A DNA stretch of 64,000 nt. Source: Candidatus Zymogenus saltonus (GTDB taxonomy: Bacteria > Desulfobacterota > Zymogenia > Zymogenales > Zymogenaceae). The translations under genes and the position numbers were made by a program. The notes below the pieces were generated by a model. It was not told the origin of the DNA. It made no database searches and saw only the letters and a list, made by a program, of their open reading frames with translations. The stretch lies in contig JAFGIX010000054.1 of the NCBI GenBank assembly GCA_016929395.1, forward strand, positions 124,001 through 188,000, read 5' to 3'. Position 1 is the stretch's first letter. Each line of letters begins with the position of its first letter. This document shows, in pieces, positions 1-64,000 of the stretch.

Positions 1-38
1 GTCAATCAAGAAGATTGAGGAGACGGCTGGCAAATAGG

Positions 39-257
39 ATGAAAAAGGGCAAAGAAAAGTCGATGGAGAGAGATAAGGCATCAAAGGGGATGGATAAAGA
101 TATTCTGGACAGCGGCAGCGATGACGATATGGTCATTCCGCTCTGCTTCGGTGAGCTGAGCCGAAGAGACGCGGAGGGGATCAAGGAGCTTTGGGAGAAG
201 ACCTGGTCAGCCGATTCGAGGTTCAGCAGGAAATCCAAGGGGGACGACAAGGATTAA
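39..257 (+). CDS. small hypothetical protein, possibly the 3' end of a longer gene
   Basis: Short, highly charged protein of 72 residues if it starts at the ATG at 39. The reading frame is open to the left edge of the window, so it may be the tail of a longer protein. It is rich in Lys, Asp and Glu with no signal peptide or membrane segment; the middle carries a more hydrophobic stretch (VIPLCFGEL) that could be a short helix. I do not recognise a family. The reverse strand is also open here, so coding on the plus strand is only moderately supported. Confidence 0.35.
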   Translation: MKKGKEKSMERDKASKGMDKDILDSGSDDDMVIPLCFGELSRRDAEGIKELWEKTWSADSRFSRKSKGDDKD

Positions 258-453
258 TTGATTAACGGGGGGGCTGACAGGGGACAATCAATGGGGGGGT
301 AGGGGTGAATGATGGGGAGGGATTGGTCTTTTTGTCTTATTCTTTTGCAAAACACGATTGTCTGATATATAATATACAGGGGAAAGAGCAAAAAGGGCTG
401 GACAGATACCCCGCAATGTGTTATAAAAATGTCCTGTTTTCAAATGTGTGGGG

Positions 454-480
454 GGGGTCGGCGGGGTCGGCGGGGTCGGC
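454..480. repeat. three tandem copies of GGGGTCGGC
   Basis: Three perfect, contiguous 9-bp units GGGGTCGGC, preceded by a short run of G. They lie in the 320-bp gene-free stretch between the first small ORF and the nucleoside kinase. The ORF that runs through the repeat looks spurious. Nothing else but the promoter at 502-530 was seen in this gap. Confidence 0.85.
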
Positions 481-501
481 AGTTTTAAATTTCTGGATTT
501 T

Positions 502-530
502 TTGAATTTTATTCAAATTTTACTTAATAT
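502..530 (+). promoter_or_regulatory. sigma70-type promoter for the nucleoside kinase
   Basis: TTGAAT (502-507) and TAATAT (525-530) are separated by 17 bp, about 50 bp before the kinase start. The -35 box lies in a 7-bp inverted repeat (TTTGAAT, 3-bp centre, ATTCAAA, 501-517), a possible operator or chance in an AT-rich stretch. Confidence 0.5.
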
Positions 531-577
531 AGCAAACTTATTAAAAAGAAGCTCAAGGCATTATATATTAGTTATCG

Positions 578-1222
578 ATGCATAAGGCCAGGTACATCGC
601 CCTCGAAGGCCCCATCGGCGTGGGAAAGACATCTCTGGCCGCACTTCTGGCGAACGAGTTTTCCGCCAGGACGCTCTTTGAAAATGCGGAAGAAAACCCG
701 TTTTTGAAGGATTTTTACCGGGACCGAAGGAAAAACGGTTTCAAGACACAGCTCTTTTTTCTCCTTTCGCGATACCAGCAGCAGCTTGAGCTTGCCCAGT
801 CGGACCTGTTCAACAGGATCACCGTATCCGACTACATCTTCGCAAAGGACAGGATCTTCGCCCACATCAACCTCGACGAGCACGAGATAGCCCTCTACGA
901 AGAGCTGTACCGCATCCTCGACCCGAAGGTTCCTAATCCCGACCTCGTGATCTACCTTCAGGCCGACCTGGATGTCATCTTGAGAAGGATCAGGAGGAGG
1001 GGATATTCATACGAGAGGGGCGTTGACCCCGAGTATCTCGAAAGGGTAATCTCGGCTTACAACGAGTTCTTCTTTAACTACAGCGAGACCCCGCTTCTGG
1101 TCATCAGCACAAACAAGGTCGATTTCGTTGCGAACGAGGGGGATTTCAGGGAACTGGTAAAAGAGGTAAAAAAATTCAGATCGGGTACCCAATATTTTGT
1201 GCCGCTTGGATCCAAGCCTTAG
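578..1222 (+). CDS. deoxynucleoside kinase family protein
   Basis: A 214-residue P-loop kinase of the deoxynucleoside kinase (dNK) family, which phosphorylates deoxyadenosine or deoxyguanosine for nucleotide salvage in the cytoplasm. The Walker A motif GPIGVGKTS sits at about residues 11-19, followed by the family's FE-N-P-F-L-FY region, the substrate-loop DR-F (DRIFAH, about residue 90) and the Arg-rich lid (RRIRRRGYSYERG). Length matches the bacterial family. The ATG at 578 has no clear ribosome site but lies just downstream of a good promoter. In Deltaproteobacteria this kinase is often found near pan genes, as here, although 580 bp and a terminator separate it from panB. Substrate specificity cannot be told from sequence alone. 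Confidence 0.9.
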   Translation: MHKARYIALEGPIGVGKTSLAALLANEFSARTLFENAEENPFLKDFYRDRRKNGFKTQLFFLLSRYQQQLELAQSDLFNRITVSDYIFAKDRIFAHINLDEHEIALYEELYRILDPKVPNPDLVIYLQADLDVILRRIRRRGYSYERGVDPEYLERVISAYNEFFFNYSETPLLVISTNKVDFVANEGDFRELVKEVKKFRSGTQYFVPLGSKP

Positions 1223-1724
1223 CCGAAATATCGATATTTACGGCGGAGGGCGGACTGGGACGGACACAATAACGGCAGACAGATATTGGATATCGGGATA
1301 TCGGGATATCGATATTTGTCTTAAGGGGCTTTGGGAAGATAGATAAGTGCTTGGGAGAGAGGGGTCAGGGAAAGAGGATTTCAGGGAGAAGGGATTTCAG
1401 AGAGGCGGGATTACAATTTTGAGTATGTGTGGGAGAGGCCATTAAGAATGCGTGGGAAAGGATGTTTGGGAGAGATACTCAGATACAGGGGAGCGGGGAC
1501 GAGAGAAGCACTGATGCCGAATAACCCTTGTAATTCGACAGCGAAGAGATCGTTCGATTCAGACATTTGAGGTGAGACAAAGGGCGGTTTTATAAGAGAG
1601 ATTTCAATACAGGGACTTCAGGCAATTATCTTCCGGGCTCAAATCAAGAAAAAAATCCGAGATAAAAGGTATCGGCCTGCCGCTATTAAGGGCGTAAATT
1701 AAGGAAATCAAGTTATTTCATCAA
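1223..1724. other. gene-free spacer with GGATATCG tandem repeat
   Basis: No convincing gene in about 500 bp. The stretch is purine-rich, with recurring GGGAGAG and GGATTTCAG words, and contains three perfect tandem copies of the 8-bp unit GGATATCG at 1288-1311. It ends at the terminator hairpin before panB. Confidence 0.6.
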
Positions 1725-1757
1725 CCCCCCGTGTCCAATGGCACGGGGGGTTTTTTA
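1725..1757 (+). terminator. intrinsic terminator just upstream of panB
   Basis: A perfect 9-bp stem (CCCCCCGTG at 1725-1733 with CACGGGGGG at 1742-1750) and 8-nt loop, followed by TTTTTTATTTT. It lies 44 bp before the panB start, so it ends upstream transcription or could act as an attenuator in a panB leader. No leader peptide was seen. Confidence 0.85.
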
Positions 1758-1800
1758 TTTTGGGACTTTTAGCCGATTCTATGGAAAAGGAGGAATTGAG

Positions 1801-2604
1801 ATGACGAGGAAAGTTACAATTCTGGACCTGAAGAAGATGAAGGACGAGGGTGAGAAGATCACCATGATTACGGCGTACGACTTCTGTTTTTCCAAGATAT
1901 TTTCGGATGCGGGGGTGGATGTAATTCTCGTGGGCGACAGCGCCGCAAACGTCGTCTGCGGGATGGAATCCACGCTTCCCATCACCATGGACGATATGCT
2001 GTTTCTGACCGGTGCGGTCTCCCGGGCGAAGCCGGAGGCCCTGGTCGTGGGCGATATGCCCTTTATGAGCTACCACACCTCCATCAAGGAGACGCTGCTG
2101 AACGCCGGGCGCTTTCTGAAGGAGGGACACGCGGAGGCGGTCAAGCTCGAGGGGGGGGAGAACGTGAAAGACAAAATAGCCGCCATAACGAACATGGACA
2201 TCCCCGTTATGGCGCACATCGGGCTTACTCCCCAGTCCGTGCACAGGATGGGGGGTTACAAGGTCCAGGGTAAAGACGATGTCAGCAGAAAGAAACTCCT
2301 CATGGATGCAAAGGCGGTCGAGGAGGCGGGGGCGTTCTCCGTAGTCCTCGAGGCGATACCGTCGACCCTCGCAAAAGAGATAACCGAATCGGTGAGTATC
2401 CCAACGATCGGCATCGGGGCGGGGGTCGACTGCGACGGTCAGGTGCTTGTAATGCACGACATCCTGGGGCTCTCCTTCGGCAAGAGGCCGAAGTTCGTAA
2501 AGGAATACGCCAATCTCAAGGAAATGGCGGAAAAGGCGGTCAGGGAATTCGTCGACGAGGTACATGCGAAGCAGTTCCCGACCAATGAACATATTTATTC
2601 ATAA
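1801..2604 (+). CDS. panB: 3-methyl-2-oxobutanoate hydroxymethyltransferase
   Basis: Ketopantoate hydroxymethyltransferase, 267 residues, first committed step of pantothenate and CoA synthesis: it transfers a hydroxymethyl group from 5,10-methylene-THF to alpha-ketoisovalerate. The TIM-barrel signature motifs are all present: MITAYD near the N-terminus, the metal-binding Asp in VGDS and VGDMPF, KLEGG, AHIGLTPQ, and the catalytic Glu in VLEAIP. The start is the ATG at 1801, preceded by AAAAGGAGG; the frame is open 63 bp further upstream but that part overlaps the terminator hairpin. It is followed by panC (136-bp gap) and panD on the same strand. Length and motifs are typical. Confidence 0.97.
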   Translation: MTRKVTILDLKKMKDEGEKITMITAYDFCFSKIFSDAGVDVILVGDSAANVVCGMESTLPITMDDMLFLTGAVSRAKPEALVVGDMPFMSYHTSIKETLLNAGRFLKEGHAEAVKLEGGENVKDKIAAITNMDIPVMAHIGLTPQSVHRMGGYKVQGKDDVSRKKLLMDAKAVEEAGAFSVVLEAIPSTLAKEITESVSIPTIGIGAGVDCDGQVLVMHDILGLSFGKRPKFVKEYANLKEMAEKAVREFVDEVHAKQFPTNEHIYS

Positions 2605-2740
2605 CAGGAATGTCGATTGAAGAGGGTGTTGGGAAGGTTTTCGGGCCGGGTTGCTTCGTCGGTCGATTTTGAGTATTGACTTTGTGTAAAAAATATACTA
2701 ATTTGAAATCGCTGACGCAAAATTTAGATGGGAGTTGATA

Positions 2741-3604
2741 ATGGAGATAATCGAAAAGATAAAGGATATGCAGGCCTATTCTCAGGATCTGCGGGTGGAG
2801 GGAAAGGTCATTGCCCTTGTGCCCACCATGGGATATCTCCATGAGGGTCACCTCTCCCTGATGAGGGAGGGAAGAAGACGGGGCGACGTCCTCGTGGTGT
2901 CCGTGTTTGTGAATCCGACGCAGTTCGGCCCGAACGAAGACCTGGATAAGTATCCCAGGGATTTTGATCGAGACAGGGAGATGATGCAGGAAGTTGGGGT
3001 GGATGTTATATTTCACCCCCAGGTCGAGGAGGTCTATCCCGAGGGATACCAGACGTTTGTTACGGTAGATGGGGTTTCAAAAAATCTCTGCGGCACGCCC
3101 CGACCTGTGCACTTCAGGGGCGTTGCAACAGTGGTCGCAAAGCTCTTTAATTGTGTCCTCCCCCACATCGCAATCTTCGGGAGAAAGGACTACCAGCAGC
3201 TCAAGGTCATAGAACGAATGGTCAAGGACCTCAACATGGACGTGGGTATTATCGGAATGCCCATAGTCCGTGAGCCGGACGGCCTTGCCATGAGCTCCAG
3301 AAACGAGTACCTGAAGCCTAAAGAGAGAAAGTCCGCGCTGTGCCTCTATAAGGCGATCTTGGCGGTAAGGGAGCTCTTCGACAACGGCGAGAGGAGAATC
3401 GGGGCCTTAACCGACAGGGCCATCGGCATCATTATGACCGAAGACATCGCCACCATAGATTACGTCAAGCTTGTCAACCCGGAGACTATAGAGGACCTCG
3501 TTGGAGTGGTATGGGACAGGGCGCTGCTCGCCATTGCCGTATATATCGGAAGCACTCGACTCATCGACAACACAGTTCTGGGAGAGGAGTTTGAGAAATG
3601 TTAA
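2741..3604 (+). CDS. panC: pantothenate synthetase (pantoate--beta-alanine ligase)
   Basis: A 287-residue cytoplasmic ligase that joins pantoate and beta-alanine using ATP through a pantoyl-adenylate. Seen directly: the nucleotidyltransferase HxGH motif in PTMGYLHEGHLSL (about residues 28-40), NPTQFGPNED, the GRKDYQQL segment and the KMSKS-like MSSRNEYL. The start ATG at 2741 has GGGAG seven bases upstream; an in-frame TTG six bases earlier is less likely. Its last seven bases overlap the panD start, so panC and panD are co-translated. Standard length and intact active site. Confidence 0.97.
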   Translation: MEIIEKIKDMQAYSQDLRVEGKVIALVPTMGYLHEGHLSLMREGRRRGDVLVVSVFVNPTQFGPNEDLDKYPRDFDRDREMMQEVGVDVIFHPQVEEVYPEGYQTFVTVDGVSKNLCGTPRPVHFRGVATVVAKLFNCVLPHIAIFGRKDYQQLKVIERMVKDLNMDVGIIGMPIVREPDGLAMSSRNEYLKPKERKSALCLYKAILAVRELFDNGERRIGALTDRAIGIIMTEDIATIDYVKLVNPETIEDLVGVVWDRALLAIAVYIGSTRLIDNTVLGEEFEKC

Positions 3605-3996
3605 GATCGATCTGTAAATCGAAGATCCACCGGGCAATCGTAACGGAAGCGGATCTGGAATACGAGGGGAGTATAACGATAGACTTAACCCTCATGAAGG
3701 CCGCCGATATCCTTCAGTACGAAGAGGTGTGGATTTACGACATCACGAACGGGAACAGGCTCCAGACCTACGTAATAGAGGGGGAGGCGGATTCGGGCGT
3801 GATCGGCATCAACGGGGCCGCGGCGAGGCACATAAGCCCCGGCGACCTGGTCATCATCGCCGGCTACTCCGTGATGGAGACGGAGGAGGCTATGGATTTC
3901 GTCCCGAAGCACATATTGGTGGACGAAAACAACAGGGTCGTCAGGGAGCTTATCCAGGGCCGTAACTACATTGAGAAGGTCAAGGCCGTTACGTAA
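3598..3996 (+). CDS. panD: aspartate 1-decarboxylase proenzyme
   Basis: A 132-residue pyruvoyl-dependent decarboxylase that makes beta-alanine from aspartate for pantothenate synthesis. The self-cleavage site is visible as Gly-Ser in YEGSITID (about residues 23-30); the new Ser N-terminus becomes the pyruvoyl group. The NGAAAR motif and the HISPGDLVIIAGY segment near the C-terminus also match. It overlaps panC by 7 bp, completing a panBCD cluster that supplies both halves of pantothenate. No terminator is obvious in the 165 bp downstream. Confidence 0.96.
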   Translation: MLRSICKSKIHRAIVTEADLEYEGSITIDLTLMKAADILQYEEVWIYDITNGNRLQTYVIEGEADSGVIGINGAAARHISPGDLVIIAGYSVMETEEAMDFVPKHILVDENNRVVRELIQGRNYIEKVKAVT

Positions 3997-4161
3997 TAGG
4001 TGCTCGGGATCTCATTGAATCGGAAACACAACCGATACTCGATCTATTTTGAATAGCATATTATCAGCTGTTATGGTAATCTTACGCTGAAGCACCGTTA
4101 CGTCTAAAAAAGGTCGACAGCAAAAATAGTGTTTTTTCCCCATCGGGGGGAGGGGGGATCG

Positions 4162-4695
4162 ATGAATAGAAGAAGCCTTGCCGCGTTATTATTTCTTGCC
4201 TTAGTAATCATTTCAGCCTCGCTCCTTGCGGCGGAAGAGGGTGTGTTGAACACCAGGGGGGCAAAGGAGGGGATTATCAAGGGCGGGGCCGCGGTCGGAA
4301 TGGGTGGAGATGGAGCCTACGCCTTTGTGGTGAACACCGCAACCCGCTGGTTCGATACCGGAATCGACGTGAAAAAGGGGGACAAGATAACCATCGTCGC
4401 CTCCGCCAGCAAGACCGACCCCCCCTGCGACGGAAGGACCGGCTGTCCCCCCTACCGTAATCCGGACGATGTGATAGCGGACGGCTTTGCCGGGAAGGGA
4501 TTAAAGGCCCTCGTAAGCAGGATAGAAGCGGCTGAAGAGAAGAGCGACTATTCGGGCGATCCCTTCTCCGTTGGGAAGGAGCTTATCCTCTCCGCACCTA
4601 AAGAAGGGAGGCTCTATCTCGGCTACAACGACTGTGAGGATTGCTTTTCCGACAATACCGGGGCCTTCGAGGTTTCCATAAGCGTTGAGAAATAG
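4162..4695 (+). CDS. exported protein with a PA-IL (LecA)-like galactose-lectin fold
   Basis: A 177-residue protein with a signal peptide (to about residue 22, ending SASLLAA) and a C-terminal domain resembling the Pseudomonas PA-IL/LecA lectin. The match is by pattern: W-FDTGIDVKKGDKITIVAS, GLKALVSRI, and YNDCEDCFSDNTGAF near the C-terminus, compared with LecA's YNDVPGTYGNNSGSF. In that alignment two of the calcium ligands known in LecA (Asp and the second Asn) are kept and the first Asn is Asp. Two extra cysteine pairs (PPCDGRTGCPP and CEDC) suggest disulfides. The start ATG at 4162 follows a G-rich ribosome site; an earlier in-frame ATG at 4129 would spoil the signal peptide. Sugar binding is inferred, not shown. 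Confidence 0.7.
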   Translation: MNRRSLAALLFLALVIISASLLAAEEGVLNTRGAKEGIIKGGAAVGMGGDGAYAFVVNTATRWFDTGIDVKKGDKITIVASASKTDPPCDGRTGCPPYRNPDDVIADGFAGKGLKALVSRIEAAEEKSDYSGDPFSVGKELILSAPKEGRLYLGYNDCEDCFSDNTGAFEVSISVEK

Positions 4696-4851
4696 CGAGG
4701 CTGGATTTGGAATCTCGATCGGTGTCCATCGTCCTATTAGTCGTACTATTATGTCCTATTACATACCAGAGAAAGACCTTCTCGATCTCAGGAAAAACTT
4801 GGACTTGAAGCTTATTCTTTTTCGACAGCGATTCTATGTGGAGATACATTT

Positions 4852-6351
4852 ATGGCTGATTACGACGCGATAGTCATCGGGGCCGGGCTGGGGGGACTCT
4901 CCGCCGGCGCACTTTTATCCAAGGGGGGAAGGAAGACCCTCGTCGTCGATCAGAGCCCCCGAATAGGAGGCTACTGCTCCACCCTTGAGTCGGACGGCTT
5001 CAGGTTCGATGCGGGGGCTTCCATCATCATGATCCCTGAGATAATAGACCTCTGCTTTCAGCGCCTGGGGACGTCCCTCGAAAACGAAGTGGAGCTTATC
5101 CCCCTGGATCCGATATACACCATTGCGCTGAAGGACGGGACAAAGATAAGATACCCCGTGTCCAAGGACGAGTATGCCGAGGAGATAAAAAAGATCGCCC
5201 CGGGCGACGTCGAGGGGTGGTACAGATACGCAGAATATATGGAGGGCTTTCTTAGCACGGCCCTTAAGGGGTTCTTTCTCTCCCCCGCCAACACGTATTC
5301 CGATATGGCGAGGATGTTAATCAAGACCCCGTCGTTATTAGGGTATATCCCTCTTTTCGTCAAGAGCTATCAGCAGGTGATGTCCTCCTACTTCAAAGAC
5401 CCGAGGATCCAGGAATCCCTCTCGTTTCAGGCGAGCTTCATGGGGCTCCCCCCGGAGCTCTGCCCCGGACACATGACCATGCTCCCCTGGGCGGAGCACA
5501 AGGGCTTCTACTACAGCAAGGGGGGGATGATCGCCCTTCCCGAGGCGCTGGCCCGTATCGGCAAGGGGTTCGGTATGGAGGTGAGAACAGACACGTTGGT
5601 CAAAAAGGTCATCGTGAAAGACAAAAGGGCCGTCGGAGTGGTCCTCGGCGACGGGGCGGAAATCACAACCGACCTCGTAATATCCAACATCAACGCAAAA
5701 GCTCTATACCTCGATCTCATCGGGGAGGAGCATTTGGGCTTTATGGCGCGGACCGGCATCAAGAGCATGGAGCCGTCCGTCGCGGCCCCCCTCCTCCTCC
5801 TCGGGGTAGACTACGAGCCGCCCCTCGATTCCCACCACACCCTCTGCACGCTGCCCGTGGAAGAGTTGAACAGCAATTACTGGAACGTCATCAAGAAGAA
5901 TGAGCTGCCCAAGGAGCAGTTCGGCCTCATCAGCTGGACCACCTTCTCGGACAGGGGGCTTGCTCCTAAGGGGAATCACATCCTCGTCATGACGCTGACC
6001 GGACCGAACCGACTTAGGGACAGGAGCTGGAGGGATGTAAAACAGTCCCTGATAGATGAATACATAGATTATATGTCTGAAAGATACGTCCCGGAGCTCA
6101 AAAATCACGTGAAGGTGGCGAAGATGATCACGCCGGAGGACTACGAAAAAGACCTCCTCGCCCCGGAGGGGAGCATCTACATGTTTCAGCAGGATGTCTC
6201 CAACACTACCGTTTACAGGCCCGCGTCTAAATCGAAGGGCATAAAGGGGCTGTATCTCGTCGGGGCCTCCACGCACCCAGGAGGCGGACTGCCGTCGGTC
6301 ATCGCCTCTGGGATGATAGCGGAAGACCTTATTGGTAAATATGAGGGTTAA
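4852..6351 (+). CDS. FAD-dependent oxidoreductase of the phytoene desaturase (CrtI-like) family
   Basis: A 499-residue flavoprotein of the amine-oxidase/CrtI superfamily. The N-terminal dinucleotide-binding motif is AIVIGAGLGGLSAGALLSK (about residues 6-24), followed by the RIGGYCSTLE segment and the family's FDAGAS. Near the C-terminus, LVGASTHPGGGLPSVIASG is the second FAD-contacting motif typical of CrtI-like enzymes. Such proteins oxidise or isomerise carotenoid or other polyprenoid or lipid substrates; no carotenoid genes are nearby, so the substrate is unknown. A GGAG lies eight bases before the ATG. A small membrane protein follows after 21 bp. Confidence 0.85.
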   Translation: MADYDAIVIGAGLGGLSAGALLSKGGRKTLVVDQSPRIGGYCSTLESDGFRFDAGASIIMIPEIIDLCFQRLGTSLENEVELIPLDPIYTIALKDGTKIRYPVSKDEYAEEIKKIAPGDVEGWYRYAEYMEGFLSTALKGFFLSPANTYSDMARMLIKTPSLLGYIPLFVKSYQQVMSSYFKDPRIQESLSFQASFMGLPPELCPGHMTMLPWAEHKGFYYSKGGMIALPEALARIGKGFGMEVRTDTLVKKVIVKDKRAVGVVLGDGAEITTDLVISNINAKALYLDLIGEEHLGFMARTGIKSMEPSVAAPLLLLGVDYEPPLDSHHTLCTLPVEELNSNYWNVIKKNELPKEQFGLISWTTFSDRGLAPKGNHILVMTLTGPNRLRDRSWRDVKQSLIDEYIDYMSERYVPELKNHVKVAKMITPEDYEKDLLAPEGSIYMFQQDVSNTTVYRPASKSKGIKGLYLVGASTHPGGGLPSVIASGMIAEDLIGKYEG

Positions 6352-6372
6352 AGTTTAAGCACGGATGTCAAG

Positions 6373-6525
6373 ATGAAAACCATACTTCTAATTATCTGTG
6401 GTGTTATTATCGGGATGCTTCTTCTCTGCACGATATTCTACATTGTGATGAGTCCATCGAAGAAGCGCTTCCTGAAAGCTCAGATGAAATCGGCCCATTA
6501 CATGCTGCCGAGGTATTTTGTTTGA
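6373..6525 (+). CDS. small single-pass membrane protein (50 aa)
   Basis: A 50-residue ORF beginning MKTILLIICG and ending LPRYFV. It has one strong transmembrane helix (about residues 3-26) and a basic C-terminal tail (PSKKRFLKAQ), so the tail is probably cytoplasmic by the positive-inside rule. It starts 21 bp after the CrtI-like gene and may be co-transcribed. No family is recognised. Ribosome-site support is weak, but composition is that of a real small membrane protein. Confidence 0.45.
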   Translation: MKTILLIICGVIIGMLLLCTIFYIVMSPSKKRFLKAQMKSAHYMLPRYFV

Positions 6526-6738
6526 GGGTGGAGTTTCTCATCCCTAATATAAAAAGCATTGACTTTATCTGCCCATAACGGCAGGGCTGGTTTTTATGAA
6601 TTGTTTTTATTGAGTTGGGTCAATGGCATACCAATAACATCGTTGGCAAAGCGGCGTGAAACAAGGTTTGGAAGTCCATAAAAAAATTTCTAAATAGAGG
6701 ATTTTAAAGCAGTAGCCTTTTTTGGGGATTGTGGAAGC

Positions 6739-8037
6739 ATGATAAAATTAAGGAACAGTAAAATTGTATATTTGCTAGTACTTTTTATCTTATTATCTAC
6801 TTATGCCATTGCCAATGATGCATCAAGCAGTTTAGATGTGGTCAAAGAGAAGGCCCATAAAATAGACTCTTTTGTCAAAAGGAGTGAAATGATCGCATCG
6901 GAGATATCGACAATGGTTGGAATAGCTATCAATCCTCTTTTAGGCATGGTATGTGTCGGGGGATTTGAATTCTATAAGGCCAAGACAAAATCGGAACCTT
7001 TGAGCTGGTACAACTCACTCTGGTTTCTGATCCCTGCTGCTTTAATATTGTTGATAATCGCTTTGAAAGACACCATTGGTGAAGCACTGCCTCCATTGAA
7101 GAAGTTCTTGGACGGATTCGAATTGGTCGAGCATAAGGTTTTCGCCGTTCTCGCTTTTTCCTCAAGGGTCCCATCGATAGTGGACAGCTTGAACGCCCCT
7201 TTGAGTAAATACGTCTCTTCAATCCTTGATAATTTTGGGATCGCTACGGCATACGCGGCAACGTCGGGTGGTTTAGCGGGGGGGGTGGGTGATGGTGTAT
7301 CTAATATAATAAGTATAGTCGCTGTAATTCTGATAGTGCTTTTCTGCGCTGTAATCTTTTTCGTGGTTTGGCTCACGAGCGGTGTCGTTGAGACCTTATC
7401 GTTTCTGTCGCCCATTCCCTTTGCGGGCCTTCTTCTTAAAATAGTCAGGCTGCTTCTACTCTTTTTCTTCACCGTATTATCTATTCTAAGTGTATTTTTG
7501 GGATTTATAATCTCAATGATAATTGTTTTGTTGTGCATCAAGTTGGCTGGCTGGTCTTTTAGGCTTTCCGTGTTTGGCATAGTCATTTTCAAAGATAATA
7601 TCACCATGAAGTGGAAAAGATTCGATGTCAGAGGGGAAAAACATATTCGTGTATTCAGCTCTAAAAATATTGAATCCGTGAAAAACAGAAGCTATGGAAG
7701 GTTTATTAAAGAAGGAGATAAGCTTGTGTTTTTATACAAACCGTTCTTGGTTTTTAAGGAAAGAAGCATCTTTATAGATGAGCGGCCGGATAACCTGAAA
7801 ATTGCAAAGGGTCTGTTGTATCCGAGCGTTGTGATATTCGATTCGATAAGCAATTCACACACTTTGCTCTTTCATCTGCGCCCCATGTACAGAAATCACG
7901 AGGAAAATGTCGCAGAATTAATAGGGATCCAAAAAGATGTCCATCAGCTGTGGGTGGTAACAAAGTTAAGGGGTATTTGGAGGTGGATTAAGGATCAAAT
8001 ATCAGAAGAACATCTCGTTAAGGTAGAGAACATTTGA
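6739..8037 (+). CDS. multi-pass membrane protein of unknown function
   Basis: A 432-residue protein. A signal sequence or first membrane helix (about residues 8-25) is followed by a segment from about 60 to 150 (MVGIAINPLLGM, LWFLIPAALILLIIALKD) that faintly recalls DUF4126 membrane proteins, then a Gly/Ser-rich linker (SGGLAGGVGDG) and three or four strongly hydrophobic helices (about 190-280). The last 150 residues are soluble and basic, without a recognised domain. The DNA is more AT-rich than its neighbours. It is followed by a bidirectional terminator shared with the convergent barrel gene. I cannot assign a function. Confidence 0.75.
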   Translation: MIKLRNSKIVYLLVLFILLSTYAIANDASSSLDVVKEKAHKIDSFVKRSEMIASEISTMVGIAINPLLGMVCVGGFEFYKAKTKSEPLSWYNSLWFLIPAALILLIIALKDTIGEALPPLKKFLDGFELVEHKVFAVLAFSSRVPSIVDSLNAPLSKYVSSILDNFGIATAYAATSGGLAGGVGDGVSNIISIVAVILIVLFCAVIFFVVWLTSGVVETLSFLSPIPFAGLLLKIVRLLLLFFFTVLSILSVFLGFIISMIIVLLCIKLAGWSFRLSVFGIVIFKDNITMKWKRFDVRGEKHIRVFSSKNIESVKNRSYGRFIKEGDKLVFLYKPFLVFKERSIFIDERPDNLKIAKGLLYPSVVIFDSISNSHTLLFHLRPMYRNHEENVAELIGIQKDVHQLWVVTKLRGIWRWIKDQISEEHLVKVENI

Positions 8038-8135
8038 TTGGTTTCAGTATTTGGAACTCCTTGAAATATTAGTCTCGAAAAAATCAGATTTTCAAGTCCC
8101 GATAGGTCTTTCTTTTAGATGATTATAAGATTATA

Positions 8136-8171
8136 TTAAAAACCCCCGGCGGTCTCCCACCGGGGATTTTT
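8136..8171. terminator. bidirectional intrinsic terminator
   Basis: CCCCGG-C-GG at 8144-8152 pairs with CC-A-CCGGGG at 8157-8165 (one mismatch, 4-nt loop). A runs on the left and T runs on the right let it stop both the membrane-protein gene from the left and the barrel gene from the right. Confidence 0.85.
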
Positions 8172-8189
8172 ACTCTCAATCGAGATTCT

Positions 8190-9743
8190 TTAGAACTCAT
8201 ACAGGAGCACATTGGTGATGGACCATATCTCGCCCCAGCCGCCCCTGGTGCCGTCCGCCTTCTCGTAATCCCAGGAATCGCCCGTAAAGAGGACTCCCGC
8301 GCAAAATTTGTAGGTCAGCCCCTCCATAATCTCGTATGAGAATCCGAAGTCAACCTCCCACCCCAGGTCGTCGCTGGCATCCCACGACTGGTACATATAG
8401 TTGCCGTATCTTACCGCCGGGTGGGGATATCCTGCGCCCTTGGAAGAAACCAGGGCCGCCCTGGTGCCCGCAAAGTTCTGTCCAACGTCCTCCGTCCACT
8501 TTGCCCAGGTGACCGAGGCGTTAAGCGTCAGCTTCTCCACCGGGCATATCTCGAAGTAGAGCTTTGCCGCAGTAAGGTTTTCTGTGCTCCACTGGCCGAA
8601 GAGCGAATTTCTGTAGATCGAATTTATGCCTCCACCTTTGGCGACCAGTATCTTGTTAAATTCAAATTGTGCCTGGCTGATGTAGTTCATGTTGATGTTG
8701 TCGTAGGAAGAGTAGTTTGGGCCATTGACTGGGTCAACCCAGAGGTGATGCTGACCGCTGCTCATGAGAAAGACCATGCCGACCCTCAAGAGGTCGTTGT
8801 AGTAGGAGAGGTCGGTGTAGATGTTCCATCCGTTGACGTGGATGCTCGGCGGCGCCATGTTTGCGCCGGCAACCGGGACAAAAAGCCCGGGACCGTAGTG
8901 CCGTGTGGCATGGCCCAATACATAACTGTTCTCAAACTTTATGTCGAACATGTCTCCAATTTTACCGGTGTATGCAAGACCCGCAAACCCGATGTCGGCG
9001 CAATAATCGCCGCCGACCCCGAGCCATCTAAGCGTTGACCATGCATAAGAGTTTCTCAAAACACCGCCGAGGTTGCCGGCGCCGTTGGCGTCATTGTCCT
9101 GCATGTATCCGCCGAAAAGCTCTATTAGATGATTTTTTGCAGGAGCAACCTTCAGGTTCATGGCATACAGATCGGCGTCCCAGTTGTACCAGCTGTTGTT
9201 CGATCCCCTGGTTACCCTGTCCGCAATCTTGGCATAAAGGAGCGATGCGGCAACGGGTCCCCAGGCATTTGCCCAGCGAACGCCGGTGAGTCCGTTGAGC
9301 GTTGTGGTTCCCGCACCGTTATCGCTGAATGCGAGGCCGTAGCCGTAAGTCTGTGGGAATTTCCCTGCGGTAAACGTTCCGAGCTTGGGAAAAGTGAACT
9401 CGAGGTATGCCCAGGGTGAGGAAGCGCCGACCGTGGAGTTGTTGATTCTCAGGTTTCTTTGCTGTCCCCAGGTATCCTCCACAAGGTCGATCCTTATAAC
9501 CGCCTTTAAGTACTCGCTCCTTTTGTGAGTGATGGTGAGCCTGAACCTCTGGTCAACCCAACCGTCGTACTGGGGATTTTCGTGTGATGGAAGGGCGGTC
9601 GAATCTTCGAGCTTCTTGTCGAAGTTGTACTCGCTCCAGGCCCTTATATAATAGATGCCACTGAATGTGGTCTCGGCGGCAAGGGCCGTAAAGGCCGTTG
9701 CGATGAACATGACAGCGAGCAACAGAATCAGAAATCTTCTCAT
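8190..9743 (-). CDS. outer-membrane beta-barrel (porin-like) protein, copy 1
   Basis: A 517-residue protein with a classical signal peptide (MRRFLILLLAVMF to about residue 22, cleavage after ALAA) and alternating amphipathic beta strands rich in Tyr, Trp, Gly and Asn. It ends in LLYEF: a terminal Phe is the usual signal for BAM-mediated insertion into the outer membrane. Features such as GKFPQTYGYGLAF and NAWGPVAASLLYAKIADR recall alginate-export-like or general large porins, but the exact family is uncertain. The start has AAGGAG eight bases upstream. A close paralogue with the same promoter and terminator arrangement lies directly upstream on the same strand; this copy is intact. Confidence 0.85.
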   Translation of the reverse strand: MRRFLILLLAVMFIATAFTALAAETTFSGIYYIRAWSEYNFDKKLEDSTALPSHENPQYDGWVDQRFRLTITHKRSEYLKAVIRIDLVEDTWGQQRNLRINNSTVGASSPWAYLEFTFPKLGTFTAGKFPQTYGYGLAFSDNGAGTTTLNGLTGVRWANAWGPVAASLLYAKIADRVTRGSNNSWYNWDADLYAMNLKVAPAKNHLIELFGGYMQDNDANGAGNLGGVLRNSYAWSTLRWLGVGGDYCADIGFAGLAYTGKIGDMFDIKFENSYVLGHATRHYGPGLFVPVAGANMAPPSIHVNGWNIYTDLSYYNDLLRVGMVFLMSSGQHHLWVDPVNGPNYSSYDNINMNYISQAQFEFNKILVAKGGGINSIYRNSLFGQWSTENLTAAKLYFEICPVEKLTLNASVTWAKWTEDVGQNFAGTRAALVSSKGAGYPHPAVRYGNYMYQSWDASDDLGWEVDFGFSYEIMEGLTYKFCAGVLFTGDSWDYEKADGTRGGWGEIWSITNVLLYEF

Positions 9744-9839
9744 TTGGAACTCCTTATATATATTTAGATGAACACATTTAGGTGGATTTGATATACAAAA
9801 TATACAAAGGCTATCAAGACGGGCAGGATTTAAAAGGGA

Positions 9840-9868
9840 AGAATATCAATAATGGAAAGGATTGTCAA
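9840..9868 (-). promoter_or_regulatory. promoter of barrel copy 1
   Basis: On the minus strand TTGACA (9863-9868) and TATTCT (9840-9845) are separated by 17 bp. The sequence around the -35 box (TTGACAATCC) is the same as in the promoter of copy 2, showing that the promoter was duplicated together with the gene. Confidence 0.65.
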
Positions 9869-9955
9869 GGAATAATTAAAAAGATTTAATTTTCAATGGG
9901 ATTTTTAAAGAAGCCCTTTATTCGGAGAGGATTAGTGAGTTAGTATTTTGTTACT

Positions 9956-9991
9956 AAAAACCCCGACCGTATAATAACGGCCGGGGTTTTT
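9956..9991. terminator. intrinsic terminator of barrel copy 2
   Basis: A 10-bp stem with one mismatch (9961-9970 with 9977-9986), 6-nt loop, flanked by A and T runs on both sides. It ends transcription of the minus-strand barrel copy 2 before the promoter of copy 1. Confidence 0.85.
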
Positions 9992-10014
9992 CTTGGTCTC
10001 TAGATAGGGATTCT

Positions 10015-11550
10015 TTAGAACTCGTACAGCAACTGGTTGGAGATAGACCAAATCTCGCCCCAGTCGCCCCGGGTGCCGTCCGCCTTCTCGTAGTCGAAGG
10101 AGTCTCCCGTAAAGAGGACGCCCACGTCAAGGGAGTAGGTCAGCCCCTCCATTATCTCGTAGGAGAAGCCGAAGTCGAGCTCCCAACCCAGGTCGTCGCT
10201 GACGTCCCAGGAGTTATAGAAATAGTTACCGTATCTAGCTGCGGGATGGGTATATGCCGAGCCCTTTGCCTGAACTATGTTCGTTCTGGTACCGGTAAGA
10301 TTCCAACCCACATCTTCCGTCCACTTGGCCCAGGTTATCGATGCGTTAAGCGTCAGCTTCTCGATCGGGCAGATCTCGAAGTAGAGCTTTACCGCAGTGA
10401 TGTTCTCGATGCTCATCCCGCCGAAGAGGCTTACTGGATATGGGTAGATGGAGTTTGTGCCGCCGCCTGTGCCAACAAGAATATTATTGAAGGCGAAATC
10501 GTCCTGGCTGATGTAATTGACATTGATATTTTGTAAGGAATAAAGGTTTGGGAAAGTTGGGGGATCATTCCAGAAGTGGTGCTGGCCACTCCCCATGATA
10601 AATGCCACGCCGACCCTTAAAAGGTCGTTGTAATAGGAGACATCCGCGTATATGTTGTAACCTTGAATCTGAATGCTCGGAGACCCCATAAAAGGAGAAC
10701 CGGGAGGGGATGGATTTGAGAGTCCGGGGCCGTAGTGGCGCGTGGCGTGACCGAAAACGTAGCTGTTCTCGATCGCAATATCGATCATGTCGGCGATGTT
10801 TCAGGTGTAGGCAATACCGGCAAAGCCAACATTCGCGCTGTAATCGGCGGAAAATATATTTAGATAATTGTTATTGATAATGCCGCCAAGACCGCTTCCC
10901 GCGGTGGCGTCATTGTCCCGAACGTATCCGCCGAAGAGCTCGATTACATGATTCTCGACTGGGGTGATCTTGACGTTCATTGCCCAGAGATTGGCGTCCC
11001 AGTTGTACCAGATGTTTCCGGTGCCGGTTGTCACCCTGTCAGCCATTTTCGCGTACATGACAGAAACGGCGACGGGTCCCCAGGCGTTCGCCCAGCGGGC
11101 GCCGGTGAGGCCTATGGTGCCATCACCCTCGTCGCTGAACACGAGGCCGTAGCCGTAGGTCTCGTTGAACTTACCCACGGTAAACGTGCCGATACTGGGA
11201 AGCGTGAACTCGATATAGGCCAGATTGATGAAATCCGTGCCGCTGTTGTTAATGAACAGGTTTCTCTGCTGTCCCCAGGTGTCCTCTACGAGGTCAAACC
11301 TTATAACCGCCTTCAAGAACTCGCTCCTTGTATGGGTAATTGTGAGGCGGAACCTCTGGTCGAACCAGCCGTCGTACTGGGCGTTTTCGTGCCCGGGAAG
11401 GCGGGTTGTGTCCTCGAGCTTCTTGTCGAAGTTGTACTCGCTCCAGGCCCTCACCCGGTACTGGCCCTCGAACGTGGTATCCGCCGCAAAGGCGGAAAGG
11501 GCCGTCGCAACAAAGATGATAGATACAGCTGCTACTAATACTTTTTTCAT
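10015..11550 (-). pseudogene. outer-membrane beta-barrel protein, copy 2, with in-frame TGA
   Basis: A full-length paralogue of copy 1 (same signal peptide type, same WSEYNFDKKLED, NAWGPVA and HATRHYGPG segments, same LLYEF terminus), but the frame is interrupted by a TGA at 10801-10803 after FAGIAYT. Both halves (250 codons before, 257 after) are in the same frame with no other lesion. Copy 1 has Gly (GGT) at this place, so the change is probably GGA to TGA. The aligned residue is not cysteine and I see no SECIS-like hairpin after it, so selenocysteine is unlikely; a nonsense mutation or a sequence error fits best. The N-terminal half alone could not form the full barrel. Confidence 0.8.
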
Positions 11551-11620
11551 ATAAACCTCCTAATATTTTGTTTTTAAGATGAGTGTAAAAATGAATACAT
11601 CACCCTCAAATTTTATCAGT

Positions 11621-11648
11621 ATTCTACAATAGTAAAAGGGATTGTCAA
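11621..11648 (-). promoter_or_regulatory. promoter of barrel copy 2
   Basis: Minus-strand TTGACA (11643-11648) and TAGAAT (11621-11626) with a 16-bp spacer, about 70 bp before the start of the gene. Confidence 0.65.
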
Positions 11649-11716
11649 GAATAAAATTAAAGTATTTTAATATTTCACTCGGGCCGCTAAATAACTTTTG
11701 AGGGAGATAAAAAACC

Positions 11717-11755
11717 TTGACTTTTATGAACTATTTGGCTATAATGCCAAATAGT
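11717..11755 (+). promoter_or_regulatory. arsR promoter with palindromic operator centred on the -10 box
   Basis: TTGACT (11717-11722), 17-bp spacer, TATAAT (11740-11745). The TATAAT is exactly the centre of a perfect inverted repeat with 10-bp arms (ACTATTTGGC at 11730-11739 and its complement at 11746-11755). A dimeric ArsR repressor bound here would cover the -10 box, so autorepression with metal or metalloid relief is the natural reading. Confidence 0.88.
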
Positions 11756-11804
11756 AAAATAGAAGGAAAAAGCAAGGCAAAAAGTCCAAAAGGGGGGGAT
11801 AAAC

Positions 11805-12146
11805 GTGGACGAAAAATCGAGAGAGAGGTTCGCCAGGCTCGAGATCAGGGCCTCGATGCTCAAGGCGATCGCCCACCCCACGCGGCTCTTCATCCTTGAC
11901 GAGCTCTCCGGCGGAAGGAGGTGCGTATGCGAGCTGACCGAGATGATCGGGGCGGACATATCAACCGTCTCGAAGCACCTCGCCGTTCTCAAGGGTGCCG
12001 GGATAGTCAGGGACGAAAAGGAGGGTCTCAAGGTCTATTACAGTATAGCCATTCCCTGCGCCCTCGACTTCTTCGGCTGCGTGGACAGGGTAATAAAGAA
12101 AGAGGCGGAAGCCCGCCTGAGACTCGTCTCCGGTGGGAGCGAGTGA
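11805..12146 (+). CDS. ArsR/SmtB-family metalloregulatory repressor
   Basis: A 113-residue winged-helix repressor. The recognition helix region is ISTVSKHLAVLKGAGIV, and the preceding CVCEL contains the two cysteines of the alpha-3 metal or metalloid site known from ArsR/CadC-type sensors (here RRCVCELTEM, about residues 43-52). The start is a GTG at 11805 behind a strong AGGGGGGGAT. It is the first gene of an operon with an ArsP-type permease and a thioredoxin-like protein, and a perfect palindromic operator covers its promoter. Likely ligand is As(III) or Sb(III), by context and the CxC motif; other thiophilic metals cannot be excluded. Confidence 0.92.
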   Translation: MDEKSRERFARLEIRASMLKAIAHPTRLFILDELSGGRRCVCELTEMIGADISTVSKHLAVLKGAGIVRDEKEGLKVYYSIAIPCALDFFGCVDRVIKKEAEARLRLVSGGSE

Positions 12147-12202
12147 TCACATGAACAGCGAAACCTCAATGAAAAACCTTTATAAAAGGAATCAAAGACA
12201 AT

Positions 12203-13513
12203 ATGGGACCGAATGAAAAATACAAAATCGAGGGGAAGATACTCTTATTAATGCTGGCGGTCTTTTTCGCCTTTCATTTTCTCCCGCTGGGAAACGCCCG
12301 CTTCGACAGTGCCGTCATGGAGGCGTTGTATCTGACCAAGCTCTACGCCAGGGAGCACGTAGTCATGTGCCTCCTTCCGGCCCTCTTCATCGCCGGGGCG
12401 GTGACCGTCTTTCTCAGCCAGAACGCAGTGATGAAATATCTCGGCGCCGGCGCAAAGAAGGTCGTCTCATACGGCGTGGCGGCGGTCTCCGGCTCCTTCC
12501 TGGCGGTCTGCTCCTGCACGATACTCCCCCTCTTCGCAGGGATTTCGAGGGTGGGGGCAGGGCTGGGGCCGGCGACGACCTTCCTTTACTCCGGCCCGGC
12601 GATAAACATCCTTGCCATCGTCCTTACGATGAGGGTCCTGGGTCTCGAGATCGGGATAGCGAGGGGGGTGGGGGCGATCCTCTTCAGCGTCATTATCGGC
12701 CTCGTCATGCATTTCATATACAGAAGGGAGGAGGCGGAAAAGGTGAAGGTCCAGGCGGCGATGCCGGAGCCGGAGGTAACGAGGCCTCTTTACAAGAACG
12801 GGCTCTTCTTCCTTGCCATGATCGGGATTCTCGTCTTCGCCAACTGGGGGAGGCCGGAGGAGCCCACGGGCGTATGGGGTTTTATCTTTTTTAACAAGTG
12901 GGCAATCACGGGAGCCTTTTCCGTTGCCCTCTCTGTCGTCCTCGTTTTGTGGTTCGGGGCTTCCTGGTGGAAGGTGGCGATCGCGGCCGTGGCGGTCGTC
13001 GTTTTTGCGTTCGCCCTTCCCGACCTTCCGATAATCTCCTTCAGCGTTGGGATTGTCGGACTCTCGGCGATAACCGGAACGGGCGACGCCGAGGCGAGGG
13101 GGTGGTTTTCATCCACATGGGACTTCACGAAGCAGATTCTCCCCCTTCTCTTCGCCGGTGTGATGATCGCCGGCGCGCTCCTGGGGAGGCCGGGGAGCGA
13201 GGGGCTGATACCGTCTTCGTGGATTGCCTCGGCTGTAGGGGGAAACTCCCTCGGCGCGAACCTCTTTGCGGCCGTATCGGGCGCCTTTATGTACTTTGCG
13301 ACGTTAACCGAGGTTCCGATCCTCCAGGGCCTGATGGGGGCGGGGATGGGGAAGGGGCCGGCCCTTGCGCTCCTGCTCTCAGGGCCTGCGGTGTCTCTGC
13401 CGAACATGCTCGTCATCAGGAGCGTGATGGGAACGGCAAAGACGCTTATATATATTATATTGGTAATCGTCATGTCCACGGCGGCAGGGATGATTTACGG
13501 CACACTCTTTTAA
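12203..13513 (+). CDS. ArsP/DUF318-family permease
   Basis: A 436-residue inner-membrane protein with roughly ten hydrophobic segments, of the ArsP_1 (DUF318, PF03773) permease family. Both halves carry related motifs: CSCTILPLFAGI with GPATTFLYSGPAINI in the first, and TEVPILQGLMGAGMGKGPAL with LLSGPAVSLPNML in the second. The paired cysteines in VCSCT are characteristic. Characterised ArsP proteins export trivalent organoarsenicals; others in the family are of unknown substrate. The start ATG at 12203 follows AAAGGA. It lies between arsR and a thioredoxin-like gene in one operon. Confidence 0.88.
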   Translation: MGPNEKYKIEGKILLLMLAVFFAFHFLPLGNARFDSAVMEALYLTKLYAREHVVMCLLPALFIAGAVTVFLSQNAVMKYLGAGAKKVVSYGVAAVSGSFLAVCSCTILPLFAGISRVGAGLGPATTFLYSGPAINILAIVLTMRVLGLEIGIARGVGAILFSVIIGLVMHFIYRREEAEKVKVQAAMPEPEVTRPLYKNGLFFLAMIGILVFANWGRPEEPTGVWGFIFFNKWAITGAFSVALSVVLVLWFGASWWKVAIAAVAVVVFAFALPDLPIISFSVGIVGLSAITGTGDAEARGWFSSTWDFTKQILPLLFAGVMIAGALLGRPGSEGLIPSSWIASAVGGNSLGANLFAAVSGAFMYFATLTEVPILQGLMGAGMGKGPALALLLSGPAVSLPNMLVIRSVMGTAKTLIYIILVIVMSTAAGMIYGTLF

Positions 13514-13546
13514 ATAAGTTTATGAAAATAACTTGAGGAATATGAT

Positions 13547-13783
13547 ATGAAAAAGCTTCAGATTCTGGGCGGGGGCTGCGCAAGGTGCGAGACGCTTTAC
13601 GAGATGACCGAGGCCGCGGCGAAAAGGCTCGGGATTGAATACGAGATGGAAAAGGTGACGGACTTAAAGAAAATAACTGACTTCGGCGTGATGACCACCC
13701 CGGCCTTGGCCGTCGACGGCGCCGTCAAGGTCGCGGGGAGGATGCCGACGGCCGACGAGATCGAGGCGATGATCGGGGGGTGA
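13547..13783 (+). CDS. thioredoxin-like small redox protein (MTH895/TM0996 type)
   Basis: A 78-residue thioredoxin-fold protein with the redox motif CARC (GGGCARCETL, about residues 8-17) and the cis-Pro in TTPALAVDG. Such mini-thioredoxins are commonly encoded next to DUF318/ArsP permeases and ArsR regulators, as here, and probably pass electrons or metal between cysteines of partner proteins. It begins 33 bp after the permease with GAGG upstream and ends in TGA, one of several ordinary TGA stops in this window. Confidence 0.9.
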   Translation: MKKLQILGGGCARCETLYEMTEAAAKRLGIEYEMEKVTDLKKITDFGVMTTPALAVDGAVKVAGRMPTADEIEAMIGG

Positions 13784-14084
13784 AGGTGGTTGGCTAGTTC
13801 CGTCCGCTTTCTTTTAAATTGAGGGGTAAATGGAGGGATTCATATCAATGATATGCCGGTCCTGAGGAGTCACTGCTTATATTCATTAATGAGGTTTCTT
13901 ATCCTAATTCGGAAACGTGATTTAATCCAATGTCGGCAAACAGGATTTCGCAAAAGGAGCCGCTTCTGTATTGATGGAATCAACTTCGCTTTGCACTTCC
14001 TCGGTTTTCCGAGGGGAAGCCTACCTTCCTAAGGCAGGATGACAAGGATTGAGAAAAACCTTACGGGAGGAGATCAAAGGGCCA
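13784..14084. other. gene-free spacer with paired hairpins
   Basis: About 300 bp without a gene between the ars operon and the convergent DUF3467 gene. At 13996-14019 a hairpin (core CCTCGG, TTTT loop, CCGAGG) is followed immediately by a second one with GCCT/AGGC arms (14019-14035). The paired arrangement looks like a dispersed palindromic element rather than a simple terminator, because no U-run follows. Confidence 0.45.
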
Positions 14085-14378
14085 TCAGTGTTTGCTCTCC
14101 TTCGTGTAGTCCTGGCTGGCCCTGGCCGTGTACTTGTCCATCTGTTCTTTTAGAAGCATGAGAAGCGATCTCGCGTGCTCCGGGCTCATCTGGACCATGA
14201 CCTCGAACTTTTGGATAACCTCGGTGTTGCCGGACATGGTCTCGGCGGGATTTATAAAGGCCTTCCCGAAGGCTATCGTGACGTCGAAGGGGGAGGTGCT
14301 GATATTCAGCAGGTTCGAGTAGTAGATATTGACGCCCTCTTCATCGAACTTCCTGACAAACTTTGTTTCGGTTGCCAT
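14085..14378 (-). CDS. DUF3467 family protein
   Basis: A 97-residue soluble protein matching DUF3467: a conserved N-terminal YSNLLNI segment, a hydrophobic strand pattern (FDVTIAFGKA) and the C-terminal MSPEHARSLLMLLKEQMDKY helix. The family is widespread in bacteria, and its function is unknown to me. A terminator hairpin separates it from the upstream minus-strand DUF3795 gene, so it is probably transcribed on its own. Upstream of the start, AAAAGGAGTAAA provides a ribosome site. Confidence 0.85.
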   Translation of the reverse strand: MATETKFVRKFDEEGVNIYYSNLLNISTSPFDVTIAFGKAFINPAETMSGNTEVIQKFEVMVQMSPEHARSLLMLLKEQMDKYTARASQDYTKESKH

Positions 14379-14474
14379 CGCATTTTACTCCTTTTATCCG
14401 TTGACCTTTTAATCCAATTCGATTCTTACAAGACTCCACTGAATAATAGTCCACGGCCATCGAAAAATCAAATC

Positions 14475-14507
14475 AAAAAAAGGGGGCGGTTTTTCCCCGC
14501 CCCCCTT
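14475..14507 (-). terminator. intrinsic terminator of the DUF3795 gene
   Basis: An 8-bp GC stem (GGGGGCGG at 14482-14489 with CCGCCCCC) and a T-rich loop; on the minus strand it is followed by a run of seven T. It lies 50 bp after the end of the DUF3795 gene. Confidence 0.85.
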
Positions 14508-14557
14508 TAAGAGGAGACGAAACTTTTAAACTGGCTCATTTGAGCCCGAGGGTCGGC

Positions 14558-15007
14558 CTAATCCAGATCCACCTCCGTCTTGCACTCCCTGCACTTCTTC
14601 GCCCCGCGAAACAGCGCGTATCCGCACTCGGGGCAGTTATAGCGCTCCTCCTCCGCATTGACCCAGGCCTCGGTTCCCATCTCCCGCCATTGGGGGACGG
14701 CCCTTAAGATCACCTTCTTCCCCACCGGGATGGGAAAGTTGTCGATATGCTGGCAGGGGAACTCGTCGCACTGGTGGCACCCATCGTATTTCCTCTCCCT
14801 CGTGCAGTCCTTGATGGGGCAGCTCCTGCAGTAGACAAAGGGCTCGGGGGAGAGACAACCCTCGCACCGGATCTCCTCCACCGGCACGCCGTAGACCCCG
14901 GTGAGTATCTCCTTGAACTTCTGGTTGTTGTCCCTGTGGGCGATGTAGATGGCGCAGACGCCGCAGTAAAGGCCGCACGGGGCAAGCAGGTTTTTATTCA
15001 CAGACAT
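14558..15007 (-). CDS. DUF3795 cysteine-rich protein with C-terminal zinc ribbon
   Basis: A 149-residue protein with many cysteines. The N-terminal part (APCGLYCGVCAIY, CEGCLS, YCRSCPIKDC, CHQCDEFPC) is the DUF3795 pattern, probably a metal-binding domain. The C-terminus adds a zinc-ribbon type motif (YNCPECGYALFRGAKKCRECKTE). Start is the ATG at 15007 behind AAAGGAG; the frame extends five codons further to a TTG, but that would place the ribosome site inside the gene. The role of DUF3795 is unknown; it is frequent in anaerobes. Confidence 0.85.
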   Translation of the reverse strand: MSVNKNLLAPCGLYCGVCAIYIAHRDNNQKFKEILTGVYGVPVEEIRCEGCLSPEPFVYCRSCPIKDCTRERKYDGCHQCDEFPCQHIDNFPIPVGKKVILRAVPQWREMGTEAWVNAEEERYNCPECGYALFRGAKKCRECKTEVDLD

Positions 15008-15101
15008 TTTATCTCCTTTCAAAAAAATATCAAAAATTATCCATCCAAAATATCTAAAGTCTTAGACGCTCGGAGACGCCCTATATTTCATTTAAATCAA
15101 G

Positions 15102-15731
15102 CTATTTACTGCCGCCCATGACGCTCTCTTCAAACAGCCCCGCCACGACGTCGGTGAGCTTCAGGATGTAGCCCCGTATCTCCTCCTGTGTCCTCCCCGG
15201 GTACCTGGCGTAGCTGATCATGTTTCCGTTGAGCGCCGCGAAGAGGGCGTGGGAGATGGTACGGCTGTTCTTCGGTTTTCCATCGGGTGAGATGGCGATC
15301 ACTACCTTCTCGATCATGTCAATCAAATCCCTCATTATCGGGTTCAGCCTCCCGGTCGCCTCGAAGGAGAGCTTTCCCGCCAGCATGAAGTGGCCCATCA
15401 TCAGGTAGAAGGAGAAGTTGTCGTTGAGATAATTAATGTATACCTTGCAGAGCCTCCTCAGGGAGCACCCCTTATCCGTCAAGCACTCGCTATCGATGAT
15501 CTCCTTTATCTCCTTTACGCTGGCGACAAAGACATCCATAAAGAGGTCGTCGATGTTCTGGTAGTACCGATATATCGTGCCGGGGCTCATCCCCGCCTCC
15601 TTGGCGATCTCCCTCACCGTGACGCTCTTGTAGTCCTTCTCGGCGAAGAGCTTGAGCGCCGCCGAGAGGATCATCTCCCGCCTCACCTCCCGCTCCTGCT
15701 CCTTCAGCTCGTCGTAGGGCGTCGGCCGCAT
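15102..15731 (-). CDS. TetR-family transcriptional regulator
   Basis: A 209-residue regulator. The N-terminal HTH domain is clear: ILSAALKLFAEKDYKSVTVREIAKEAGMSPGTIYRYYQNIDDL is spread over about residues 21-63. The C-terminal part is a helical ligand domain as in FadR/FatR-type repressors. It lies 10 bp after a DUF6125-like gene and downstream of an acyl-CoA dehydrogenase on the same strand, so a role in controlling acyl-CoA metabolism is likely by context. No palindrome that I could assign to it stands out. Confidence 0.92.
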   Translation of the reverse strand: MRPTPYDELKEQEREVRREMILSAALKLFAEKDYKSVTVREIAKEAGMSPGTIYRYYQNIDDLFMDVFVASVKEIKEIIDSECLTDKGCSLRRLCKVYINYLNDNFSFYLMMGHFMLAGKLSFEATGRLNPIMRDLIDMIEKVVIAISPDGKPKNSRTISHALFAALNGNMISYARYPGRTQEEIRGYILKLTDVVAGLFEESVMGGSK

Positions 15732-15741
15732 TTAGGTCTCC

Positions 15742-16254
15742 TCACTCTTTTGAAAAGTTAAAATTTAAGTTGACCACGCACTTCTCTCCCTTGTGCTTGA
15801 GGCATCGGGAGAGGTCGGGGGTGCGGGTGTATTTCAGATCCATCGCGTCGAACCACCCCTCGATCCGCTCGAAGATACCGCACTCGTACTCCCCTATTAC
15901 CCCCGCCTTCGTCATTCCGTTGAAGGCGAAGCAGTCGAACACCTCAGCCACGACAGTGCCGTCGTCGTTAAACGTGAAGGTGAAATTCATGAAGGGCGGA
16001 ACGAATATCTTCATACCCTCCCTGTAAATCTCCTCGAGCTCCACCATGTTCGTCGGGGGCTTGGCGCCGGCCGCCTTCATGTAGCGTTTGAACTCGATTT
16101 TCCCCAGCGTCCTGCATACCCTGAGGTTCATGGGGCTTGCCTCCGCCATCCCGAGCTTGGCCGCCGCCTCCCCGTACCAGAGGGCGTCGTGGGTCATCCA
16201 GTTCCTAATGAGGATGTCCCTCAGCTCCTCCCCTTCCAGTTTTTTCAGTTCCAT
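15742..16254 (-). CDS. DUF6125-like protein (L-2-amino-thiazoline-4-carboxylate hydrolase-like)
   Basis: A 170-residue soluble protein. The opening (LIRNWMTHDALWYGEAAAKLGMAEA) and the Cys/His-containing C-terminal half (DCFAFNGMTKAGV, CGIFERIEGWFDAM, CLKHKGEKC) resemble a family of small proteins with six conserved cysteines often labelled DUF6125 or ATC hydrolase-like. Enzymatic activity in these relatives is not established. I prefer the ATG at 16254, with CGAGGG nine bases upstream, over the in-frame ATG at 16272. It is coupled to the TetR gene (10-bp gap), suggesting a shared transcript. Confidence 0.65.
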   Translation of the reverse strand: MELKKLEGEELRDILIRNWMTHDALWYGEAAAKLGMAEASPMNLRVCRTLGKIEFKRYMKAAGAKPPTNMVELEEIYREGMKIFVPPFMNFTFTFNDDGTVVAEVFDCFAFNGMTKAGVIGEYECGIFERIEGWFDAMDLKYTRTPDLSRCLKHKGEKCVVNLNFNFSKE

Positions 16255-16446
16255 ATCGTTTTTCCCTCGCATAGTCCTTTATATGCCGGCTATCTCTTGC
16301 GCGATCCCCTCCTCCACCCCCCTGCCACTTATACGGACTCCCGGCGGAGAGCGGTTTCAGGCACTTCCCCCATTCGGCCCGGGCGGGGATGGCTAACGGC
16401 ACACCCCCCTTATCCGGTCGATGTCGGTTTTCGGGCTTCCACGAAA

Positions 16447-16487
16447 GCCAATATTTAATAGAAAACGGCCAATATCCAATAGAAAAC
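16447..16487. repeat. two imperfect tandem 20-bp repeats
   Basis: GCCAATATTTAATAGAAAAC (16447-16466) is followed one base later by a copy with two mismatches (16468-16487), then by a CAACCAACAGCC stretch that resembles half-units. This sits in the 270-bp gap between the acyl-CoA dehydrogenase and the DUF6125-like gene, which otherwise holds nothing recognisable. Confidence 0.75.
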
Positions 16488-16528
16488 AACCAACAGCCAA
16501 CAACCGATGACAAGTTGGCGGTGGCCCC

Positions 16529-17806
16529 TTAGTCCGCCGCCTTTCCCCCCTCGTGAACTTCCCACATGTCCTCGTCGGTGAAGCAGCGCTCCGCGACGTC
16601 CGGGTTCATGGCGTCCCGCTCCATCTCCCTCCTGTTGTAGGGCTGGTTCAGTATCTCGTCGTAATACTCGTGCTGGATGAGGAGGCTCATGATCTCCGAC
16701 GTCCCCGTCCAGATCATGCAGAGGCGGAAGTCCCTGAGCGCCCTCTCGATCGGGTATACATCGGTGTAGCCTATCCCCCCCATGACCTGCATGGCGTTGT
16801 TGACGATGTCCCAGCCGGCTTTCGTTGCGAACTTCTTCGCCTCGCTGACAATCCTCCTGACGTTCGGGTAGTCGTTGTCGATGGCCCGCCCCGCCAGGTA
16901 GCAGATCCCCCTTGCCGCGTCGAGCTGGGTTACGGACTCCGCTATCAAGAAGTTGACCGCCTGGAACTTCCTGATGAGCCTGCCGAAGGCGGCGCGCTTG
17001 TTGGTGTATCTCAGGGCGATATCGAGGCTCGCCCATACGGCGAGGCATCCCGCGGCCGACGTCATTCTCTCCGGGATCATCATCTGGTTGAAGCATAAGG
17101 CTCCACCGTGAAGCTCCCCGACCAGGTTTTCTTTTGGAACCTTTACGTCCCTGAAGACGAGACGCCCGGTGCCGCCCCCCCTGCATCCCATAAGCCCGTA
17201 CTGGTATTCCGTCTCCACCCCCGGCCCCTTGTCCACGATCAAGAGGCTGATTCTGCTGTACTTGTGGGCGTCCGGGTCGAAGTTCGTCCTGCAGTAGACG
17301 AGGAAGAAGTCCGCCTCCACCGCCCCCACCACGAAGCGCTTCTGGCCGTTCAGTATGAAGTGATCCCCCTCGAGGACCGCCTTCGTGGTGGCGCCGAAAA
17401 AGTCGGAGCCGCCCCTCGGCTCGGTCAGCGCCTCTGCGGAGACCAGTTTCCCTTCGAGCATCGGCTTCAGGTACTTCTCCTTCTGCTCATCGGTGCCGAA
17501 CTTGTCGAGCGCCTCCCCCACGATGGAGGGCATCGAGAAGGCGCACCCCAGGGCGATCCCGAGACACCCCACCTCCTCCAGGGCGGCGATCTCGCCGACC
17601 CAGCTCATCCCCCTTCCCCCCCACTCCTTCGGAAAGCGCGTTCCGATGAGGTTGTGCTTTGCAAGGTTTTCCACGAACTCCCTCGGGTAGCTTATCTTGT
17701 CTTTGTCCATCGACCTCAGAAAGTCGGGGGTGACCTCTTCCCTCGTGAACTCCCGCACCTCGTCCCTGAAGGCCTTTTCCTCTTTTGTCAGAATGAAATC
17801 ATACAT
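16529..17806 (-). CDS. acyl-CoA dehydrogenase
   Basis: A 425-residue flavoprotein with the full ACAD fold: N-terminal helices (FRDEVREFT), FAD/substrate segment (AEALTEPRGGSD), RFVVGAVEADFF, and C-terminal helices with QVMGGIGYTDVYPIERALRD. At the usual catalytic-base position (YEGT in MCAD) this protein has WTGTSEI, so the Glu is a Thr; instead a Glu stands in IPERMTSA (about residue 246), where isovaleryl- and long-chain-CoA dehydrogenases place theirs. I therefore read an IVD/LCAD-type active site. It is about 40 residues longer than minimal ACADs, with an acidic tail. A TTGACA promoter lies 90 bp upstream. Confidence 0.93.
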   Translation of the reverse strand: MYDFILTKEEKAFRDEVREFTREEVTPDFLRSMDKDKISYPREFVENLAKHNLIGTRFPKEWGGRGMSWVGEIAALEEVGCLGIALGCAFSMPSIVGEALDKFGTDEQKEKYLKPMLEGKLVSAEALTEPRGGSDFFGATTKAVLEGDHFILNGQKRFVVGAVEADFFLVYCRTNFDPDAHKYSRISLLIVDKGPGVETEYQYGLMGCRGGGTGRLVFRDVKVPKENLVGELHGGALCFNQMMIPERMTSAAGCLAVWASLDIALRYTNKRAAFGRLIRKFQAVNFLIAESVTQLDAARGICYLAGRAIDNDYPNVRRIVSEAKKFATKAGWDIVNNAMQVMGGIGYTDVYPIERALRDFRLCMIWTGTSEIMSLLIQHEYYDEILNQPYNRREMERDAMNPDVAERCFTDEDMWEVHEGGKAAD

Positions 17807-17893
17807 CTTACATCCCTCCTTAAAAAGATCCTCTATATATTTAATTCAGCTATTTTTGAGCCTTGAGAATAGAACCAACCGTGAACAATGTTA

Positions 17894-17922
17894 ATTTTAT
17901 TAAACAGCGTTTATTCTGTCAA
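17894..17922 (-). promoter_or_regulatory. promoter of the acyl-CoA dehydrogenase gene
   Basis: Minus-strand TTGACA (17917-17922), 17-bp spacer, TAAAAT (17894-17899), a near-consensus sigma70 promoter about 90 bp before the ATG. Confidence 0.7.
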
Positions 17923-18062
17923 GTAAAAAGGGACAAATCGTCATTTTTTGCGCCTCGAATAAAAAAGGGAGTAAACAACGGCGGGTCTTCTAAAACGATT
18001 GCTTTCACCGTAAAACTGTGGTATCTTCAATCTTCGTTGAAAACTGGGACTATATTTAGAGG

Positions 18063-18644
18063 GTGTCGATCTTGGTAAAAGGTAAGGGGGGTAGAGGGGC
18101 GATAAGTCTCGTGACGCCCCTCGGCGATGAAGACGTAAGGGCGCTTAAGGCGGGGGATTCTGTCCTTATCTCCGGTGTGGTCTACGGCGCCCGGGACGCC
18201 GCCCACAAGAGATTGGTCGATTTGATCGATGCCGGCGATCCGCTCCCCTTTCCGGTTGAAGGGGGTATCATCTATTACGTCGGCCCAACACCGGCGCCCG
18301 AGGGGATGGCAATAGGCTCCGCGGGTCCTACAACCGCGGCGAGGATGGACAAATACGCGCCGGGGCTCTACTCCCTGGGGCTCAGGGGGACCATAGGAAA
18401 GGGTGAGAGGGGAGACGAGGTAAAAAGGGCGATCGTGGAGAAGGGTGGAGTCTACTTCGCCGCTACGGGGGGTGTTGGCGCGCTTTTGTCCCGTCATATA
18501 CAGTCGGCCAAGGTGATCGCCTACGGGGAGCTCGGCCCGGAGGCCCTTTTCGAGTTTGAGTTTATCGATTTCCCGGCGGTCGTTGCGATCGACTGTCACG
18601 GAGGCGATATTTTTACAATCGGCAGGGAAAGATATGCGATATAG
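18063..18644 (+). CDS. fumarate hydratase/tartrate dehydratase beta-subunit-type protein
   Basis: A 193-residue protein matching the C-terminal (beta) domain of class I Fe-S fumarases and L-tartrate dehydratases: LKAGDSVLISGVVYGARDAAHKRL, IYYVGPTPAPEGMAIGSAGPTTAARMDKY and a GGVGALLS segment. In this family the beta part contributes to the active site of an alpha-beta enzyme. No alpha subunit is adjacent, so it is either an orphan whose partner lies elsewhere or works differently. The start is a GTG at 18063. Downstream, after 45 bp, comes a sugar epimerase with no obvious link. Confidence 0.88.
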   Translation: MSILVKGKGGRGAISLVTPLGDEDVRALKAGDSVLISGVVYGARDAAHKRLVDLIDAGDPLPFPVEGGIIYYVGPTPAPEGMAIGSAGPTTAARMDKYAPGLYSLGLRGTIGKGERGDEVKRAIVEKGGVYFAATGGVGALLSRHIQSAKVIAYGELGPEALFEFEFIDFPAVVAIDCHGGDIFTIGRERYAI

Positions 18645-18689
18645 TCCCGATATGAACTGCTCATGGTTTAAAGCGAGAAAACAGCCTCT

Positions 18690-19673
18690 ATGAAAGATTC
18701 ATTTAAGGGGAAAAAGGCCCTCATCACCGGGGGGTTGGGCTTCATCGGGAGCAACCTTGCAATAAGGTTGGTGGAGCTCGGCGCCGACGTGACCCTGACG
18801 GACGCCATGCTCACAGACTACGGCGGAAACCTGTTCAACATCGAGCCGATAAGGGAAAGGGTAAGGGTGAATTTCTCCGACATCAGGGACAGAAACGTCA
18901 TGAATTACCTTGTCCCGGAGAACGACTATATTTTTCACCTGGCCGGGCAGGTCTGCCACGTGATGAGCCTCACCGATCCGTTTCCCGACATCGACATAAA
19001 CATCAAGGGAACAGCCGTCGTAATGGAGGCTATAAGGAGGCACAACCCAAAGGCGAAGGTGGTTTTTTCCGGCACCCGGGGGGAATACGGGCCGGCCGCC
19101 TCCCTTCCGGTGAACGAGGAGGCGCCGACGAATCCTAAGGGGATGTACGAGCTGTCTAACCTCACCGCGGAAAAGATCGTCAAGCTCTACAACGACACCC
19201 ATAATATAGCAGGGGTCATGCTCAGGATAACGAACACCTACGGCCCCCGGGGGCAGATGAAGCACTCCCGCTTCGGCGTGGTGAACTGGTTTGTCCGCCT
19301 CGCCCTTGACGGAAAGCCCATCACCGTCTTCGACACAGGGGAGATGATCAGAGACTTCCTCTACGTGGACGACTGCATAGAGGCGATCCTGATGGCCGCG
19401 GCCTCCCCGAAGGCCGCCGGCGAGGTCTTGAACGTGGGAGTCGACAATCCTCAGACCATCCGGGAGATGGCCGAGACGATTTGCGGGATAACCGGAACGG
19501 AGATCAAACTTGTCCCCCCCACGCCGGAGAGGGCGGTGCTGGAGCCGGGGAATTTCTACTCTGACATCACCAGGATCAGAAACATCCTGGGATGGGAGCC
19601 GACCGTGGGTCTTAAAGAGGGGCTGACGAGAACCGTGGAGTACTACAGGAAGAACAAAAAACACTACTGGTAA
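18690..19673 (+). CDS. NAD-dependent epimerase/dehydratase (extended SDR)
   Basis: A 327-residue extended short-chain dehydrogenase. The NAD-binding GGLGFIGSNLAIRL is at about residues 11-24. The usual catalytic YxxxK is changed: the Tyr is present in GMYELSNLTAEK (Tyr153), but the position four residues on is Asn157, not Lys; the upstream Ser/Thr region reads FSGTRGEYG. Either a different Lys serves or activity is altered. The rest (TYGPRGQMKH, FDTGEMIRDFLYVDDC, LNVGVDNPQTIREMAE) is typical of nucleotide-sugar 4-epimerases and 4,6-dehydratases. It is followed after 13 bp by a Gfo/Idh/MocA oxidoreductase, suggesting a nucleotide-sugar pathway. Confidence 0.9.
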   Translation: MKDSFKGKKALITGGLGFIGSNLAIRLVELGADVTLTDAMLTDYGGNLFNIEPIRERVRVNFSDIRDRNVMNYLVPENDYIFHLAGQVCHVMSLTDPFPDIDINIKGTAVVMEAIRRHNPKAKVVFSGTRGEYGPAASLPVNEEAPTNPKGMYELSNLTAEKIVKLYNDTHNIAGVMLRITNTYGPRGQMKHSRFGVVNWFVRLALDGKPITVFDTGEMIRDFLYVDDCIEAILMAAASPKAAGEVLNVGVDNPQTIREMAETICGITGTEIKLVPPTPERAVLEPGNFYSDITRIRNILGWEPTVGLKEGLTRTVEYYRKNKKHYW

Positions 19674-19686
19674 TATAGGATAAAAG

Positions 19687-20700
19687 ATGACGGATTTAAG
19701 AGTATCGCTTATCGGAGCTGGAGGATGGGGCTCAAATGTCTTGAGGGCGCTCACAAGGGTTGAAGGGGCAAGCCTCGTCTCCGTATGCGACATAAATCAG
19801 AAGAAGATAAAATCTCTATCGGCCCAGTACCCGAGCATATCCTTTACGGGCGACCTAAAGGATATCGAGAGGGACGGCTCGATCGACGCCGTCGTAATAG
19901 CCACGCCCTCTCCCACCCACGCGGAGATAGCGAAGTCCTTTCTCGAATCGGGGAGGGCGGTCTTCGTGGAGAAACCGATGGCGGTAAGCCTCGAAGACGC
20001 CCGGAGGCTCTACGAGCTTTCCACGGCGGATAAAGGCCCCCCCCTTATGGTGGGGCACCTCCTCATATACCACCCGGCGACCAATATCGTCAAAGATCTT
20101 GTAAGAAAGGGCGATATAGGCGATGTCTACTATATCTACTCCAAGAGGCTGAACCTCGGCGTGGTCAGGCAGAACGAGAACGTCCTCTGGTCCCTCGCGC
20201 CCCACGATATATCGGTGGTCCTCTACCTTATGGGGGAGATGCCGGAGGCCGTCTCGGTTCATGGTAGCTCCTACTTGACAAAGGGTGTTCAGGATGTTGC
20301 CTTTATGACCCTCTTCTTTCCCGGCGGCAGGATGGCCCAGGTCCATGTCTCGTGGCTCGATCCCCACAAGGAGGGGAAGGTCGTGGTCGTCGGCTCGAAA
20401 AAGATGGTGGTCTTTGACGACATGGAGGCCAACGAAAAGGTAAAGATTTACAACAAGGGGGCCGAGGTGAAGGGATCGGCCGACCTTATCGAGAGCATAT
20501 CGATCCGCCACGGCGAGATAATGATACCCCTCGTGCCTCCCGTCGAGCCGCTCATTGCGGAGATGGAATATTTTGTCAAGTATGTCAATGGAGATCTCCC
20601 GCCCCTCTCCGGTCCGAAGGAGGGTTTGGATGTGGTCAGGGTGCTTACCGCCGGCAACGAGTCGATGGTTAAAAACGGTCAGGTAATCGCTATAAAATAA
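19687..20700 (+). CDS. Gfo/Idh/MocA family oxidoreductase
   Basis: A 337-residue NAD(P)-dependent sugar oxidoreductase. The N-terminal Rossmann fold has IGAGGWGSNVLRAL, and the family's EKP motif is at VFVEKPMAVSLEDA (about residue 97) with catalytic Lys. The C-terminal sheet domain follows (LAPHDISVVLYLMGE contains the conserved His). It resembles WlbA/WbpB-type 3-dehydrogenases acting on UDP-linked sugars. The close spacing after the epimerase suggests a joint role in making an activated sugar for a surface glycan; no glycosyltransferase is adjacent. Confidence 0.92.
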   Translation: MTDLRVSLIGAGGWGSNVLRALTRVEGASLVSVCDINQKKIKSLSAQYPSISFTGDLKDIERDGSIDAVVIATPSPTHAEIAKSFLESGRAVFVEKPMAVSLEDARRLYELSTADKGPPLMVGHLLIYHPATNIVKDLVRKGDIGDVYYIYSKRLNLGVVRQNENVLWSLAPHDISVVLYLMGEMPEAVSVHGSSYLTKGVQDVAFMTLFFPGGRMAQVHVSWLDPHKEGKVVVVGSKKMVVFDDMEANEKVKIYNKGAEVKGSADLIESISIRHGEIMIPLVPPVEPLIAEMEYFVKYVNGDLPPLSGPKEGLDVVRVLTAGNESMVKNGQVIAIK

Positions 20701-20844
20701 CCGAGGAATCCCGACTTTAAATCTTTAGGGGAGCCATCATGTCCCATCGGCCCTTTGCAGAAAAAGCAAGGACATAAGTGCGGCGGATCTGACCTGCAGA
20801 CCTTGGATACTGTCTCTATTCTCAATCTGACAGAGGAGTTTTTT

Positions 20845-21666
20845 ATGAAAATACTGATACCCTTCTTTTCCGCCACCGAAAACACCGCCAGGATCGCTGA
20901 GGTTATAAGGAAGAGATTAGAGAGCCTCGGCGCCGGGGTGGAGGAGCTGGACATAACCCCCCGCGGCAGCAGGGCAAGTGGACTCGATCTTGGACCGTAT
21001 GACGCGGTGATCTTCGGGGCGCCGATCCACTCCAACCGTGCCCCGAGGGTCGTCAGGGAGTGGCTGATGATCTTGGACGGCGGGGGGAAGAAGTGCTCGA
21101 CCTTCTTCACGTACGGTGGATTCACGGTACACCCCACCCACTATTCGACGCAGCAGATCTTGAAAAAGAAAAACTTCGTCCAGGTCTCATCGGCGGAGTT
21201 TCTGGGTAAGCACACCTTCAATCTCGGAGGGTGGAAGGCCCTGCCTGACCGGCCCGACAAGTCCGACTTCGCCGTGGCGGAGAAATTTGCCGAAGAAACC
21301 TACAAAAGGTTTACCGGCGAAGACAACGACGTCTTGGGTGAGATGGAAAAGACGAATCATACCGAGGAATATCTCGACGAGATTGAAGGAGTCAGGTTCA
21401 GGGCGGTGACCCAGCTCCCGACGAGGGGGGGCGAAGAATGCAGCATGTGCATGAAATGCGAAGAGCTGTGCCCGACAAACGCAATGATCGCCGAGATTGG
21501 AGAGGCCGAGGCCGGTAAATGCATTGCATGTCTCAGGTGCGTCGATGTCTGTCCCGACGGGGCCCTGAAGATAAACGATCTCAGCCATATATGGCCAATA
21601 AAGCTTCAAATGGAAAATGAGACGGAGGAGACGATCAGGAATAAAGAGAGCAAAATATACTTGTGA
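20845..21666 (+). CDS. EFR1-type flavodoxin/ferredoxin fusion protein
   Basis: A 273-residue fusion of an N-terminal flavodoxin-like domain (FFSATENTARIAEVIRKRL, FGAPIHSNRAPRV, FFTYGGFTVHPT) and a C-terminal 2x[4Fe-4S] ferredoxin (CSMCMKCEELCP and CIACLRCVDVCP, near residues 205-245). This is the EFR1 ferrodoxin architecture common in strict anaerobes, expected to shuttle electrons between FMN and iron-sulfur clusters. Start is the ATG at 20845 with GAGGAG upstream; an in-frame start 90 bp earlier lacks support. It ends in an ordinary TGA. Confidence 0.92.
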   Translation: MKILIPFFSATENTARIAEVIRKRLESLGAGVEELDITPRGSRASGLDLGPYDAVIFGAPIHSNRAPRVVREWLMILDGGGKKCSTFFTYGGFTVHPTHYSTQQILKKKNFVQVSSAEFLGKHTFNLGGWKALPDRPDKSDFAVAEKFAEETYKRFTGEDNDVLGEMEKTNHTEEYLDEIEGVRFRAVTQLPTRGGEECSMCMKCEELCPTNAMIAEIGEAEAGKCIACLRCVDVCPDGALKINDLSHIWPIKLQMENETEETIRNKESKIYL

Positions 21667-22007
21667 AGGGAAAGATTTCCCGTCAGTACCGAATCTTCTT
21701 ATGACAGAGGGCCTTGATAAATATTCTATTTCATCTCTTTATTTCAATCCAACGGCATTAGTTGACATCTTCCCATTGTCTTCCGGGACGCATATTCTGA
21801 TGCCGTTCTCCACAAGTTGGGGGGTAAAAAGTCCCGTTAAAAAATACGAGGGATTTGGAAAATTCCCCCTCTTTTTATCTCGCCCTCGATCACTCGGATT
21901 TCGAAGACTTCCTGACGACATTCAAACCTGCTTACTCCCTTCTTCATCAACGAAGGCCCGGATTAAAAGACTCGACATAAAAAAATTTCGCACTTTTGTG
22001 GGAAAAT

Positions 22008-22036
22008 TTGACAAAATACCATATTTTTGGTATTTT
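22008..22036 (+). promoter_or_regulatory. promoter of citrate synthase with overlapping palindrome
   Basis: TTGACA (22008-22013), 17-bp spacer, TATTTT (22031-22036). A perfect inverted repeat with 9-bp arms AAAATACCA (22013-22021) and its complement (22028-22036), 6-bp centre, fills the spacer and -10 box. This would suit a dimeric repressor. The rest of the 460-bp gap (21667-22126) holds no convincing gene. Confidence 0.75.
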
Positions 22037-22126
22037 AAGTAGCTTTTCAGAGTAAATTTATATCTTAAAAAACCGTTTTCTTATCAACTGTGGTTTTTTA
22101 TTTTATCTAATAAATGTGGGGGAAGT

Positions 22127-23359
22127 ATGACAAAAAAAGATGATACAAAGGTTGAAGAAAAAGTGATTGAAGAGAGTGTTGAGGACTCGAAGGAGAAATC
22201 CCCTGTTGATACGGTAAAGAAGAGCTACGCCCCCGGGCTGGAAGACGTCGTGGCCACCCGCTCCTCGATCTGTTACATAGACGGCGAAAAGGGGAAGCTG
22301 TTATACCGGGGAATCTCGATTGAAGAGCTTGCGGAGATGAGCTCCTTTGAGGAGACGGCCTTCTTGCTTTTATATAATCATCTCCCGAACGACAGGGAGC
22401 TCAAGCAGTTTACCACCCTTATGGGAAAACAGCGAAATCTTCCCCTCTCGGTACATGAGGCTATAAAGCGGTTCCCGGTGGGGATGCACCCGATGCTGGC
22501 ATTACAGTCCGCCATTACGCTCCTTCAGGGAGAGGACTTCTATGCGGACGACGTTTCCTCACCGCACCACAACCTGAAGCGGGCGGTTTCCCTGATCGCC
22601 AAGGTGCCCACGATCATAGCGGCATTCGAGAGGTGCAGAAACGGCGAGGACCCCTTTCCGCCGGTGGCGAGGTTCACCCACGCCGAGAACTTTCTCTTTA
22701 TGCTGAACGGCGTACCCCCCGATCCATATGCGGGAAAGGTCCTCGATAAATGCTTTATCCTGATGGCGGAGCACACGCTTAACGCCTCGACCTTCACGGC
22801 AAGGGTGATCGGCTCCACAAACGCAAGCGTATACTCGGCGGTGTCCGGCGCCGTGGGGGCGCTCTCCGGATCGCTCCACGGAGGCGCCAACGAGCGCGCC
22901 CTGAGGATGCTCTATTCCATCGGAAGCCCGGATAACGTCGAGAAGTTCGTCGACGAAATGACCGACGCCAAAAAGAAGATCATGGGGATGGGTCACAGGG
23001 TATATAAAACGATGGACCCCAGGGCGCCGATACTGAAGTCGTACGTCCCCGAGCTTGTAAAGAGGATTGGAGGGGAGGAGTTCAAACAGCTGTACGAGAT
23101 AGCCCTGGCCATGGAAAAAGAGGTGGAAAAGAAGCTGTCCCATAAAAATATCTATCCGAACGTGGACTTCTACTCCGCAGTCGTCATGGAGATACTTGGG
23201 ATTCCCGTAGACCTCTTTACGCCCGTTTTTGCCATCTCGAGGGTGGTGGGCTGGGCCGCCCACTGGAACGAGCAGGTGGAAGTCAACAGGATTTACCGCC
23301 CGACACAAGAATATATCGGCGATCTCAACAGGCCCTATATCCCCATCGACAACAGGTAG
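22127..23359 (+). CDS. gltA: citrate synthase
   Basis: A 410-residue citrate synthase. It condenses acetyl-CoA with oxaloacetate; a 2-methylcitrate synthase role cannot be excluded from sequence. The catalytic triad regions are visible: HTLNAST, GMGHRVYK and the Asp in NVDFYSAVVM. The SLHGGANE motif binds CoA. The first 35 residues are a Lys/Glu-rich extension (KVEEKVIEESVEDSKEK) absent from most homologues, probably disordered. The start ATG follows GGGGGAAG. Expression is likely controlled at the palindromic promoter 90 bp upstream. Confidence 0.93.
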   Translation: MTKKDDTKVEEKVIEESVEDSKEKSPVDTVKKSYAPGLEDVVATRSSICYIDGEKGKLLYRGISIEELAEMSSFEETAFLLLYNHLPNDRELKQFTTLMGKQRNLPLSVHEAIKRFPVGMHPMLALQSAITLLQGEDFYADDVSSPHHNLKRAVSLIAKVPTIIAAFERCRNGEDPFPPVARFTHAENFLFMLNGVPPDPYAGKVLDKCFILMAEHTLNASTFTARVIGSTNASVYSAVSGAVGALSGSLHGGANERALRMLYSIGSPDNVEKFVDEMTDAKKKIMGMGHRVYKTMDPRAPILKSYVPELVKRIGGEEFKQLYEIALAMEKEVEKKLSHKNIYPNVDFYSAVVMEILGIPVDLFTPVFAISRVVGWAAHWNEQVEVNRIYRPTQEYIGDLNRPYIPIDNR

Positions 23360-23505
23360 GATAAGCGGCTTCGTTTTGTGATTAATTGGGTTGACCGCGC
23401 TTTGTTTGGCGTTTTGTTTAATATCTAAACCGGGCGTTGTTTTGGAATTGACCACCGCAGGTGGGAGTTGAAACTGTAATCTTAAACATTTTATCGAGTT
23501 GGAAA

Positions 23506-24741
23506 ATGAAAACCTACACATTCAAGAAATCGTACGAGATGCTGGAAGAGGCGAAGAAATACGTCCCGAACGGAATCTACGGCCCCAGGAGCCCGATGTT
23601 TTTGACCTACGGCTCATATCCCTGCTTCCTTCAGCGCGGGGAGGGCGCCCACATCTGGGATGTCGACGGGAACGAATACATCGACTACATGTGCTCCTTC
23701 GGCACAAATATACTGGGGATAAATCACAAGGGGGTGGAGGCGGCGGCGAATAAACAGGCGGAGATGGGAAACTGCTTCACCCTCCCCTCCAACAGGTGGA
23801 ACGAGCTGGCCAAGAGGCTAGTTGGGCTGATCTCCGGAATGGACTGGACGGTCTTCGGGAAAAACGGGTCGGACGCTACCTCATATTCCATCGCCGTGGC
23901 GAGAAACCACACGAAAAAGAGGGTGGTCTTGACGGCCAACGGGGCGTACCACGGCGCCCACTTCTGGAACTCCCACAACCCGGCGGGGATACCGCCGGAG
24001 TACCAGGCCTTTGTCGAGCACTTCGACTACAACGACCTCAAGGGTCTGACCGCCAAATTCGAGGAGTTCCCCGGCGACGTCGCCGCGGTGATGCTCACCC
24101 CATATCACCATCCCGCCATGGCGGACCAGGTGTTGCCGGACGAAAAATTCCTGAAGGGGGTCAGGGACCTCTGCGACAAGAACGGCTCCCTTTTGATAAT
24201 AGACGACATAAGGTGCAACTTCAGGCTCCATATAAACGGCTCCCACGTCTACTTCGGCGTAAAGCCGGACCTCGTCACCATGGGAAAGGCGATCGCCAAC
24301 GGCCACCCGATCTCAACCGCCTTGGGGACCAGTGCGGTCAAGGAGGCGGCGGAGGGGGTTTATTTCTCCGGGACGCACTTCTTCTCGGCGGTGCCGATGG
24401 CGGCGGCCCTGGCGACCATCGACATCATTGAGGAAGAGGGAACGATAGAGACGGTGGCGAAGCTGGGCGGAATGTTGAAGGAAGGCCTCAAGTCGGCCGC
24501 CGAAAAGTCGGGACAGACGATAAAGATCACGGGGCACGACGCAATGCTGTTTATGACCTTTGCCGACGACCCGGTGTTCGAGAAAAACCGCCTCTTCTGC
24601 GGGGAGGCGGCGAAGCGGGGCGTCTTCTTCCATCCCCACCACAACTGGTTTTTGTCCTCCGCGCACACCGAGGCCGACATCGAAAAGAGTGTGAAAGTAG
24701 CCGAAGTTGCCTTTGACATAGTAAAAAATTCGGGCAAGTAA
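23506..24741 (+). CDS. class III aminotransferase (glutamate-1-semialdehyde aminomutase-like)
   Basis: A 411-residue PLP-dependent enzyme of aminotransferase class III. The cofactor Lys is in TMGKAIANGHPIS (about residue 260), the Asp binding the pyridine nitrogen in LLIIDDIRCNF, and the phosphate-binding segment is GKNGSDATSYSIAVAR. It resembles glutamate-1-semialdehyde 2,1-aminomutases, but no tetrapyrrole genes are nearby, and many such paralogues act on other amino ketones. Start chosen at the ATG 23506; the frame is open upstream but without a ribosome site. A VOC-family gene follows after 38 bp and may act in the same pathway. Confidence 0.88.
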   Translation: MKTYTFKKSYEMLEEAKKYVPNGIYGPRSPMFLTYGSYPCFLQRGEGAHIWDVDGNEYIDYMCSFGTNILGINHKGVEAAANKQAEMGNCFTLPSNRWNELAKRLVGLISGMDWTVFGKNGSDATSYSIAVARNHTKKRVVLTANGAYHGAHFWNSHNPAGIPPEYQAFVEHFDYNDLKGLTAKFEEFPGDVAAVMLTPYHHPAMADQVLPDEKFLKGVRDLCDKNGSLLIIDDIRCNFRLHINGSHVYFGVKPDLVTMGKAIANGHPISTALGTSAVKEAAEGVYFSGTHFFSAVPMAAALATIDIIEEEGTIETVAKLGGMLKEGLKSAAEKSGQTIKITGHDAMLFMTFADDPVFEKNRLFCGEAAKRGVFFHPHHNWFLSSAHTEADIEKSVKVAEVAFDIVKNSGK

Positions 24742-24779
24742 GGGACGCGCGAAATATTTAAGAGAAAAAAAGGGGGGAG

Positions 24780-25169
24780 ATGGAGGAGATGCATTTGCGT
24801 TTCGATCACGTGGGGATAAAGTCGAAGGACATCAAGAAGTCGGTGGACTTCTACACCCGCATACTCGGATTTGAGGTCCTCGAGGAGGTTGAAGTCCTAA
24901 ACAGTATATATACGTTTGTCGGTGACGAAACCACCCGAATCGAGATAGAGCAGGCGGCTCCCAACGACAAGATGATAGACGTAAACACCCAGTACGGCCT
25001 CTACCACATCGCCTTTATCGTGAAGGATATAGACTCACTGGCCGAGAGACTGAAAAAGGACGGGGTGAAGTTCATCATGGAGCCGATTCAGCTTCGCGAA
25101 GACAGGAAGATCGCCTTCATAGAAGACCCGGACGGGGTCAGGATTCAGCTCATCGACTTCTTCGAATAG
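24780..25169 (+). CDS. VOC (glyoxalase/dioxygenase-like) family protein
   Basis: A 129-residue protein with two beta-alpha-beta-beta-beta modules of the vicinal oxygen chelate fold (about residues 5-60 and 66-128). Likely metal ligands are the His in RFDHVGIK, Glu in TRIEIEQ and His in LYHIAFIV. The last usual Glu position is Gln (GVRIQLID), as seen in some members. Relatives include lactoylglutathione lyase and methylmalonyl-CoA epimerase; the exact reaction is open. A strong GGGGGGAG ribosome site precedes the ATG. It closely follows the class III aminotransferase. Confidence 0.88.
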   Translation: MEEMHLRFDHVGIKSKDIKKSVDFYTRILGFEVLEEVEVLNSIYTFVGDETTRIEIEQAAPNDKMIDVNTQYGLYHIAFIVKDIDSLAERLKKDGVKFIMEPIQLREDRKIAFIEDPDGVRIQLIDFFE

Positions 25170-25386
25170 CCGAAAAACCGCTCCCGTTTTTTTAAGTTTG
25201 ATGTCTTAAGGCCGATGTCGTTTGAGGGGAAATAGGCCGTGGCCTGTCAATGCTGTGGGGGGGGATAGGGGAGGAGTGTTTTATATGATCGGCAAGGTCG
25301 TACCGTTGGGGGGTAAAGACCGCGGGGTATTGGATGGCCGGTAAGATTATGATGTTGGGTGGATCTTAAAGATCGGGAGGCGTTAA

Positions 25387-26178
25387 ATGTCCGGTAAGGT
25401 AAAAGTGGAGAGGGATGGGGAGGTCGAGGTGATATCGATCGACCGCCCGGAGGCCTTCAACGCCTTCGACCACGGGCTTATAAGCGATTTCTCAGAAGCC
25501 CTTGTCGCGACAGCAAAAGATAAAGAAGTTAGGGGCGTCGTGATAACAGGCGTCGGGAAGGCGTTTTGCGCCGGCGGCGACCTGAAGGCTATCCTCGATT
25601 TCAAGGGCGGGGCTGGCGCCGGCTTCCACGCCCTGGCATCCTTTTTTCACAGGGCAGTCCTCGAGATCAGGCGAATGGGAAAGCCGGTGATCGCCGCCGT
25701 AAACGGTATCGCGGCGGGGGGCGGATTTTCCCTGGCGCTGGCCTGCGACTTTCGAGTCATGGAAAGATCCGCCACGTTGAGGCAGGCGTACTCCTCGTCC
25801 GGGCTCTGCATAGACGGCGGGGGGAGCTTCACCCTCCCGAGGCTCGTAGGGCTTGCCAGGGCGATGGAGATTATCGCCTTTGACCGACCGATCTCGGCCG
25901 ATGACGCCCTCGAGTGGGGGCTTGCCACCAAGGTCGTGGAGGACGGAGAGGCGCTGACCGGGGCGGTTGCGATGGCAAAGGAGCTCTCGTCAATATCCCT
26001 TCACTCCTTCGCGCTGATGAAGCGCCTCATTACCGACTCCTTCGACACCCCCTTCGAGACGCAGATAGAGCGGGAGCGGTTGGCACTTGCGACGTGCGGC
26101 GAGCACCCGGACGGGATCGAAGGGATGAAAGCCTTCGTCGAAAAGAAGAGGCCGGTCTTCAATAAGAGCAATAAATAG
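25387..26178 (+). CDS. enoyl-CoA hydratase/isomerase family protein (PaaG-like)
   Basis: A 263-residue crotonase. The CoA/oxyanion motif is FCAGGDLKAI with NGIAAGGGFSLALACDFRV, and the C-terminal helix ends KAFVEKKRPVF. In the catalytic segment (SSGLCIDGGGSFTLPR) there is no Glu at the first hydratase position; the conserved acid is an Asp as in PaaG-type enoyl-CoA isomerases, so isomerisation is more likely than hydration. GGGAGG precedes the ATG. It is one of three crotonase genes in the window, none of them next to a thiolase or acyl-CoA ligase. Confidence 0.92.
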   Translation: MSGKVKVERDGEVEVISIDRPEAFNAFDHGLISDFSEALVATAKDKEVRGVVITGVGKAFCAGGDLKAILDFKGGAGAGFHALASFFHRAVLEIRRMGKPVIAAVNGIAAGGGFSLALACDFRVMERSATLRQAYSSSGLCIDGGGSFTLPRLVGLARAMEIIAFDRPISADDALEWGLATKVVEDGEALTGAVAMAKELSSISLHSFALMKRLITDSFDTPFETQIERERLALATCGEHPDGIEGMKAFVEKKRPVFNKSNK

Positions 26179-26429
26179 CCGCCGATATAGGTGAAATAGG
26201 AACCGGAATCTGCATCGATGTCTGCCCCAGGGACTGCTTCACCCTTGACAAGAAGAGGCGAAAGGCCGAGATGACGGGAAGCGAAAGCTACGAGAGGTGC
26301 GCGGCGTGCATCGTCCAGTGCCCCTTTGACGCCCTCTCTTTCAGGAGCTATAACGGAAGGACGGTCAGCTCCGGGGTCACCCGTAAATACAAGCAGAACC
26401 AGATGGGGAAAAGGAGCGTAAGCGCCTAA
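26175..26429 (+). pseudogene. 4Fe-4S ferredoxin-like remnant without a normal start
   Basis: An open frame of 84 codons, beginning right after the crotonase stop, that encodes a recognisable ferredoxin: ICIDVCPRDCFTLD and, further on, CAACIVQCPFDAL. There is no ATG, GTG or TTG before the first motif, and the first two cysteines of the first cluster appear lost (EIGTGICIDVCP where one expects CIGCGICIDVCP). The second CxxCxxxCP is intact. I read it as a decayed or 5'-truncated ferredoxin gene; start at a rare codon (ATA) or a frameshift from sequence error are alternatives. Confidence 0.55.
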
Positions 26430-26519
26430 CTCTCGATAGAAACGGGGGTAAAGCAATCATCTCCTCATATCCTTAAGGATCTGTTGTGAAAATCCTTAAA
26501 TTAAGTGAGGAGAGAATCC

Positions 26520-26549
26520 TTGACAAAAGAGGTCGCTTAATGCTAAATT
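26520..26549 (+). promoter_or_regulatory. candidate promoter for the DUF1007-NicO pair
   Basis: TTGACA (26520-26525), 18-bp spacer, TAAATT (26544-26549). A second TTGACA at 26603-26608 lacks a good -10 partner. The 220-bp gap has no gene. Confidence 0.45.
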
Positions 26550-26653
26550 TCTCTTTGATAAGCAGACAGCATTTCGCTGCGGAGGTTCTTTTCTACAGTT
26601 TCTTGACAAAAAAACGATAATAGAGTTGCATCAATTAAAACTGCGCGTTTACC

Positions 26654-27256
26654 ATGAAGAAAGCGACTTTTGCTCTGCTCGTGGTGTTTTCCTTTTTTGT
26701 CCTGGCGGATGATGTTTTTTGTCATCCGCATGTTTTTATTGACGCGGAGCTGGTGTTTGTCTTCGACGACCGCGGGCTCTCCGGGGTAAGAGAGCGGTGG
26801 GTTTTCGACGAGATGTTCAGTCAGGACCTCCTGGTCGATTTCGATTCCGATGAAGACGGCAGGCTGAACGTGGAAGATATATCCAGGCTGCGCGATATAT
26901 TCTATGAAAACACCAAAGAGTATAATTACTTCAACATCATAACAATCGACGGCCGTAAGCATTCCATCGATCGGTTGAAAGACTTTACCGTCTCCATCGA
27001 GAGCGATTGTATTGTATACGAGTTCTTCGTGCCCTGTTCCGTGCCGGCAGGGCTGGCGGAAGATAGAAAGGTAAAGGTACTGCTGTTCGACGAGACTATC
27101 TATACCCATCTGTCCATCGCCGACTACCGGGTGGATATGAAAAATAAGCCCGGAGCCTTCAGCGTAAAGATAAAATATGAGATGCTCGATGAGGTGGTAA
27201 CACCCCTCGGCTCTCTTGTTCCGGACTCGGTCGTGATTACCTTTCGGAAGAAATGA
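26654..27256 (+). CDS. DUF1007 family exported protein
   Basis: A 200-residue protein with a signal peptide (to about residue 22) followed directly by the family's conserved HPHVFIDAEL, whose His residues could bind metal at the mature N-terminus. A central DFDSDEDGRLNVEDI matches an EF-hand-like calcium loop. DUF1007 proteins are found with nickel/cobalt or zinc transporters of the NicO type and are thought to be periplasmic accessory components. Here the stop codon overlaps the NicO start by four bases (ATGA), so the two are translationally coupled. Confidence 0.88.
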   Translation: MKKATFALLVVFSFFVLADDVFCHPHVFIDAELVFVFDDRGLSGVRERWVFDEMFSQDLLVDFDSDEDGRLNVEDISRLRDIFYENTKEYNYFNIITIDGRKHSIDRLKDFTVSIESDCIVYEFFVPCSVPAGLAEDRKVKVLLFDETIYTHLSIADYRVDMKNKPGAFSVKIKYEMLDEVVTPLGSLVPDSVVITFRKK

Positions 27257-28167
27257 AGCGCCTATTCTTGATAATTGTCCTTCTTTCGTTCTTGTGCCCC
27301 TCAACCGCGGTGGCCCAAAATCCGTTCTTGGATCAAGGCAAGGATAATACCGAGACCGAGCGCACCGAAACGGAAATTTCTCCGCCTACCTTCCTCCAAA
27401 AAGTCCCCCGCTTCGTCGTAATCTGGCAGAAGGAGCTCAGGGCCAGGATGTCGACCTTCGCCCTGGAAATCCGGGAACGCCCCTTTGGATCATCGTTCTG
27501 GCTGTTTCTACTTCTGGCCTTTCTCTACGGCGTTATCCATGCGGCGGGGCCGGGACATGGAAAAACGGTGGTCGCTTCGTATTTCATGAATCGTCCCGGT
27601 AGTGTCAGGGACGGCGTCGTGATGGCCAATTTGATAGCCTTCTTTCACGTGGCATCGGCCACCGTAATCATTGTAACGGTGTATCTGGTCTTGAAAAAGT
27701 CCGGCATGTCTTCGTTCGAAGAGGCGAGTCCGACACTGCATAAGATAAGCTATCTCCTGTTGTTACTGCTTGGGCTTTACCTCTTCTCGCGGACACTCTA
27801 TGAGCTCGTCAAAGGCAAATACAAAAATGATCGAGATTCTCAAGGCACGGCTGTTAGGGGGGGGATTTTGGTCACAGCGCTTGCCGCAGGGATCATCCCC
27901 TGCCCCGGGGCGGCGATTATTCTCACCTTTACGATGATCATCGGTATTATCGGCACGGGCCTCTTGTCGATGGTGTTCATAGCGCTTGGTATGGGACTGA
28001 CCGTTTCCGTCACGGCCGTTTCCACGGTACTTCTTCGGCGAACCGTTTTTCGCTCCACCCAAAGAAATCCGAAGGTTTTCACGGTGGTCTACGGCGTTCT
28101 CTCCTTTACGGGATCTATCCTGCTTATTTCACTCAGCGGTCTGTTACTTCTCTATTATCTACGGTAG
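27253..28167 (+). CDS. NicO/RcnA-type nickel/cobalt (or zinc) transporter
   Basis: A 304-residue inner-membrane protein with a signal-like N-terminus, a periplasmic stretch, and about six membrane helices. The signature is GVIHAAGPGHGKTVVASYFM (about residues 93-112), whose His residues belong to the metal path in the NicO family; a second conserved segment is AAGIIPCPGAAIILTF. It overlaps the DUF1007 gene by 4 bp. The pair probably moves a divalent transition metal across the inner membrane; direction and metal cannot be decided from sequence. Confidence 0.9.
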   Translation: MKRLFLIIVLLSFLCPSTAVAQNPFLDQGKDNTETERTETEISPPTFLQKVPRFVVIWQKELRARMSTFALEIRERPFGSSFWLFLLLAFLYGVIHAAGPGHGKTVVASYFMNRPGSVRDGVVMANLIAFFHVASATVIIVTVYLVLKKSGMSSFEEASPTLHKISYLLLLLLGLYLFSRTLYELVKGKYKNDRDSQGTAVRGGILVTALAAGIIPCPGAAIILTFTMIIGIIGTGLLSMVFIALGMGLTVSVTAVSTVLLRRTVFRSTQRNPKVFTVVYGVLSFTGSILLISLSGLLLLYYLR

Positions 28168-28320
28168 CATTATGCCTTCAATAGAGATAACGGCGACAAG
28201 ACCGAATTTGTATCTATTGGTTTGCGCGTTTACGAGCCTTCCTTCCAATCAATCTTCTAATATTTATTCTCAATTAGATTGAACTTTTCATAAAAAAATC
28301 GCTGCGACCTCATTTTTTTC

Positions 28321-28364
28321 TTGACAAGGTGTTTCGATAATTATAATATATCACTGTGATATAT
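28321..28364 (+). promoter_or_regulatory. padR promoter with palindromic operator
   Basis: TTGACA (28321-28326), 17-bp spacer, TAATAT (28344-28349). A perfect 19-bp palindrome (9-bp arms ATATATCAC and GTGATATAT around a central T, 28346-28364) overlaps the -10 box, and an extra half-site GTGATATA follows at 28386-28393. Autorepression by the PadR protein is likely. Confidence 0.85.
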
Positions 28365-28442
28365 ACTGGTAAGATATATTATTTTGTGATATAGATATGG
28401 GGTGTAGGATATTTTAGAAGATGAATAAAATGAGGTTTTCGG

Positions 28443-29018
28443 ATGGCCAAGAAGAATAAGACAAAATACGCCCTCCTGGGGATGCTGAGCATGGGGCCTA
28501 TGTCCGGATACGACATAAAGAAGATGACCGACATGTCGATCTCCCACTTCTGGAGCGAAAATTTCGGCCATATCTACCCCGTCCTCAAGAAGATGGAGGC
28601 GGAGGGGCTTGTGACAAAGAGCGTCGAGGAGACAAGCGGCAGGCCGAACCGAAACATCTACTCCATAACCGAGGCGGGGAGAAGGGAGCTTTTTGAGTGG
28701 CTCCTCCTTCCGGTGGAGCCGAAGCTCTTCAGAAACGAGCTTCTCCTAAAGATATTCTTCGCGGATCAAATCCCTGTCGAAAGGATTATCGAAATGGTCA
28801 AGGAGGAGAAAGAGAAATTCAAGGACAATCTGAAGGAGTTCAGGATGATTGAAGAGGGCCTTAAGAACGACCCGGGATACAAGGATGACGATAGGATCCC
28901 CTTCTGGCTCATAACCTTAAGCTTTGGGATCCACTCTTCAAGCGCCGCCGTCTCGTGGTGCGACGAAACTATAGAGATACTGGATAGTTTGTTAAATAAA
29001 AAGCCAAAATATAGTTAG
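28443..29018 (+). CDS. PadR-family transcriptional regulator
   Basis: A 191-residue regulator with an N-terminal winged helix (YALLGMLSMGPMSGYDIKKM, then IYPVLKKMEAEGLV and the wing GRPNRNIYSITEAGR) and a C-terminal helical dimerisation domain of the PadR C-terminal type. PadR repressors respond to phenolic or other small hydrophobic compounds. A perfect palindrome overlaps its own promoter. It lies 9 bp before the tandem flavoprotein gene, so that protein is probably its target and they share a transcript. Confidence 0.93.
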   Translation: MAKKNKTKYALLGMLSMGPMSGYDIKKMTDMSISHFWSENFGHIYPVLKKMEAEGLVTKSVEETSGRPNRNIYSITEAGRRELFEWLLLPVEPKLFRNELLLKIFFADQIPVERIIEMVKEEKEKFKDNLKEFRMIEEGLKNDPGYKDDDRIPFWLITLSFGIHSSSAAVSWCDETIEILDSLLNKKPKYS

Positions 29019-29027
29019 GAGTAAAAA

Positions 29028-30413
29028 ATGAAGATTACGGTATTGAACGGAAGCCCCAAGGGAGACCTGAGCGTTACGATGCAGTATGCAAATTTCATCG
29101 AGAAGAAGTTCCCCCAGCACAAATTTACTAGGTTCAACATCGCAAGCACTATCAAGAAGATCGAAAAGGACGAGAAGGCCTTTAATGAAATAATAGACTC
29201 GGTAAAAAAATCGGACGGGGTCATCTGGGCTTTCCCCCTCTATTTCCTACTGGTCCACGCCGGCTACAAGCGGTTCATAGAGCTGATCTCCATCAAGGGT
29301 GTCGAGTCCGCCTTTAAGGACAAGTACGCCACCACACTGACCACATCCATAAATTTCTTCGACCATACCGCCCACAACTACATGCGGGCCGTCAGCGAAG
29401 ACCTTGACATGCGCTACGTCGGGGGCTACTCCGCCGAGATGCACGACCTTACGGAGAAGGGTGAGCGGGAGAGGCTTATCCGCTTTGCGAACGGATTTTT
29501 CAGCGCGATAGGAAACGAGCTGAAGCCGCCGAAGAGGTTTGCGAAAATAAAGAAAGATGCCTTTAAGTACAAGGCGGGAAAACCATCGGTCAAGATCGAC
29601 TCGGACGGCAAGAGGGTCGTCGTGATCACCGACTCGGCGAAAGACGATGCAAACCTGAACGGTATGATCGAGAGGTTCAGAAGCTCCTTCAAAACAAAGC
29701 CTGAGCTCGTAAACCTGAACGACGTCGACATCAAGGGGGGATGTCTCGGCTGCATCCGCTGCGGGTACGACAACAGGTGCGCCTACGAGGGGAAAGATGG
29801 ATACATCGATTTCTACAACGACAAGGTCAAGGGGGCGGACGTCCTCGTCTTCGCCGGAAGCGTTGTCGACAGGTATCTCTCGTCGAGGTGGAAGCTCTTT
29901 TTCGACCGCTCCTTCTTTAACACCCACATCCCGTCTTTTACAGACAAGCAGGTGGGATTCATCATATCCGGCCCCTTTTATCAGGTGCCGAATCTCACTG
30001 AAATCTTGGAGGGGTATCTCGACTGCCAGCAGGGAAACGTGGTCGATTTCGTAACGGACGGTTGCGGAGATTCCCTGGAAATCGACGCCAACCTGGATTC
30101 TCTTGCCGGGCAGTTGGTTGAATTCGCCAATGCCGGCTACATAAAGCCGAGGACCTTTCTTGGGGTGGGAGGCGCCAAGATCTTCAGAGACGACGTCTGG
30201 GGAAAGATGAGGTTCCCGTTCGTTGCCGACCATAAATACTATAAGGAACACGGCATATACGATTTCCCCCAGAAAAAGGACCGGAAGGTGAGGACTCTGA
30301 ACAGAATTTTAACACTTTTCTCAAAGGTGCCGAGGATAAGAAAGGAGATATATAACAATATGATCAAGGAGGAGATGGTAAAGCCGATAAAGAAGGCGGC
30401 GGAGGCGAATTGA
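29028..30413 (+). CDS. tandem iron-sulfur flavoprotein (two flavodoxin-like domains)
   Basis: A 461-residue protein made of two NADPH-dependent FMN-reductase-like domains. The first starts VLNGSPKGDLSV and has FPLYFLLVHAGYKRFIEL; the second starts near residue 190 (VVVITDSAKDDANLN). The second domain carries CLGCIRCGYDNRC (about residues 237-250), fitting the compact CX2CX2CX4-7C motif known from Methanosarcina-type iron-sulfur flavoproteins, so it likely binds a 4Fe-4S cluster close to FMN; the first domain lacks it. The C-terminal 90 residues are basic and helical. It is co-transcribed with PadR (9-bp gap) and ends in an ordinary TGA. Confidence 0.88.
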   Translation: MKITVLNGSPKGDLSVTMQYANFIEKKFPQHKFTRFNIASTIKKIEKDEKAFNEIIDSVKKSDGVIWAFPLYFLLVHAGYKRFIELISIKGVESAFKDKYATTLTTSINFFDHTAHNYMRAVSEDLDMRYVGGYSAEMHDLTEKGERERLIRFANGFFSAIGNELKPPKRFAKIKKDAFKYKAGKPSVKIDSDGKRVVVITDSAKDDANLNGMIERFRSSFKTKPELVNLNDVDIKGGCLGCIRCGYDNRCAYEGKDGYIDFYNDKVKGADVLVFAGSVVDRYLSSRWKLFFDRSFFNTHIPSFTDKQVGFIISGPFYQVPNLTEILEGYLDCQQGNVVDFVTDGCGDSLEIDANLDSLAGQLVEFANAGYIKPRTFLGVGGAKIFRDDVWGKMRFPFVADHKYYKEHGIYDFPQKKDRKVRTLNRILTLFSKVPRIRKEIYNNMIKEEMVKPIKKAAEAN

Positions 30414-30465
30414 TCGAAAATTTTTAGCCTCATCTTTCTATAAACCGAATTTGACGGTGGGGGTC

Positions 30466-31263
30466 ATGATGGACAAAAAAGTGCTTTCAAAAAAGGAGGG
30501 GCACGTCTTCACCATCACCATCAACCGTCCCGAGAAGATGAACTGAATCGACGCCGAGACGGAAGATCTGTTGGTAGAAGCCTGGGGGGAGTTCAAGGAC
30601 GATGAAGACGCCTTTGTGGCGATCATAACGGGCGCCGGGGATAGGGCGTTCTGCTCCGGCGCCGACCTCTCCGGCTATCTCCCGAAGGTTTCGGGAACGC
30701 CGACCTATCTCAGGCGCAGGGCCTACGATGGCCCCGGCTTCGGCGGCTTCACCAGGGGGATCGACGTCTTCAAGCCGATCATCGCCGCGATAAACGGCGT
30801 CTGCTTCGCCGGAAGGATGGAGATAGCCGCCGCGGCGGATATAAGGATATGCGCAGATAGCGCCCGGTTCGGCTGCCTTGAGAGGCGCTGGAACGTGGGT
30901 CTGGGCGACGGCGGCACCCAGCGGATGCCGAGGATCATGGGGATGGGAAACGCCCTTTACTACATCATAACCGGAAAGGAGTTCGACGCCGAAGAGGCGA
31001 TGCGCGTAGGCTTCGTCAACGAGATCGTGAAGGGGGAAAGACTGATGAAAAGGGGGGTCGAGCTTGCCGAGATTATATGTGAGTTTCCCCAGGGGGCGAT
31101 AAGGGTCGACAAGGAAGCGCTGATCCGCGGCGTAGGGACACCCCTTACCGAGGGCCTAAGGCTCGAGAGCATGCTGTTCAACACCCTCCTTGCGACCCGC
31201 GACTTCCATGAGGGTCCCAAGGCGTTTGTCGAGAAAAGGAAGCCGAAGTTTGATGATGAGTAG
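30466..31263 (+). pseudogene. enoyl-CoA hydratase gene interrupted by an in-frame TGA
   Basis: A crotonase of 265 codons with a good start (ATG at 30466 after a G-rich site) that reads TITINRPEKMN, then TGA at 30544-30546, then IDAETEDLLVEAW and on to the normal end KAFVEKRKPKF. The rest is intact, including FCSGADLSGY and the catalytic Glu in GCLERRWNVGLGDGGTQRMPR. Homologues usually have Ala, less often Cys or Ser, after the Asn. I could not find a SECIS-like hairpin after this TGA, so a nonsense mutation or sequence error is more likely than selenocysteine. Translation could restart at a TTG at 30571, which would lose the first beta strands. Confidence 0.75.
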
Positions 31264-31358
31264 GAATAAACTCAATGACTTGGCTAAAAAGTTATTGTCA
31301 CAATAACTATCATATATAGCTTTAACAAGTGCAACAAGAAAAGACTAAGTCATTAACA

Positions 31359-32098
31359 TCATATTATTACAAAATCCCTATTCTTATAGCCCCTATACTT
31401 TTTGCACACTTCGTATCCTAGGCTTCCACCCTCATGATTTGCATTCCCTTCAATTGAAAGGAAAAAATCATTTTCAACCTGAATAACGATCCCAGTATGA
31501 TGCCATTCATTTTGTCCTTCTCTATTCAAGAATAAGGAACCTATCGTAATTTTTGATTTATCCTTTGCATCAGATTCTTTTAAGAAGATTCCATTTTCCT
31601 TTGCACTCCAAGCAAGAGAAGTGCAGGCATGAGAAGGTTGAATCGGCATTTTAATTCCAAGGTTTTCACATGCTTGATTAAGAACAAAACAGGTGAAAGC
31701 CGCACACCACTCGCCACTGCCTCCATGAATATAAAACCTTACCCAAGGACCCGAATTTACGTAGTTGAGCTCTATTGGATGTTGTTCCAAATGCTGTTTT
31801 GCATAGGAACCACCATCTCCCCAAGAGTCCTGCCGTTTGGTTCAATAGGCTTTAAAACATTTTTCATCGGCTTAATCAGCCTTTCAAAGGTTTCGTTGTT
31901 AACAATGCCTGTTGCTCCTAAACGTTCCTTTTCCTGGAATTTTTTTACGGCTTCTTCGGTTGCTGGGCCAAAATCGCCATCGATAGGAGTGCTTGTCTTA
32001 TGAATGCAAAGCCATTCCTGAATTAATTTTACCTTTTTACCCTTGTCTCCTCGTTTATACTCTTTGTCCAGAACGAGAAGGTCGTCCATGTAACCCAT
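31359..32098 (-). pseudogene. CHAP-domain endolysin-like protein with N-terminal peptidoglycan-binding domain, frameshifted
   Basis: Two overlapping minus-strand frames together make one protein. The first (start at 32098) holds a PG_binding_1 domain (GDKGKKVKLIQEWL, PIDGDFGPATEEAVKKFQ); the second is a CHAP-type amidase/endopeptidase with catalytic Cys in GEWCAAFTCFV and His in WHHTGIVIQV. Near 31810-31820, changing frame by a single missing base turns MVVPMQNS into a smooth MVV-YAKQHLEQHP continuation, so a one-base deletion is likely. The DNA is AT-rich. Such proteins are found in phages and as bacterial cell-wall hydrolases; together with the nearby M15 peptidase it suggests acquired lysis genes. 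Confidence 0.75.
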
Positions 32099-32364
32099 GG
32101 TTTTGCCCTTCCAAAAAAATGAAAAATATAATTACTCTCCCTCTCCGTACACTTTGTCCCTTTACAAAATACTTATTATGAAAGTTTGTATTCCATTTAT
32201 GCCGGAAGGCAATTAGTAGAAAATTGTTCAATCCCTCTCTTGCACTGATATGTATTTATCGCTTGGCTATAGCTTTTCCGTAATATATGCAATTTGGTTT
32301 TCAACAAAAACCTAAAAATCACGCTCTATAAAGGGAAAGTATTAAGAAAATCTTTTCATGTTTT

Positions 32365-32487
32365 TTATTTTTCTTTCTCCTTTTTGCTCGCAAATAAGAC
32401 TTCGGCAATTTCACTTAGCTTTGAGATAAAATCGTTCATAAAGAATCCCGCCAAAAATGCTACGCATAAATAGAAAAAAACTCTCAT
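32365..32487 (-). CDS. small holin-like or membrane protein (40 aa)
   Basis: A 40-residue ORF (MRVFFYLCVAFLAG at its start) with one N-terminal transmembrane helix and a charged C-terminal tail (ASKKEKEK). It lies between the M15 peptidase and the CHAP endolysin-like gene on the same strand, where phage lysis cassettes often carry holins. A holin role is only a guess from position and size. No good ribosome site was seen. The flanking gaps (32099-32364 and 32488-32665) show no other gene. Confidence 0.35.
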   Translation of the reverse strand: MRVFFYLCVAFLAGFFMNDFISKLSEIAEVLFASKKEKEK

Positions 32488-32665
32488 TAATAAAACCTGT
32501 CCAATAAATGGGGGCAGGTCAAACTCATCCTATTTCTTTTCTTTTCCATCTCGCCTTCTCCTGTTATTACTTTAAATCAAGTTTTTTATTCTCATCTTAT
32601 TCCTCCCAAATTTATAAAAAATACAATTACTACAAACAGTGTGTTTCACCATACTTTCGTATTGA

Positions 32666-33148
32666 TCACACCATCCCACCCTCCTTCAGTTGTTTGATTA
32701 TCTCCCAGGCCTCTTCCCGATAGTGGTATCCCCCGCTTATTCCATAGTCCGGTTTCTCTATCCTGACCCAGAATGTAGCGGGCTTTGTTCCGTCCATCGC
32801 ACGGTTGTCGATATGAAAGCCGGGATTGTACCAGTCGGGGTAAAAACCTATTCCCACCTTATCTCGATGGCCGTGTTCGTCCAATCTCTCCATCAATCTG
32901 TCGAGGCACGCCATGGGGGTAATGTCGAGAAAGTGGCCATCGACCGCCCTTCCCTTGTAATGAAAGCTGTCGGTGGAGTGTTTCCCCTGTGTACCGTAGT
33001 TGACTACAAACTGAAGCTCCATATATCCCCGAAGGTCATCCAGAAATAGCATGAAATCCTTGTCCATATCCAGCGGGTTTCCCCAGTTTTCGGCAATGCT
33101 GAAATACTTGAGGTTGTCCCAATCTTCTCTGGTCATCTTTTTAGACAT
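32666..33148 (-). CDS. M15-family (D-Ala-D-Ala / L-Ala-D-Glu type) peptidoglycan peptidase
   Basis: A 160-residue zinc peptidase. The M15 pattern is visible as SFHYKGRAVDGHFLD (His and Asp ligands, about residues 62-76) and PGFHIDNRA (third ligand His, about residue 113). It has no signal peptide, which is typical of phage endolysins that rely on a holin. It has AAGGGAGGA-like sequence 5' of the ATG. With the CHAP-domain gene and small membrane ORF downstream it forms a compact, AT-rich, lysis-like group lying between core genes. Confidence 0.85.
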   Translation of the reverse strand: MSKKMTREDWDNLKYFSIAENWGNPLDMDKDFMLFLDDLRGYMELQFVVNYGTQGKHSTDSFHYKGRAVDGHFLDITPMACLDRLMERLDEHGHRDKVGIGFYPDWYNPGFHIDNRAMDGTKPATFWVRIEKPDYGISGGYHYREEAWEIIKQLKEGGMV

Positions 33149-33733
33149 TTTTTACTCCTCCCTTGTATAAATAACTACATTATCTATTGATATGATGTTA
33201 CAGTAATGTAATATGCTATATAAGTCAAGAAAAAAATATTGGAGCTCAATAATATAATTTTATACAATCTAATAAATATTAACGATATGTCAGGTTCTAA
33301 AGTCGTCTTCTCGTTAAATAGGATAAAAAAACGGGGGAGATTAAATGGAAGACATAACAGGGTCCCAAACAGGTTAAGGACCGATTAATGAGATCGGAAG
33401 CGATGGCAAAGGCCGCCCAAGATGGGGCACTTTTAAACGCAAGTTAAAGATTTTCGGTCATCCCGGGGTGAATCGCCTTCTTAATCTCTTTGCTCTCGTT
33501 TTAAATGCATCCTTTTCCATACGCCAGGTGTCTAAATAGTGCCCATTTTTTAGTTGTTTTTTTTGTTGATGGCGTGTTATGATTCTGCTGTGGCGGTTTA
33601 TATTTTCAATTGTTTTTTACCTGGCAGATTCCATCTTTTTGTACAGGAAACCACCGCCTTTTTTCAAAATCCTGATGACTTTGGGATAATTTCTGCATTA
33701 TAAGAATAATCTATTTAAACGGGAGTGATCAAG
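33149..33733. other. AT-rich gene-free stretch before alpha-2-macroglobulin
   Basis: About 580 bp with no gene I can support. It contains two very short frames with reasonable context, 33344-33376 (10 codons) and one beginning near 33390 (MRSEAMAKAAQDGALL, then stop), which may be remnants of a longer gene. No clear promoter for the macroglobulin gene was identified. Confidence 0.4.
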
Positions 33734-36700
33734 ATGAAGAAAATAATATTTTTCACCGTCGCCATCGTTCTTGCACTTTCCTCATATTCATTTTCCGCAA
33801 GCTTTGAAATCTCCACCGACGAGATATTTGCTCCGGGGGATCCGAATAATCCGGTAACGGTCTCAGTCTCCTCGATAGATATCCCGATTCTCGACATGAG
33901 GATTTACAGGATCGATGATCCGGAGGCCTATTTTCTGGGCTTAAAGGATATTCATTCCCCGACGGTCAAGACGAAGCGCGACATCTCCGGGACATCGGAG
34001 ATGATAGGCGGGGTCAAGAGGAAGACGAAGAGGCTGATTAGGCAGGACTACAGGTCGCTCCTTACCGTTAAAATGCGGGAAGATGTGGTATCCGCCCTGG
34101 GTCTCCCCCATGCAATAGAGGCCGAGACGAAAAAGCCGGAGACCTTTGAGCTCTATCCGGTTTTGAAGGAGTATAAGCTTCTAAAGAAGTGGAACGAGGA
34201 GCTGAAGACCACGAAGCCCGGCAGGTGGGAATATCACAATATCGCAATCGATGTTAAGGAGTCGGGGTGTTACCTTGTCGAGGCGGTATATCAGGACAAC
34301 GTGGCCTACACTGCGGTCATCGTGACCTCCATAGCCTTTGTGACAAAGAACTCACCCACCGACGACCTCGTATACGTGGCGGACAGGGTGACCGGAAAGC
34401 CGGTGGCCAACGCCAAGGTCTCGATTTGGGGAAACGACAAGAAGAGGATTACCTCGGGCAGTACAAACTCCTACGGCGTGTTCTACAAAAAGACGGAAAA
34501 GGAGGAGGTCGAGGGTGTCTATGTCTTTGCGAAGAAGGGCGACTCCTTTACCATAGCCGATCCCTATACCTATTTTGGCTGGTACGAGTCAAAGGACAAG
34601 ATCTACACCTACACGGACAGGCCGGTGTACCGTCCCGGCCACACGGTCCACTTCCGCTCTATCGTAAGGGAGGGGAAGGACGAAGATCTTATAGTACCAA
34701 GGGATGAGAAGGAGTTCGTTGTGGTGATCAAGGACTCCAAGGGAAACGAGATATACAGAAAGAGCCATGAGATCAACGAGTTCGGGAGCCTCTCCGGGGA
34801 GCTAGTTCTGGGGGCGGAGCCCCCCCTGGGGGAATATGAAATCATTATCGACTATAAGGATGAACACTACTACAGCAGCTTCAAGGTCGAGGAATACAAG
34901 AAGCCGGAGTTTGAGGTAACCGTAAATACGGACAAATCGGTCTACATCACCGGCGACACGATAAAGGCGGACATCGAGGCGAAGTATTATTTCGGGAGTC
35001 CCGTCAACGGCGGCGAGGTGGAATACGTCATCTACAAGGCGGTCTACAAGCGCCCCTGGTGGTGGGGCTACGACTGGGCCTGGTATTACATGGACTCCGA
35101 CTACTACTGGGGCACCAAGCAGGAGATGGTGGACAGCATGAAGGGAAAGCTCGATGAAAACGGGAAATTAAGCGTCTCTATTGACACATCCAGCTACGTG
35201 AATAACATCAACGACGATTACACCTTTACCGTCGAGGCCAAGGTCACCGACCTTTCGAGGCGGGAGATAAAGGGGGCGGCGTCGATTAAGGTGGCCAGGG
35301 CGGCCTTTGCCATGATCGTTAGGACCGACCGCTGGTTGTACTCCCCCGGTGATGATGCGAGGATTACGGTAACCGTCCTCGATTTTCAGAACAAGAGGGT
35401 CCCCAATGTCAAGGTAAACCTTATCGTTACAGAAACGGGCGGGGACAAAAAAACCATCACCTCGACCGAGATGTTCAACGCCGTCACAAATCCGGACGGT
35501 GAGGCGATTTATAAATATAAGGTAAAGGGAACCGGTAAAATCGATTTTGCCGCAAGCGCCTTTGACTTTTACGGCAATTCCACATCGAGCGTAGACAACG
35601 CCTATTCGTATACGTGGGGAAGGGGGTATGACAGTGGAGGAATGGCGGGGGGGATTACGATACTCCCGGACAAGAACAGCTACGAAAAGGGGGATACCGC
35701 TCACGTCCTTATCCTCACCCCGGCGGAGAGCTCCTATATCCTTTTCACCGCGGAGGCCCGCTCCATAATCGAGTCCAAGGTTATAAAGGTCGAGGGGGGA
35801 TCGGCCATGATCGATATACCCATAGAAGATATACACACCCCCAACATCTTTCTTACCGCCAGCATGATCTTCAACAACGAGATATACACCGAGACGAAAA
35901 ACATGATAATCCCAGCGACCCAAAAGTTTATGAACGTGGAAATAACTTCCGATAAGGAGATATACGAGCCGCAGGAGGAGGGAACCTTTACCGTTACCAC
36001 CACGGACTATAAAGGGAAGCCGGTGTCGGCGGAGGTCTCTCTCGGGCTTGTGGACGCAGCTATATACGCCATCGCCCCGGACAACGTCATCAACATAGAG
36101 AAGTATTTTTACAAGCTCAGGCCCCACGTCGTCGAGACGACATCGTCCCTCTATTTCAGGTTCTACGGCTATTCCCACAGGAAGGGCCTCCTCTCCGCCC
36201 TCGATAAGAAGGAGACGACCCTGGCGGACTTCAAGGGGGATACCGGAATGGTGGAGCCGGAGATAAGAAAGGACTTCAGGGACACAATGTATTGGTCCCC
36301 CGCTATCGAGACGGGCCTCAACGGCAAGGGGACGGTGAAGCTCAAGTTTCCCGATAACCTCACCCGCTGGCGGGCCACATCCAGAGGGGTCACCACGGAT
36401 ACAGTGGTCGGCGAGAACACGTACAGGGTCATCAGCAGAAAGGACATGATAGTCAGAATCGAGGCGCCGCGCTTCTTCCGCCAGGGGGACGAGATGCTGG
36501 TCTCGACCATCGCCCATAACTACCTTTCGGAGGACAAAAACGTAAGGTTCACCTTCGACGCCAAGGGACTCAAGCTCTTCGGCGGCGGGCCTAAGGAATA
36601 TGTGGTGCCGAAGAACTCCGAGAAGCGGATAGACTGGAAGATAAAGGCGGAGGACGTTGGGAGTGCGGTTCTGACCGCAAAGGCGATGACCAATGAGGTC

Positions 36701-38392
36701 TCCGACGGGATGGAGCTCACTATTCCGATTTTGCCCAAGGGATTGAGTATTCGCGAAAACCGGATGGGCGAGATCCTCAAAGATCCGGGCAAGGTCAAGA
36801 TCACCCTTGAAAGGCCGCCCGATACGGTCAAGAACTCCTCCGAGCTGGTGATAGACATATCCCCAACTCTAGTAAACACGATGGTAGCCGCCATACCGTA
36901 TCTGGTCGGCTACCCATACGGGTGAAACGAGCAGGTAATGGCAAGGTTCTTGCCATCCGTTATGGTAACATCGGTTTTGAATAAATTAGACCTCTCATAT
37001 CCCGAGATAGAAAAGGACCTCCCGAAGTATATCAACAGCGGGCTTATGGTCCTCTACAAAAGACAGCACGACGACAACGGCTGGGGCTGGTACGAGAACG
37101 ATGAAACAACCGCCTACATGACCGCCTATGTCCTCTATGGCCTGATCGAGGCGGAGAAGATTCTCCCCGGAACCAATATCAACATCAGGGTGGATAAAGA
37201 CGTCATTCGTCGGGGAACGGCCTCTCTCATCTCCCAGCTCCCCCAAATAGAGAAGGACTCGGAGAAGGTGTACGCCCTTTACGTCCTTTCCCACACCGAC
37301 AGGCTGAAGCTCGAGTGGCTGGACGAGATGTTCGAGAAGAGGGACAAGCTCACCGCCATATCGAAGGCGATGCTGCTTATCTCCTACGAAAACATGGGGG
37401 TGGACAATAAGGCGAAGACCCTCTACGATATGCTCATGGCGGAGAGGATCGAGGAAAACGGGTACGTCCACTGGGGATACAAGGGGGAGGATTTTTACTG
37501 GTGGCAGTGGGAGGCAGACGAGCTCGAGACGACCTCCTATGCGCTCAGGGTGATGGCGAGGCGCGACCTCGATAATCCCCTCATCGCGAAAGCGATCCGC
37601 TGGCTCATAGTCAACCGCACCGGCAACTACTGGCGCTCCACAAAGGCCTCAGGGAAGATCATCTACGCTTTCAGCGATTACCTCTCAAGGACCGAGGAGA
37701 TGAATCCGAACTACGAGCTTACCCTTAAGCTCAACGGGACGGATCTGAAAAAGCTCAGGGTAACCAAAAAGAACCTCCTTGACGGATTCGGCGCGATCAC
37801 GATAAAAGATAAGGACATAAAGCAGGGAGAGAACGTGATCGAGATTTCAAAGAAGGGGCCTGGGACCCTGTATTACTCCACGACGTTTACGTACTACGTG
37901 GACAGGGGGGATATAGCGCCGGATAATTCCGGGTTCAAGGTCGAGAGGCGCTACTACCTCCTTGAAAAGGTCCCCCAGGACGGCAAGCTGATTTACTTGA
38001 AGAAGCCGCTCAACGGCCCGGTCAGGAGCGGAGACGAGATACTGGTGGAGCTGGACGTCTCCGGGGACAAAGTTTGCGATTACCTCCTTCTCGAGGACTA
38101 CTTCCCGTCCGGCTGCGAGGTGATAGTGGACGACGAGAACTACACGATCACCGGCGACGACTTCTACTCCGGCCGTTACATATATTGGTATGCGGGGAGA
38201 GAGATCAGGGACGAGAGGATCGCCTACTCTCTCAGAAATTTCCGCTATGAAAAGTACACCTTCAAGTACCTCTTGAGAGCCCAGATACCGGGCATGTTCG
38301 AGGTGATGCCGGCCAAGGCGTACCTGATGTACTACCCGACGCTGACCGGCCGCACTGGAAGCGGAGAGCTTGTAATCAACGAGTCCCGCTGA
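33734..38392 (+). CDS. alpha-2-macroglobulin family protein with probable selenocysteine (TGA) at the thioester position
   Basis: A bacterial alpha-2-macroglobulin (about 1,552 residues), a periplasmic protease trap. After a signal peptide (to about residue 21, no lipobox) come macroglobulin domains (DRVTGKPVANAKVSIWG near 216, TDRPVYRPGHTVHF near 293), the bait/MG region, LVDAAIYAIAPDN near 775 and DTMYWSPAIETGLNGKG with FPDNLTRWRA near 850-880. In the thioester domain the family motif is YPYGCxEQ; here the codons read YPYG-TGA-NEQVMARFLP, the TGA at 36923-36925 (codon 1064). The frame continues intact for 489 more codons through WGWYENDETTAYMTAY to the true stop. A SECIS-like hairpin follows the TGA. 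I infer selenocysteine replacing the reactive Cys; a nonsense mutation or sequence error is the alternative. Start: ATG at 33734 behind GGGAG. Confidence 0.85.
36923..36961 (+). promoter_or_regulatory. candidate bacterial SECIS element directly after the in-frame TGA
   Basis: Immediately after TGA (36923-36925), AUGGCAAG (36938-36945) pairs perfectly with CUUGCCAU (36949-36956) around the loop GUU, or GGUUC if the closing G-C opens. The loop begins about 20 nt after the TGA. GG (36934-36935) can pair with CC (36957-36958) leaving a UA bulge, or AACG right after the TGA can pair with CGUU (36958-36961). Bacterial SECIS elements are known to be hairpins at about this distance with a G at the start of the apical loop. 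The codons used in the stem (GCA, TTG, CCA) are less common ones for this gene, as expected if RNA structure is under selection. Confidence 0.72.
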
Positions 38393-38459
38393 CGGCTGTA
38401 TCGCCTATGTCTATGGGATTTAAGTTTAAGGATGTAGTGGAAAAGGGGGAGAGAGGCTT

Positions 38460-39527
38460 TTGAAGATACGAAATGGGGGGGGAGGGGGACACCGTGCCCT
38501 TCTCCCCCTTTTTTTAATCTTGATAATCTTTTTCGCCTTCGGGTGCGGGAGGGGTGCAAGGCGAGAAATCGAGATGGACCGCGCCCTCCATCGGGCGGCG
38601 GAGAAGGGGCTCGGAAGAGTGAAGGGGGCCGTCATCGTGACCGACCCGAAAACGGGGAGGGTAAGGGCCGTGGTCGAGAGGGACGCCTCGATCCTGAAGC
38701 CCTATCCCCCCGGCTCCCTCGTCAAATTGGTGACGGTTTGGGCGGGACTCGAAAGGGGGCTGATTACCCCTGAGACACTCTACGAGTGCAAAGGAACCGT
38801 AAACCTTTCGGGACGGGAGCTCAACTGCTGGTACCACAAGGGGCACGGGGAACTGAACCTGGTCAAGGCGATCTGCTATTCCTGCAATATCTATTTCTAC
38901 AACGTGGCGGATAGGATCGGAGCGGAGCACACCTACAAGGGGCTCAAGGAGCTCGGATTCGGCGAGGTAACCGGGATCGACCTCACCGTAAGCGACCGTT
39001 TCAACGGTGTGGAGTCCGGGGGAATCCTGCTGCCGCCCGATCCCGCTTTTTCCCACGAATACGCCATAGGGGACACCGACCTTATATGTGCAACCCCCCT
39101 TCAGGTTATAACTTACCTCTCCGCACTTACAAACGGGGGCAAGGTTCTTCTGCCGTGGTTGGCTAATACCGAGGCCGAGCTCTCAAGCTTTACTCCGAAG
39201 ATGATTCGGCACCTCGGGGTCTCCCGCTCGGAGGCGGTAATAAAGGAAGGGATGTTCGAGGCGGTCAGGTTCGGAACGGCCATGAACGTGGGAAGGGGGA
39301 TTATCGACCACGGCGTGGAGATAATCGGGAAGACCGGCACCGGCGGATTTTTAGGCACGGAGACGGCGACCCACGGCTGGTTTCTCGGGTTCGCCCCCAA
39401 AGAGAGGCCGGAGATTGGGGTCCTGGTCTTCGTCTACAAGGGAACAGGGGGGGAGGATGCGGCGCCGGTAGCCCGGGAGGTGTTCAGAGCCTACTTCGGG
39501 ATCGAAGCAGAGGAGAGCGGGGATTAG
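38460..39527 (+). CDS. lipoprotein penicillin-binding transpeptidase
   Basis: A 355-residue transpeptidase-only penicillin-binding protein. All three active-site motifs are present: SLVK (Ser86, Lys89), SCN in CYSCNIYFYN, and KTG in GKTGTGGF. It lacks glycosyltransferase and PASTA domains. The N-terminus is a lipoprotein signal (FFAFGC, Cys about residue 29), so it would be anchored in a membrane facing the periplasm. The start is probably the TTG at 38460 behind GGGGGAGAG. It lies 67 bp after the alpha-2-macroglobulin, recalling the Escherichia coli yfhM-pbpC pairing, in which the macroglobulin guards and the PBP repairs the wall. Confidence 0.88.
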   Translation: MKIRNGGGGGHRALLPLFLILIIFFAFGCGRGARREIEMDRALHRAAEKGLGRVKGAVIVTDPKTGRVRAVVERDASILKPYPPGSLVKLVTVWAGLERGLITPETLYECKGTVNLSGRELNCWYHKGHGELNLVKAICYSCNIYFYNVADRIGAEHTYKGLKELGFGEVTGIDLTVSDRFNGVESGGILLPPDPAFSHEYAIGDTDLICATPLQVITYLSALTNGGKVLLPWLANTEAELSSFTPKMIRHLGVSRSEAVIKEGMFEAVRFGTAMNVGRGIIDHGVEIIGKTGTGGFLGTETATHGWFLGFAPKERPEIGVLVFVYKGTGGEDAAPVAREVFRAYFGIEAEESGD

Positions 39528-39530
39528 GAT

Positions 39531-40235
39531 ATGATATTTGCCATGAAAAGAAGGAAACAGCTTTTTACGGCCGCACTGATTTTCCTTGGTTTGCTCCTCT
39601 TTGCGAATCAGGGATTCTCCCAGGAATTAAAATTAAGGGATAGTAGGACGAAGCACTTCACCGTACACTTCGCCGAGGCGCTGACCACGACGGAGCTCGG
39701 CGCTTTAAAAAAAGATCTGGAGGACGCATATTCCGACATCTTACGGGGGCTTTTTGAGATCGTCGGCGGCAAAGATTTTAACGGGAGGCCCATCGACATC
39801 GTAATCTTCGGTATGACCGGCGACTTCACGTCCTTGACAGGTCTCCCCTGGTGGTCGGCGTCGTGTGTGGTGGGGGATTCGATTTACCTCCAACCAATGC
39901 GAACCCTGAAGAGCCGAGGCATATTGAGCGAGGTCATCAGGCACGAGGTTGCCCTCGTCTTCATAAAGAGGCTTTCGGGAGGAGGCGAGCCTCCCGTCTG
40001 GCTGGCAGAGGGGCTTTCCGTCCACCTGTCGGGGGAGATAGAGAGGCTGAGGGCCAGAACAAGGGGCGAAAGGCCCAAGGTGTCGGGCACGGGTGACATA
40101 GACTCCCTCCTTCTGGACAGAGTAGATATAGACAAGAACCGCTGGGGCTACATTCTCGCCTACGAGGCGGTAAAAGAGATGATCGACAAGGGCGAAGGCG
40201 GGGAGATACTGAGGCTTCTTACGGGCGGCCGATAA
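39531..40235 (+). CDS. peptidase-MA-like protein with degenerate zinc motif
   Basis: A 234-residue exported protein (signal peptide to about residue 31, ending QGFSQ). The middle matches peptidase MA-like gluzincins: a helix with RHEVALVFIK followed by PVWLAEGLSVHLSGE. In active enzymes the first would read HExxH; here the second His is Leu (HEVAL), although the third ligand Glu of WLAEG is kept. It is therefore probably inactive or binds metal differently. It starts 3 bp after the PBP stop, so both are surely co-transcribed in the macroglobulin cluster. A start at the ATG 39543 is also possible. Confidence 0.7.
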   Translation: MIFAMKRRKQLFTAALIFLGLLLFANQGFSQELKLRDSRTKHFTVHFAEALTTTELGALKKDLEDAYSDILRGLFEIVGGKDFNGRPIDIVIFGMTGDFTSLTGLPWWSASCVVGDSIYLQPMRTLKSRGILSEVIRHEVALVFIKRLSGGGEPPVWLAEGLSVHLSGEIERLRARTRGERPKVSGTGDIDSLLLDRVDIDKNRWGYILAYEAVKEMIDKGEGGEILRLLTGGR

Positions 40236-40420
40236 GGGACGGGGCGGTGTTGTATTTGTGAGGTTTTTGCATTGCGACCGATACATCCGGGCCTCGTGTC
40301 GTTTTTGACGGCCGTTCTATTTTCTGCTTGTTTTTTAACAAAGTTACGTGGTAGTAATTGGGGGGAATTATTGAGATTGTTTTATGTTGTATTAAAGAAA
40401 ATTTTTTTACGGAAAGCGTT

Positions 40421-41047
40421 ATGAGAAATAGACTGGCCTTTGCAATGGTTGTTATGCTCTCGATCTCCCCGATCTTTTCCGGCTGCGACCTTGTGAAGAA
40501 GCTGACCCACGGCGGGAAAGATTCCGATTCGGGGCCCGAGGCCGTAAAGCCGGATTCGGAGGTGCCGCCGTCTAACGTGGAGTCGCCCCCGGCCGCCCCC
40601 CATAAAAATAAATATAAGACCCTCAAATGCTGCACGATAACCAACTTCAGGGCGGGGATAATAGAAAAGGGAGAGAATGGCGTGATAACCGTGAAAGAGG
40701 TCGAGGAGATCCCCTACGTGCCGGGGACCTACATCGGCGTCAGGTTTAACTACGAGAGCAAGACCGGAAAGCCGATCGAGTATTTGGAGGAGGAGTTCTT
40801 CCCGGAGGCCCCCCTCTACTGGGAGGAGATCGCCGGGAAGAACTACAAGGTATTTGTGGACGAAAAGCGGGCCGAGTACACCTCTATGCTGCCGCCGGTG
40901 ACCAAGGACAACAGCTTTACAAGCTACTGGATATTGAAGCCCTCGGGCGACCCGGTGGGAAAGTGGATCTGGGATATCTATTTCGATAGTGAGTACTACA
41001 CCACGGTGATATTCAACATCGTCAAAATCGCTCCCGGTAAAAAGTAG
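40421..41047 (+). CDS. lipoprotein, possibly DUF3859-like
   Basis: A 208-residue lipoprotein: signal peptide with lipobox IFSGC (Cys about residue 22), then a low-complexity Pro/Ser/Glu-rich linker (about residues 30-62) and a beta-rich domain of about 140 residues. The pattern ITNFRAGIIEKG, EEIPYVPGTYIGVRFNYE and GKWIWDIYFD recalls the DUF3859 fold, but the match is by eye. Start is the ATG at 40421 with GGAAAG upstream; the frame is open further but hydrophobic context favours this one. It follows the macroglobulin-PBP-peptidase group after 185 bp and may belong to it functionally. Confidence 0.65.
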   Translation: MRNRLAFAMVVMLSISPIFSGCDLVKKLTHGGKDSDSGPEAVKPDSEVPPSNVESPPAAPHKNKYKTLKCCTITNFRAGIIEKGENGVITVKEVEEIPYVPGTYIGVRFNYESKTGKPIEYLEEEFFPEAPLYWEEIAGKNYKVFVDEKRAEYTSMLPPVTKDNSFTSYWILKPSGDPVGKWIWDIYFDSEYYTTVIFNIVKIAPGKK

Positions 41048-41305
41048 CGGCGGACAAAAAAGGGGAGCTGTACAGGGCATGGTTTTAAAGAGAGCGGCGG
41101 GGGGGGGAGGAGGACACAATATATCCTAATCCCTTGAAAGCCGCGTTTAAGCGGGATTTCCCCCCCAGGCGTATGTTCGGGCCGCTTGCCGCCCCGACGA
41201 ATCCCGCCTGTGAACGGAGGCTCCCCTTCCCATCTCGTTTTCTACGGGGTCGTTTCCCTGAATACCCCTGGTTGAAACCGACTCCCTTTTAGATGTCGTG
41301 GTTGT

Positions 41306-42103
41306 CTAAAAAAATTGGGGGGAATCGTCCGCCTTTAAGACGTACATCTCGGGGAGCGGCAGGCGACAGCCGCCGTCGCCTCCTCCTTCACCTCCGCCCC
41401 TGAAGGAATCCAGAGACTCTTCCATGTTTTTAAGGGCCGAGAAGAGGGTCCTGATCTGTTTACCGGACGCATTGACCGGTTGACCCGCCGGGCCCCCCGA
41501 AGTGATCGTAGACGACATCTTTCTGCCCACGTTTACCGGATTGCCGATCGGATTTCCCGTTTTCGGATCGATGCTCGAAAAAGACACGGTTCCCCAAAGG
41601 ACAATAAGGGTGCTGAAGCTGTTTTCCCCGACCCTGTCCACGGAGAAGACTGTACCTCTTGAGCCGGCGATGGAGATGTCACTCCTTATCTCGAATATGG
41701 AGTCGTTGGTGAGCTCTTTGACCTTGCTGTAGATTTTTCCCGCGACCAGCCCTATAACCGTCGAGGTTTTCGTTGCCTCTTTTCCGGTATCGCCCGTCAC
41801 CTTCTCTCCGGAAAAGTCGGTAATCTCGATCTCGGTCATGGGCCCGAGCTTGATGACATCCCCGTTGAGCTCAACGATCATCGAGGACTCCTCCCCCGTC
41901 TTCAGCCGGACGCCGCCGCTTACGGCCATCCCTTTTATGGCATTAATCCAGTTGTCGGTCCCCTTCTCCGTTACAAAACAATCCCTTTTGACATCGATTA
42001 TCGTCCCGCTTAACTCCTCCCCCGCGGAGATTGCCGGGGCTGCGATGAGCGCAGCAAAAAGGATCGAAACGAGTGATGAGACGACAATTTTTTTACCTTT
42101 CAT
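41306..42103 (-). CDS. FecR-domain exported protein
   Basis: A 265-residue protein with a signal peptide (to about residue 27, ending APAISA) and a FecR-type beta-helical domain: VKLKTGEESSMIVELNGDVIKLGPMTEIEI-like pattern, then IFEIRSDISIAGSRGTVFSV, the usual core of stand-alone FecR proteins. The C-terminus is Gly-rich (RGGGEGGGDGG). The start has an ideal AGGAGG eight bases upstream. It lies 31 bp after the CHASE2 cyclase gene on the same strand. FecR-CHASE2-cyclase pairs occur widely in Deltaproteobacteria, suggesting that FecR is an extracytoplasmic partner of the cyclase; the ligand is unknown. Confidence 0.88.
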   Translation of the reverse strand: MKGKKIVVSSLVSILFAALIAAPAISAGEELSGTIIDVKRDCFVTEKGTDNWINAIKGMAVSGGVRLKTGEESSMIVELNGDVIKLGPMTEIEITDFSGEKVTGDTGKEATKTSTVIGLVAGKIYSKVKELTNDSIFEIRSDISIAGSRGTVFSVDRVGENSFSTLIVLWGTVSFSSIDPKTGNPIGNPVNVGRKMSSTITSGGPAGQPVNASGKQIRTLFSALKNMEESLDSFRGGGEGGGDGGCRLPLPEMYVLKADDSPQFF

Positions 42104-42134
42104 CTTTGAACCTCCTTGATTCATGAAAAACACT

Positions 42135-44369
42135 CTACTTGACGGTCAATTCGGATATTCCCTCCCACGAGTCGTCGGGAGGAGTCACAATAAATCTCCC
42201 GCACCGCTCGATGTATAGCCTCGACGGCCTGTCGTCCGGGTCTATCTCGATTATCTCTTCAAATACCCTTTTGGCGCCCTCAAAATCGCGTTTTACATAA
42301 AGCTCCCTCGCCTCTTTAAAGAGGCGGAGCGCTTTCAGGCCCGTCTCGTCCATCTCATCGCTTTTCCCCATGACCTCGTAGATTTTAACCGCCGTTTCCC
42401 TTCCATGGACCCTAGCCAGGTCGAGCTCCCTTACCGTGAACTCCCCCTCAACGGCCCTTTTTGTCTCGCCCCCTATCAAAATTTCGCTGCCGTAGATCTT
42501 TCCCGCCGTTTCGAGCCTCGCCGCCACGTTTACGGAATCGCCCATCACGGTGTAGTTCATCTTGTGGACGGAGCCCATGTTTCCTACGACCATAGGCCCG
42601 GTGTTTATACCGATCCTCATCAGCATTGCGGGCTTGTCTTCCTCCCTCCATTTTGCCCACAGTTCTTTCAATTTCAGCTGCATCTCGTAGGCCGCCCTGA
42701 CGGCCTGGAGGGCGTGGTCAGGGGTCCCAACCGGCGCCCCGAAAAAGGCCATTATCGCGTCCCCCTCGAACTTGTCCACCGTACCGTTGTGGGCCAGTAT
42801 TATATCGGTCATGGAGGTGAAAAACTCGTTCAAAAGCCCCACGACGTCCTCGGGGGTAAATCTCTCGGACACCATCGAAAATCCTGCGAGGTCGGTGAAC
42901 ATCACCGTAAGCTCCTTCTTTTCGCCCCCAAGGGTGAGTTTTTCGGGATTCTTGATCAGCTGCTCGATGACGAAGGGGGAGAGGTAGTGGGAAAAAGCCC
43001 TTTGAATGAAACGCTTCCTCTTGGTCTCGGCGAAGTACTTCGTTGTGGTCACCGAGATGTACATGGTCAGCAATGTCGCCGCCGGGTAGATCATCGTGAT
43101 GGCCACGTTCTTTTCGAGAAAGAGGTATCTAAAAAGGAAAATGTATCCGAAGACCGCGGCAGCCGTTGTGGTCATCCCCAAAAACGGGCCGATTCTCGAG
43201 AGGAAGATACCGAAGGCGACGCCCAGGACGATAATCAGAAAGATGTCTGTGACCTTGATCCATCCGGGAGCGAAGAATACGTTTCCCGTGACGATATTTT
43301 CCACGGCCGTGGCGTGTATCTCCACGCCGGGGTAGATATTCCCCATCGGGGTTACCTTGACATCGCCCAGACCCACCGCGCTCACACCGATCAGCACAAC
43401 GGCGTCCTTGAAAATGGACATGTCCGCCTTCCCCTTGATGACATCAGAGGCGGAGACGTAGGGAAAAGTCCTCTCGGGGCCCAGATATTTCAGCCGGATG
43501 AACCCGTTGTCGTCGGTCGGAACGAAACTCTTTCCCAGCTTTACCCCGTCGATCCCGTAGTCGGAGACGAAAAGGGCGGAGTAGGGCAGATCCAGATAGC
43601 TCCTTGCAAGCTCGAGGGACAGGGAGGGGTAGAAATCGCCGTTGTAGTAAAACGCCGCGGGGATCCTCCTTACCGTCCCGTCGGCGTCCATGATCACGTT
43701 GAAAAATCCCCCGGAAAGGGCGTTTTTCGATACGGCGGGGATGTCTTCCAGAACATCGTAAGCCGTGATCTTTTTGAGGTACTCGGTTTTTCCCTTAACG
43801 ACGCCGAAGGGTCGGGGAAGTATCGGAGTTCCCTTTTCCGCTTTTCCCTCTATTTTGGTGATGTCCCCCTCGCTTGTTATGAAGTGGTAGCCCAGGATCA
43901 CGTTTCCAGCCCGGCCGACCGCTTCACCCAGGGCGTCGTCTTCCGGATGGACTTTTTCCGATCCTCTGAGAAAGAGGTTGAAAAAGCTGTCGATATTCTC
44001 CTTTTCTATTCCGAAGAACGAGTGGAAAGATCTTTTTATCTCTTCCTTAAGGGAATCGGCCATCGTTTTTGTCCCTTCCGAAAAGATTATGTCTACGCCG
44101 ATAACCTTGGGCGATGACTTGGAGATATTTCTGATCAGCTTGGCCATATCGTCCCTGGGCCAGGGCCATCGCCCCACCTCCTCGATGCTTTTGTCGTCCA
44201 CGGCGACGATTACAATCGGGACCGTATTTTCTCTTTGCGGGGAAGAGCGCTGAACGAGGTCCGTCAGCTTGAGTTCGAGTATGGATATGAATTCAAAATT
44301 TATACTATATAAAAATACTATAAATATTAGGGGAATCAGGACGGAGAGAAGGACATGAAACCTTTTCAT
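42135..44369 (-). CDS. CHASE2-domain class III adenylate/guanylate cyclase, copy A
   Basis: A 744-residue membrane receptor cyclase. After an N-terminal membrane helix comes a periplasmic CHASE2 sensor (LKLTDLVQRSSPQ, VAVDDKSIEEVGRWPWPRDDMA), then three membrane helices (about residues 365-440) and a class III catalytic domain from about 480: MFTDLAGF and FEGDAIMAFFG supply the metal-binding Asp residues, and YTVMGDSVNVAARLE the transition-state Asn and Arg. The substrate-choosing pair (Lys in VDKFEGD, Asp in VMGD) fits ATP, hence cAMP. A C-terminal tail of about 90 residues looks like a TPR helix pair (ARELYVKRDFEGAKRVFEE). FecR follows on the same transcript. Confidence 0.93.
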   Translation of the reverse strand: MKRFHVLLSVLIPLIFIVFLYSINFEFISILELKLTDLVQRSSPQRENTVPIVIVAVDDKSIEEVGRWPWPRDDMAKLIRNISKSSPKVIGVDIIFSEGTKTMADSLKEEIKRSFHSFFGIEKENIDSFFNLFLRGSEKVHPEDDALGEAVGRAGNVILGYHFITSEGDITKIEGKAEKGTPILPRPFGVVKGKTEYLKKITAYDVLEDIPAVSKNALSGGFFNVIMDADGTVRRIPAAFYYNGDFYPSLSLELARSYLDLPYSALFVSDYGIDGVKLGKSFVPTDDNGFIRLKYLGPERTFPYVSASDVIKGKADMSIFKDAVVLIGVSAVGLGDVKVTPMGNIYPGVEIHATAVENIVTGNVFFAPGWIKVTDIFLIIVLGVAFGIFLSRIGPFLGMTTTAAAVFGYIFLFRYLFLEKNVAITMIYPAATLLTMYISVTTTKYFAETKRKRFIQRAFSHYLSPFVIEQLIKNPEKLTLGGEKKELTVMFTDLAGFSMVSERFTPEDVVGLLNEFFTSMTDIILAHNGTVDKFEGDAIMAFFGAPVGTPDHALQAVRAAYEMQLKLKELWAKWREEDKPAMLMRIGINTGPMVVGNMGSVHKMNYTVMGDSVNVAARLETAGKIYGSEILIGGETKRAVEGEFTVRELDLARVHGRETAVKIYEVMGKSDEMDETGLKALRLFKEARELYVKRDFEGAKRVFEEIIEIDPDDRPSRLYIERCGRFIVTPPDDSWEGISELTVK

Positions 44370-44534
44370 TTCTCTGACTTTTTTATTAACGGAATGTCAA
44401 TATGATAACCAATATCGATGGAGAAATCAAATTATTTTGATCCACGATATATGAAGCAAGATCATCCCTGAAGGGCTCCGGCGGGAGTACTCATTGAACC
44501 TGTTCTGCGGCAAACGAAGGGGGAAAAGAGTACG

Positions 44535-46109
44535 CTACTTCTTCACCCTGTAGATGTATACATATTCGTCTCTGTTGTTTAAAAATGTCCTGTCAAGCTC
44601 TATAAGTCCCTCTTCCTCCAAGACCCCAAAAACGTCTGGGAGGGGATCGAGGTGTGTGTTCCAGAGGACGAAATCAGGATTGAATCTGTCCAACTTTTTT
44701 CTGACCTCTAGGGGGCTGTGATAATATACTCCATTCCCTTCGGCGTAATAGACTACAATGGAGTCGTACTTTTGGGCGAGGATCACGCTCTCCTCTCCCA
44801 CCATCTCGTATATATATTTTCCGGACTCCTTCTGGTAAACGTTCTTGGCCCTGTAAGGCTTCATGTTGTAAAGAGATATCGAGACTATCCAGATGATGAA
44901 GATCGCCGGAATTACCACTCGTGAGAGCCATCTCAACAGCCCCTTGGTGGAGACCGACATCTTGTCTTTTATCCACCAAAACCCGAGCGTAAATGAGACG
45001 GCGGACCATGGGAAAAGGATAATGATCAGCGGAATGAGCTGGCGTTTCGATAGGAAGCAGTGAGTTATTATTATTCCGTAGTCGAAAAGAAAAAAGGGCA
45101 GTGAAAACGAGAGGAGAAAGAGCCGGGATCCATCCTTGAGTATATTTTTTCTGTCGAGATAGATACCCACGACAAAAAAGAAAAAGAGAAAGCCCGTAAA
45201 CGTTGTGGCTAGCACATTGATAAACTCCACCGTTGCCACGAGGAAAAAATGGCTTGTTATCAGCTCCACGTACTCGTCGCCGACTCCCTTTGGAATGTTG
45301 TTGATGAGGTTATCGGCGTAGACCTTGTTGTTGGTGAAGCTGAGACCCGTTACAAATCGCATAAAGCTCCCGATTACAAACTCCTTTTCCGGGCCGACGA
45401 AGATTACGAAAATGGCGTAGCCAACCAAGGGAATCGGGACAAGGAATATAAGGAGATTGATAAGTATCTCCTTTATGCTCCTCTTATCCTTTATCGCAGA
45501 GACCAGATAGGCGAAGGGGATTGCGAAGATGAGGACGATACCGTAAAGCCTCACGAAAACCGTAATCCACGAGAATACGCCGGCGATAAAAAAAAGGAGG
45601 TAGCTCCTTTTCCATGTGCCGGCAAAGGCGAAATACAGGGAGGCGACGGAGAAAAAGAAGAGGGTCGAGTCCTTCAAAACCTCCCCGGAGTAGCGGATGA
45701 GATAGAGGTGAGTCGCAAAGAAGAATGCCGTAACCAGCCCGGCCCTTACACCGACCAGTTTTCTGGCGATAAAATACAGGGGAAATATTACGGCCGTTCC
45801 GAAGATCAACGAGACAAGCTCTGCGGATAAAAGGATGTCCTTAACGAGGAAGTTCATTAAGCAGATAAAGATCGGGTAGATGGTAAATATGTTGGCGAAT
45901 CCATGGCTGAAGAAATTCACGAATCCCTTCTCTATAAGATCGTTGGTCAAATAAATGTAATTGGGGCTGTCCGGGGCTATAACCTGGATTCTAAACAGAA
46001 AGAGAATCCTTAAGCCCAGGGCAAGGAGGAAAATAGCGGTGAAAATGAGTTTTTCCCTCTTCACATCTTGAGTCAAAAAGCTCTCTTCGACTTCCAATTT
46101 ATTTAACAT
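44535..46109 (-). CDS. GT39-like membrane glycosyltransferase
   Basis: A 524-residue membrane protein with about ten to twelve transmembrane helices. The N-terminal layout (first helix, then periplasmic loop with PDSPNYIYLTNDLIEKGF, then a helix series beginning LVSLIFGTAVIFPLYFIARKL) is that of GT-C fold transferases of the PMT/GT39/ArnT type, which use polyprenyl-phosphate sugars outside the inner membrane. The soluble C-terminal domain (about residues 430-524) ends in FLNNRDEYVYIYRVKK. It sits between two CHASE2 cyclase genes, with no sugar genes adjacent. Acceptor unknown. A CTTTAA-rich spacer precedes the next divergent gene. Confidence 0.8.
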   Translation of the reverse strand: MLNKLEVEESFLTQDVKREKLIFTAIFLLALGLRILFLFRIQVIAPDSPNYIYLTNDLIEKGFVNFFSHGFANIFTIYPIFICLMNFLVKDILLSAELVSLIFGTAVIFPLYFIARKLVGVRAGLVTAFFFATHLYLIRYSGEVLKDSTLFFFSVASLYFAFAGTWKRSYLLFFIAGVFSWITVFVRLYGIVLIFAIPFAYLVSAIKDKRSIKEILINLLIFLVPIPLVGYAIFVIFVGPEKEFVIGSFMRFVTGLSFTNNKVYADNLINNIPKGVGDEYVELITSHFFLVATVEFINVLATTFTGFLFFFFVVGIYLDRKNILKDGSRLFLLSFSLPFFLFDYGIIITHCFLSKRQLIPLIIILFPWSAVSFTLGFWWIKDKMSVSTKGLLRWLSRVVIPAIFIIWIVSISLYNMKPYRAKNVYQKESGKYIYEMVGEESVILAQKYDSIVVYYAEGNGVYYHSPLEVRKKLDRFNPDFVLWNTHLDPLPDVFGVLEEEGLIELDRTFLNNRDEYVYIYRVKK

Positions 46110-46315
46110 GATGATCCTTTAATCGTTCTAAAATAGGGTAGGGCCCGAGATGATTTGCCCGCACCGCTCTTTTTGCCGGCATTGTTTAATTTAATCGTTT
46201 TGGAATACTACTCCATTTAGACGGCGGTGTCAAGGATTTGAATATCAAATAGAATTGTGCATTTTAGCGATAAAAAGTATTGATACCTCGGCGATTTATT
46301 GATAATAATATTGTT

Positions 46316-48307
46316 ATGAAATCCTTCAGAAAAACACATCCTTCCCTTTATAAAAATGTTATTGGCGTCGCCGTCGCTATTTCCGTTTCCCTTTTTATAT
46401 TTCTCTTTTACTTCCCGGACTTTCTGAAGACCTTTGAAAACAAGACCGGCGACATCCGCTTCAGGCTCTTTTCCGATGAGAATAATCGGGACCCTGACAT
46501 AGTGATCATCGCCGTGGACGAGGAGAGCCTGAATTTCTATCGTGACAACCTCGGCACGTGGCCGTGGCCCAGGGAGGTCTTCGGTGCGGTGGTGGATTTT
46601 TTAAAGACCGGCGGTGCAGACACCGTTGTATTCGACATTATCTTCCCGGAGCCGGATATCAAAAACCGGGCGTCCGACGAGGCCCTCTCGGAGTCCGTGA
46701 GGAAGTCTGGAAACGTCGTCACCTCGCTTGTCTTCAGGCCAGGGCGGTCGGGAATCGCCGAGGATTACGAGTCGATGGTTCAGAGACTCTATCTGAAGGA
46801 GAACCGTTCGCTTGAACTTGACAACAAGAGTGGAATAGAGTTTACCGACTACACTTCGGTTACGCTTCCCTACCTTGCGCTTCTGACAATGTCTTCCGGC
46901 GTGGGCGCGACGAACTTCGTCGCCGACCCGGACGGCCCCTCCAGGGGGACGTACCCGATTTTCAAATACGGGGGGGATTACTACCCATCCCTGGCCCTTC
47001 TCTCGGCGATGAAGGTCATGGGCGTTGATCCCTTCAAGACGGATATAGAGATAGGAAAAGACAGGGTTCTTAATGCCGATCGAATCGGTATCCCGCTTCT
47101 CAAGGACGGCAGGATGATGATAAACTGGCACGGGCCCTACATGACTTATAAGTATTATCAAATCGGGGATATCCTCGAATCGATCCTGGCGATCAGAGAC
47201 GGGAAGAAGCCGGCTGTCCTACCTACGGAGTTCTCCGGGAAGGTGGTTCTGATCGGGGTTACGGCGATATCCCTCTACGACCTTCGGGCGACCCCCTTCT
47301 CCCCGGTCTACCCTGGGGTGGAGCTTAACGCCACGGTCATCGACAATATCGTCAACGGTTCCTACGTAAGGCACGTCCCGAAAGAGACGACGGCCCTACT
47401 TATCTTTCTCCTGGCGTTTCTGACCGCCTCGATATCCCTTCGGGTGGGAAGCGCCACAAGGGGGATAATCTCATTTTTCGTTATATTTTCGGCCTTTACG
47501 GCCATAGCGGCGTGTCTATTTTACGCCCAGAGGGTGATGCTCGACTATCTTGCCCCTTCGGGGGCGATTCTCCTCTCCTTTGTCGTCTCCCTTGTTGTAA
47601 ACTACGTCACCGAGGGGAGGGCGAAGAGGAGGTTCAAGGACGCCTTCTCGAAATACGTCTCCCATCAGGTGGCCGACGAGATAAGCAAGAACATCGACGA
47701 CCTGAAGGTGGACGTCGGCGAGAGGAAGGAGATATCGGTGCTGTTTTCGGACATCAGAGGCTTCACCTCGATGAGCGAGGACCTTCCCCCCGAAGAGGTG
47801 GTTAGGCGCCTGAACCGCTATCTCGGCGCCATGGTCGAAGTGGTGTTTCGATTTGGGGGGACGCTCGATAAATATATCGGGGACGCCATCATGGCCTTTT
47901 TCGGCGCCCCGAAGGACGACCCGGATCACGCCATGAGCGCGTGCCGCTGCGCCCTTGCGATGGTAAGGGAGCTTGACAAAGTGAACAAGAAGTTCACGGA
48001 GGAGGGTCTTCCGAAGATGCAGATAGGTGTAGGCGTAAACACCGGGGAGGTCGTGGTAGGAAACATAGGCTCCGAGCTCAGGATAGACTACACCGTAATC
48101 GGGGACCACGTAAACCTCGCCTCCCGCCTGGAGGGTTTGAACAAGGAGTTCAAGACGACGATAATTATCAGCGAGTTTACCTACGGGAGATCCCGAGACC
48201 TGAAGGTCAGGGACCTCGGGGAAGTTCACGTGAGGGGAAAGGAGAGGCCGGTCAGGATCTACGAGCTTTTGGATACAGAGGAAGTCGATATAAAAGCGAT
48301 GGTGTGA
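46316..48307 (+). CDS. CHASE2-domain class III adenylate/guanylate cyclase, copy B
   Basis: A 663-residue paralogue of copy A: N-terminal helix, CHASE2 sensor (TGDIRFRLFSDENN, AVDEESLNFYRDNLGTWPWPRE), membrane helices (about 360-440) and class III cyclase domain (LFSDIRGFTSMSEDL from about residue 475, DKYIGDAIMAFFGAPKD, NTGEVVVGNIGS, YTVIGDHVNLASRLE). All catalytic Asp, Asn and Arg positions are present, and the Lys/Asp pair favours ATP. Compared with copy A it lacks the C-terminal TPR-like tail. Start taken at the ATG 46316 (MKSFRKTHPS); no ribosome site is clear. RsmE follows after 8 bp. Confidence 0.93.
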   Translation: MKSFRKTHPSLYKNVIGVAVAISVSLFIFLFYFPDFLKTFENKTGDIRFRLFSDENNRDPDIVIIAVDEESLNFYRDNLGTWPWPREVFGAVVDFLKTGGADTVVFDIIFPEPDIKNRASDEALSESVRKSGNVVTSLVFRPGRSGIAEDYESMVQRLYLKENRSLELDNKSGIEFTDYTSVTLPYLALLTMSSGVGATNFVADPDGPSRGTYPIFKYGGDYYPSLALLSAMKVMGVDPFKTDIEIGKDRVLNADRIGIPLLKDGRMMINWHGPYMTYKYYQIGDILESILAIRDGKKPAVLPTEFSGKVVLIGVTAISLYDLRATPFSPVYPGVELNATVIDNIVNGSYVRHVPKETTALLIFLLAFLTASISLRVGSATRGIISFFVIFSAFTAIAACLFYAQRVMLDYLAPSGAILLSFVVSLVVNYVTEGRAKRRFKDAFSKYVSHQVADEISKNIDDLKVDVGERKEISVLFSDIRGFTSMSEDLPPEEVVRRLNRYLGAMVEVVFRFGGTLDKYIGDAIMAFFGAPKDDPDHAMSACRCALAMVRELDKVNKKFTEEGLPKMQIGVGVNTGEVVVGNIGSELRIDYTVIGDHVNLASRLEGLNKEFKTTIIISEFTYGRSRDLKVRDLGEVHVRGKERPVRIYELLDTEEVDIKAMV

Positions 48308-48315
48308 GGGGAGAG

Positions 48316-49059
48316 ATGACGAGGCTCATAATCAAAGAGAGTGTGAAGGAGGGCCAGAGGATAAGTGTTAAGAGGGAGGAGCGGCATTATCTCGTGGATG
48401 TTCTTCGGCTCGGTAAGGGGGGGGGCGTCAGGGTCGTCGACGGCGAAGGGAACGAGTTTTCCGCTGTGATAGAGGGGATTTATGCGGACGCGGTCGAGCT
48501 TGGCATCGTCGAGAAGCTTCCCGATCACGGGGAGTCGCCCCTTTCGGTTCGCCTCTACGTGGGACTTTTGAAGGGGAGGAAGATGGAGCGGGTGGTGACG
48601 GACGGAGTGGAGCTCGGCGTCGTCTCCATCACGCCATTTATATCATCGAGGACGGTTCCAAAAGGCTTGAGCGACTCGAAACTTTTACGGCTCAAAAAGA
48701 TATCCAGGGAGCAGTCGAGGCTATCGATGCGAAGGGTGGTCCCGGAGGTATTTCAGCCGGTGAGTTTTTATTCCGCAATCGATAAGGCCGAGGGCGAGAG
48801 GCTGATCTTCTATGAGGGGGAGGGTGAGGTGAAGTGGAGGGGATTCCCAAGCGGGGAGTCGAGGGGGAAAAATCCCCCGGAGGTGGTGAGCCTCTTTACG
48901 GGTCCGGAGGGCGGGTTTTCAAGAGAGGAGATCGAGAGCGCTTTAAGTTCCGGTTTTCGGGTGGTGGGTCTCGGGACTAGGATTCTCCGGGCGGAGACCG
49001 CCCCCGGAATTGCCTCGGCAATTGTCCAGTACGAATGGGGAGATCTCAAGGGAATATGA
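48316..49059 (+). CDS. rsmE: 16S rRNA (uracil(1498)-N(3))-methyltransferase
   Basis: A 247-residue SPOUT methyltransferase that methylates U1498 of 16S rRNA. The N-terminal PUA-like part (REERHYLVDVLRLGKGGGVRVVDG) and the C-terminal knot with SLFTGPEGGFSREEIESA and LGTRILRAETAPGIAS are diagnostic. Start at the ATG 48316 with GGGGAGAG; an in-frame GTG 12 bp earlier overlaps the cyclase stop. It overlaps the next gene by four bases (ATGA) and ends in a plain TGA. A housekeeping gene inserted between unrelated signalling and membrane genes. Confidence 0.96.
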   Translation: MTRLIIKESVKEGQRISVKREERHYLVDVLRLGKGGGVRVVDGEGNEFSAVIEGIYADAVELGIVEKLPDHGESPLSVRLYVGLLKGRKMERVVTDGVELGVVSITPFISSRTVPKGLSDSKLLRLKKISREQSRLSMRRVVPEVFQPVSFYSAIDKAEGERLIFYEGEGEVKWRGFPSGESRGKNPPEVVSLFTGPEGGFSREEIESALSSGFRVVGLGTRILRAETAPGIASAIVQYEWGDLKGI

Positions 49060-49718
49060 AGTGTCCCAGGTGCAGTTTTATAAACAGGACCGATACCTTG
49101 ATCTGTATCAGGTGCGGTTATTCCTTCAAGCCGGGGGAGGGACAGCCTGTCAAGGGGCCGGTCAGGGTAAGGGTGTTCTTTCCCGGCCGTAAAACAAAGA
49201 AAAAGGGGGTCATCCTGTCCGCCAGGGACGGCCTGGTTAGGCTTAGAAAGGACGTGGACGATTTCAAGAGGGCCGGTTTTTTCAGCAGGTCCTTTGCCAT
49301 GGCCTTGGATTTATTCTTCCTCCTGATGTTCATCGGCGCCATGATCTCGGGGGCGGGGCTCTTTATCGGGAAGAGCACCAATCTCGTGGAGACGGTGCTC
49401 AGCAGCAAGGGGATCGATATTGTCAGGCAGGCGATTCCTTACATAAAGACTACAATAGGCGTGGTGGCCGCAATCCCGCCCCTTTATTTTATTGTCATGC
49501 ACGCCGTTTTCGGACAGACCATAGGAAAGATGATAATGGGGATTCAAGTGGTGAGGACGGACGGCGGGAAGGTAGGCCCCCTGATTTCCACGGTGAGGTT
49601 CTTAGGCTATATTATTTCGTTTGTTCTTCTGTTCTTCGGGTTCTTCTGGATTATCATAGACAGAGAGCGTCAGGGGTGGCACGACATGATAGCGGACACG
49701 GTGGTGATTAAGCTTTAG
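49056..49718 (+). CDS. RDD-family membrane protein with N-terminal zinc ribbon
   Basis: A 220-residue protein. It opens with a zinc-ribbon motif (CPRCSFINRTDTLICIRCGY, two CxxC pairs within residues 3-22), then a basic linker and an RDD membrane domain with four predicted helices. The RDD Asp (ALDLFFLLMF), GQTIGKMIMGIQVVRTDGG and the final RQGWHDMIADTVV are conserved. It is translationally coupled to rsmE through ATGA. RDD proteins are suspected transporters or membrane scaffolds; function not known. Confidence 0.88.
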   Translation: MKCPRCSFINRTDTLICIRCGYSFKPGEGQPVKGPVRVRVFFPGRKTKKKGVILSARDGLVRLRKDVDDFKRAGFFSRSFAMALDLFFLLMFIGAMISGAGLFIGKSTNLVETVLSSKGIDIVRQAIPYIKTTIGVVAAIPPLYFIVMHAVFGQTIGKMIMGIQVVRTDGGKVGPLISTVRFLGYIISFVLLFFGFFWIIIDRERQGWHDMIADTVVIKL

Positions 49719-49809
49719 GGGCTTTAGAGATTTTAAGTCGATTTAATCCCTTTTTGAGGCAGGATCATTGTTTATATATCTTTAGTTTAATATTATTCGG
49801 GGGGGTAAA

Positions 49810-50562
49810 ATGGAAAAGTACAAGGAGTTAAAGGTCGATATCGAGGGGAGGCTGGCGGTGGTAACCTTGAATCGACCTCGCAGGCTCAACGCGTTCGGGC
49901 AGGTTATTATAAACGAGTCGGCAAAACTTGTGGATACCCTTACCGCAATGAAAGAGGTGAGGGTGGTCATCTTGACCGGCGCCGGTGGAAACTTCTCTTC
50001 CGGCCTTGACGTCATCGACATGGCCGATATCGAAGAGGCCGAGGGGTTGAGGCTCTTGAGGGCTCTCTCAAAGGTGCTGGAGTCCACCTACAAATCGAGG
50101 AAGATCACCATTGCCGCAGTGGAGGGCTACTGCCTGGGCGTTGGGCTGGATACGGCTCTATCCTGCGACATCCTCGTTTCATCGAGGGAGGCCCGCTTCG
50201 GACAACCGGAGGTGAATTTCTCCTTCATGCCCGGGATCGTTCGGGTGTGGCGTCACACCGGGATGAACAGGGCCAAATACATGGCCCTTACCGGAGAGAT
50301 ATTTTCGGCAAAGGAGGTGGCCGACTGGGGGATGATCTCCAAGATGGTGGGGAAGGGGGAGGCCTTGAAAGAGTCCAGGAAGATAGCAAACAAGCTCCTT
50401 GAAAAATCGACCGAAACCTTAAAGAGCATCAAGGTCCACTTCACCGATATAATGGAGCTGCGCTACGACGAGGCCGCATACAGGGAGAGGGAGGATTTTA
50501 TGGAGCTCTTCAAGACGGATGAGAGGCTCCAGAAGATGAAGGCCTTCAAGAACAGGAGATAG
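49810..50562 (+). CDS. enoyl-CoA hydratase/isomerase family protein
   Basis: A 250-residue crotonase: TLNRPRRLNAFGQVI at the N-terminus, FSSGLDVIDM oxyanion segment, VEGYCLGVGLDTALSCDI, and one catalytic Glu in FGQPEVNFSFMPGI. The second hydratase Glu position is not obvious (IVRVWRH follows), so the chemistry may be isomerase or hydrolase rather than hydration. Preceded by GGGGGG before the ATG. This is the third crotonase in the window, standing alone between the RDD protein and a gene-poor stretch. Confidence 0.9.
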   Translation: MEKYKELKVDIEGRLAVVTLNRPRRLNAFGQVIINESAKLVDTLTAMKEVRVVILTGAGGNFSSGLDVIDMADIEEAEGLRLLRALSKVLESTYKSRKITIAAVEGYCLGVGLDTALSCDILVSSREARFGQPEVNFSFMPGIVRVWRHTGMNRAKYMALTGEIFSAKEVADWGMISKMVGKGEALKESRKIANKLLEKSTETLKSIKVHFTDIMELRYDEAAYREREDFMELFKTDERLQKMKAFKNRR

Positions 50563-51073
50563 GAAGATTGTTCGGCTCTGGACGATTTGTCTATCCCCCT
50601 CGAAAAATATCTATCAGTGCCGCCCCTCAAAAGCATCTGCCGTAATTGCGATTAATATGGTGATTAATATCGTAGTTGGAGCCGCGTAGGCGAATTGAAT
50701 CTTTAAGCTTCGAAGGAGGGGGCGGCTTGCCCCGCACGGGAAATCCGTTCAGGGGCGAAAGCTGCAATCAAATCTGTGATTTGAGTCGGGCTCTGATTTT
50801 TACAAAACGGAACTTACCAGTTAGTAGTAGTGGGATTAAATCTTCAATTTAAAAATTATAGGCGCATTTAAAATGTGCATAAATCACAGAAAGTGGAGAA
50901 AACAAAAATATATTTTTATACATTTACCACATCAAGACTAAAAGTACTTTCTTATAAAACTTGTAAATTGTCATAGCATGTGGTACTATATTACATAATT
51001 AATTTAAAGTTCACAATATATTTAGCACCTTGTAAATAATGTACAATATGTCGTATTGTACATGCATTAAAAT
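50563..51073. other. gene-free stretch with several hairpins
   Basis: About 510 bp without a supported gene. The first half is GC-rich with small inverted repeats: GGGGC/GCCCC near 50730, TCAAATC/GATTTGA near 50770, and TTAAAT/ATTTAA near 50845. From about 50,860 the composition becomes strongly AT-rich up to the toxin-antitoxin promoter. It could hide a structured RNA, but I recognise none. Confidence 0.4.
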
Positions 51074-51104
51074 GCTTGACAACTTGTCAAGCTCAACAGA
51101 TAAT
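51074..51104 (+). promoter_or_regulatory. promoter and palindromic operator of the hicBA-like module
   Basis: TTGACA (51076-51081), 17-bp spacer, GATAAT (51099-51104). A perfect 19-bp palindrome (GCTTGACAA, central C, TTGTCAAGC; 51074-51092) covers the -35 box. This is the arrangement expected of a self-repressing toxin-antitoxin operon. Confidence 0.87.
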
Positions 51105-51147
51105 ATAAAAGTTACAAAAAGGATAACATAGATTATGGAGGATTATA

Positions 51148-51510
51148 ATGTTATCTTTTCTTAAGACCCTTTTCCACAGAGCCACACCAATTAAACTTAA
51201 TATCTTGATATATGAAGAAGATGGTGAATGGGTTGCCCATTGTTTGCAAATGGATATTGTGACAACTAATGATAGCGAAGATTCTGTTAAAGAAGATATT
51301 ATCGATCTTATCAAATTTCATATAATCTGTGCAATCGAAAATGATAATGTAGGCTATATTTTTAAGATGGCCCCGCCGGAAGAATGGGAAAAATATCTTC
51401 AATCTCAAAATCAAAATTGCGATGTGAGAAAAATAGCTATTTCACTAAACAAGGAGGATCATAGAATTAAACCTATTCCTTTGAGAGAAGTGGAATGCTG
51501 TTTTGCGTAA
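51148..51510 (+). CDS. HicB-like antitoxin
   Basis: A 120-residue protein with the HicB partial RNase-H-like fold: LNILIYEEDGEWVAHCLQMDIVTTND is the typical beta-hairpin opening (about residues 17-42), followed by the DSVKEDIIDLIKFHI helix. The usual C-terminal DNA-binding domain is not obvious; the tail (RIKPIPLREVECCFA) is short, so operator binding may use another element. The gene is AT-rich unlike its neighbours, and overlaps the downstream HicA-like gene by 8 bp, with antitoxin first. Confidence 0.75.
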   Translation: MLSFLKTLFHRATPIKLNILIYEEDGEWVAHCLQMDIVTTNDSEDSVKEDIIDLIKFHIICAIENDNVGYIFKMAPPEEWEKYLQSQNQNCDVRKIAISLNKEDHRIKPIPLREVECCFA

Positions 51511-51751
51511 AAAAAGGCTTAAGCATCGCGAATTATTAAAAAGGCTAAAAAAATTTGGTGTTATTGAAGATAAAAGTCGAGGGAAAGGAAGCGAGTGTTT
51601 ACTTTTTATAGATCGGGGATTTAAAGGAAAAATTCAAGGACCGCAAACTCCCATTAAATATCGTGGTGAAAATACAGAATATAGTATTAAAGTAATCGAT
51701 TCAATAATACGTACATTTAACATAGATCCTGATGAATTTTGGTCAAATTAA
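51503..51751 (+). CDS. HicA-like toxin variant
   Basis: An 82-residue basic protein with a double-stranded-RNA-binding-like fold: RELLKRLKKFGVIEDKSRGKGSECLLFID. Canonical HicA has GSH with catalytic His; here it is GSE, so the usual mRNA-interferase His is missing. The DPDEFW C-terminal motif is common in HicA-like proteins of Deltaproteobacteria. The start is a TTG inside the end of the antitoxin gene (8-bp overlap). Whether this variant cuts RNA is uncertain. It abuts the convergent radA gene (8 bp apart). Confidence 0.7.
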   Translation: MRKKRLKHRELLKRLKKFGVIEDKSRGKGSECLLFIDRGFKGKIQGPQTPIKYRGENTEYSIKVIDSIIRTFNIDPDEFWSN

Positions 51752-51759
51752 TCCTTTTT

Positions 51760-53178
51760 TTATTGACAGTTTCTCTTCCCGCCCCCCTCTCCCCCCTTTT
51801 TAAAGAGAGCTTCGATAAGCTCTCCGATACTTTTTATCCCGTGAACCTCGATGCCGGAAGGCACCTCAGGCTCACCGGCGTTCCTCTTCGGAACCACGGC
51901 CCTCGTAAATCCCAGCTTTTTGGCCTCCGAGATCCTCTTTCCCCCCTGGGAAACCCCCCTCACCTCTCCCGAAAGTCCCACCTCCCCAAATACCACTGTA
52001 TCCGCCGGAACGGCGACGTCGAGGTAGCTCGAAACGAGGGAGGCCGCGAGGGCGGCGTCCAAGGCCGGCTCGTTAATCTTTATTCCCCCCGCCACGTTGA
52101 CGAATATGTCGTGATTTGATAGCTCGATTCTCCCCTTCTTCTCTATGATCGCCGCCATGATGTTTACCCTGTTGTAGTCTATCCCCATCGAGGTGCGCCT
52201 GGGGACGGCGAGGGGGCTCGGGGTCACGAGGGACTGAACCTCCACGAGAAGGGTTCTTGTTCCCTCCAATGCCGAGGTCACCGCGGACCCTGGCTCGGAC
52301 TCCACCCTCTCCGAGAGGAAAAAGCCGGTCGGATCGGCAACCTCGAAAAGCCCCCCCTCCCTCATCTCGAAGACGCCCACCTCGTCCGTCGGGCCGAAGC
52401 GGTTCTTGTGGGCCTTTAGAATTCTGTAGGGATATTCAGCCCCCCCCTCGAAATAAAGGACCGTATCCACGAGGTGCTCCAGGACCTTCGGGCCGGCGAT
52501 GGAGCCATCCTTCGTGATGTGCCCTACGAGGAGCACGGCGATCCCCTGCTCCTTTGCCATCGATGTAAGGAGGTGGGCCACAGTCCTCAGCTGGCTCACG
52601 CTTCCGGGGGTCGACTCCACAAGGTCGGTCGAGGTCGTCTGGATCGAGTCGACAACTACGACCATTGGTGTGAGGTCTGAAATGGCGTCCAGTATTTCCT
52701 CGAGGTTTGTGGAAAAGAGTACCAAAAAACTCTTCTCATCGACCCCGAGCCTCGCCCCCCGCATCTTGAGCTGGGCGGAAGACTCCTCTCCGGTCACGTA
52801 GAGGGATTTGACGCCCGCCTTCGCGAGGTTACCGAGCATCTGCATGAGGAGGGTCGTCTTGCCGACCCCCGGGTCTCCCCCGACGAGGACCACGGAGCCT
52901 TTTACTAATCCGCCGCCGAGGACGCCGTTCAGCTCCCCGATCTTAACATCGAGCCTCTCAACATCCCCGATGTCTACGGCGGAGAGGTAGAGGGTCTTTT
53001 TCCCCCCCGCGCGTGTTCCCATCCCGCTTTCCGATCCCCTGGGTCTTGGGGAGACGACCTCCTCGACTATGGTGTTCCACTCGCCGCAACCGGGGCATTT
53101 GCCCGCCCACTTCGGAAGCACCTGTCCGCAGGATTGACAGACATAGCAGATTTTTGTGTTCTTATCCTTCTTTGCCAT
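51760..53178 (-). CDS. radA: DNA repair protein RadA
   Basis: A 472-residue RadA/Sms branch-migration ATPase acting in recombination. Order of parts: N-terminal zinc finger (CYVCQSCGQVLPKWAGKCPGC, about residues 11-31), RecA-like ATPase with Walker A GGDPGVGKTTL (about 96) and Walker B MVVVVDSIQT, the RadA-specific KNRFG (about 260), and a C-terminal Lon-protease-like domain (PADTVVFGEVGLSGEVRGV). Slightly longer than many homologues because of a Ser/Gly-rich linker after the zinc finger. Convergent with the hicBA-like module. Confidence 0.96.
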   Translation of the reverse strand: MAKKDKNTKICYVCQSCGQVLPKWAGKCPGCGEWNTIVEEVVSPRPRGSESGMGTRAGGKKTLYLSAVDIGDVERLDVKIGELNGVLGGGLVKGSVVLVGGDPGVGKTTLLMQMLGNLAKAGVKSLYVTGEESSAQLKMRGARLGVDEKSFLVLFSTNLEEILDAISDLTPMVVVVDSIQTTSTDLVESTPGSVSQLRTVAHLLTSMAKEQGIAVLLVGHITKDGSIAGPKVLEHLVDTVLYFEGGAEYPYRILKAHKNRFGPTDEVGVFEMREGGLFEVADPTGFFLSERVESEPGSAVTSALEGTRTLLVEVQSLVTPSPLAVPRRTSMGIDYNRVNIMAAIIEKKGRIELSNHDIFVNVAGGIKINEPALDAALAASLVSSYLDVAVPADTVVFGEVGLSGEVRGVSQGGKRISEAKKLGFTRAVVPKRNAGEPEVPSGIEVHGIKSIGELIEALFKKGGEGGGKRNCQ

Positions 53179-53315
53179 TTAACCTTATTTTTTCTGTATT
53201 GCCGGATTGATACCAAATAAATATTTTGAGGTTTTTCGCTGTCTTCCCGCGGTGTCAATTGGGCGGTTCTCCAAGCAATCTTATCCGGCCCGTCTCATCG
53301 TACTTCACCGGCCCC

Positions 53316-54416
53316 TCACTTAACGGCGTAGAGACAACCGTCCCCGCTGCCGAAGTAGACGACCCCCTCCCTGACCACGGGCGTGGAGCTGATGTAGCCC
53401 CCGGTTCTGTAGCGCCATATCTCCTTTCCGGTCGGCGCCTCCAGGGCGACGAGGCTCCCCTCGGAGCTTCCCACGTAGACTATCCCGCCGCCCACGACGG
53501 GCGATGTCTGGATTCTCCCGGGAACCTTCACGCTCCATATCTCTTTTCCGCTTCTTTCCCTTACGGCGTAGAGCTTTCCGTTGGTTCCGGCTACGTAAAC
53601 CACGCCGTTAACCATCCCAGGGGCCATGAGCACCTTGCCCCCCACGTTGAACCGCCACCTTTCCTTTCCCCATCTTGCGTTAAGGGCGTAGAGATAACCC
53701 CCCTCCGTCCCGAAGTAGATCGACGCTCCGACGGCTCCCACGGAGAGGGCCGGGGATGAAACGGCCTTTCTTCCAGCATCGAACCGCCACGACATCTTTT
53801 TCGTTCCGCCGTCGACGGCGATCATATCGCCCTTCGTGTTTCCCGCATAGACGAGGCCGAGGTTGATCTTGGGGTCCGATTCAAGTCCGCCGCCGACGTT
53901 CAGCCGCCAGATCTCCTCTCCCGTATTCGAGTCGGCTGCGTAGAGGTTGCCGTCGCAGCTCCCGAAGTAGACCGCCCCGCCCCAGACGGCCGGCGACGAC
54001 CTGACCATCCCCTCCGTCTCGAAGCGCCAGGCGAACTTCCCGTTAAGGGCCCCAATCGCGTAGAGGTTGTTGTCGTCACATCCAACGTAGACCTTGTCTT
54101 TGGACACTTTGGGGCCCGAGCGGACCCGATCCCCCATCATATGGCGCCACACCTCCCGCCCACTCTTCATATCGACCGCGTAGAGCCTGCCGTCGTCGCT
54201 GCCGACATAGATGACGTTTCCCGATATAGTCGGGGAGGAGTTTATCGGTCCCTTCGTCTTGAATCTCCAGAGGACCATAAGCCCGATGGAGCTCTCCCCG
54301 GAGCCGGGCGGGGTGTGTCCGCAACCTTGGGACAGGAGGATTATTGCAGCAATCGCCGCCGCCTTGAAAAAGGGAGAGATTACCCCGAATCTCCTAATAT
54401 CTGTAAAACGGTTCAA
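53316..54416 (-). CDS. PQQ-like beta-propeller repeat lipoprotein
   Basis: A 366-residue lipoprotein: signal peptide with lipobox LLSQGC (Cys about residue 32), then about seven repeats of the form SSPTISGNVIYVGSDDGRLYAVD / GREVW. These are PQQ_2 type blades of a beta-propeller, as in BamB. It may be a BamB-like outer-membrane assembly factor or an unrelated scaffold; the propeller is unaccompanied by other bam genes. Internal repeats explain the many out-of-frame open frames here. It lies 137 bp after radA's start on the same strand. Confidence 0.9.
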   Translation of the reverse strand: MNRFTDIRRFGVISPFFKAAAIAAIILLSQGCGHTPPGSGESSIGLMVLWRFKTKGPINSSPTISGNVIYVGSDDGRLYAVDMKSGREVWRHMMGDRVRSGPKVSKDKVYVGCDDNNLYAIGALNGKFAWRFETEGMVRSSPAVWGGAVYFGSCDGNLYAADSNTGEEIWRLNVGGGLESDPKINLGLVYAGNTKGDMIAVDGGTKKMSWRFDAGRKAVSSPALSVGAVGASIYFGTEGGYLYALNARWGKERWRFNVGGKVLMAPGMVNGVVYVAGTNGKLYAVRERSGKEIWSVKVPGRIQTSPVVGGGIVYVGSSEGSLVALEAPTGKEIWRYRTGGYISSTPVVREGVVYFGSGDGCLYAVK

Positions 54417-54546
54417 TATTGAATATGAGTTTAAAAAAGTTGCTTTAAAAAAAGGATATGTAAACCCAATTCGCGCTTTGCGTTCACAAGGGGGATTTAA
54501 CCGAAACGTCTTCGGGCAATTTCATTAATATTCTAAGGACAAAATC

Positions 54547-55353
54547 CTAAGGGGCATCGGTGTTTATGGACAGCATCGACTTGTCTCTCAGGGTTCCCCT
54601 GACCTTTTGAAACTCGTTTAAAAGGGCGTCCACGGTGAGCTTGTCCCTCTCGGCCCCCTTCGCATCGAGGATTATATTCCCCTGGTGCATCATGATAAGG
54701 CGGTTCCCGATCGCCAGCGCCTGGGTCATGTTGTGGGTGACCATGATGGTCGTAAGGCCGTACTTTTCGACTATCATCTTGGTGATCTCCATCACCTGCT
54801 GGGCGGTCTTCGGATCCAGGGCGGCGGTATGCTCGTCCAAAAGGAGCACCTTCGGCTCGTTAAGGGTGGCCATAAGGAGTGTCAGCGACTGGCGCTGGCC
54901 GCCGGAGAGGAGGCCCACCTTATCCTTGAGGCGGTTTTCCAGCCCCAGATCCAGGAGCTTGAGGTGTGAGCGAAAAAGATCCCGCTTCGTCCTGGTGACC
55001 CCCATCTTGAGCAGCCTCATCCTCCCCCTGGAGAGGGCCATCGAGAAGTTCTCCTCGATGGTCATGGAGGCCGCGGTCCCCATCATCGGATCTTGAAAGA
55101 CCCTGCCGATAAAGGCCGCCCTGCTGAATTCCTTCAAAGGGGTGACATCAACCCCGTCGATCACGATCCTCCCGGAATCGGGGCGGTAGACGCCGGCGAT
55201 CAGGTTTAGCAGCGTGGACTTTCCAGCCCCGTTAGACCCTATCACCGTGATGAAGTCGGACTTCTTTATATTGAGATCGACCTTGTCTATGGCGAGGTTT
55301 TCGTTTACGCTGTCTATATTGAAGATCTTCCTCAATCCCCTGATCTTTATCAT
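54547..55353 (-). CDS. ABC transporter ATP-binding protein (ABC_sub_bind system)
   Basis: A 268-residue ABC ATPase. Walker A GSNGAGKSTLL (about residues 38-48), signature LSGGQRQSLTL (about 150), Walker B KVLLLDEHTAALDP, and H-loop VTHNM are intact. Its start codon directly adjoins the permease stop codon upstream, so the two are translationally coupled. With the permease and the periplasmic binding protein it forms an importer resembling TrpXYZ-type or other ABC_sub_bind systems; the substrate is not evident. Confidence 0.93.
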   Translation of the reverse strand: MIKIRGLRKIFNIDSVNENLAIDKVDLNIKKSDFITVIGSNGAGKSTLLNLIAGVYRPDSGRIVIDGVDVTPLKEFSRAAFIGRVFQDPMMGTAASMTIEENFSMALSRGRMRLLKMGVTRTKRDLFRSHLKLLDLGLENRLKDKVGLLSGGQRQSLTLLMATLNEPKVLLLDEHTAALDPKTAQQVMEITKMIVEKYGLTTIMVTHNMTQALAIGNRLIMMHQGNIILDAKGAERDKLTVDALLNEFQKVRGTLRDKSMLSINTDAP

Positions 55354-56298
55354 TTATCGCCCCCCCCCTCTCCTAAAGGCCCCTATCTTCACCTTTTCTC
55401 TCACGGTCGGAAACATCAGGGCGAACACTACCAGTATCGCCGTTATCAGCTTCAGGTCGCTGGGACTGATCACGAATCCGCCTATTCTGAGGGAGAGGGC
55501 AAAGGCGATTGCCAGTCGGTAAATGATGGAGCCTATTACGACGCCCAGGGTGGCCCTGAAGACCGTCATCTCCCCGAGAAGGGCCTCCCCGATAATCACG
55601 GACGCAAGCCCCGCAACGATGGTCCCGACCCCCATCGTGACGTCGGCGAGTCCCTGATCCTGGGCGACCAGCGCCCCGCAGAGGGCCACAAGCCCGTTGG
55701 AGAGGGCGACCCCCAGCATGATCGTCATGTGCGTGTTCACCCCCTGGGCGCGGATCATATTCTCGTTATCGCCGGTGGCCCTCAGCGCAAGCCCGAGGTC
55801 GGTGTGGAGAAAGAGATCGAGGATGATTTTTATGCCGACCACTATAAGTGCGAAAATAGTCAGCGAGAGGGCGACTCCCAAAAATCTTTCGTTCACCCCA
55901 AGCAAGCTCATTATTTTTGTTGCCCTGGGGAAGAGATCGAATATCGTTATCTGATTGATGAAGGGGATGTTCGGCTTGCCCATGATCCTGATGTTTATGG
56001 AGTAGAGGGCGATCATCGTCAGGATAGAGGCGAGGAGGTTCAGAATTTTCAGCTTCGTGGAGAGAAACGCGGTGACGAATCCGGCGGCCATACCGGCGGC
56101 GAAGGCTACGGGGAGGGTAAAGAATGGGTTCAGGCCCTTTGTAATCATGACCGCCGCAACCGCGGCTCCTAAGGGAAGGCTCCCGTCCACGGTGAGATCG
56201 GGGAAGTCGAGGACGCGAAATGTTAGATAGACGCCCAGCGCCATCAGGGCGTAGACAAGACCCTGAGAGAGGGCTCCCAATACCGCATATAGAGACAA
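55354..56298 (-). CDS. ABC transporter permease (ABC_sub_bind system)
   Basis: A 314-residue inner-membrane permease of the BPD_transp_2 type with about eight to nine helices (ALMALGVYLTFRVLDFPDLTVDGSLPLGAAVAAVMI at the N-terminus spread over residues 15-50, TVGTIVAGLASVIIGEALLGEMT near 235). The conserved G-N-E ...RAxG region (LALRATGDNENMIRAQGV) is the coupling loop. The gene sits directly before the ATPase gene without any gap and 560 bp after the binding-protein gene, with a strong hairpin between, so the binding protein is probably made in excess. Confidence 0.93.
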   Translation of the reverse strand: MSLYAVLGALSQGLVYALMALGVYLTFRVLDFPDLTVDGSLPLGAAVAAVMITKGLNPFFTLPVAFAAGMAAGFVTAFLSTKLKILNLLASILTMIALYSINIRIMGKPNIPFINQITIFDLFPRATKIMSLLGVNERFLGVALSLTIFALIVVGIKIILDLFLHTDLGLALRATGDNENMIRAQGVNTHMTIMLGVALSNGLVALCGALVAQDQGLADVTMGVGTIVAGLASVIIGEALLGEMTVFRATLGVVIGSIIYRLAIAFALSLRIGGFVISPSDLKLITAILVVFALMFPTVREKVKIGAFRRGGGR

Positions 56299-56462
56299 AT
56301 CATATCCTTAGACTAAATACCAAATAGTAGGACATATAAGTATAATTAATATAACAGATAAAAGAAAATACCGAAACATATAAAAAACAATGGATAGACA
56401 ATTTATATTTTTCAAGGCACTCTCATATGATTTTTGATAGCCCCCCTTTTTGTGAATGCAAA

Positions 56463-56487
56463 GGGTGGGGGGGATTTCCCCCCACCC
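56463..56487 (-). terminator. intercistronic hairpin between binding protein and permease genes
   Basis: Perfect 10-bp stem GGGTGGGGGG (56463-56472) with CCCCCCACCC (56478-56487), 5-nt loop. On the minus strand only a short T stretch follows, so it may act as a partial terminator or as an mRNA 3'-end stabiliser, giving more binding protein than permease. The rest of the 560-bp gap has no gene; from about 56,600 it is A/C-rich. Confidence 0.6.
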
Positions 56488-56599
56488 CCAAATATTTAAA
56501 CTACGCCTAAAATCCCCCGTCCCCCTTTTTACGTCAACCAATCGGATTTGATATCCTTACCAAGATTAATCGGAAATCGTTTAATTGGTCAATCGGGGC

Positions 56600-56820
56600 G
56601 CATCGGTAAGAGCCTCTGATCCAATATGCCCGGCTCAACAAAGCCAGCCGGTTAAGTCCGGCCAATCAAGGCCGGGCAGCTTAAAACAAACTAATCAAAA
56701 CTAAATACAAGCTGATCGCAATACGACCGACTCGCCATACAAAACAGATCAAAAACAACTAATCTGCCCAACTGTTCAGAACCAACGACCAACTAACCAA
56801 AGCCAACCGGTCTGAGAGGT
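56600..56820. other. A/C-rich low-complexity spacer
   Basis: The plus strand is unusually rich in A and C, with recurring CAACCAA, ACCAAC and CAAAAC words, inside the gap between the permease and binding-protein genes. No frame is convincing. The strand bias makes the minus-strand transcript G/U-rich. Confidence 0.5.
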
Positions 56821-56861
56821 ATCGAAGGAAACGGCCCGCTTTTTAAAGCTGGCGCAATTCG

Positions 56862-57839
56862 TTACTCGACGATCTTGTCGGCCCTATCTACCAGGGCCTT
56901 CGGAAGCTCTATTCCCATCTCGGCGGCTGCACCGGGATTCACATAGAGGAGCAGGTCCTCGAGCGATTCGGTGGGCATCGTGCCGGGGTCTTTCCCCTCT
57001 AATATCTCTATCGCCATCCTGCCGGTCTGCTTTCCAAGCCTGTAGTAGTCAATGGCGATGGCGGCCACGGCTCCCCTGGGGACCGAGTCCACGTCCGCGG
57101 CGAAGAGCGGGATGTCGTTATCCTTGCAGACCTTGGTTACCGACTCAAAGGCCGAGACAACTGTGTTGTCCGTCGGGATGTGGATTGCGTCCACCTTTCC
57201 CACGAGGCTTTCGGCCGCCGAGAGCACCTCGCCGGAGTTGGATGCCGTGGCCTCTACGACCTCGAAGCCGAGCTTGGCCGCCTCTTCCTTGGCCTGCTTC
57301 AGGGACGTCAGGGAGTTGGCCTCGCCGGCGTTATAAATGAAGCCGAGGTTCTTTATCTCGGGAATTACCTCTTTGATAAGCTCAAACTGCCTGTCGACCG
57401 GCGACAGGTCTGTAGTCCCCGTGACGTTCTTGCCGCCGCCCTCGAGGCTCGCCACAAGGCCCGCTCCAACGGGGTCGGTAACGGCCGAGAAAACGATTGG
57501 AATCTCGGTTGTCGCCTCCACCATCACCTGGGATGTGGGGGTCGCTATTGTCAGGATGAGGTTCGGATTCATTCCCACGAGCTTGTCCGCAATGAGCTTT
57601 GCCGTGCTCATATCGCCCTGGGCGATGTTGACGTCGTACTTTACGTTCTCACCCTCTTTATAACCGTTCTCGTTAAGGTAGTCGATAAAGCCTTTACGGA
57701 CCGCATCAAGGGCCGGATGCTCAACGATCTGCGAAATGCCGATGACGACCGGTTTTTTCTCGGGAGCGCAACCCGTAAGCCCGACAAACAAGGTTGCGGA
57801 AACGGCCGCCGCTAAAAGAATTACCAGTAACTTTTTCAT
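56862..57839 (-). CDS. ABC transporter substrate-binding lipoprotein (ABC_sub_bind family)
   Basis: A 325-residue periplasmic binding protein of PF04392. The signal peptide ends in the lipobox VGLTGC (Cys about residue 24). Family marks: VIGISQIVEHPALDAVRKGF, ATPTSQVMVEATTEIPIVFSAVTDPVGAGLV, and HIPTDNTVVSAFESV. Characterised relatives bind aromatic amino acids or remain uncharacterised, so the ligand is open. AGGAGG-like GGAGGT lies eight bases before the ATG and a TTGACG/TATTTA promoter about 120 bp upstream. First gene of the importer group. Confidence 0.93.
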   Translation of the reverse strand: MKKLLVILLAAAVSATLFVGLTGCAPEKKPVVIGISQIVEHPALDAVRKGFIDYLNENGYKEGENVKYDVNIAQGDMSTAKLIADKLVGMNPNLILTIATPTSQVMVEATTEIPIVFSAVTDPVGAGLVASLEGGGKNVTGTTDLSPVDRQFELIKEVIPEIKNLGFIYNAGEANSLTSLKQAKEEAAKLGFEVVEATASNSGEVLSAAESLVGKVDAIHIPTDNTVVSAFESVTKVCKDNDIPLFAADVDSVPRGAVAAIAIDYYRLGKQTGRMAIEILEGKDPGTMPTESLEDLLLYVNPGAAAEMGIELPKALVDRADKIVE

Positions 57840-57957
57840 TAATCTTTACCTCCATTTTTTAGGAAAGCTTTAAAAAAATCCCTCAAACGGCGTTTGATTG
57901 CCGAATGATGCTGTAAAAGGGGCTCGATATAGGGGAAAACCGCCCCTTAAACTATTT

Positions 57958-58036
57958 TAAATAACATAAATATTGCTTATCGTCAAGAGAAAACGTTGGA
58001 GAAAAGCTTGACTAAAAAGATATGATACAGTATTAT
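57958..58036. promoter_or_regulatory. divergent promoters for the ABC importer and the TPR protein
   Basis: Minus strand: TTGACG (57981-57986), 17-bp spacer, TATTTA (57958-57963), reading into the binding-protein gene. Plus strand: TTGACT (58008-58013), 17-bp spacer, TATTAT (58031-58036), reading toward the TPR gene with a leader of about 240 nt in which no other feature is clear. Confidence 0.65.
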
Positions 58037-58279
58037 TCTATAAGCCCCTGAAGAGTTTTGGGAGTTTAATAAGGCTGATGAAGAGAGGAAATATCTATTT
58101 CCGTTTCCCTATTTCCCGAGGTGAAAAGGGCTTCCCAGCATAGTTGATGACCTCTTTGGCGGATTATGTTGTTTTTCGGGGAATATTTTATCCACATGTT
58201 GTGTATAGATTTGTGGATAACCACCAAATGTAGAGTTAAGTATTTAATTTTATTGAATCTTTTTACTTAGGTGCATTGC

Positions 58280-58744
58280 ATGAAACGAATTTTTCTACCG
58301 GCCGTTGTGATCTTTATCTTAACCGGCTTTACCGCGGCCGTTGCCTCGGATGCGTCGGATACCTACGACAAGGCCCTGAGAGACTTCAAAAGGGGTCAAT
58401 ATGAGCAAGCCATCGAGGGATTTACGAAGGTGATAAAGCTCGGCTTTGAGGGGGACGAGAGGACCAGCTCGAACATCCTGGCCGTCTATTTTCAGCGGGG
58501 AATCTGCTACAAGAAACTTCACAACTGGGATAAGGCCCTCGACGATTTCTCCCTCGTTATTGGATTTTCCCCCACGGACGCCCAGGCCTACTACGAGCGG
58601 GCCGGCTGCTACAAGATGATTGGGGACGAAAAGAACGCGAAGCTCGATCAAGGCAAGGCCTGCGATCTGGACGATAATTACTGCGATGAAAAGATGTTGA
58701 TGGAAAAGCGGGAGAAGAAGGAAAAAGAGAAGTGGTGGAAATAG
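58280..58744 (+). CDS. small exported TPR-repeat protein
   Basis: A 154-residue protein with a signal peptide (to about residue 23, ending AAVAS) and about three TPR units (YDKALRDFKRGQYEQAIEGF, AVYFQRGICYKKLHNWDKAL, AYYERAGCYKMIGDEKNAK), then a highly charged C-terminal helix (KREKKEKEKWWK). It probably acts as a periplasmic scaffold. The start is the ATG at 58280 with TAGGTG upstream; a GTG 9 bp earlier is possible. It stands alone before a gene-free, G-rich spacer. Confidence 0.85.
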   Translation: MKRIFLPAVVIFILTGFTAAVASDASDTYDKALRDFKRGQYEQAIEGFTKVIKLGFEGDERTSSNILAVYFQRGICYKKLHNWDKALDDFSLVIGFSPTDAQAYYERAGCYKMIGDEKNAKLDQGKACDLDDNYCDEKMLMEKREKKEKEKWWK

Positions 58745-58807
58745 TCCGGCGGGGGGGGGGCAGGAATAGTACGGCAGGGAGGGGGATAATCCGGCAGAGG
58801 GGGAAGG
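58742..58807. repeat. three imperfect G-rich tandem repeats
   Basis: Three units of about 20-25 bp, each TAGTCCGGC-like followed by a long G run (starting near 58742, 58767 and 58787). The four or more G runs on the plus strand could form a quadruplex. They begin at the stop codon of the TPR gene; the remaining spacer to 59196 is G-rich and shows no gene. Confidence 0.6.
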
Positions 58808-59196
58808 AATGATCAGATATTGGGGGCAGTAATAACAGGGGGGACGGCAATAAGTGTTTTCCCTCGTCCGGGTAACTGAAGAACCGTGTTTGGTTAAGAT
58901 GGCGGTGGGCGGTGACGGTATTTCAGCAATACGCGGGGCTGTGGAATCGGGCATCCGGAAAAGAAGAGATCGCTCCTTATCGGTGGAGGTCGGGGCAGGT
59001 CGGGGGATTGTGGGGGATAGCGAATAAAACGCTTTTTTAGAGCGAACGACTCGGTGGTTTGAAGCGGGTCACAAAAAGGAGATGGGGGTTGGGAGAAAGG
59101 GGATTGGTGTTGTAGGGCAGCGATCTTTAAATGACGGTCAAATATTTTGCGGTTAGGAAGCAATAACGGAAAAGAAAAAAGAAAGGTACCGACAAG

Positions 59197-59766
59197 ATGG
59201 CGGTTATCGGCATATCAAGGGAAGATGCCCTTGATCTTGTGAAATCGCGGCTCGAAAACGAGGCGCTGGTTAAGCACTGTCTCGCCACCGAGGCGATCAT
59301 GCGGGCCCTCGCGGAAAAGATGGGGGCGGACCCGGATACATGGGGGATCGCCGGCCTCCTCCACGACCTCGACTACAACGAGACGAAAGAGACGCCCGAG
59401 AGGCACACCCTCATAACCGAGGAGATATTGGCGGAAAAGGGGGTGAGCCCCGAGATCATCGACGCGATCAAGAGCCATAACGCGGAGATGCTCGGGATAT
59501 CGAGGTCAACGGACTTCCACTTCGCAATAACCTGCGCCGAAAATATCACCGGCCTGATAGTCGCCACGGCATTGGTAATGCCGGACAAGAAGATCGCCTC
59601 CGTCAAAACGAAGTCGGTCACGAAGAGGATGAAGGAGAAACACTTTGCCAGGTCCGTCAGCAGGGAGGGGATAATGTTCTGTGAAGAGATAAATATACCC
59701 CTTCCCGAGTTTGTCGAGATCAGCCTCTCCGCCATGGGCGGGATCTCGGACGACCTGGGACTTTAA
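59197..59766 (+). CDS. HD-domain (HDIG) phosphohydrolase-like protein
   Basis: A 189-residue protein with an HD fold: VKHCLATEAIMRAL supplies the first His (about residue 26), GIAGLLHDLDYNE the HD pair (about 55), and later HTLITEEIL and IKSHNAE the further His ligands. HDIG proteins are metal-dependent phosphohydrolases acting on nucleotides or similar; the small, single-domain form has no assigned substrate. No membrane segment. AAAGG lies upstream of the ATG. It stands between a TPR protein and the CHAT-like gene. Confidence 0.88.
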   Translation: MAVIGISREDALDLVKSRLENEALVKHCLATEAIMRALAEKMGADPDTWGIAGLLHDLDYNETKETPERHTLITEEILAEKGVSPEIIDAIKSHNAEMLGISRSTDFHFAITCAENITGLIVATALVMPDKKIASVKTKSVTKRMKEKHFARSVSREGIMFCEEINIPLPEFVEISLSAMGGISDDLGL

Positions 59767-59991
59767 GGGCCCCGGACTTGTTTTTCTTCGGCTTGCCATT
59801 AGGTTCACTGAACGTTGAGTCGAAAGAGCGTGGTTTGCGTGGTTTGGCGGTTTGTGGGATCGTTTTTGACATTCAACAACCCCTTTGAAAATAGTAACCT
59901 GTAGAGGGAATCCCCGAAAGTTGCAGAGAAAAAGCCCGCTTCAAATGGAGTCATTTTTTTATAGGTAAGATTGCCTAATCTCTTTTCGAGA

Positions 59992-62910
59992 ATGATCTTG
60001 AAAAAAACAGCATATCTCCTCGTCCCAATTCTCCTCATCGCTTTTTGTTGTTCTCCCGTATTGGCAGAGATGGAGGGGACAGAGGGCGGAGTCCTTGTCA
60101 TCTCAACGGGTCAGGGACCGAAGGCTGTGGTGGACTCAAAAGTACCCCCGGGCGTAAAAGGGCCGAAGGGCAAGGCGGGCGAAGCGGGAGAGGAGTCGAT
60201 CGGCGAGAAAGCGATCGAGGAATCGGCCGTAAAAAACGCAATTTTAATATATCTCATCAAAGAGCTGGAAAACGACGAGTTCGAATGGCTGGAGGAGGGG
60301 ATCGATTCCGTAATCCTATCAAGCCCGGAGAAGTTTGTCCTAAAGACTAAGATAGTCTCTTCCACCTACCTTCCCGCCGCCAAATACGAAATTATAAAGG
60401 CGGAGGTGACCCTCAACTCGGCCCTTCTCGATCAATATTTAGAAAACGTCAGGAAGCTGAAACCGATGCCGAAGGGCCCCGCCCCGCCGACAACGGGCGA
60501 GAAGGAGGGCTTCAGGTCAAGGGGAGACGAGATCTTCATCCAGGGAGAGGTGGCGTCCAACATCGTAAGGGATCACGTAAAGGGGATAGAGGCCTTCATC
60601 GAGGCGAAGGAGCTCTACGAAAAGGCGGGGTATGACAAGGGGGTCTTCAACGCCCTCCTTTCCATCGGCAGGGCAAGGCTAGCCGTGGGGGACATATCGG
60701 GGGCAATGGCCGACCTCAAGGGGGCGGTCGAGCTCTCGGAGACCCTTGGAATGGACGAGCATCGGGTAAGGGCGCTTCTGGAGACGGCGAGACTCTATCT
60801 TCTGACTGGAGAGTGCCTGAGGGCGATGGAGACAGCCTCTTCCGCCCTCGATATTTCATCGAGGGCAGCCCCTGGCAAGGTGCCGGGGGCGCTTTCGGGG
60901 GAGGCGCTCCTTTTGATAGGCAGGGCGGATTACCTCCTCGGTAACCTGGATAAAGGAATAACCGAGGTCGACCGGGCCGCCGACGTCTTTGAGAAGCTCG
61001 GCGACCTCAAGAGGCTTAACGAGGCCCTCATAACGTTGAGCGTAATGAAGGTATCGACGGGGGACGCTTCCGGGGCCGTCGAGGAGATAAAGCTGGTTAA
61101 AAAGATCTCCGAGGCGTTGAAGGACGACGAGTCGAGGGTTGTTGCCCTCATTCTGTTGGGTCGGGCGATGAGGGAAACGGGGGAGCCGGAGGGGGCTAAG
61201 ATATACGCGGAGGAGGCCAAGGCCACAGCCTCAAAGGCGAAGTGGAAAGCAGGGGAGGCGATGGCCGATATCGAGCTTTCGCGTATATTGGCCACCGGCA
61301 AGGATTACGACGGCGCTATATCCTCGGTCCTAAAGGCGTTGGAGCTTGCAAACTCGATCGGCTCGCCCGTCCTGACGGCCTCCGCCCACCGGGCGCTGGG
61401 GCTCGCTCAGATAGGCGCCGGCAAAAAAAAGGAGGCGCTTCTTTCGCTCACCGAGGTCTTCAAACACTCCGCGGATGCGATGACAACGAAATTCGGCGGA
61501 ATCTATCTCCCAATAGAGACGCTCGATCTCGATACCCTTTCTGAAGTGTTGACGGATATAATATCGCTCTCTAAGGAGCTCGGCGAAGAGGAGGCCGCTT
61601 TCTCCGCCCTATTATTCTATCAGTCGATATGGTCTGCCGAGAGGCTGTACGCGTCTGACCGCCTCTTTGACGAGGGGCGAAAAAAGCTCCTCTCTCTCTG
61701 GAGAAATAATATCGGGGACTCCCTCGCCGTGGAGAGATTGATGCTCTCAACCGAAAGTAACCGCTACTCCGAGTCCTCCGCTAAAATCCTGATGGGGAGG
61801 AGGGAGGAGCTGAAGAGGTCCTGCCTGGAGGCAAAAAAGACGATCGTCAAGGAGAGCCCCGGCCTCGCAACCCTCCTCGGGATGAAGGTGAGGGAGCCGA
61901 AGCGGCTCGCGAGGGAAATCGGCGATGACTCCATCTTTGTTCAATATTTCATGGGGCGGGATGACGCATTTGCCCTCGTTACCTCCAAAAACGACTTGAA
62001 TATAATAAATCTCGGTGCCGGCCCCGAGATGATTGTCCTGTCCAACCGGATGGTAGCCTTCCTCTCCGGGGACGCTGTTGCGGACGAGGCCGCCCCCGTC
62101 GACGGAGATGATAAGTCGCCCGGTCTCCTCGCCCCCTCGTTCGAGGAGACGTCGAGGCGGCTCTACGCCGCCCTGATCGCGCCCGTCTTGAGCGAATATC
62201 CGGGCGTCAAAAGGATCGGCGTATCCCCCGGAATCGCCCTCGGCTCCCTGCCGTTTCAGGCCCTCGGCGACTATCGGGGCGAGGACGGCTTTACGTTTCT
62301 TGTCGAGGATTACGATATATTTTTTGCCCCCTCCCTTTTTGCGGCGGCCTCGACCGCCGGGGGAGCCGCCGAAAATAAAATATCCACCCTCGATTATCTT
62401 GCGGTTGTGGGAGAGGGTAGATTCTCCCCCGTCGGTGTTAGGTGGCTCTTTTACGAAGTGGTGGGCGGGGGCGGTGAAATCCCCGCGGAGAGCGAGGCCG
62501 TAATAGCAATCAACGACACGGCAATCAGCGACACGGCAATCAACGACACGGCAATCAACGACACGGCAATCAACAACCCGGCGGTCAACGACGCCGACTC
62601 CCGCCCCTGGTGGGGGGAGCGCTCCCCCCTGATTTTCGTCTTCGGCTCGGGGGCTAACGGAATGCGGGGAGTTGATTTTTTCACCATGGAGCTATTCGCC
62701 TCCTATAAACACGGGGGCTGCTCCTGCGTCTTTGTTTCCGAGGCGGCCAGGAGGGGCGAAGTAAACGCGTTCTTCGAGGCGGCGATCCCGAGGATGAGAA
62801 AAGAGGGGATCCTCTCCGCCTACTTCTCTATAATGAGGGAGTCGGCGGCGGGATACGGGGACGGCGGGAAGCTGGGCTGGGTCGACTTCCCCATGATGTG
62901 CGATTTTTAG
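59992..62910 (+). CDS. exported TPR protein with CHAT-like C-terminal domain
   Basis: A 972-residue protein: signal peptide (to about residue 25, ending PVLA), a charged linker, a long TPR solenoid (about 170-540; for example LYEKAGYDKGVFNALLSIGRARL), and a C-terminal CHAT-like region (RLYAALIAPVLSEYPGVKRIGVSPGIALGSLPFQAL spread over about 720-765, then LVEDYDIFFAPS). CHAT domains are caspase-like proteases, but the His and Cys of the catalytic dyad are not evident: the central part is replaced by a repeat (AINDT units, encoded at 62506-62595) and the last 100 residues are shortened. Probably a non-catalytic or rearranged CHAT. A TPR gene follows after 16 bp. Confidence 0.8.
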   Translation: MILKKTAYLLVPILLIAFCCSPVLAEMEGTEGGVLVISTGQGPKAVVDSKVPPGVKGPKGKAGEAGEESIGEKAIEESAVKNAILIYLIKELENDEFEWLEEGIDSVILSSPEKFVLKTKIVSSTYLPAAKYEIIKAEVTLNSALLDQYLENVRKLKPMPKGPAPPTTGEKEGFRSRGDEIFIQGEVASNIVRDHVKGIEAFIEAKELYEKAGYDKGVFNALLSIGRARLAVGDISGAMADLKGAVELSETLGMDEHRVRALLETARLYLLTGECLRAMETASSALDISSRAAPGKVPGALSGEALLLIGRADYLLGNLDKGITEVDRAADVFEKLGDLKRLNEALITLSVMKVSTGDASGAVEEIKLVKKISEALKDDESRVVALILLGRAMRETGEPEGAKIYAEEAKATASKAKWKAGEAMADIELSRILATGKDYDGAISSVLKALELANSIGSPVLTASAHRALGLAQIGAGKKKEALLSLTEVFKHSADAMTTKFGGIYLPIETLDLDTLSEVLTDIISLSKELGEEEAAFSALLFYQSIWSAERLYASDRLFDEGRKKLLSLWRNNIGDSLAVERLMLSTESNRYSESSAKILMGRREELKRSCLEAKKTIVKESPGLATLLGMKVREPKRLAREIGDDSIFVQYFMGRDDAFALVTSKNDLNIINLGAGPEMIVLSNRMVAFLSGDAVADEAAPVDGDDKSPGLLAPSFEETSRRLYAALIAPVLSEYPGVKRIGVSPGIALGSLPFQALGDYRGEDGFTFLVEDYDIFFAPSLFAAASTAGGAAENKISTLDYLAVVGEGRFSPVGVRWLFYEVVGGGGEIPAESEAVIAINDTAISDTAINDTAINDTAINNPAVNDADSRPWWGERSPLIFVFGSGANGMRGVDFFTMELFASYKHGGCSCVFVSEAARRGEVNAFFEAAIPRMRKEGILSAYFSIMRESAAGYGDGGKLGWVDFPMMCDF
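62506..62595 (+). repeat. six 15-bp tandem repeats encoding AINDT
   Basis: Six contiguous in-frame 15-bp units GCAATCAACGACACG; three are identical, one differs by one base, and the last two are more diverged. They encode Ala-Ile-Asn-Asp-Thr repeats inside the CHAT-like domain. A multiple of three keeps the frame, so the number of units can change without breaking the gene. Confidence 0.9.
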
Positions 62911-62926
62911 ATAACAGGACTGAAAA

Positions 62927-64000
62927 ATGAAAAGGTCTTCAATAATTTTGACGATAGCGATCTGGCTCCTTCTCCTCTCGACACCCCTCTTCGCCTTCCA
63001 GGAGGACGAGGGGATAGACAAAAAGGAGAGGGAGTACACCGAATCTATGAGCCGGGGGGATTTCTACCTCGAAAACGGGCAGTATGACGAAGCCATAAAA
63101 AAATACAAGGATGCCCAGGGCCTCTACCCCACGAATCCGAATCCGAAGAACAAGCTGGGGAACGTCTATCTGAAGATGGGCGAAAACGAAGAGGCTATAA
63201 CCGCCTTCAGGGAGGCGGTAAGGGTCGATCCCTCCTTCTTTCAGGGATATTTCAACCTCGGCAAGTCCTATCTCGAAACCGGGAGGTATCCCGAGGCGAT
63301 AGACGCCCTTAAGAGGGCCGTGGGTGTCGACTCCAAATCCTTTATCAGCTACTTCTACCTGGGGGAGGCGTACTCGAAGAACAAAGATTACGACGAGGCG
63401 CTTACCGCCTACAACAGGGCGATAGACCTTAAACCCGACTACACCGAGGTCTACATCAAGATCGGGGACCTCCTGAAGAGCCAGGGGCTGAACGACGAGG
63501 CTCTTGTCGCCTACGGCAAGGGGGCGGAGAGCGCCGACGACTCCACGGAGGGTCTGATCCTGTCGGCCCGGCTCAACTTCGAGATGGGAAACTACGAGAA
63601 GGTGAAATCGATTCTCCAGACCCTCTTTCAATCCTCGCCGAACAACTTCGAGGGGCTCCTCCTCTACGGGAAGTCCTCGATGGCGCTCAGCGATTACGAC
63701 ACCGCGCTTGCCTATTTCAACCGCGCCGGCAAGATAAGGCCCGGCGACGCCAATATATATATTTATATAGGCAAGATACTGAACGAAAAGGGGGACTACT
63801 CCGGCGCCTCGAAAACACTGGTCAAGGCCTCGGAGCTTGCGGGAGAAAATCCCGCGATATTTAATCTTCTGGGTCAAAGCTACCTATCCATGAAGGAGTA
63901 CGACAAGGCGATCGAGGTCTTCACGAAGGCGATGAAGCTGAATCCCAAAGGCGGAGATGCTTTTTACGGTCTCGGCTCGGCCTACTACAAGAAGGGGGAG
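62927..64000 (+). CDS. exported TPR-repeat protein (incomplete at the window edge)
   Basis: An open frame of at least 358 codons running off the right edge. A signal peptide (MKRSSIILTIAIWLLLLS, ending PLFA, about residue 24) is followed by at least eight TPR units (for example FYLENGQYDEAIKKYKDAQG, NLGKSYLETGRYPEAIDAL, YLGEAYSKNKDYDEALTAY). It starts 16 bp after the CHAT-like gene and is probably co-transcribed with it. TPR and CHAT proteins frequently pair as partners. The full length and any C-terminal domain are unknown. Confidence 0.9.
   Translation, partial: MKRSSIILTIAIWLLLLSTPLFAFQEDEGIDKKEREYTESMSRGDFYLENGQYDEAIKKYKDAQGLYPTNPNPKNKLGNVYLKMGENEEAITAFREAVRVDPSFFQGYFNLGKSYLETGRYPEAIDALKRAVGVDSKSFISYFYLGEAYSKNKDYDEALTAYNRAIDLKPDYTEVYIKIGDLLKSQGLNDEALVAYGKGAESADDSTEGLILSARLNFEMGNYEKVKSILQTLFQSSPNNFEGLLLYGKSSMALSDYDTALAYFNRAGKIRPGDANIYIYIGKILNEKGDYSGASKTLVKASELAGENPAIFNLLGQSYLSMKEYDKAIEVFTKAMKLNPKGGDAFYGLGSAYYKKGE

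Follow-up and report, generated by a model that had tools for sequence, protein, structure and literature searches.

Results

The gene and its product

The window, by which we mean the whole stretch of 64,000 nucleotides analysed from Candidatus Zymogenus saltonus, carries a cluster of three genes of which the first encodes a bacterial alpha-2-macroglobulin (A2M) (Table 1). The frame of this gene extends from ATG 33734 to a terminal TGA at 38390-38392 and comprises 1,553 codons with the stop counted. It holds one internal stop, the TGA of residue 1064 within YPYG-TGA-NEQ. The earlier note had placed a single in-frame TGA at the thioester cysteine of a 1,553-codon A2M gene, and this is borne out by the frame, in which no random stops occur elsewhere, and by Pfam matches on both sides of the TGA (MG2, MG3, A2M_BRD, A2M, TED_complement and bMG10). 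A standard-code gene finder splits the Zymogenus gene into two.

Table 1. Features of the A2M locus, given in positions of the window.
Feature	Position	Strand	Details
Selenoprotein A2M gene (predicted)	33734..38392	+	1,552 residues including one selenocysteine; single internal TGA; Pfam; 60% identity alignment
N-terminal export signal MKKIIFFTVAIVLALSSYSFSA, without lipobox	33734..33799	+	Read from sequence
Thioester motif YPYG-U-NEQ	36911..36934	+	P-x-G-C-x-E-Q columns invariant in 28 aligned A2M proteins
TGA as predicted selenocysteine, residue 1064, at the thioester cysteine site	36923..36925	+	Second Zymogenus genome, TGA; G002, TGT; G003, TGC
SECIS hairpin ATGGCAAG-GTT-CTTGCCAT (predicted)	36938..36956	+	12 nt past the TGA; 8 bp, G-U loop, -9.1 kcal/mol
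C-terminal AYLMYYP, including the Met-Tyr pair (thioester shield of bacterial A2M)	38312..38332	+	Met and Tyr invariant in 28 proteins
Penicillin-binding transpeptidase, lipoprotein-like	38460..39527	+	PF00905, E 4.6e-46; next gene to A2M
Exported protein, 234 aa, third gene of the cluster	39531..40235	+	Conserved neighbour in G001, G002 and G003

The domain set of the family (MG domains, bait region, CUB, TED and a C-terminal MG domain) was recovered by Pfam together with a fold search. An AlphaFold model covering residues 864-1552, for which 28 sequences were used and Cys stood in for selenocysteine (Sec), reached a mean pLDDT of 88 and a pTM of 0.78, and its top match in the PDB is the Salmonella A2M 4u48 (E 1.8e-37), followed at lower rank by A2M-type proteins of E. 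coli and human and by complement proteins. This A2M is the sole one found by our searches in its own genome, a 3.76-Mb assembly of 92 contigs that is 99.6% complete. A GGAG ribosome-binding site lies directly upstream of the start of the signal region, and the N-terminal segment is probably a type I signal peptide.

Of the strict CxEQ motif, the Glu and the Gln are in place and the cysteine codon is TGA, giving UxEQ; as predicted from its codons, the protein is a selenocysteine variant of the A2M family and, strictly speaking, no thioester protein. The flanking P, G, E and Q are invariant across the 28 aligned A2M proteins. The hydrophobic shield is present as well, consisting of the Tyr-x-Tyr-Gly that precedes the Cys site and of the C-terminal Met-Tyr pair, which corresponds in the alignment to the MY of E. 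coli YfhM and has a thioester-shielding role in the C-terminal domain of Salmonella A2M (PMC4498604).

A SECIS-like hairpin follows the TGA

The sequence past the TGA folds into a perfect hairpin, AUGGCAAG-GUU-CUUGCCAU in its RNA form, which may alternatively be drawn with seven pairs and the loop GGTTC. It conforms to all four rules of the bacterial SECIS model given in a 2026 review, with 8 bp, the loop GUU, 20 nt and -9.1 kcal/mol (PMC13188914). Of 1,899 TGA triplets counted over the two strands of the window, the A2M TGA is the only one that precedes, at SECIS distance, a Watson-Crick stem of at least 8 bp with a G-G or G-U loop, and inside the A2M gene no other hairpin reaches that strength. 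The hairpin is identical in both Zymogenus genomes compared here and absent from the Cys relatives; in Zymogenus Ala takes the place of the Ser after the Met (TCG to GCA), a change that gives part of the SECIS stem. No Rfam family matches it. Compared with shuffles, the 61-nt stretch does not fold with exceptional energy (z -1.46), and the case for a SECIS therefore stands on position, loop, conservation and likeness to formate dehydrogenase (FDH), not on energy.

This likeness is to the FDH of the sister genus G002 and of G001. The A2M hairpin, ATGGCAA[GGTTC]TTGCCAT, and the G002 FDH hairpin, GTGGCA[GGTCT]TGCCAC, lie at an equal distance of 12 nt from their TGA codons and share a near-equal stem and a GGU loop, and the FDH hairpin of G001, GTGGCG[GGTCT]CGCCAC, is also found 12 nt past its TGA. 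The FDH of the window genome is of a second type with the hairpin at 14 nt and the loop TGGCA, the two types differing in loop placement, and the SelD hairpin, TGGCGCA[GGTCA]TGCGCCG, is farther from its TGA.

A separate 8-bp inverted repeat, GGTAGCCG/CGGCTACC at 36883-36890 and 36907-36914, is located directly before the TGA. It is kept in all three Zymogenus copies and not in the Cys relatives, and the synonymous codons at the repeat are also unusually conserved.

TGA and cysteine codons alternate at one site

The nearest relative compared was Candidatus Zymogenus sp. CSMAG_2390, which belongs to the same genus by taxonomy and is represented by a metagenome assembly of 550 contigs that is 88% complete. 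Its A2M has TGA at the identical codon position and is 87% identical to that of the window over a 300-residue query and 83% over 611 shared codons. Two sister genera, whose A2M proteins are about 60% identical to it from end to end, have TGT (G002) and TGC (G003) at the site, so that the alternation of TGA with cysteine codons in relatives, proposed as a check in the earlier note, was found at the exact codon. Of the 28 A2M proteins aligned from the phylum, all 26 from outside Zymogenus have Cys, both from Zymogenus have TGA, and every other frame passes the Sec site without a stop. Since Cys is present in all outgroups, the change was from Cys to Sec in the Zymogenus lineage.

A wider survey yielded no third UxEQ A2M in 395 genomes of the phylum. 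The Pfam TED model matched in 51 of these genomes, with TGA at the CxEQ site in Zymogenus only, and the pattern YxYG-TGA-xEQ retrieved the two Zymogenus genes and four chance matches, which were rejected as their frames are full of stops. A second pattern, applied to 29 genomes of one other class in the phylum, gave no match. Weak partial matches to the TED model with internal TGA codons were noted in other genomes of the phylum (G079:C26:2661-3050 and G244:C61:53018-53224).

The relative's assembly also holds the 5′ part of a second, clearly diverged A2M (L035, JAUWME010000319.1). Its contig stops at GGGTG, and this end falls two bases (TG) into the Sec/Cys codon. The copy may be a strain variant, and the point at which the contig breaks off might reflect a population polymorphic for TGA/TGC/TGT.

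Selection on both sides of the TGA

A comparison of the two Zymogenus genes gave a dN/dS of 0.062 for the codons that follow the TGA (dS 1.83) and of 0.057 for the 113 codons preceding it, with synonymous sites near saturation (dS about 1.8). The codons past the TGA are thus under strong purifying selection, equal to that on the codons before it. Within the part compared, no run of identical codons is longer than 1062-1073 (0-based, TGA=1063), which coincides with the TGA and the SECIS. The terminal stop of the gene is TGA in the window genome and TAA in the second Zymogenus genome, from which it follows that TGA still serves as a stop and has not been reassigned.

The selenocysteine machinery

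The earlier note had also proposed searching the genome for the Sec machinery, and the pathway proved complete, with tRNA-Sec (74.9 bits, anticodon TCA), SelB (397 bits), SelA (594 bits) and SelD (362 bits). SelD carries an in-frame TGA of its own, in KAAG-U-AAKT, and in the FDH of the window genome the usual Sec site is likewise a TGA. SelA and an FDH with TGA at its Sec site were found in all four genomes, including the second Zymogenus genome, in which, fragmented as it is, no tRNA-Sec above the cut-off was found. The sister genera with a Cys A2M likewise possess tRNA-Sec. As these genera also decode Sec, their Cys forms do not derive from lost Sec decoding, and the difference is specific to the gene.

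The neighbourhood of the gene

The gene order A2M, transpeptidase, 234-aa protein is shared by all four genomes, the transpeptidase being conserved in G001, G002 and G003 at 45-65% identity; in E. coli, yfhM is paired with pbpC (PMC4498604). The 234-aa protein has no match in Pfam or NCBIfam and gives the impression, and only that, of a degenerate MA-type metallopeptidase. In the sister genera selA is located about 8 kb upstream of A2M (L089 5800-7275 and 12041-16687; L090), and in the window genome selA and its neighbours are on a different contig from A2M. An ABC-type ATPase and exported proteins are encoded between selA and A2M in the sister genera.

Discussion

The TGA at the thioester codon of the Zymogenus A2M is real and no chance event, because the second genome shares it, purifying selection persists downstream of it and the SECIS-like hairpin that follows is unique at its strength. 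The reading of this TGA as selenocysteine, advanced in the earlier note, has gained support from the hairpin, the decoding machinery and the TGA/Cys alternation in relatives, and the Zymogenus A2M is very likely a selenoprotein. The explanation that we prefer, and consider quite probable as a whole, is that Sec is inserted at the UGA, forms an internal selenoester and captures proteases as part of an exported A2M. UGA, SECIS, machinery, conservation and predicted fold can each be read from the sequences compared, and from them we infer the incorporation of Sec in vivo. SelB and Sec-tRNA, together with the adjacent hairpin, would direct the ribosome to insert Sec at the UGA of the thioester motif. 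The selenol of Sec1064 and Gln1067 (U-N-E-Q) would then most likely combine into an internal beta-selenocysteinyl-gamma-glutamyl selenoester, from which the tyrosines of YPYG and the C-terminal Met-Tyr pair would exclude water. Cleavage of the bait region by a protease would shift the domains and expose the selenoester, whereupon a lysine of the protease would be acylated and the protease tethered. We infer both the selenoester and the capture because the UxEQ motif and the shielding pocket are conserved, and a selenoester in a periplasmic protease trap would agree with motif, pocket and export signal.

Selenium would be expected to speed the acyl transfer. The hydrolysis of a selenoester is also faster than that of a thioester, and the gain from selenium is therefore not self-evident. 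In synthesis, amines react more rapidly with the side-chain selenoesters of peptides than with thioesters (PMC7232547). We think it likely, on balance, that this is the first case in nature of a protein with a stable internal selenoester, and that acylation faster than that of a thioester favoured the change from Cys to Sec in this non-redox, covalent warhead of the A2M/complement superfamily.

It may be asked whether Sec, once inserted, forms a protease-capturing selenoester at all, or whether it has some other role, as in a redox or metal-binding site, or represents a near-neutral swap. Most prokaryotic selenoproteins are redox proteins, the change from Cys to Sec concerned thiol redox proteins in 15 of 17 families (PMC1794560), and the selenoester is itself putative, all of which count in favour of such a role. 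The A2M Sec, however, has no CxxU or UxxC partner beside it, and the acylating Gln, the Glu and the hydrophobic shield that are held invariant serve ester and not redox chemistry. Furthermore, TGA and hairpin have been retained at a dS of about 1.8, and the swap is therefore not neutral drift. We regard a Sec without the selenoester as unlikely.

That the TGA is a true stop appears very improbable. UGA normally terminates, and an ATG is found 12 nt past the TGA, so that the gene could be decaying or could yield a truncated A2M and a separate C-terminal piece from ATG 36938. Such a piece would have neither an export signal nor the Sec/Cys residue, and purifying selection is equal upstream and downstream of the TGA. 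The same TGA is present in a genome whose protein is about 83% identical over the 611 shared codons, the hairpin at the site is a good SECIS, and the frames of the other aligned A2M proteins are unbroken there. An error of sequencing or assembly would owe some plausibility to the draft state of the assemblies, the second of which stems from a metagenome, but two separate assemblies agree on the TGA, and neither a SECIS nor a run of conserved synonymous codons is producible by error. Genome-wide reassignment of TGA is at odds with an A2M gene that itself terminates with TGA, and with TAA in the second Zymogenus genome; error and reassignment are both hardly credible.

The closest known systems to the putative selenoester A2M of Zymogenus are YfhM/ECAM of E. 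coli (PDB 4rtd, 4ziu and 5a42) and the A2M of Salmonella (4u48), which resemble it in domain order, xEQ motif, shielding tyrosines, Met-Tyr pair, export and transpeptidase neighbour. It differs from both in the predicted selenocysteine at the place of the thioester cysteine and in lacking a lipobox, and its neighbour is a short transpeptidase whereas that of the YfhM type is a PBP1C with a transglycosylase domain. The Cys A2M proteins of G002 and G003, from the same family, share the gene order and come from Sec-decoding genomes, but have TGT or TGC and no SECIS hairpin. The Sec-containing FDH and SelD of these genomes are like the A2M in that a hairpin whose loop is G-rich follows an in-frame TGA, and unlike it in being enzymes of formate and selenium metabolism whose Sec forms no ester. 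A selenoester of Sec has also been suggested for SELENOK with DHHC6, likewise in acyl transfer, but that ester is intermolecular, transient, eukaryotic and only suggested (PMC5789314), unlike the one proposed here.

The 119 catalogued families of prokaryotic selenoproteins share UGA, SECIS and Cys homologues with the Zymogenus A2M, but most are redox proteins, and neither an A2M nor any thioester protein is among them; the terms "macroglobulin" and "thioester" are absent from this 2026 catalogue (PMC13188914) and from the 2025 deep-Sep paper. A full-text literature search for A2M and selenoprotein, whose coverage is without preprints and most subscription papers, returned nothing relevant. The earlier note knew of no described A2M selenoprotein, and none was found in the literature searched, within which it would stand as a new family of selenoproteins and, in its chemistry, as a new form of A2M. 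By family the protein would be an A2M with a changed key residue, and it is the chemistry that would be new.

Selenocysteine is known mostly from redox enzymes and from a few methyl- or sulfur-transfer proteins. The residue replaced here forms the thioester common to complement C3 and C4 and to the A2M of both bacteria and humans, and the Zymogenus protein appears to be the first known selenium-using covalent warhead in the A2M family, the relatives of the complement proteins. If the internal selenoester is true, it would be a new natural use of selenium, in acyl transfer within a protease trap, and a possible starting point for faster covalent protein-capture reagents. The predicted Sec A2M is known from one genus and two genomes. 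Zymogenus with Sec and its Sec-decoding sister genera with Cys constitute a natural pair in which the benefit of selenium outside redox chemistry may be measured.
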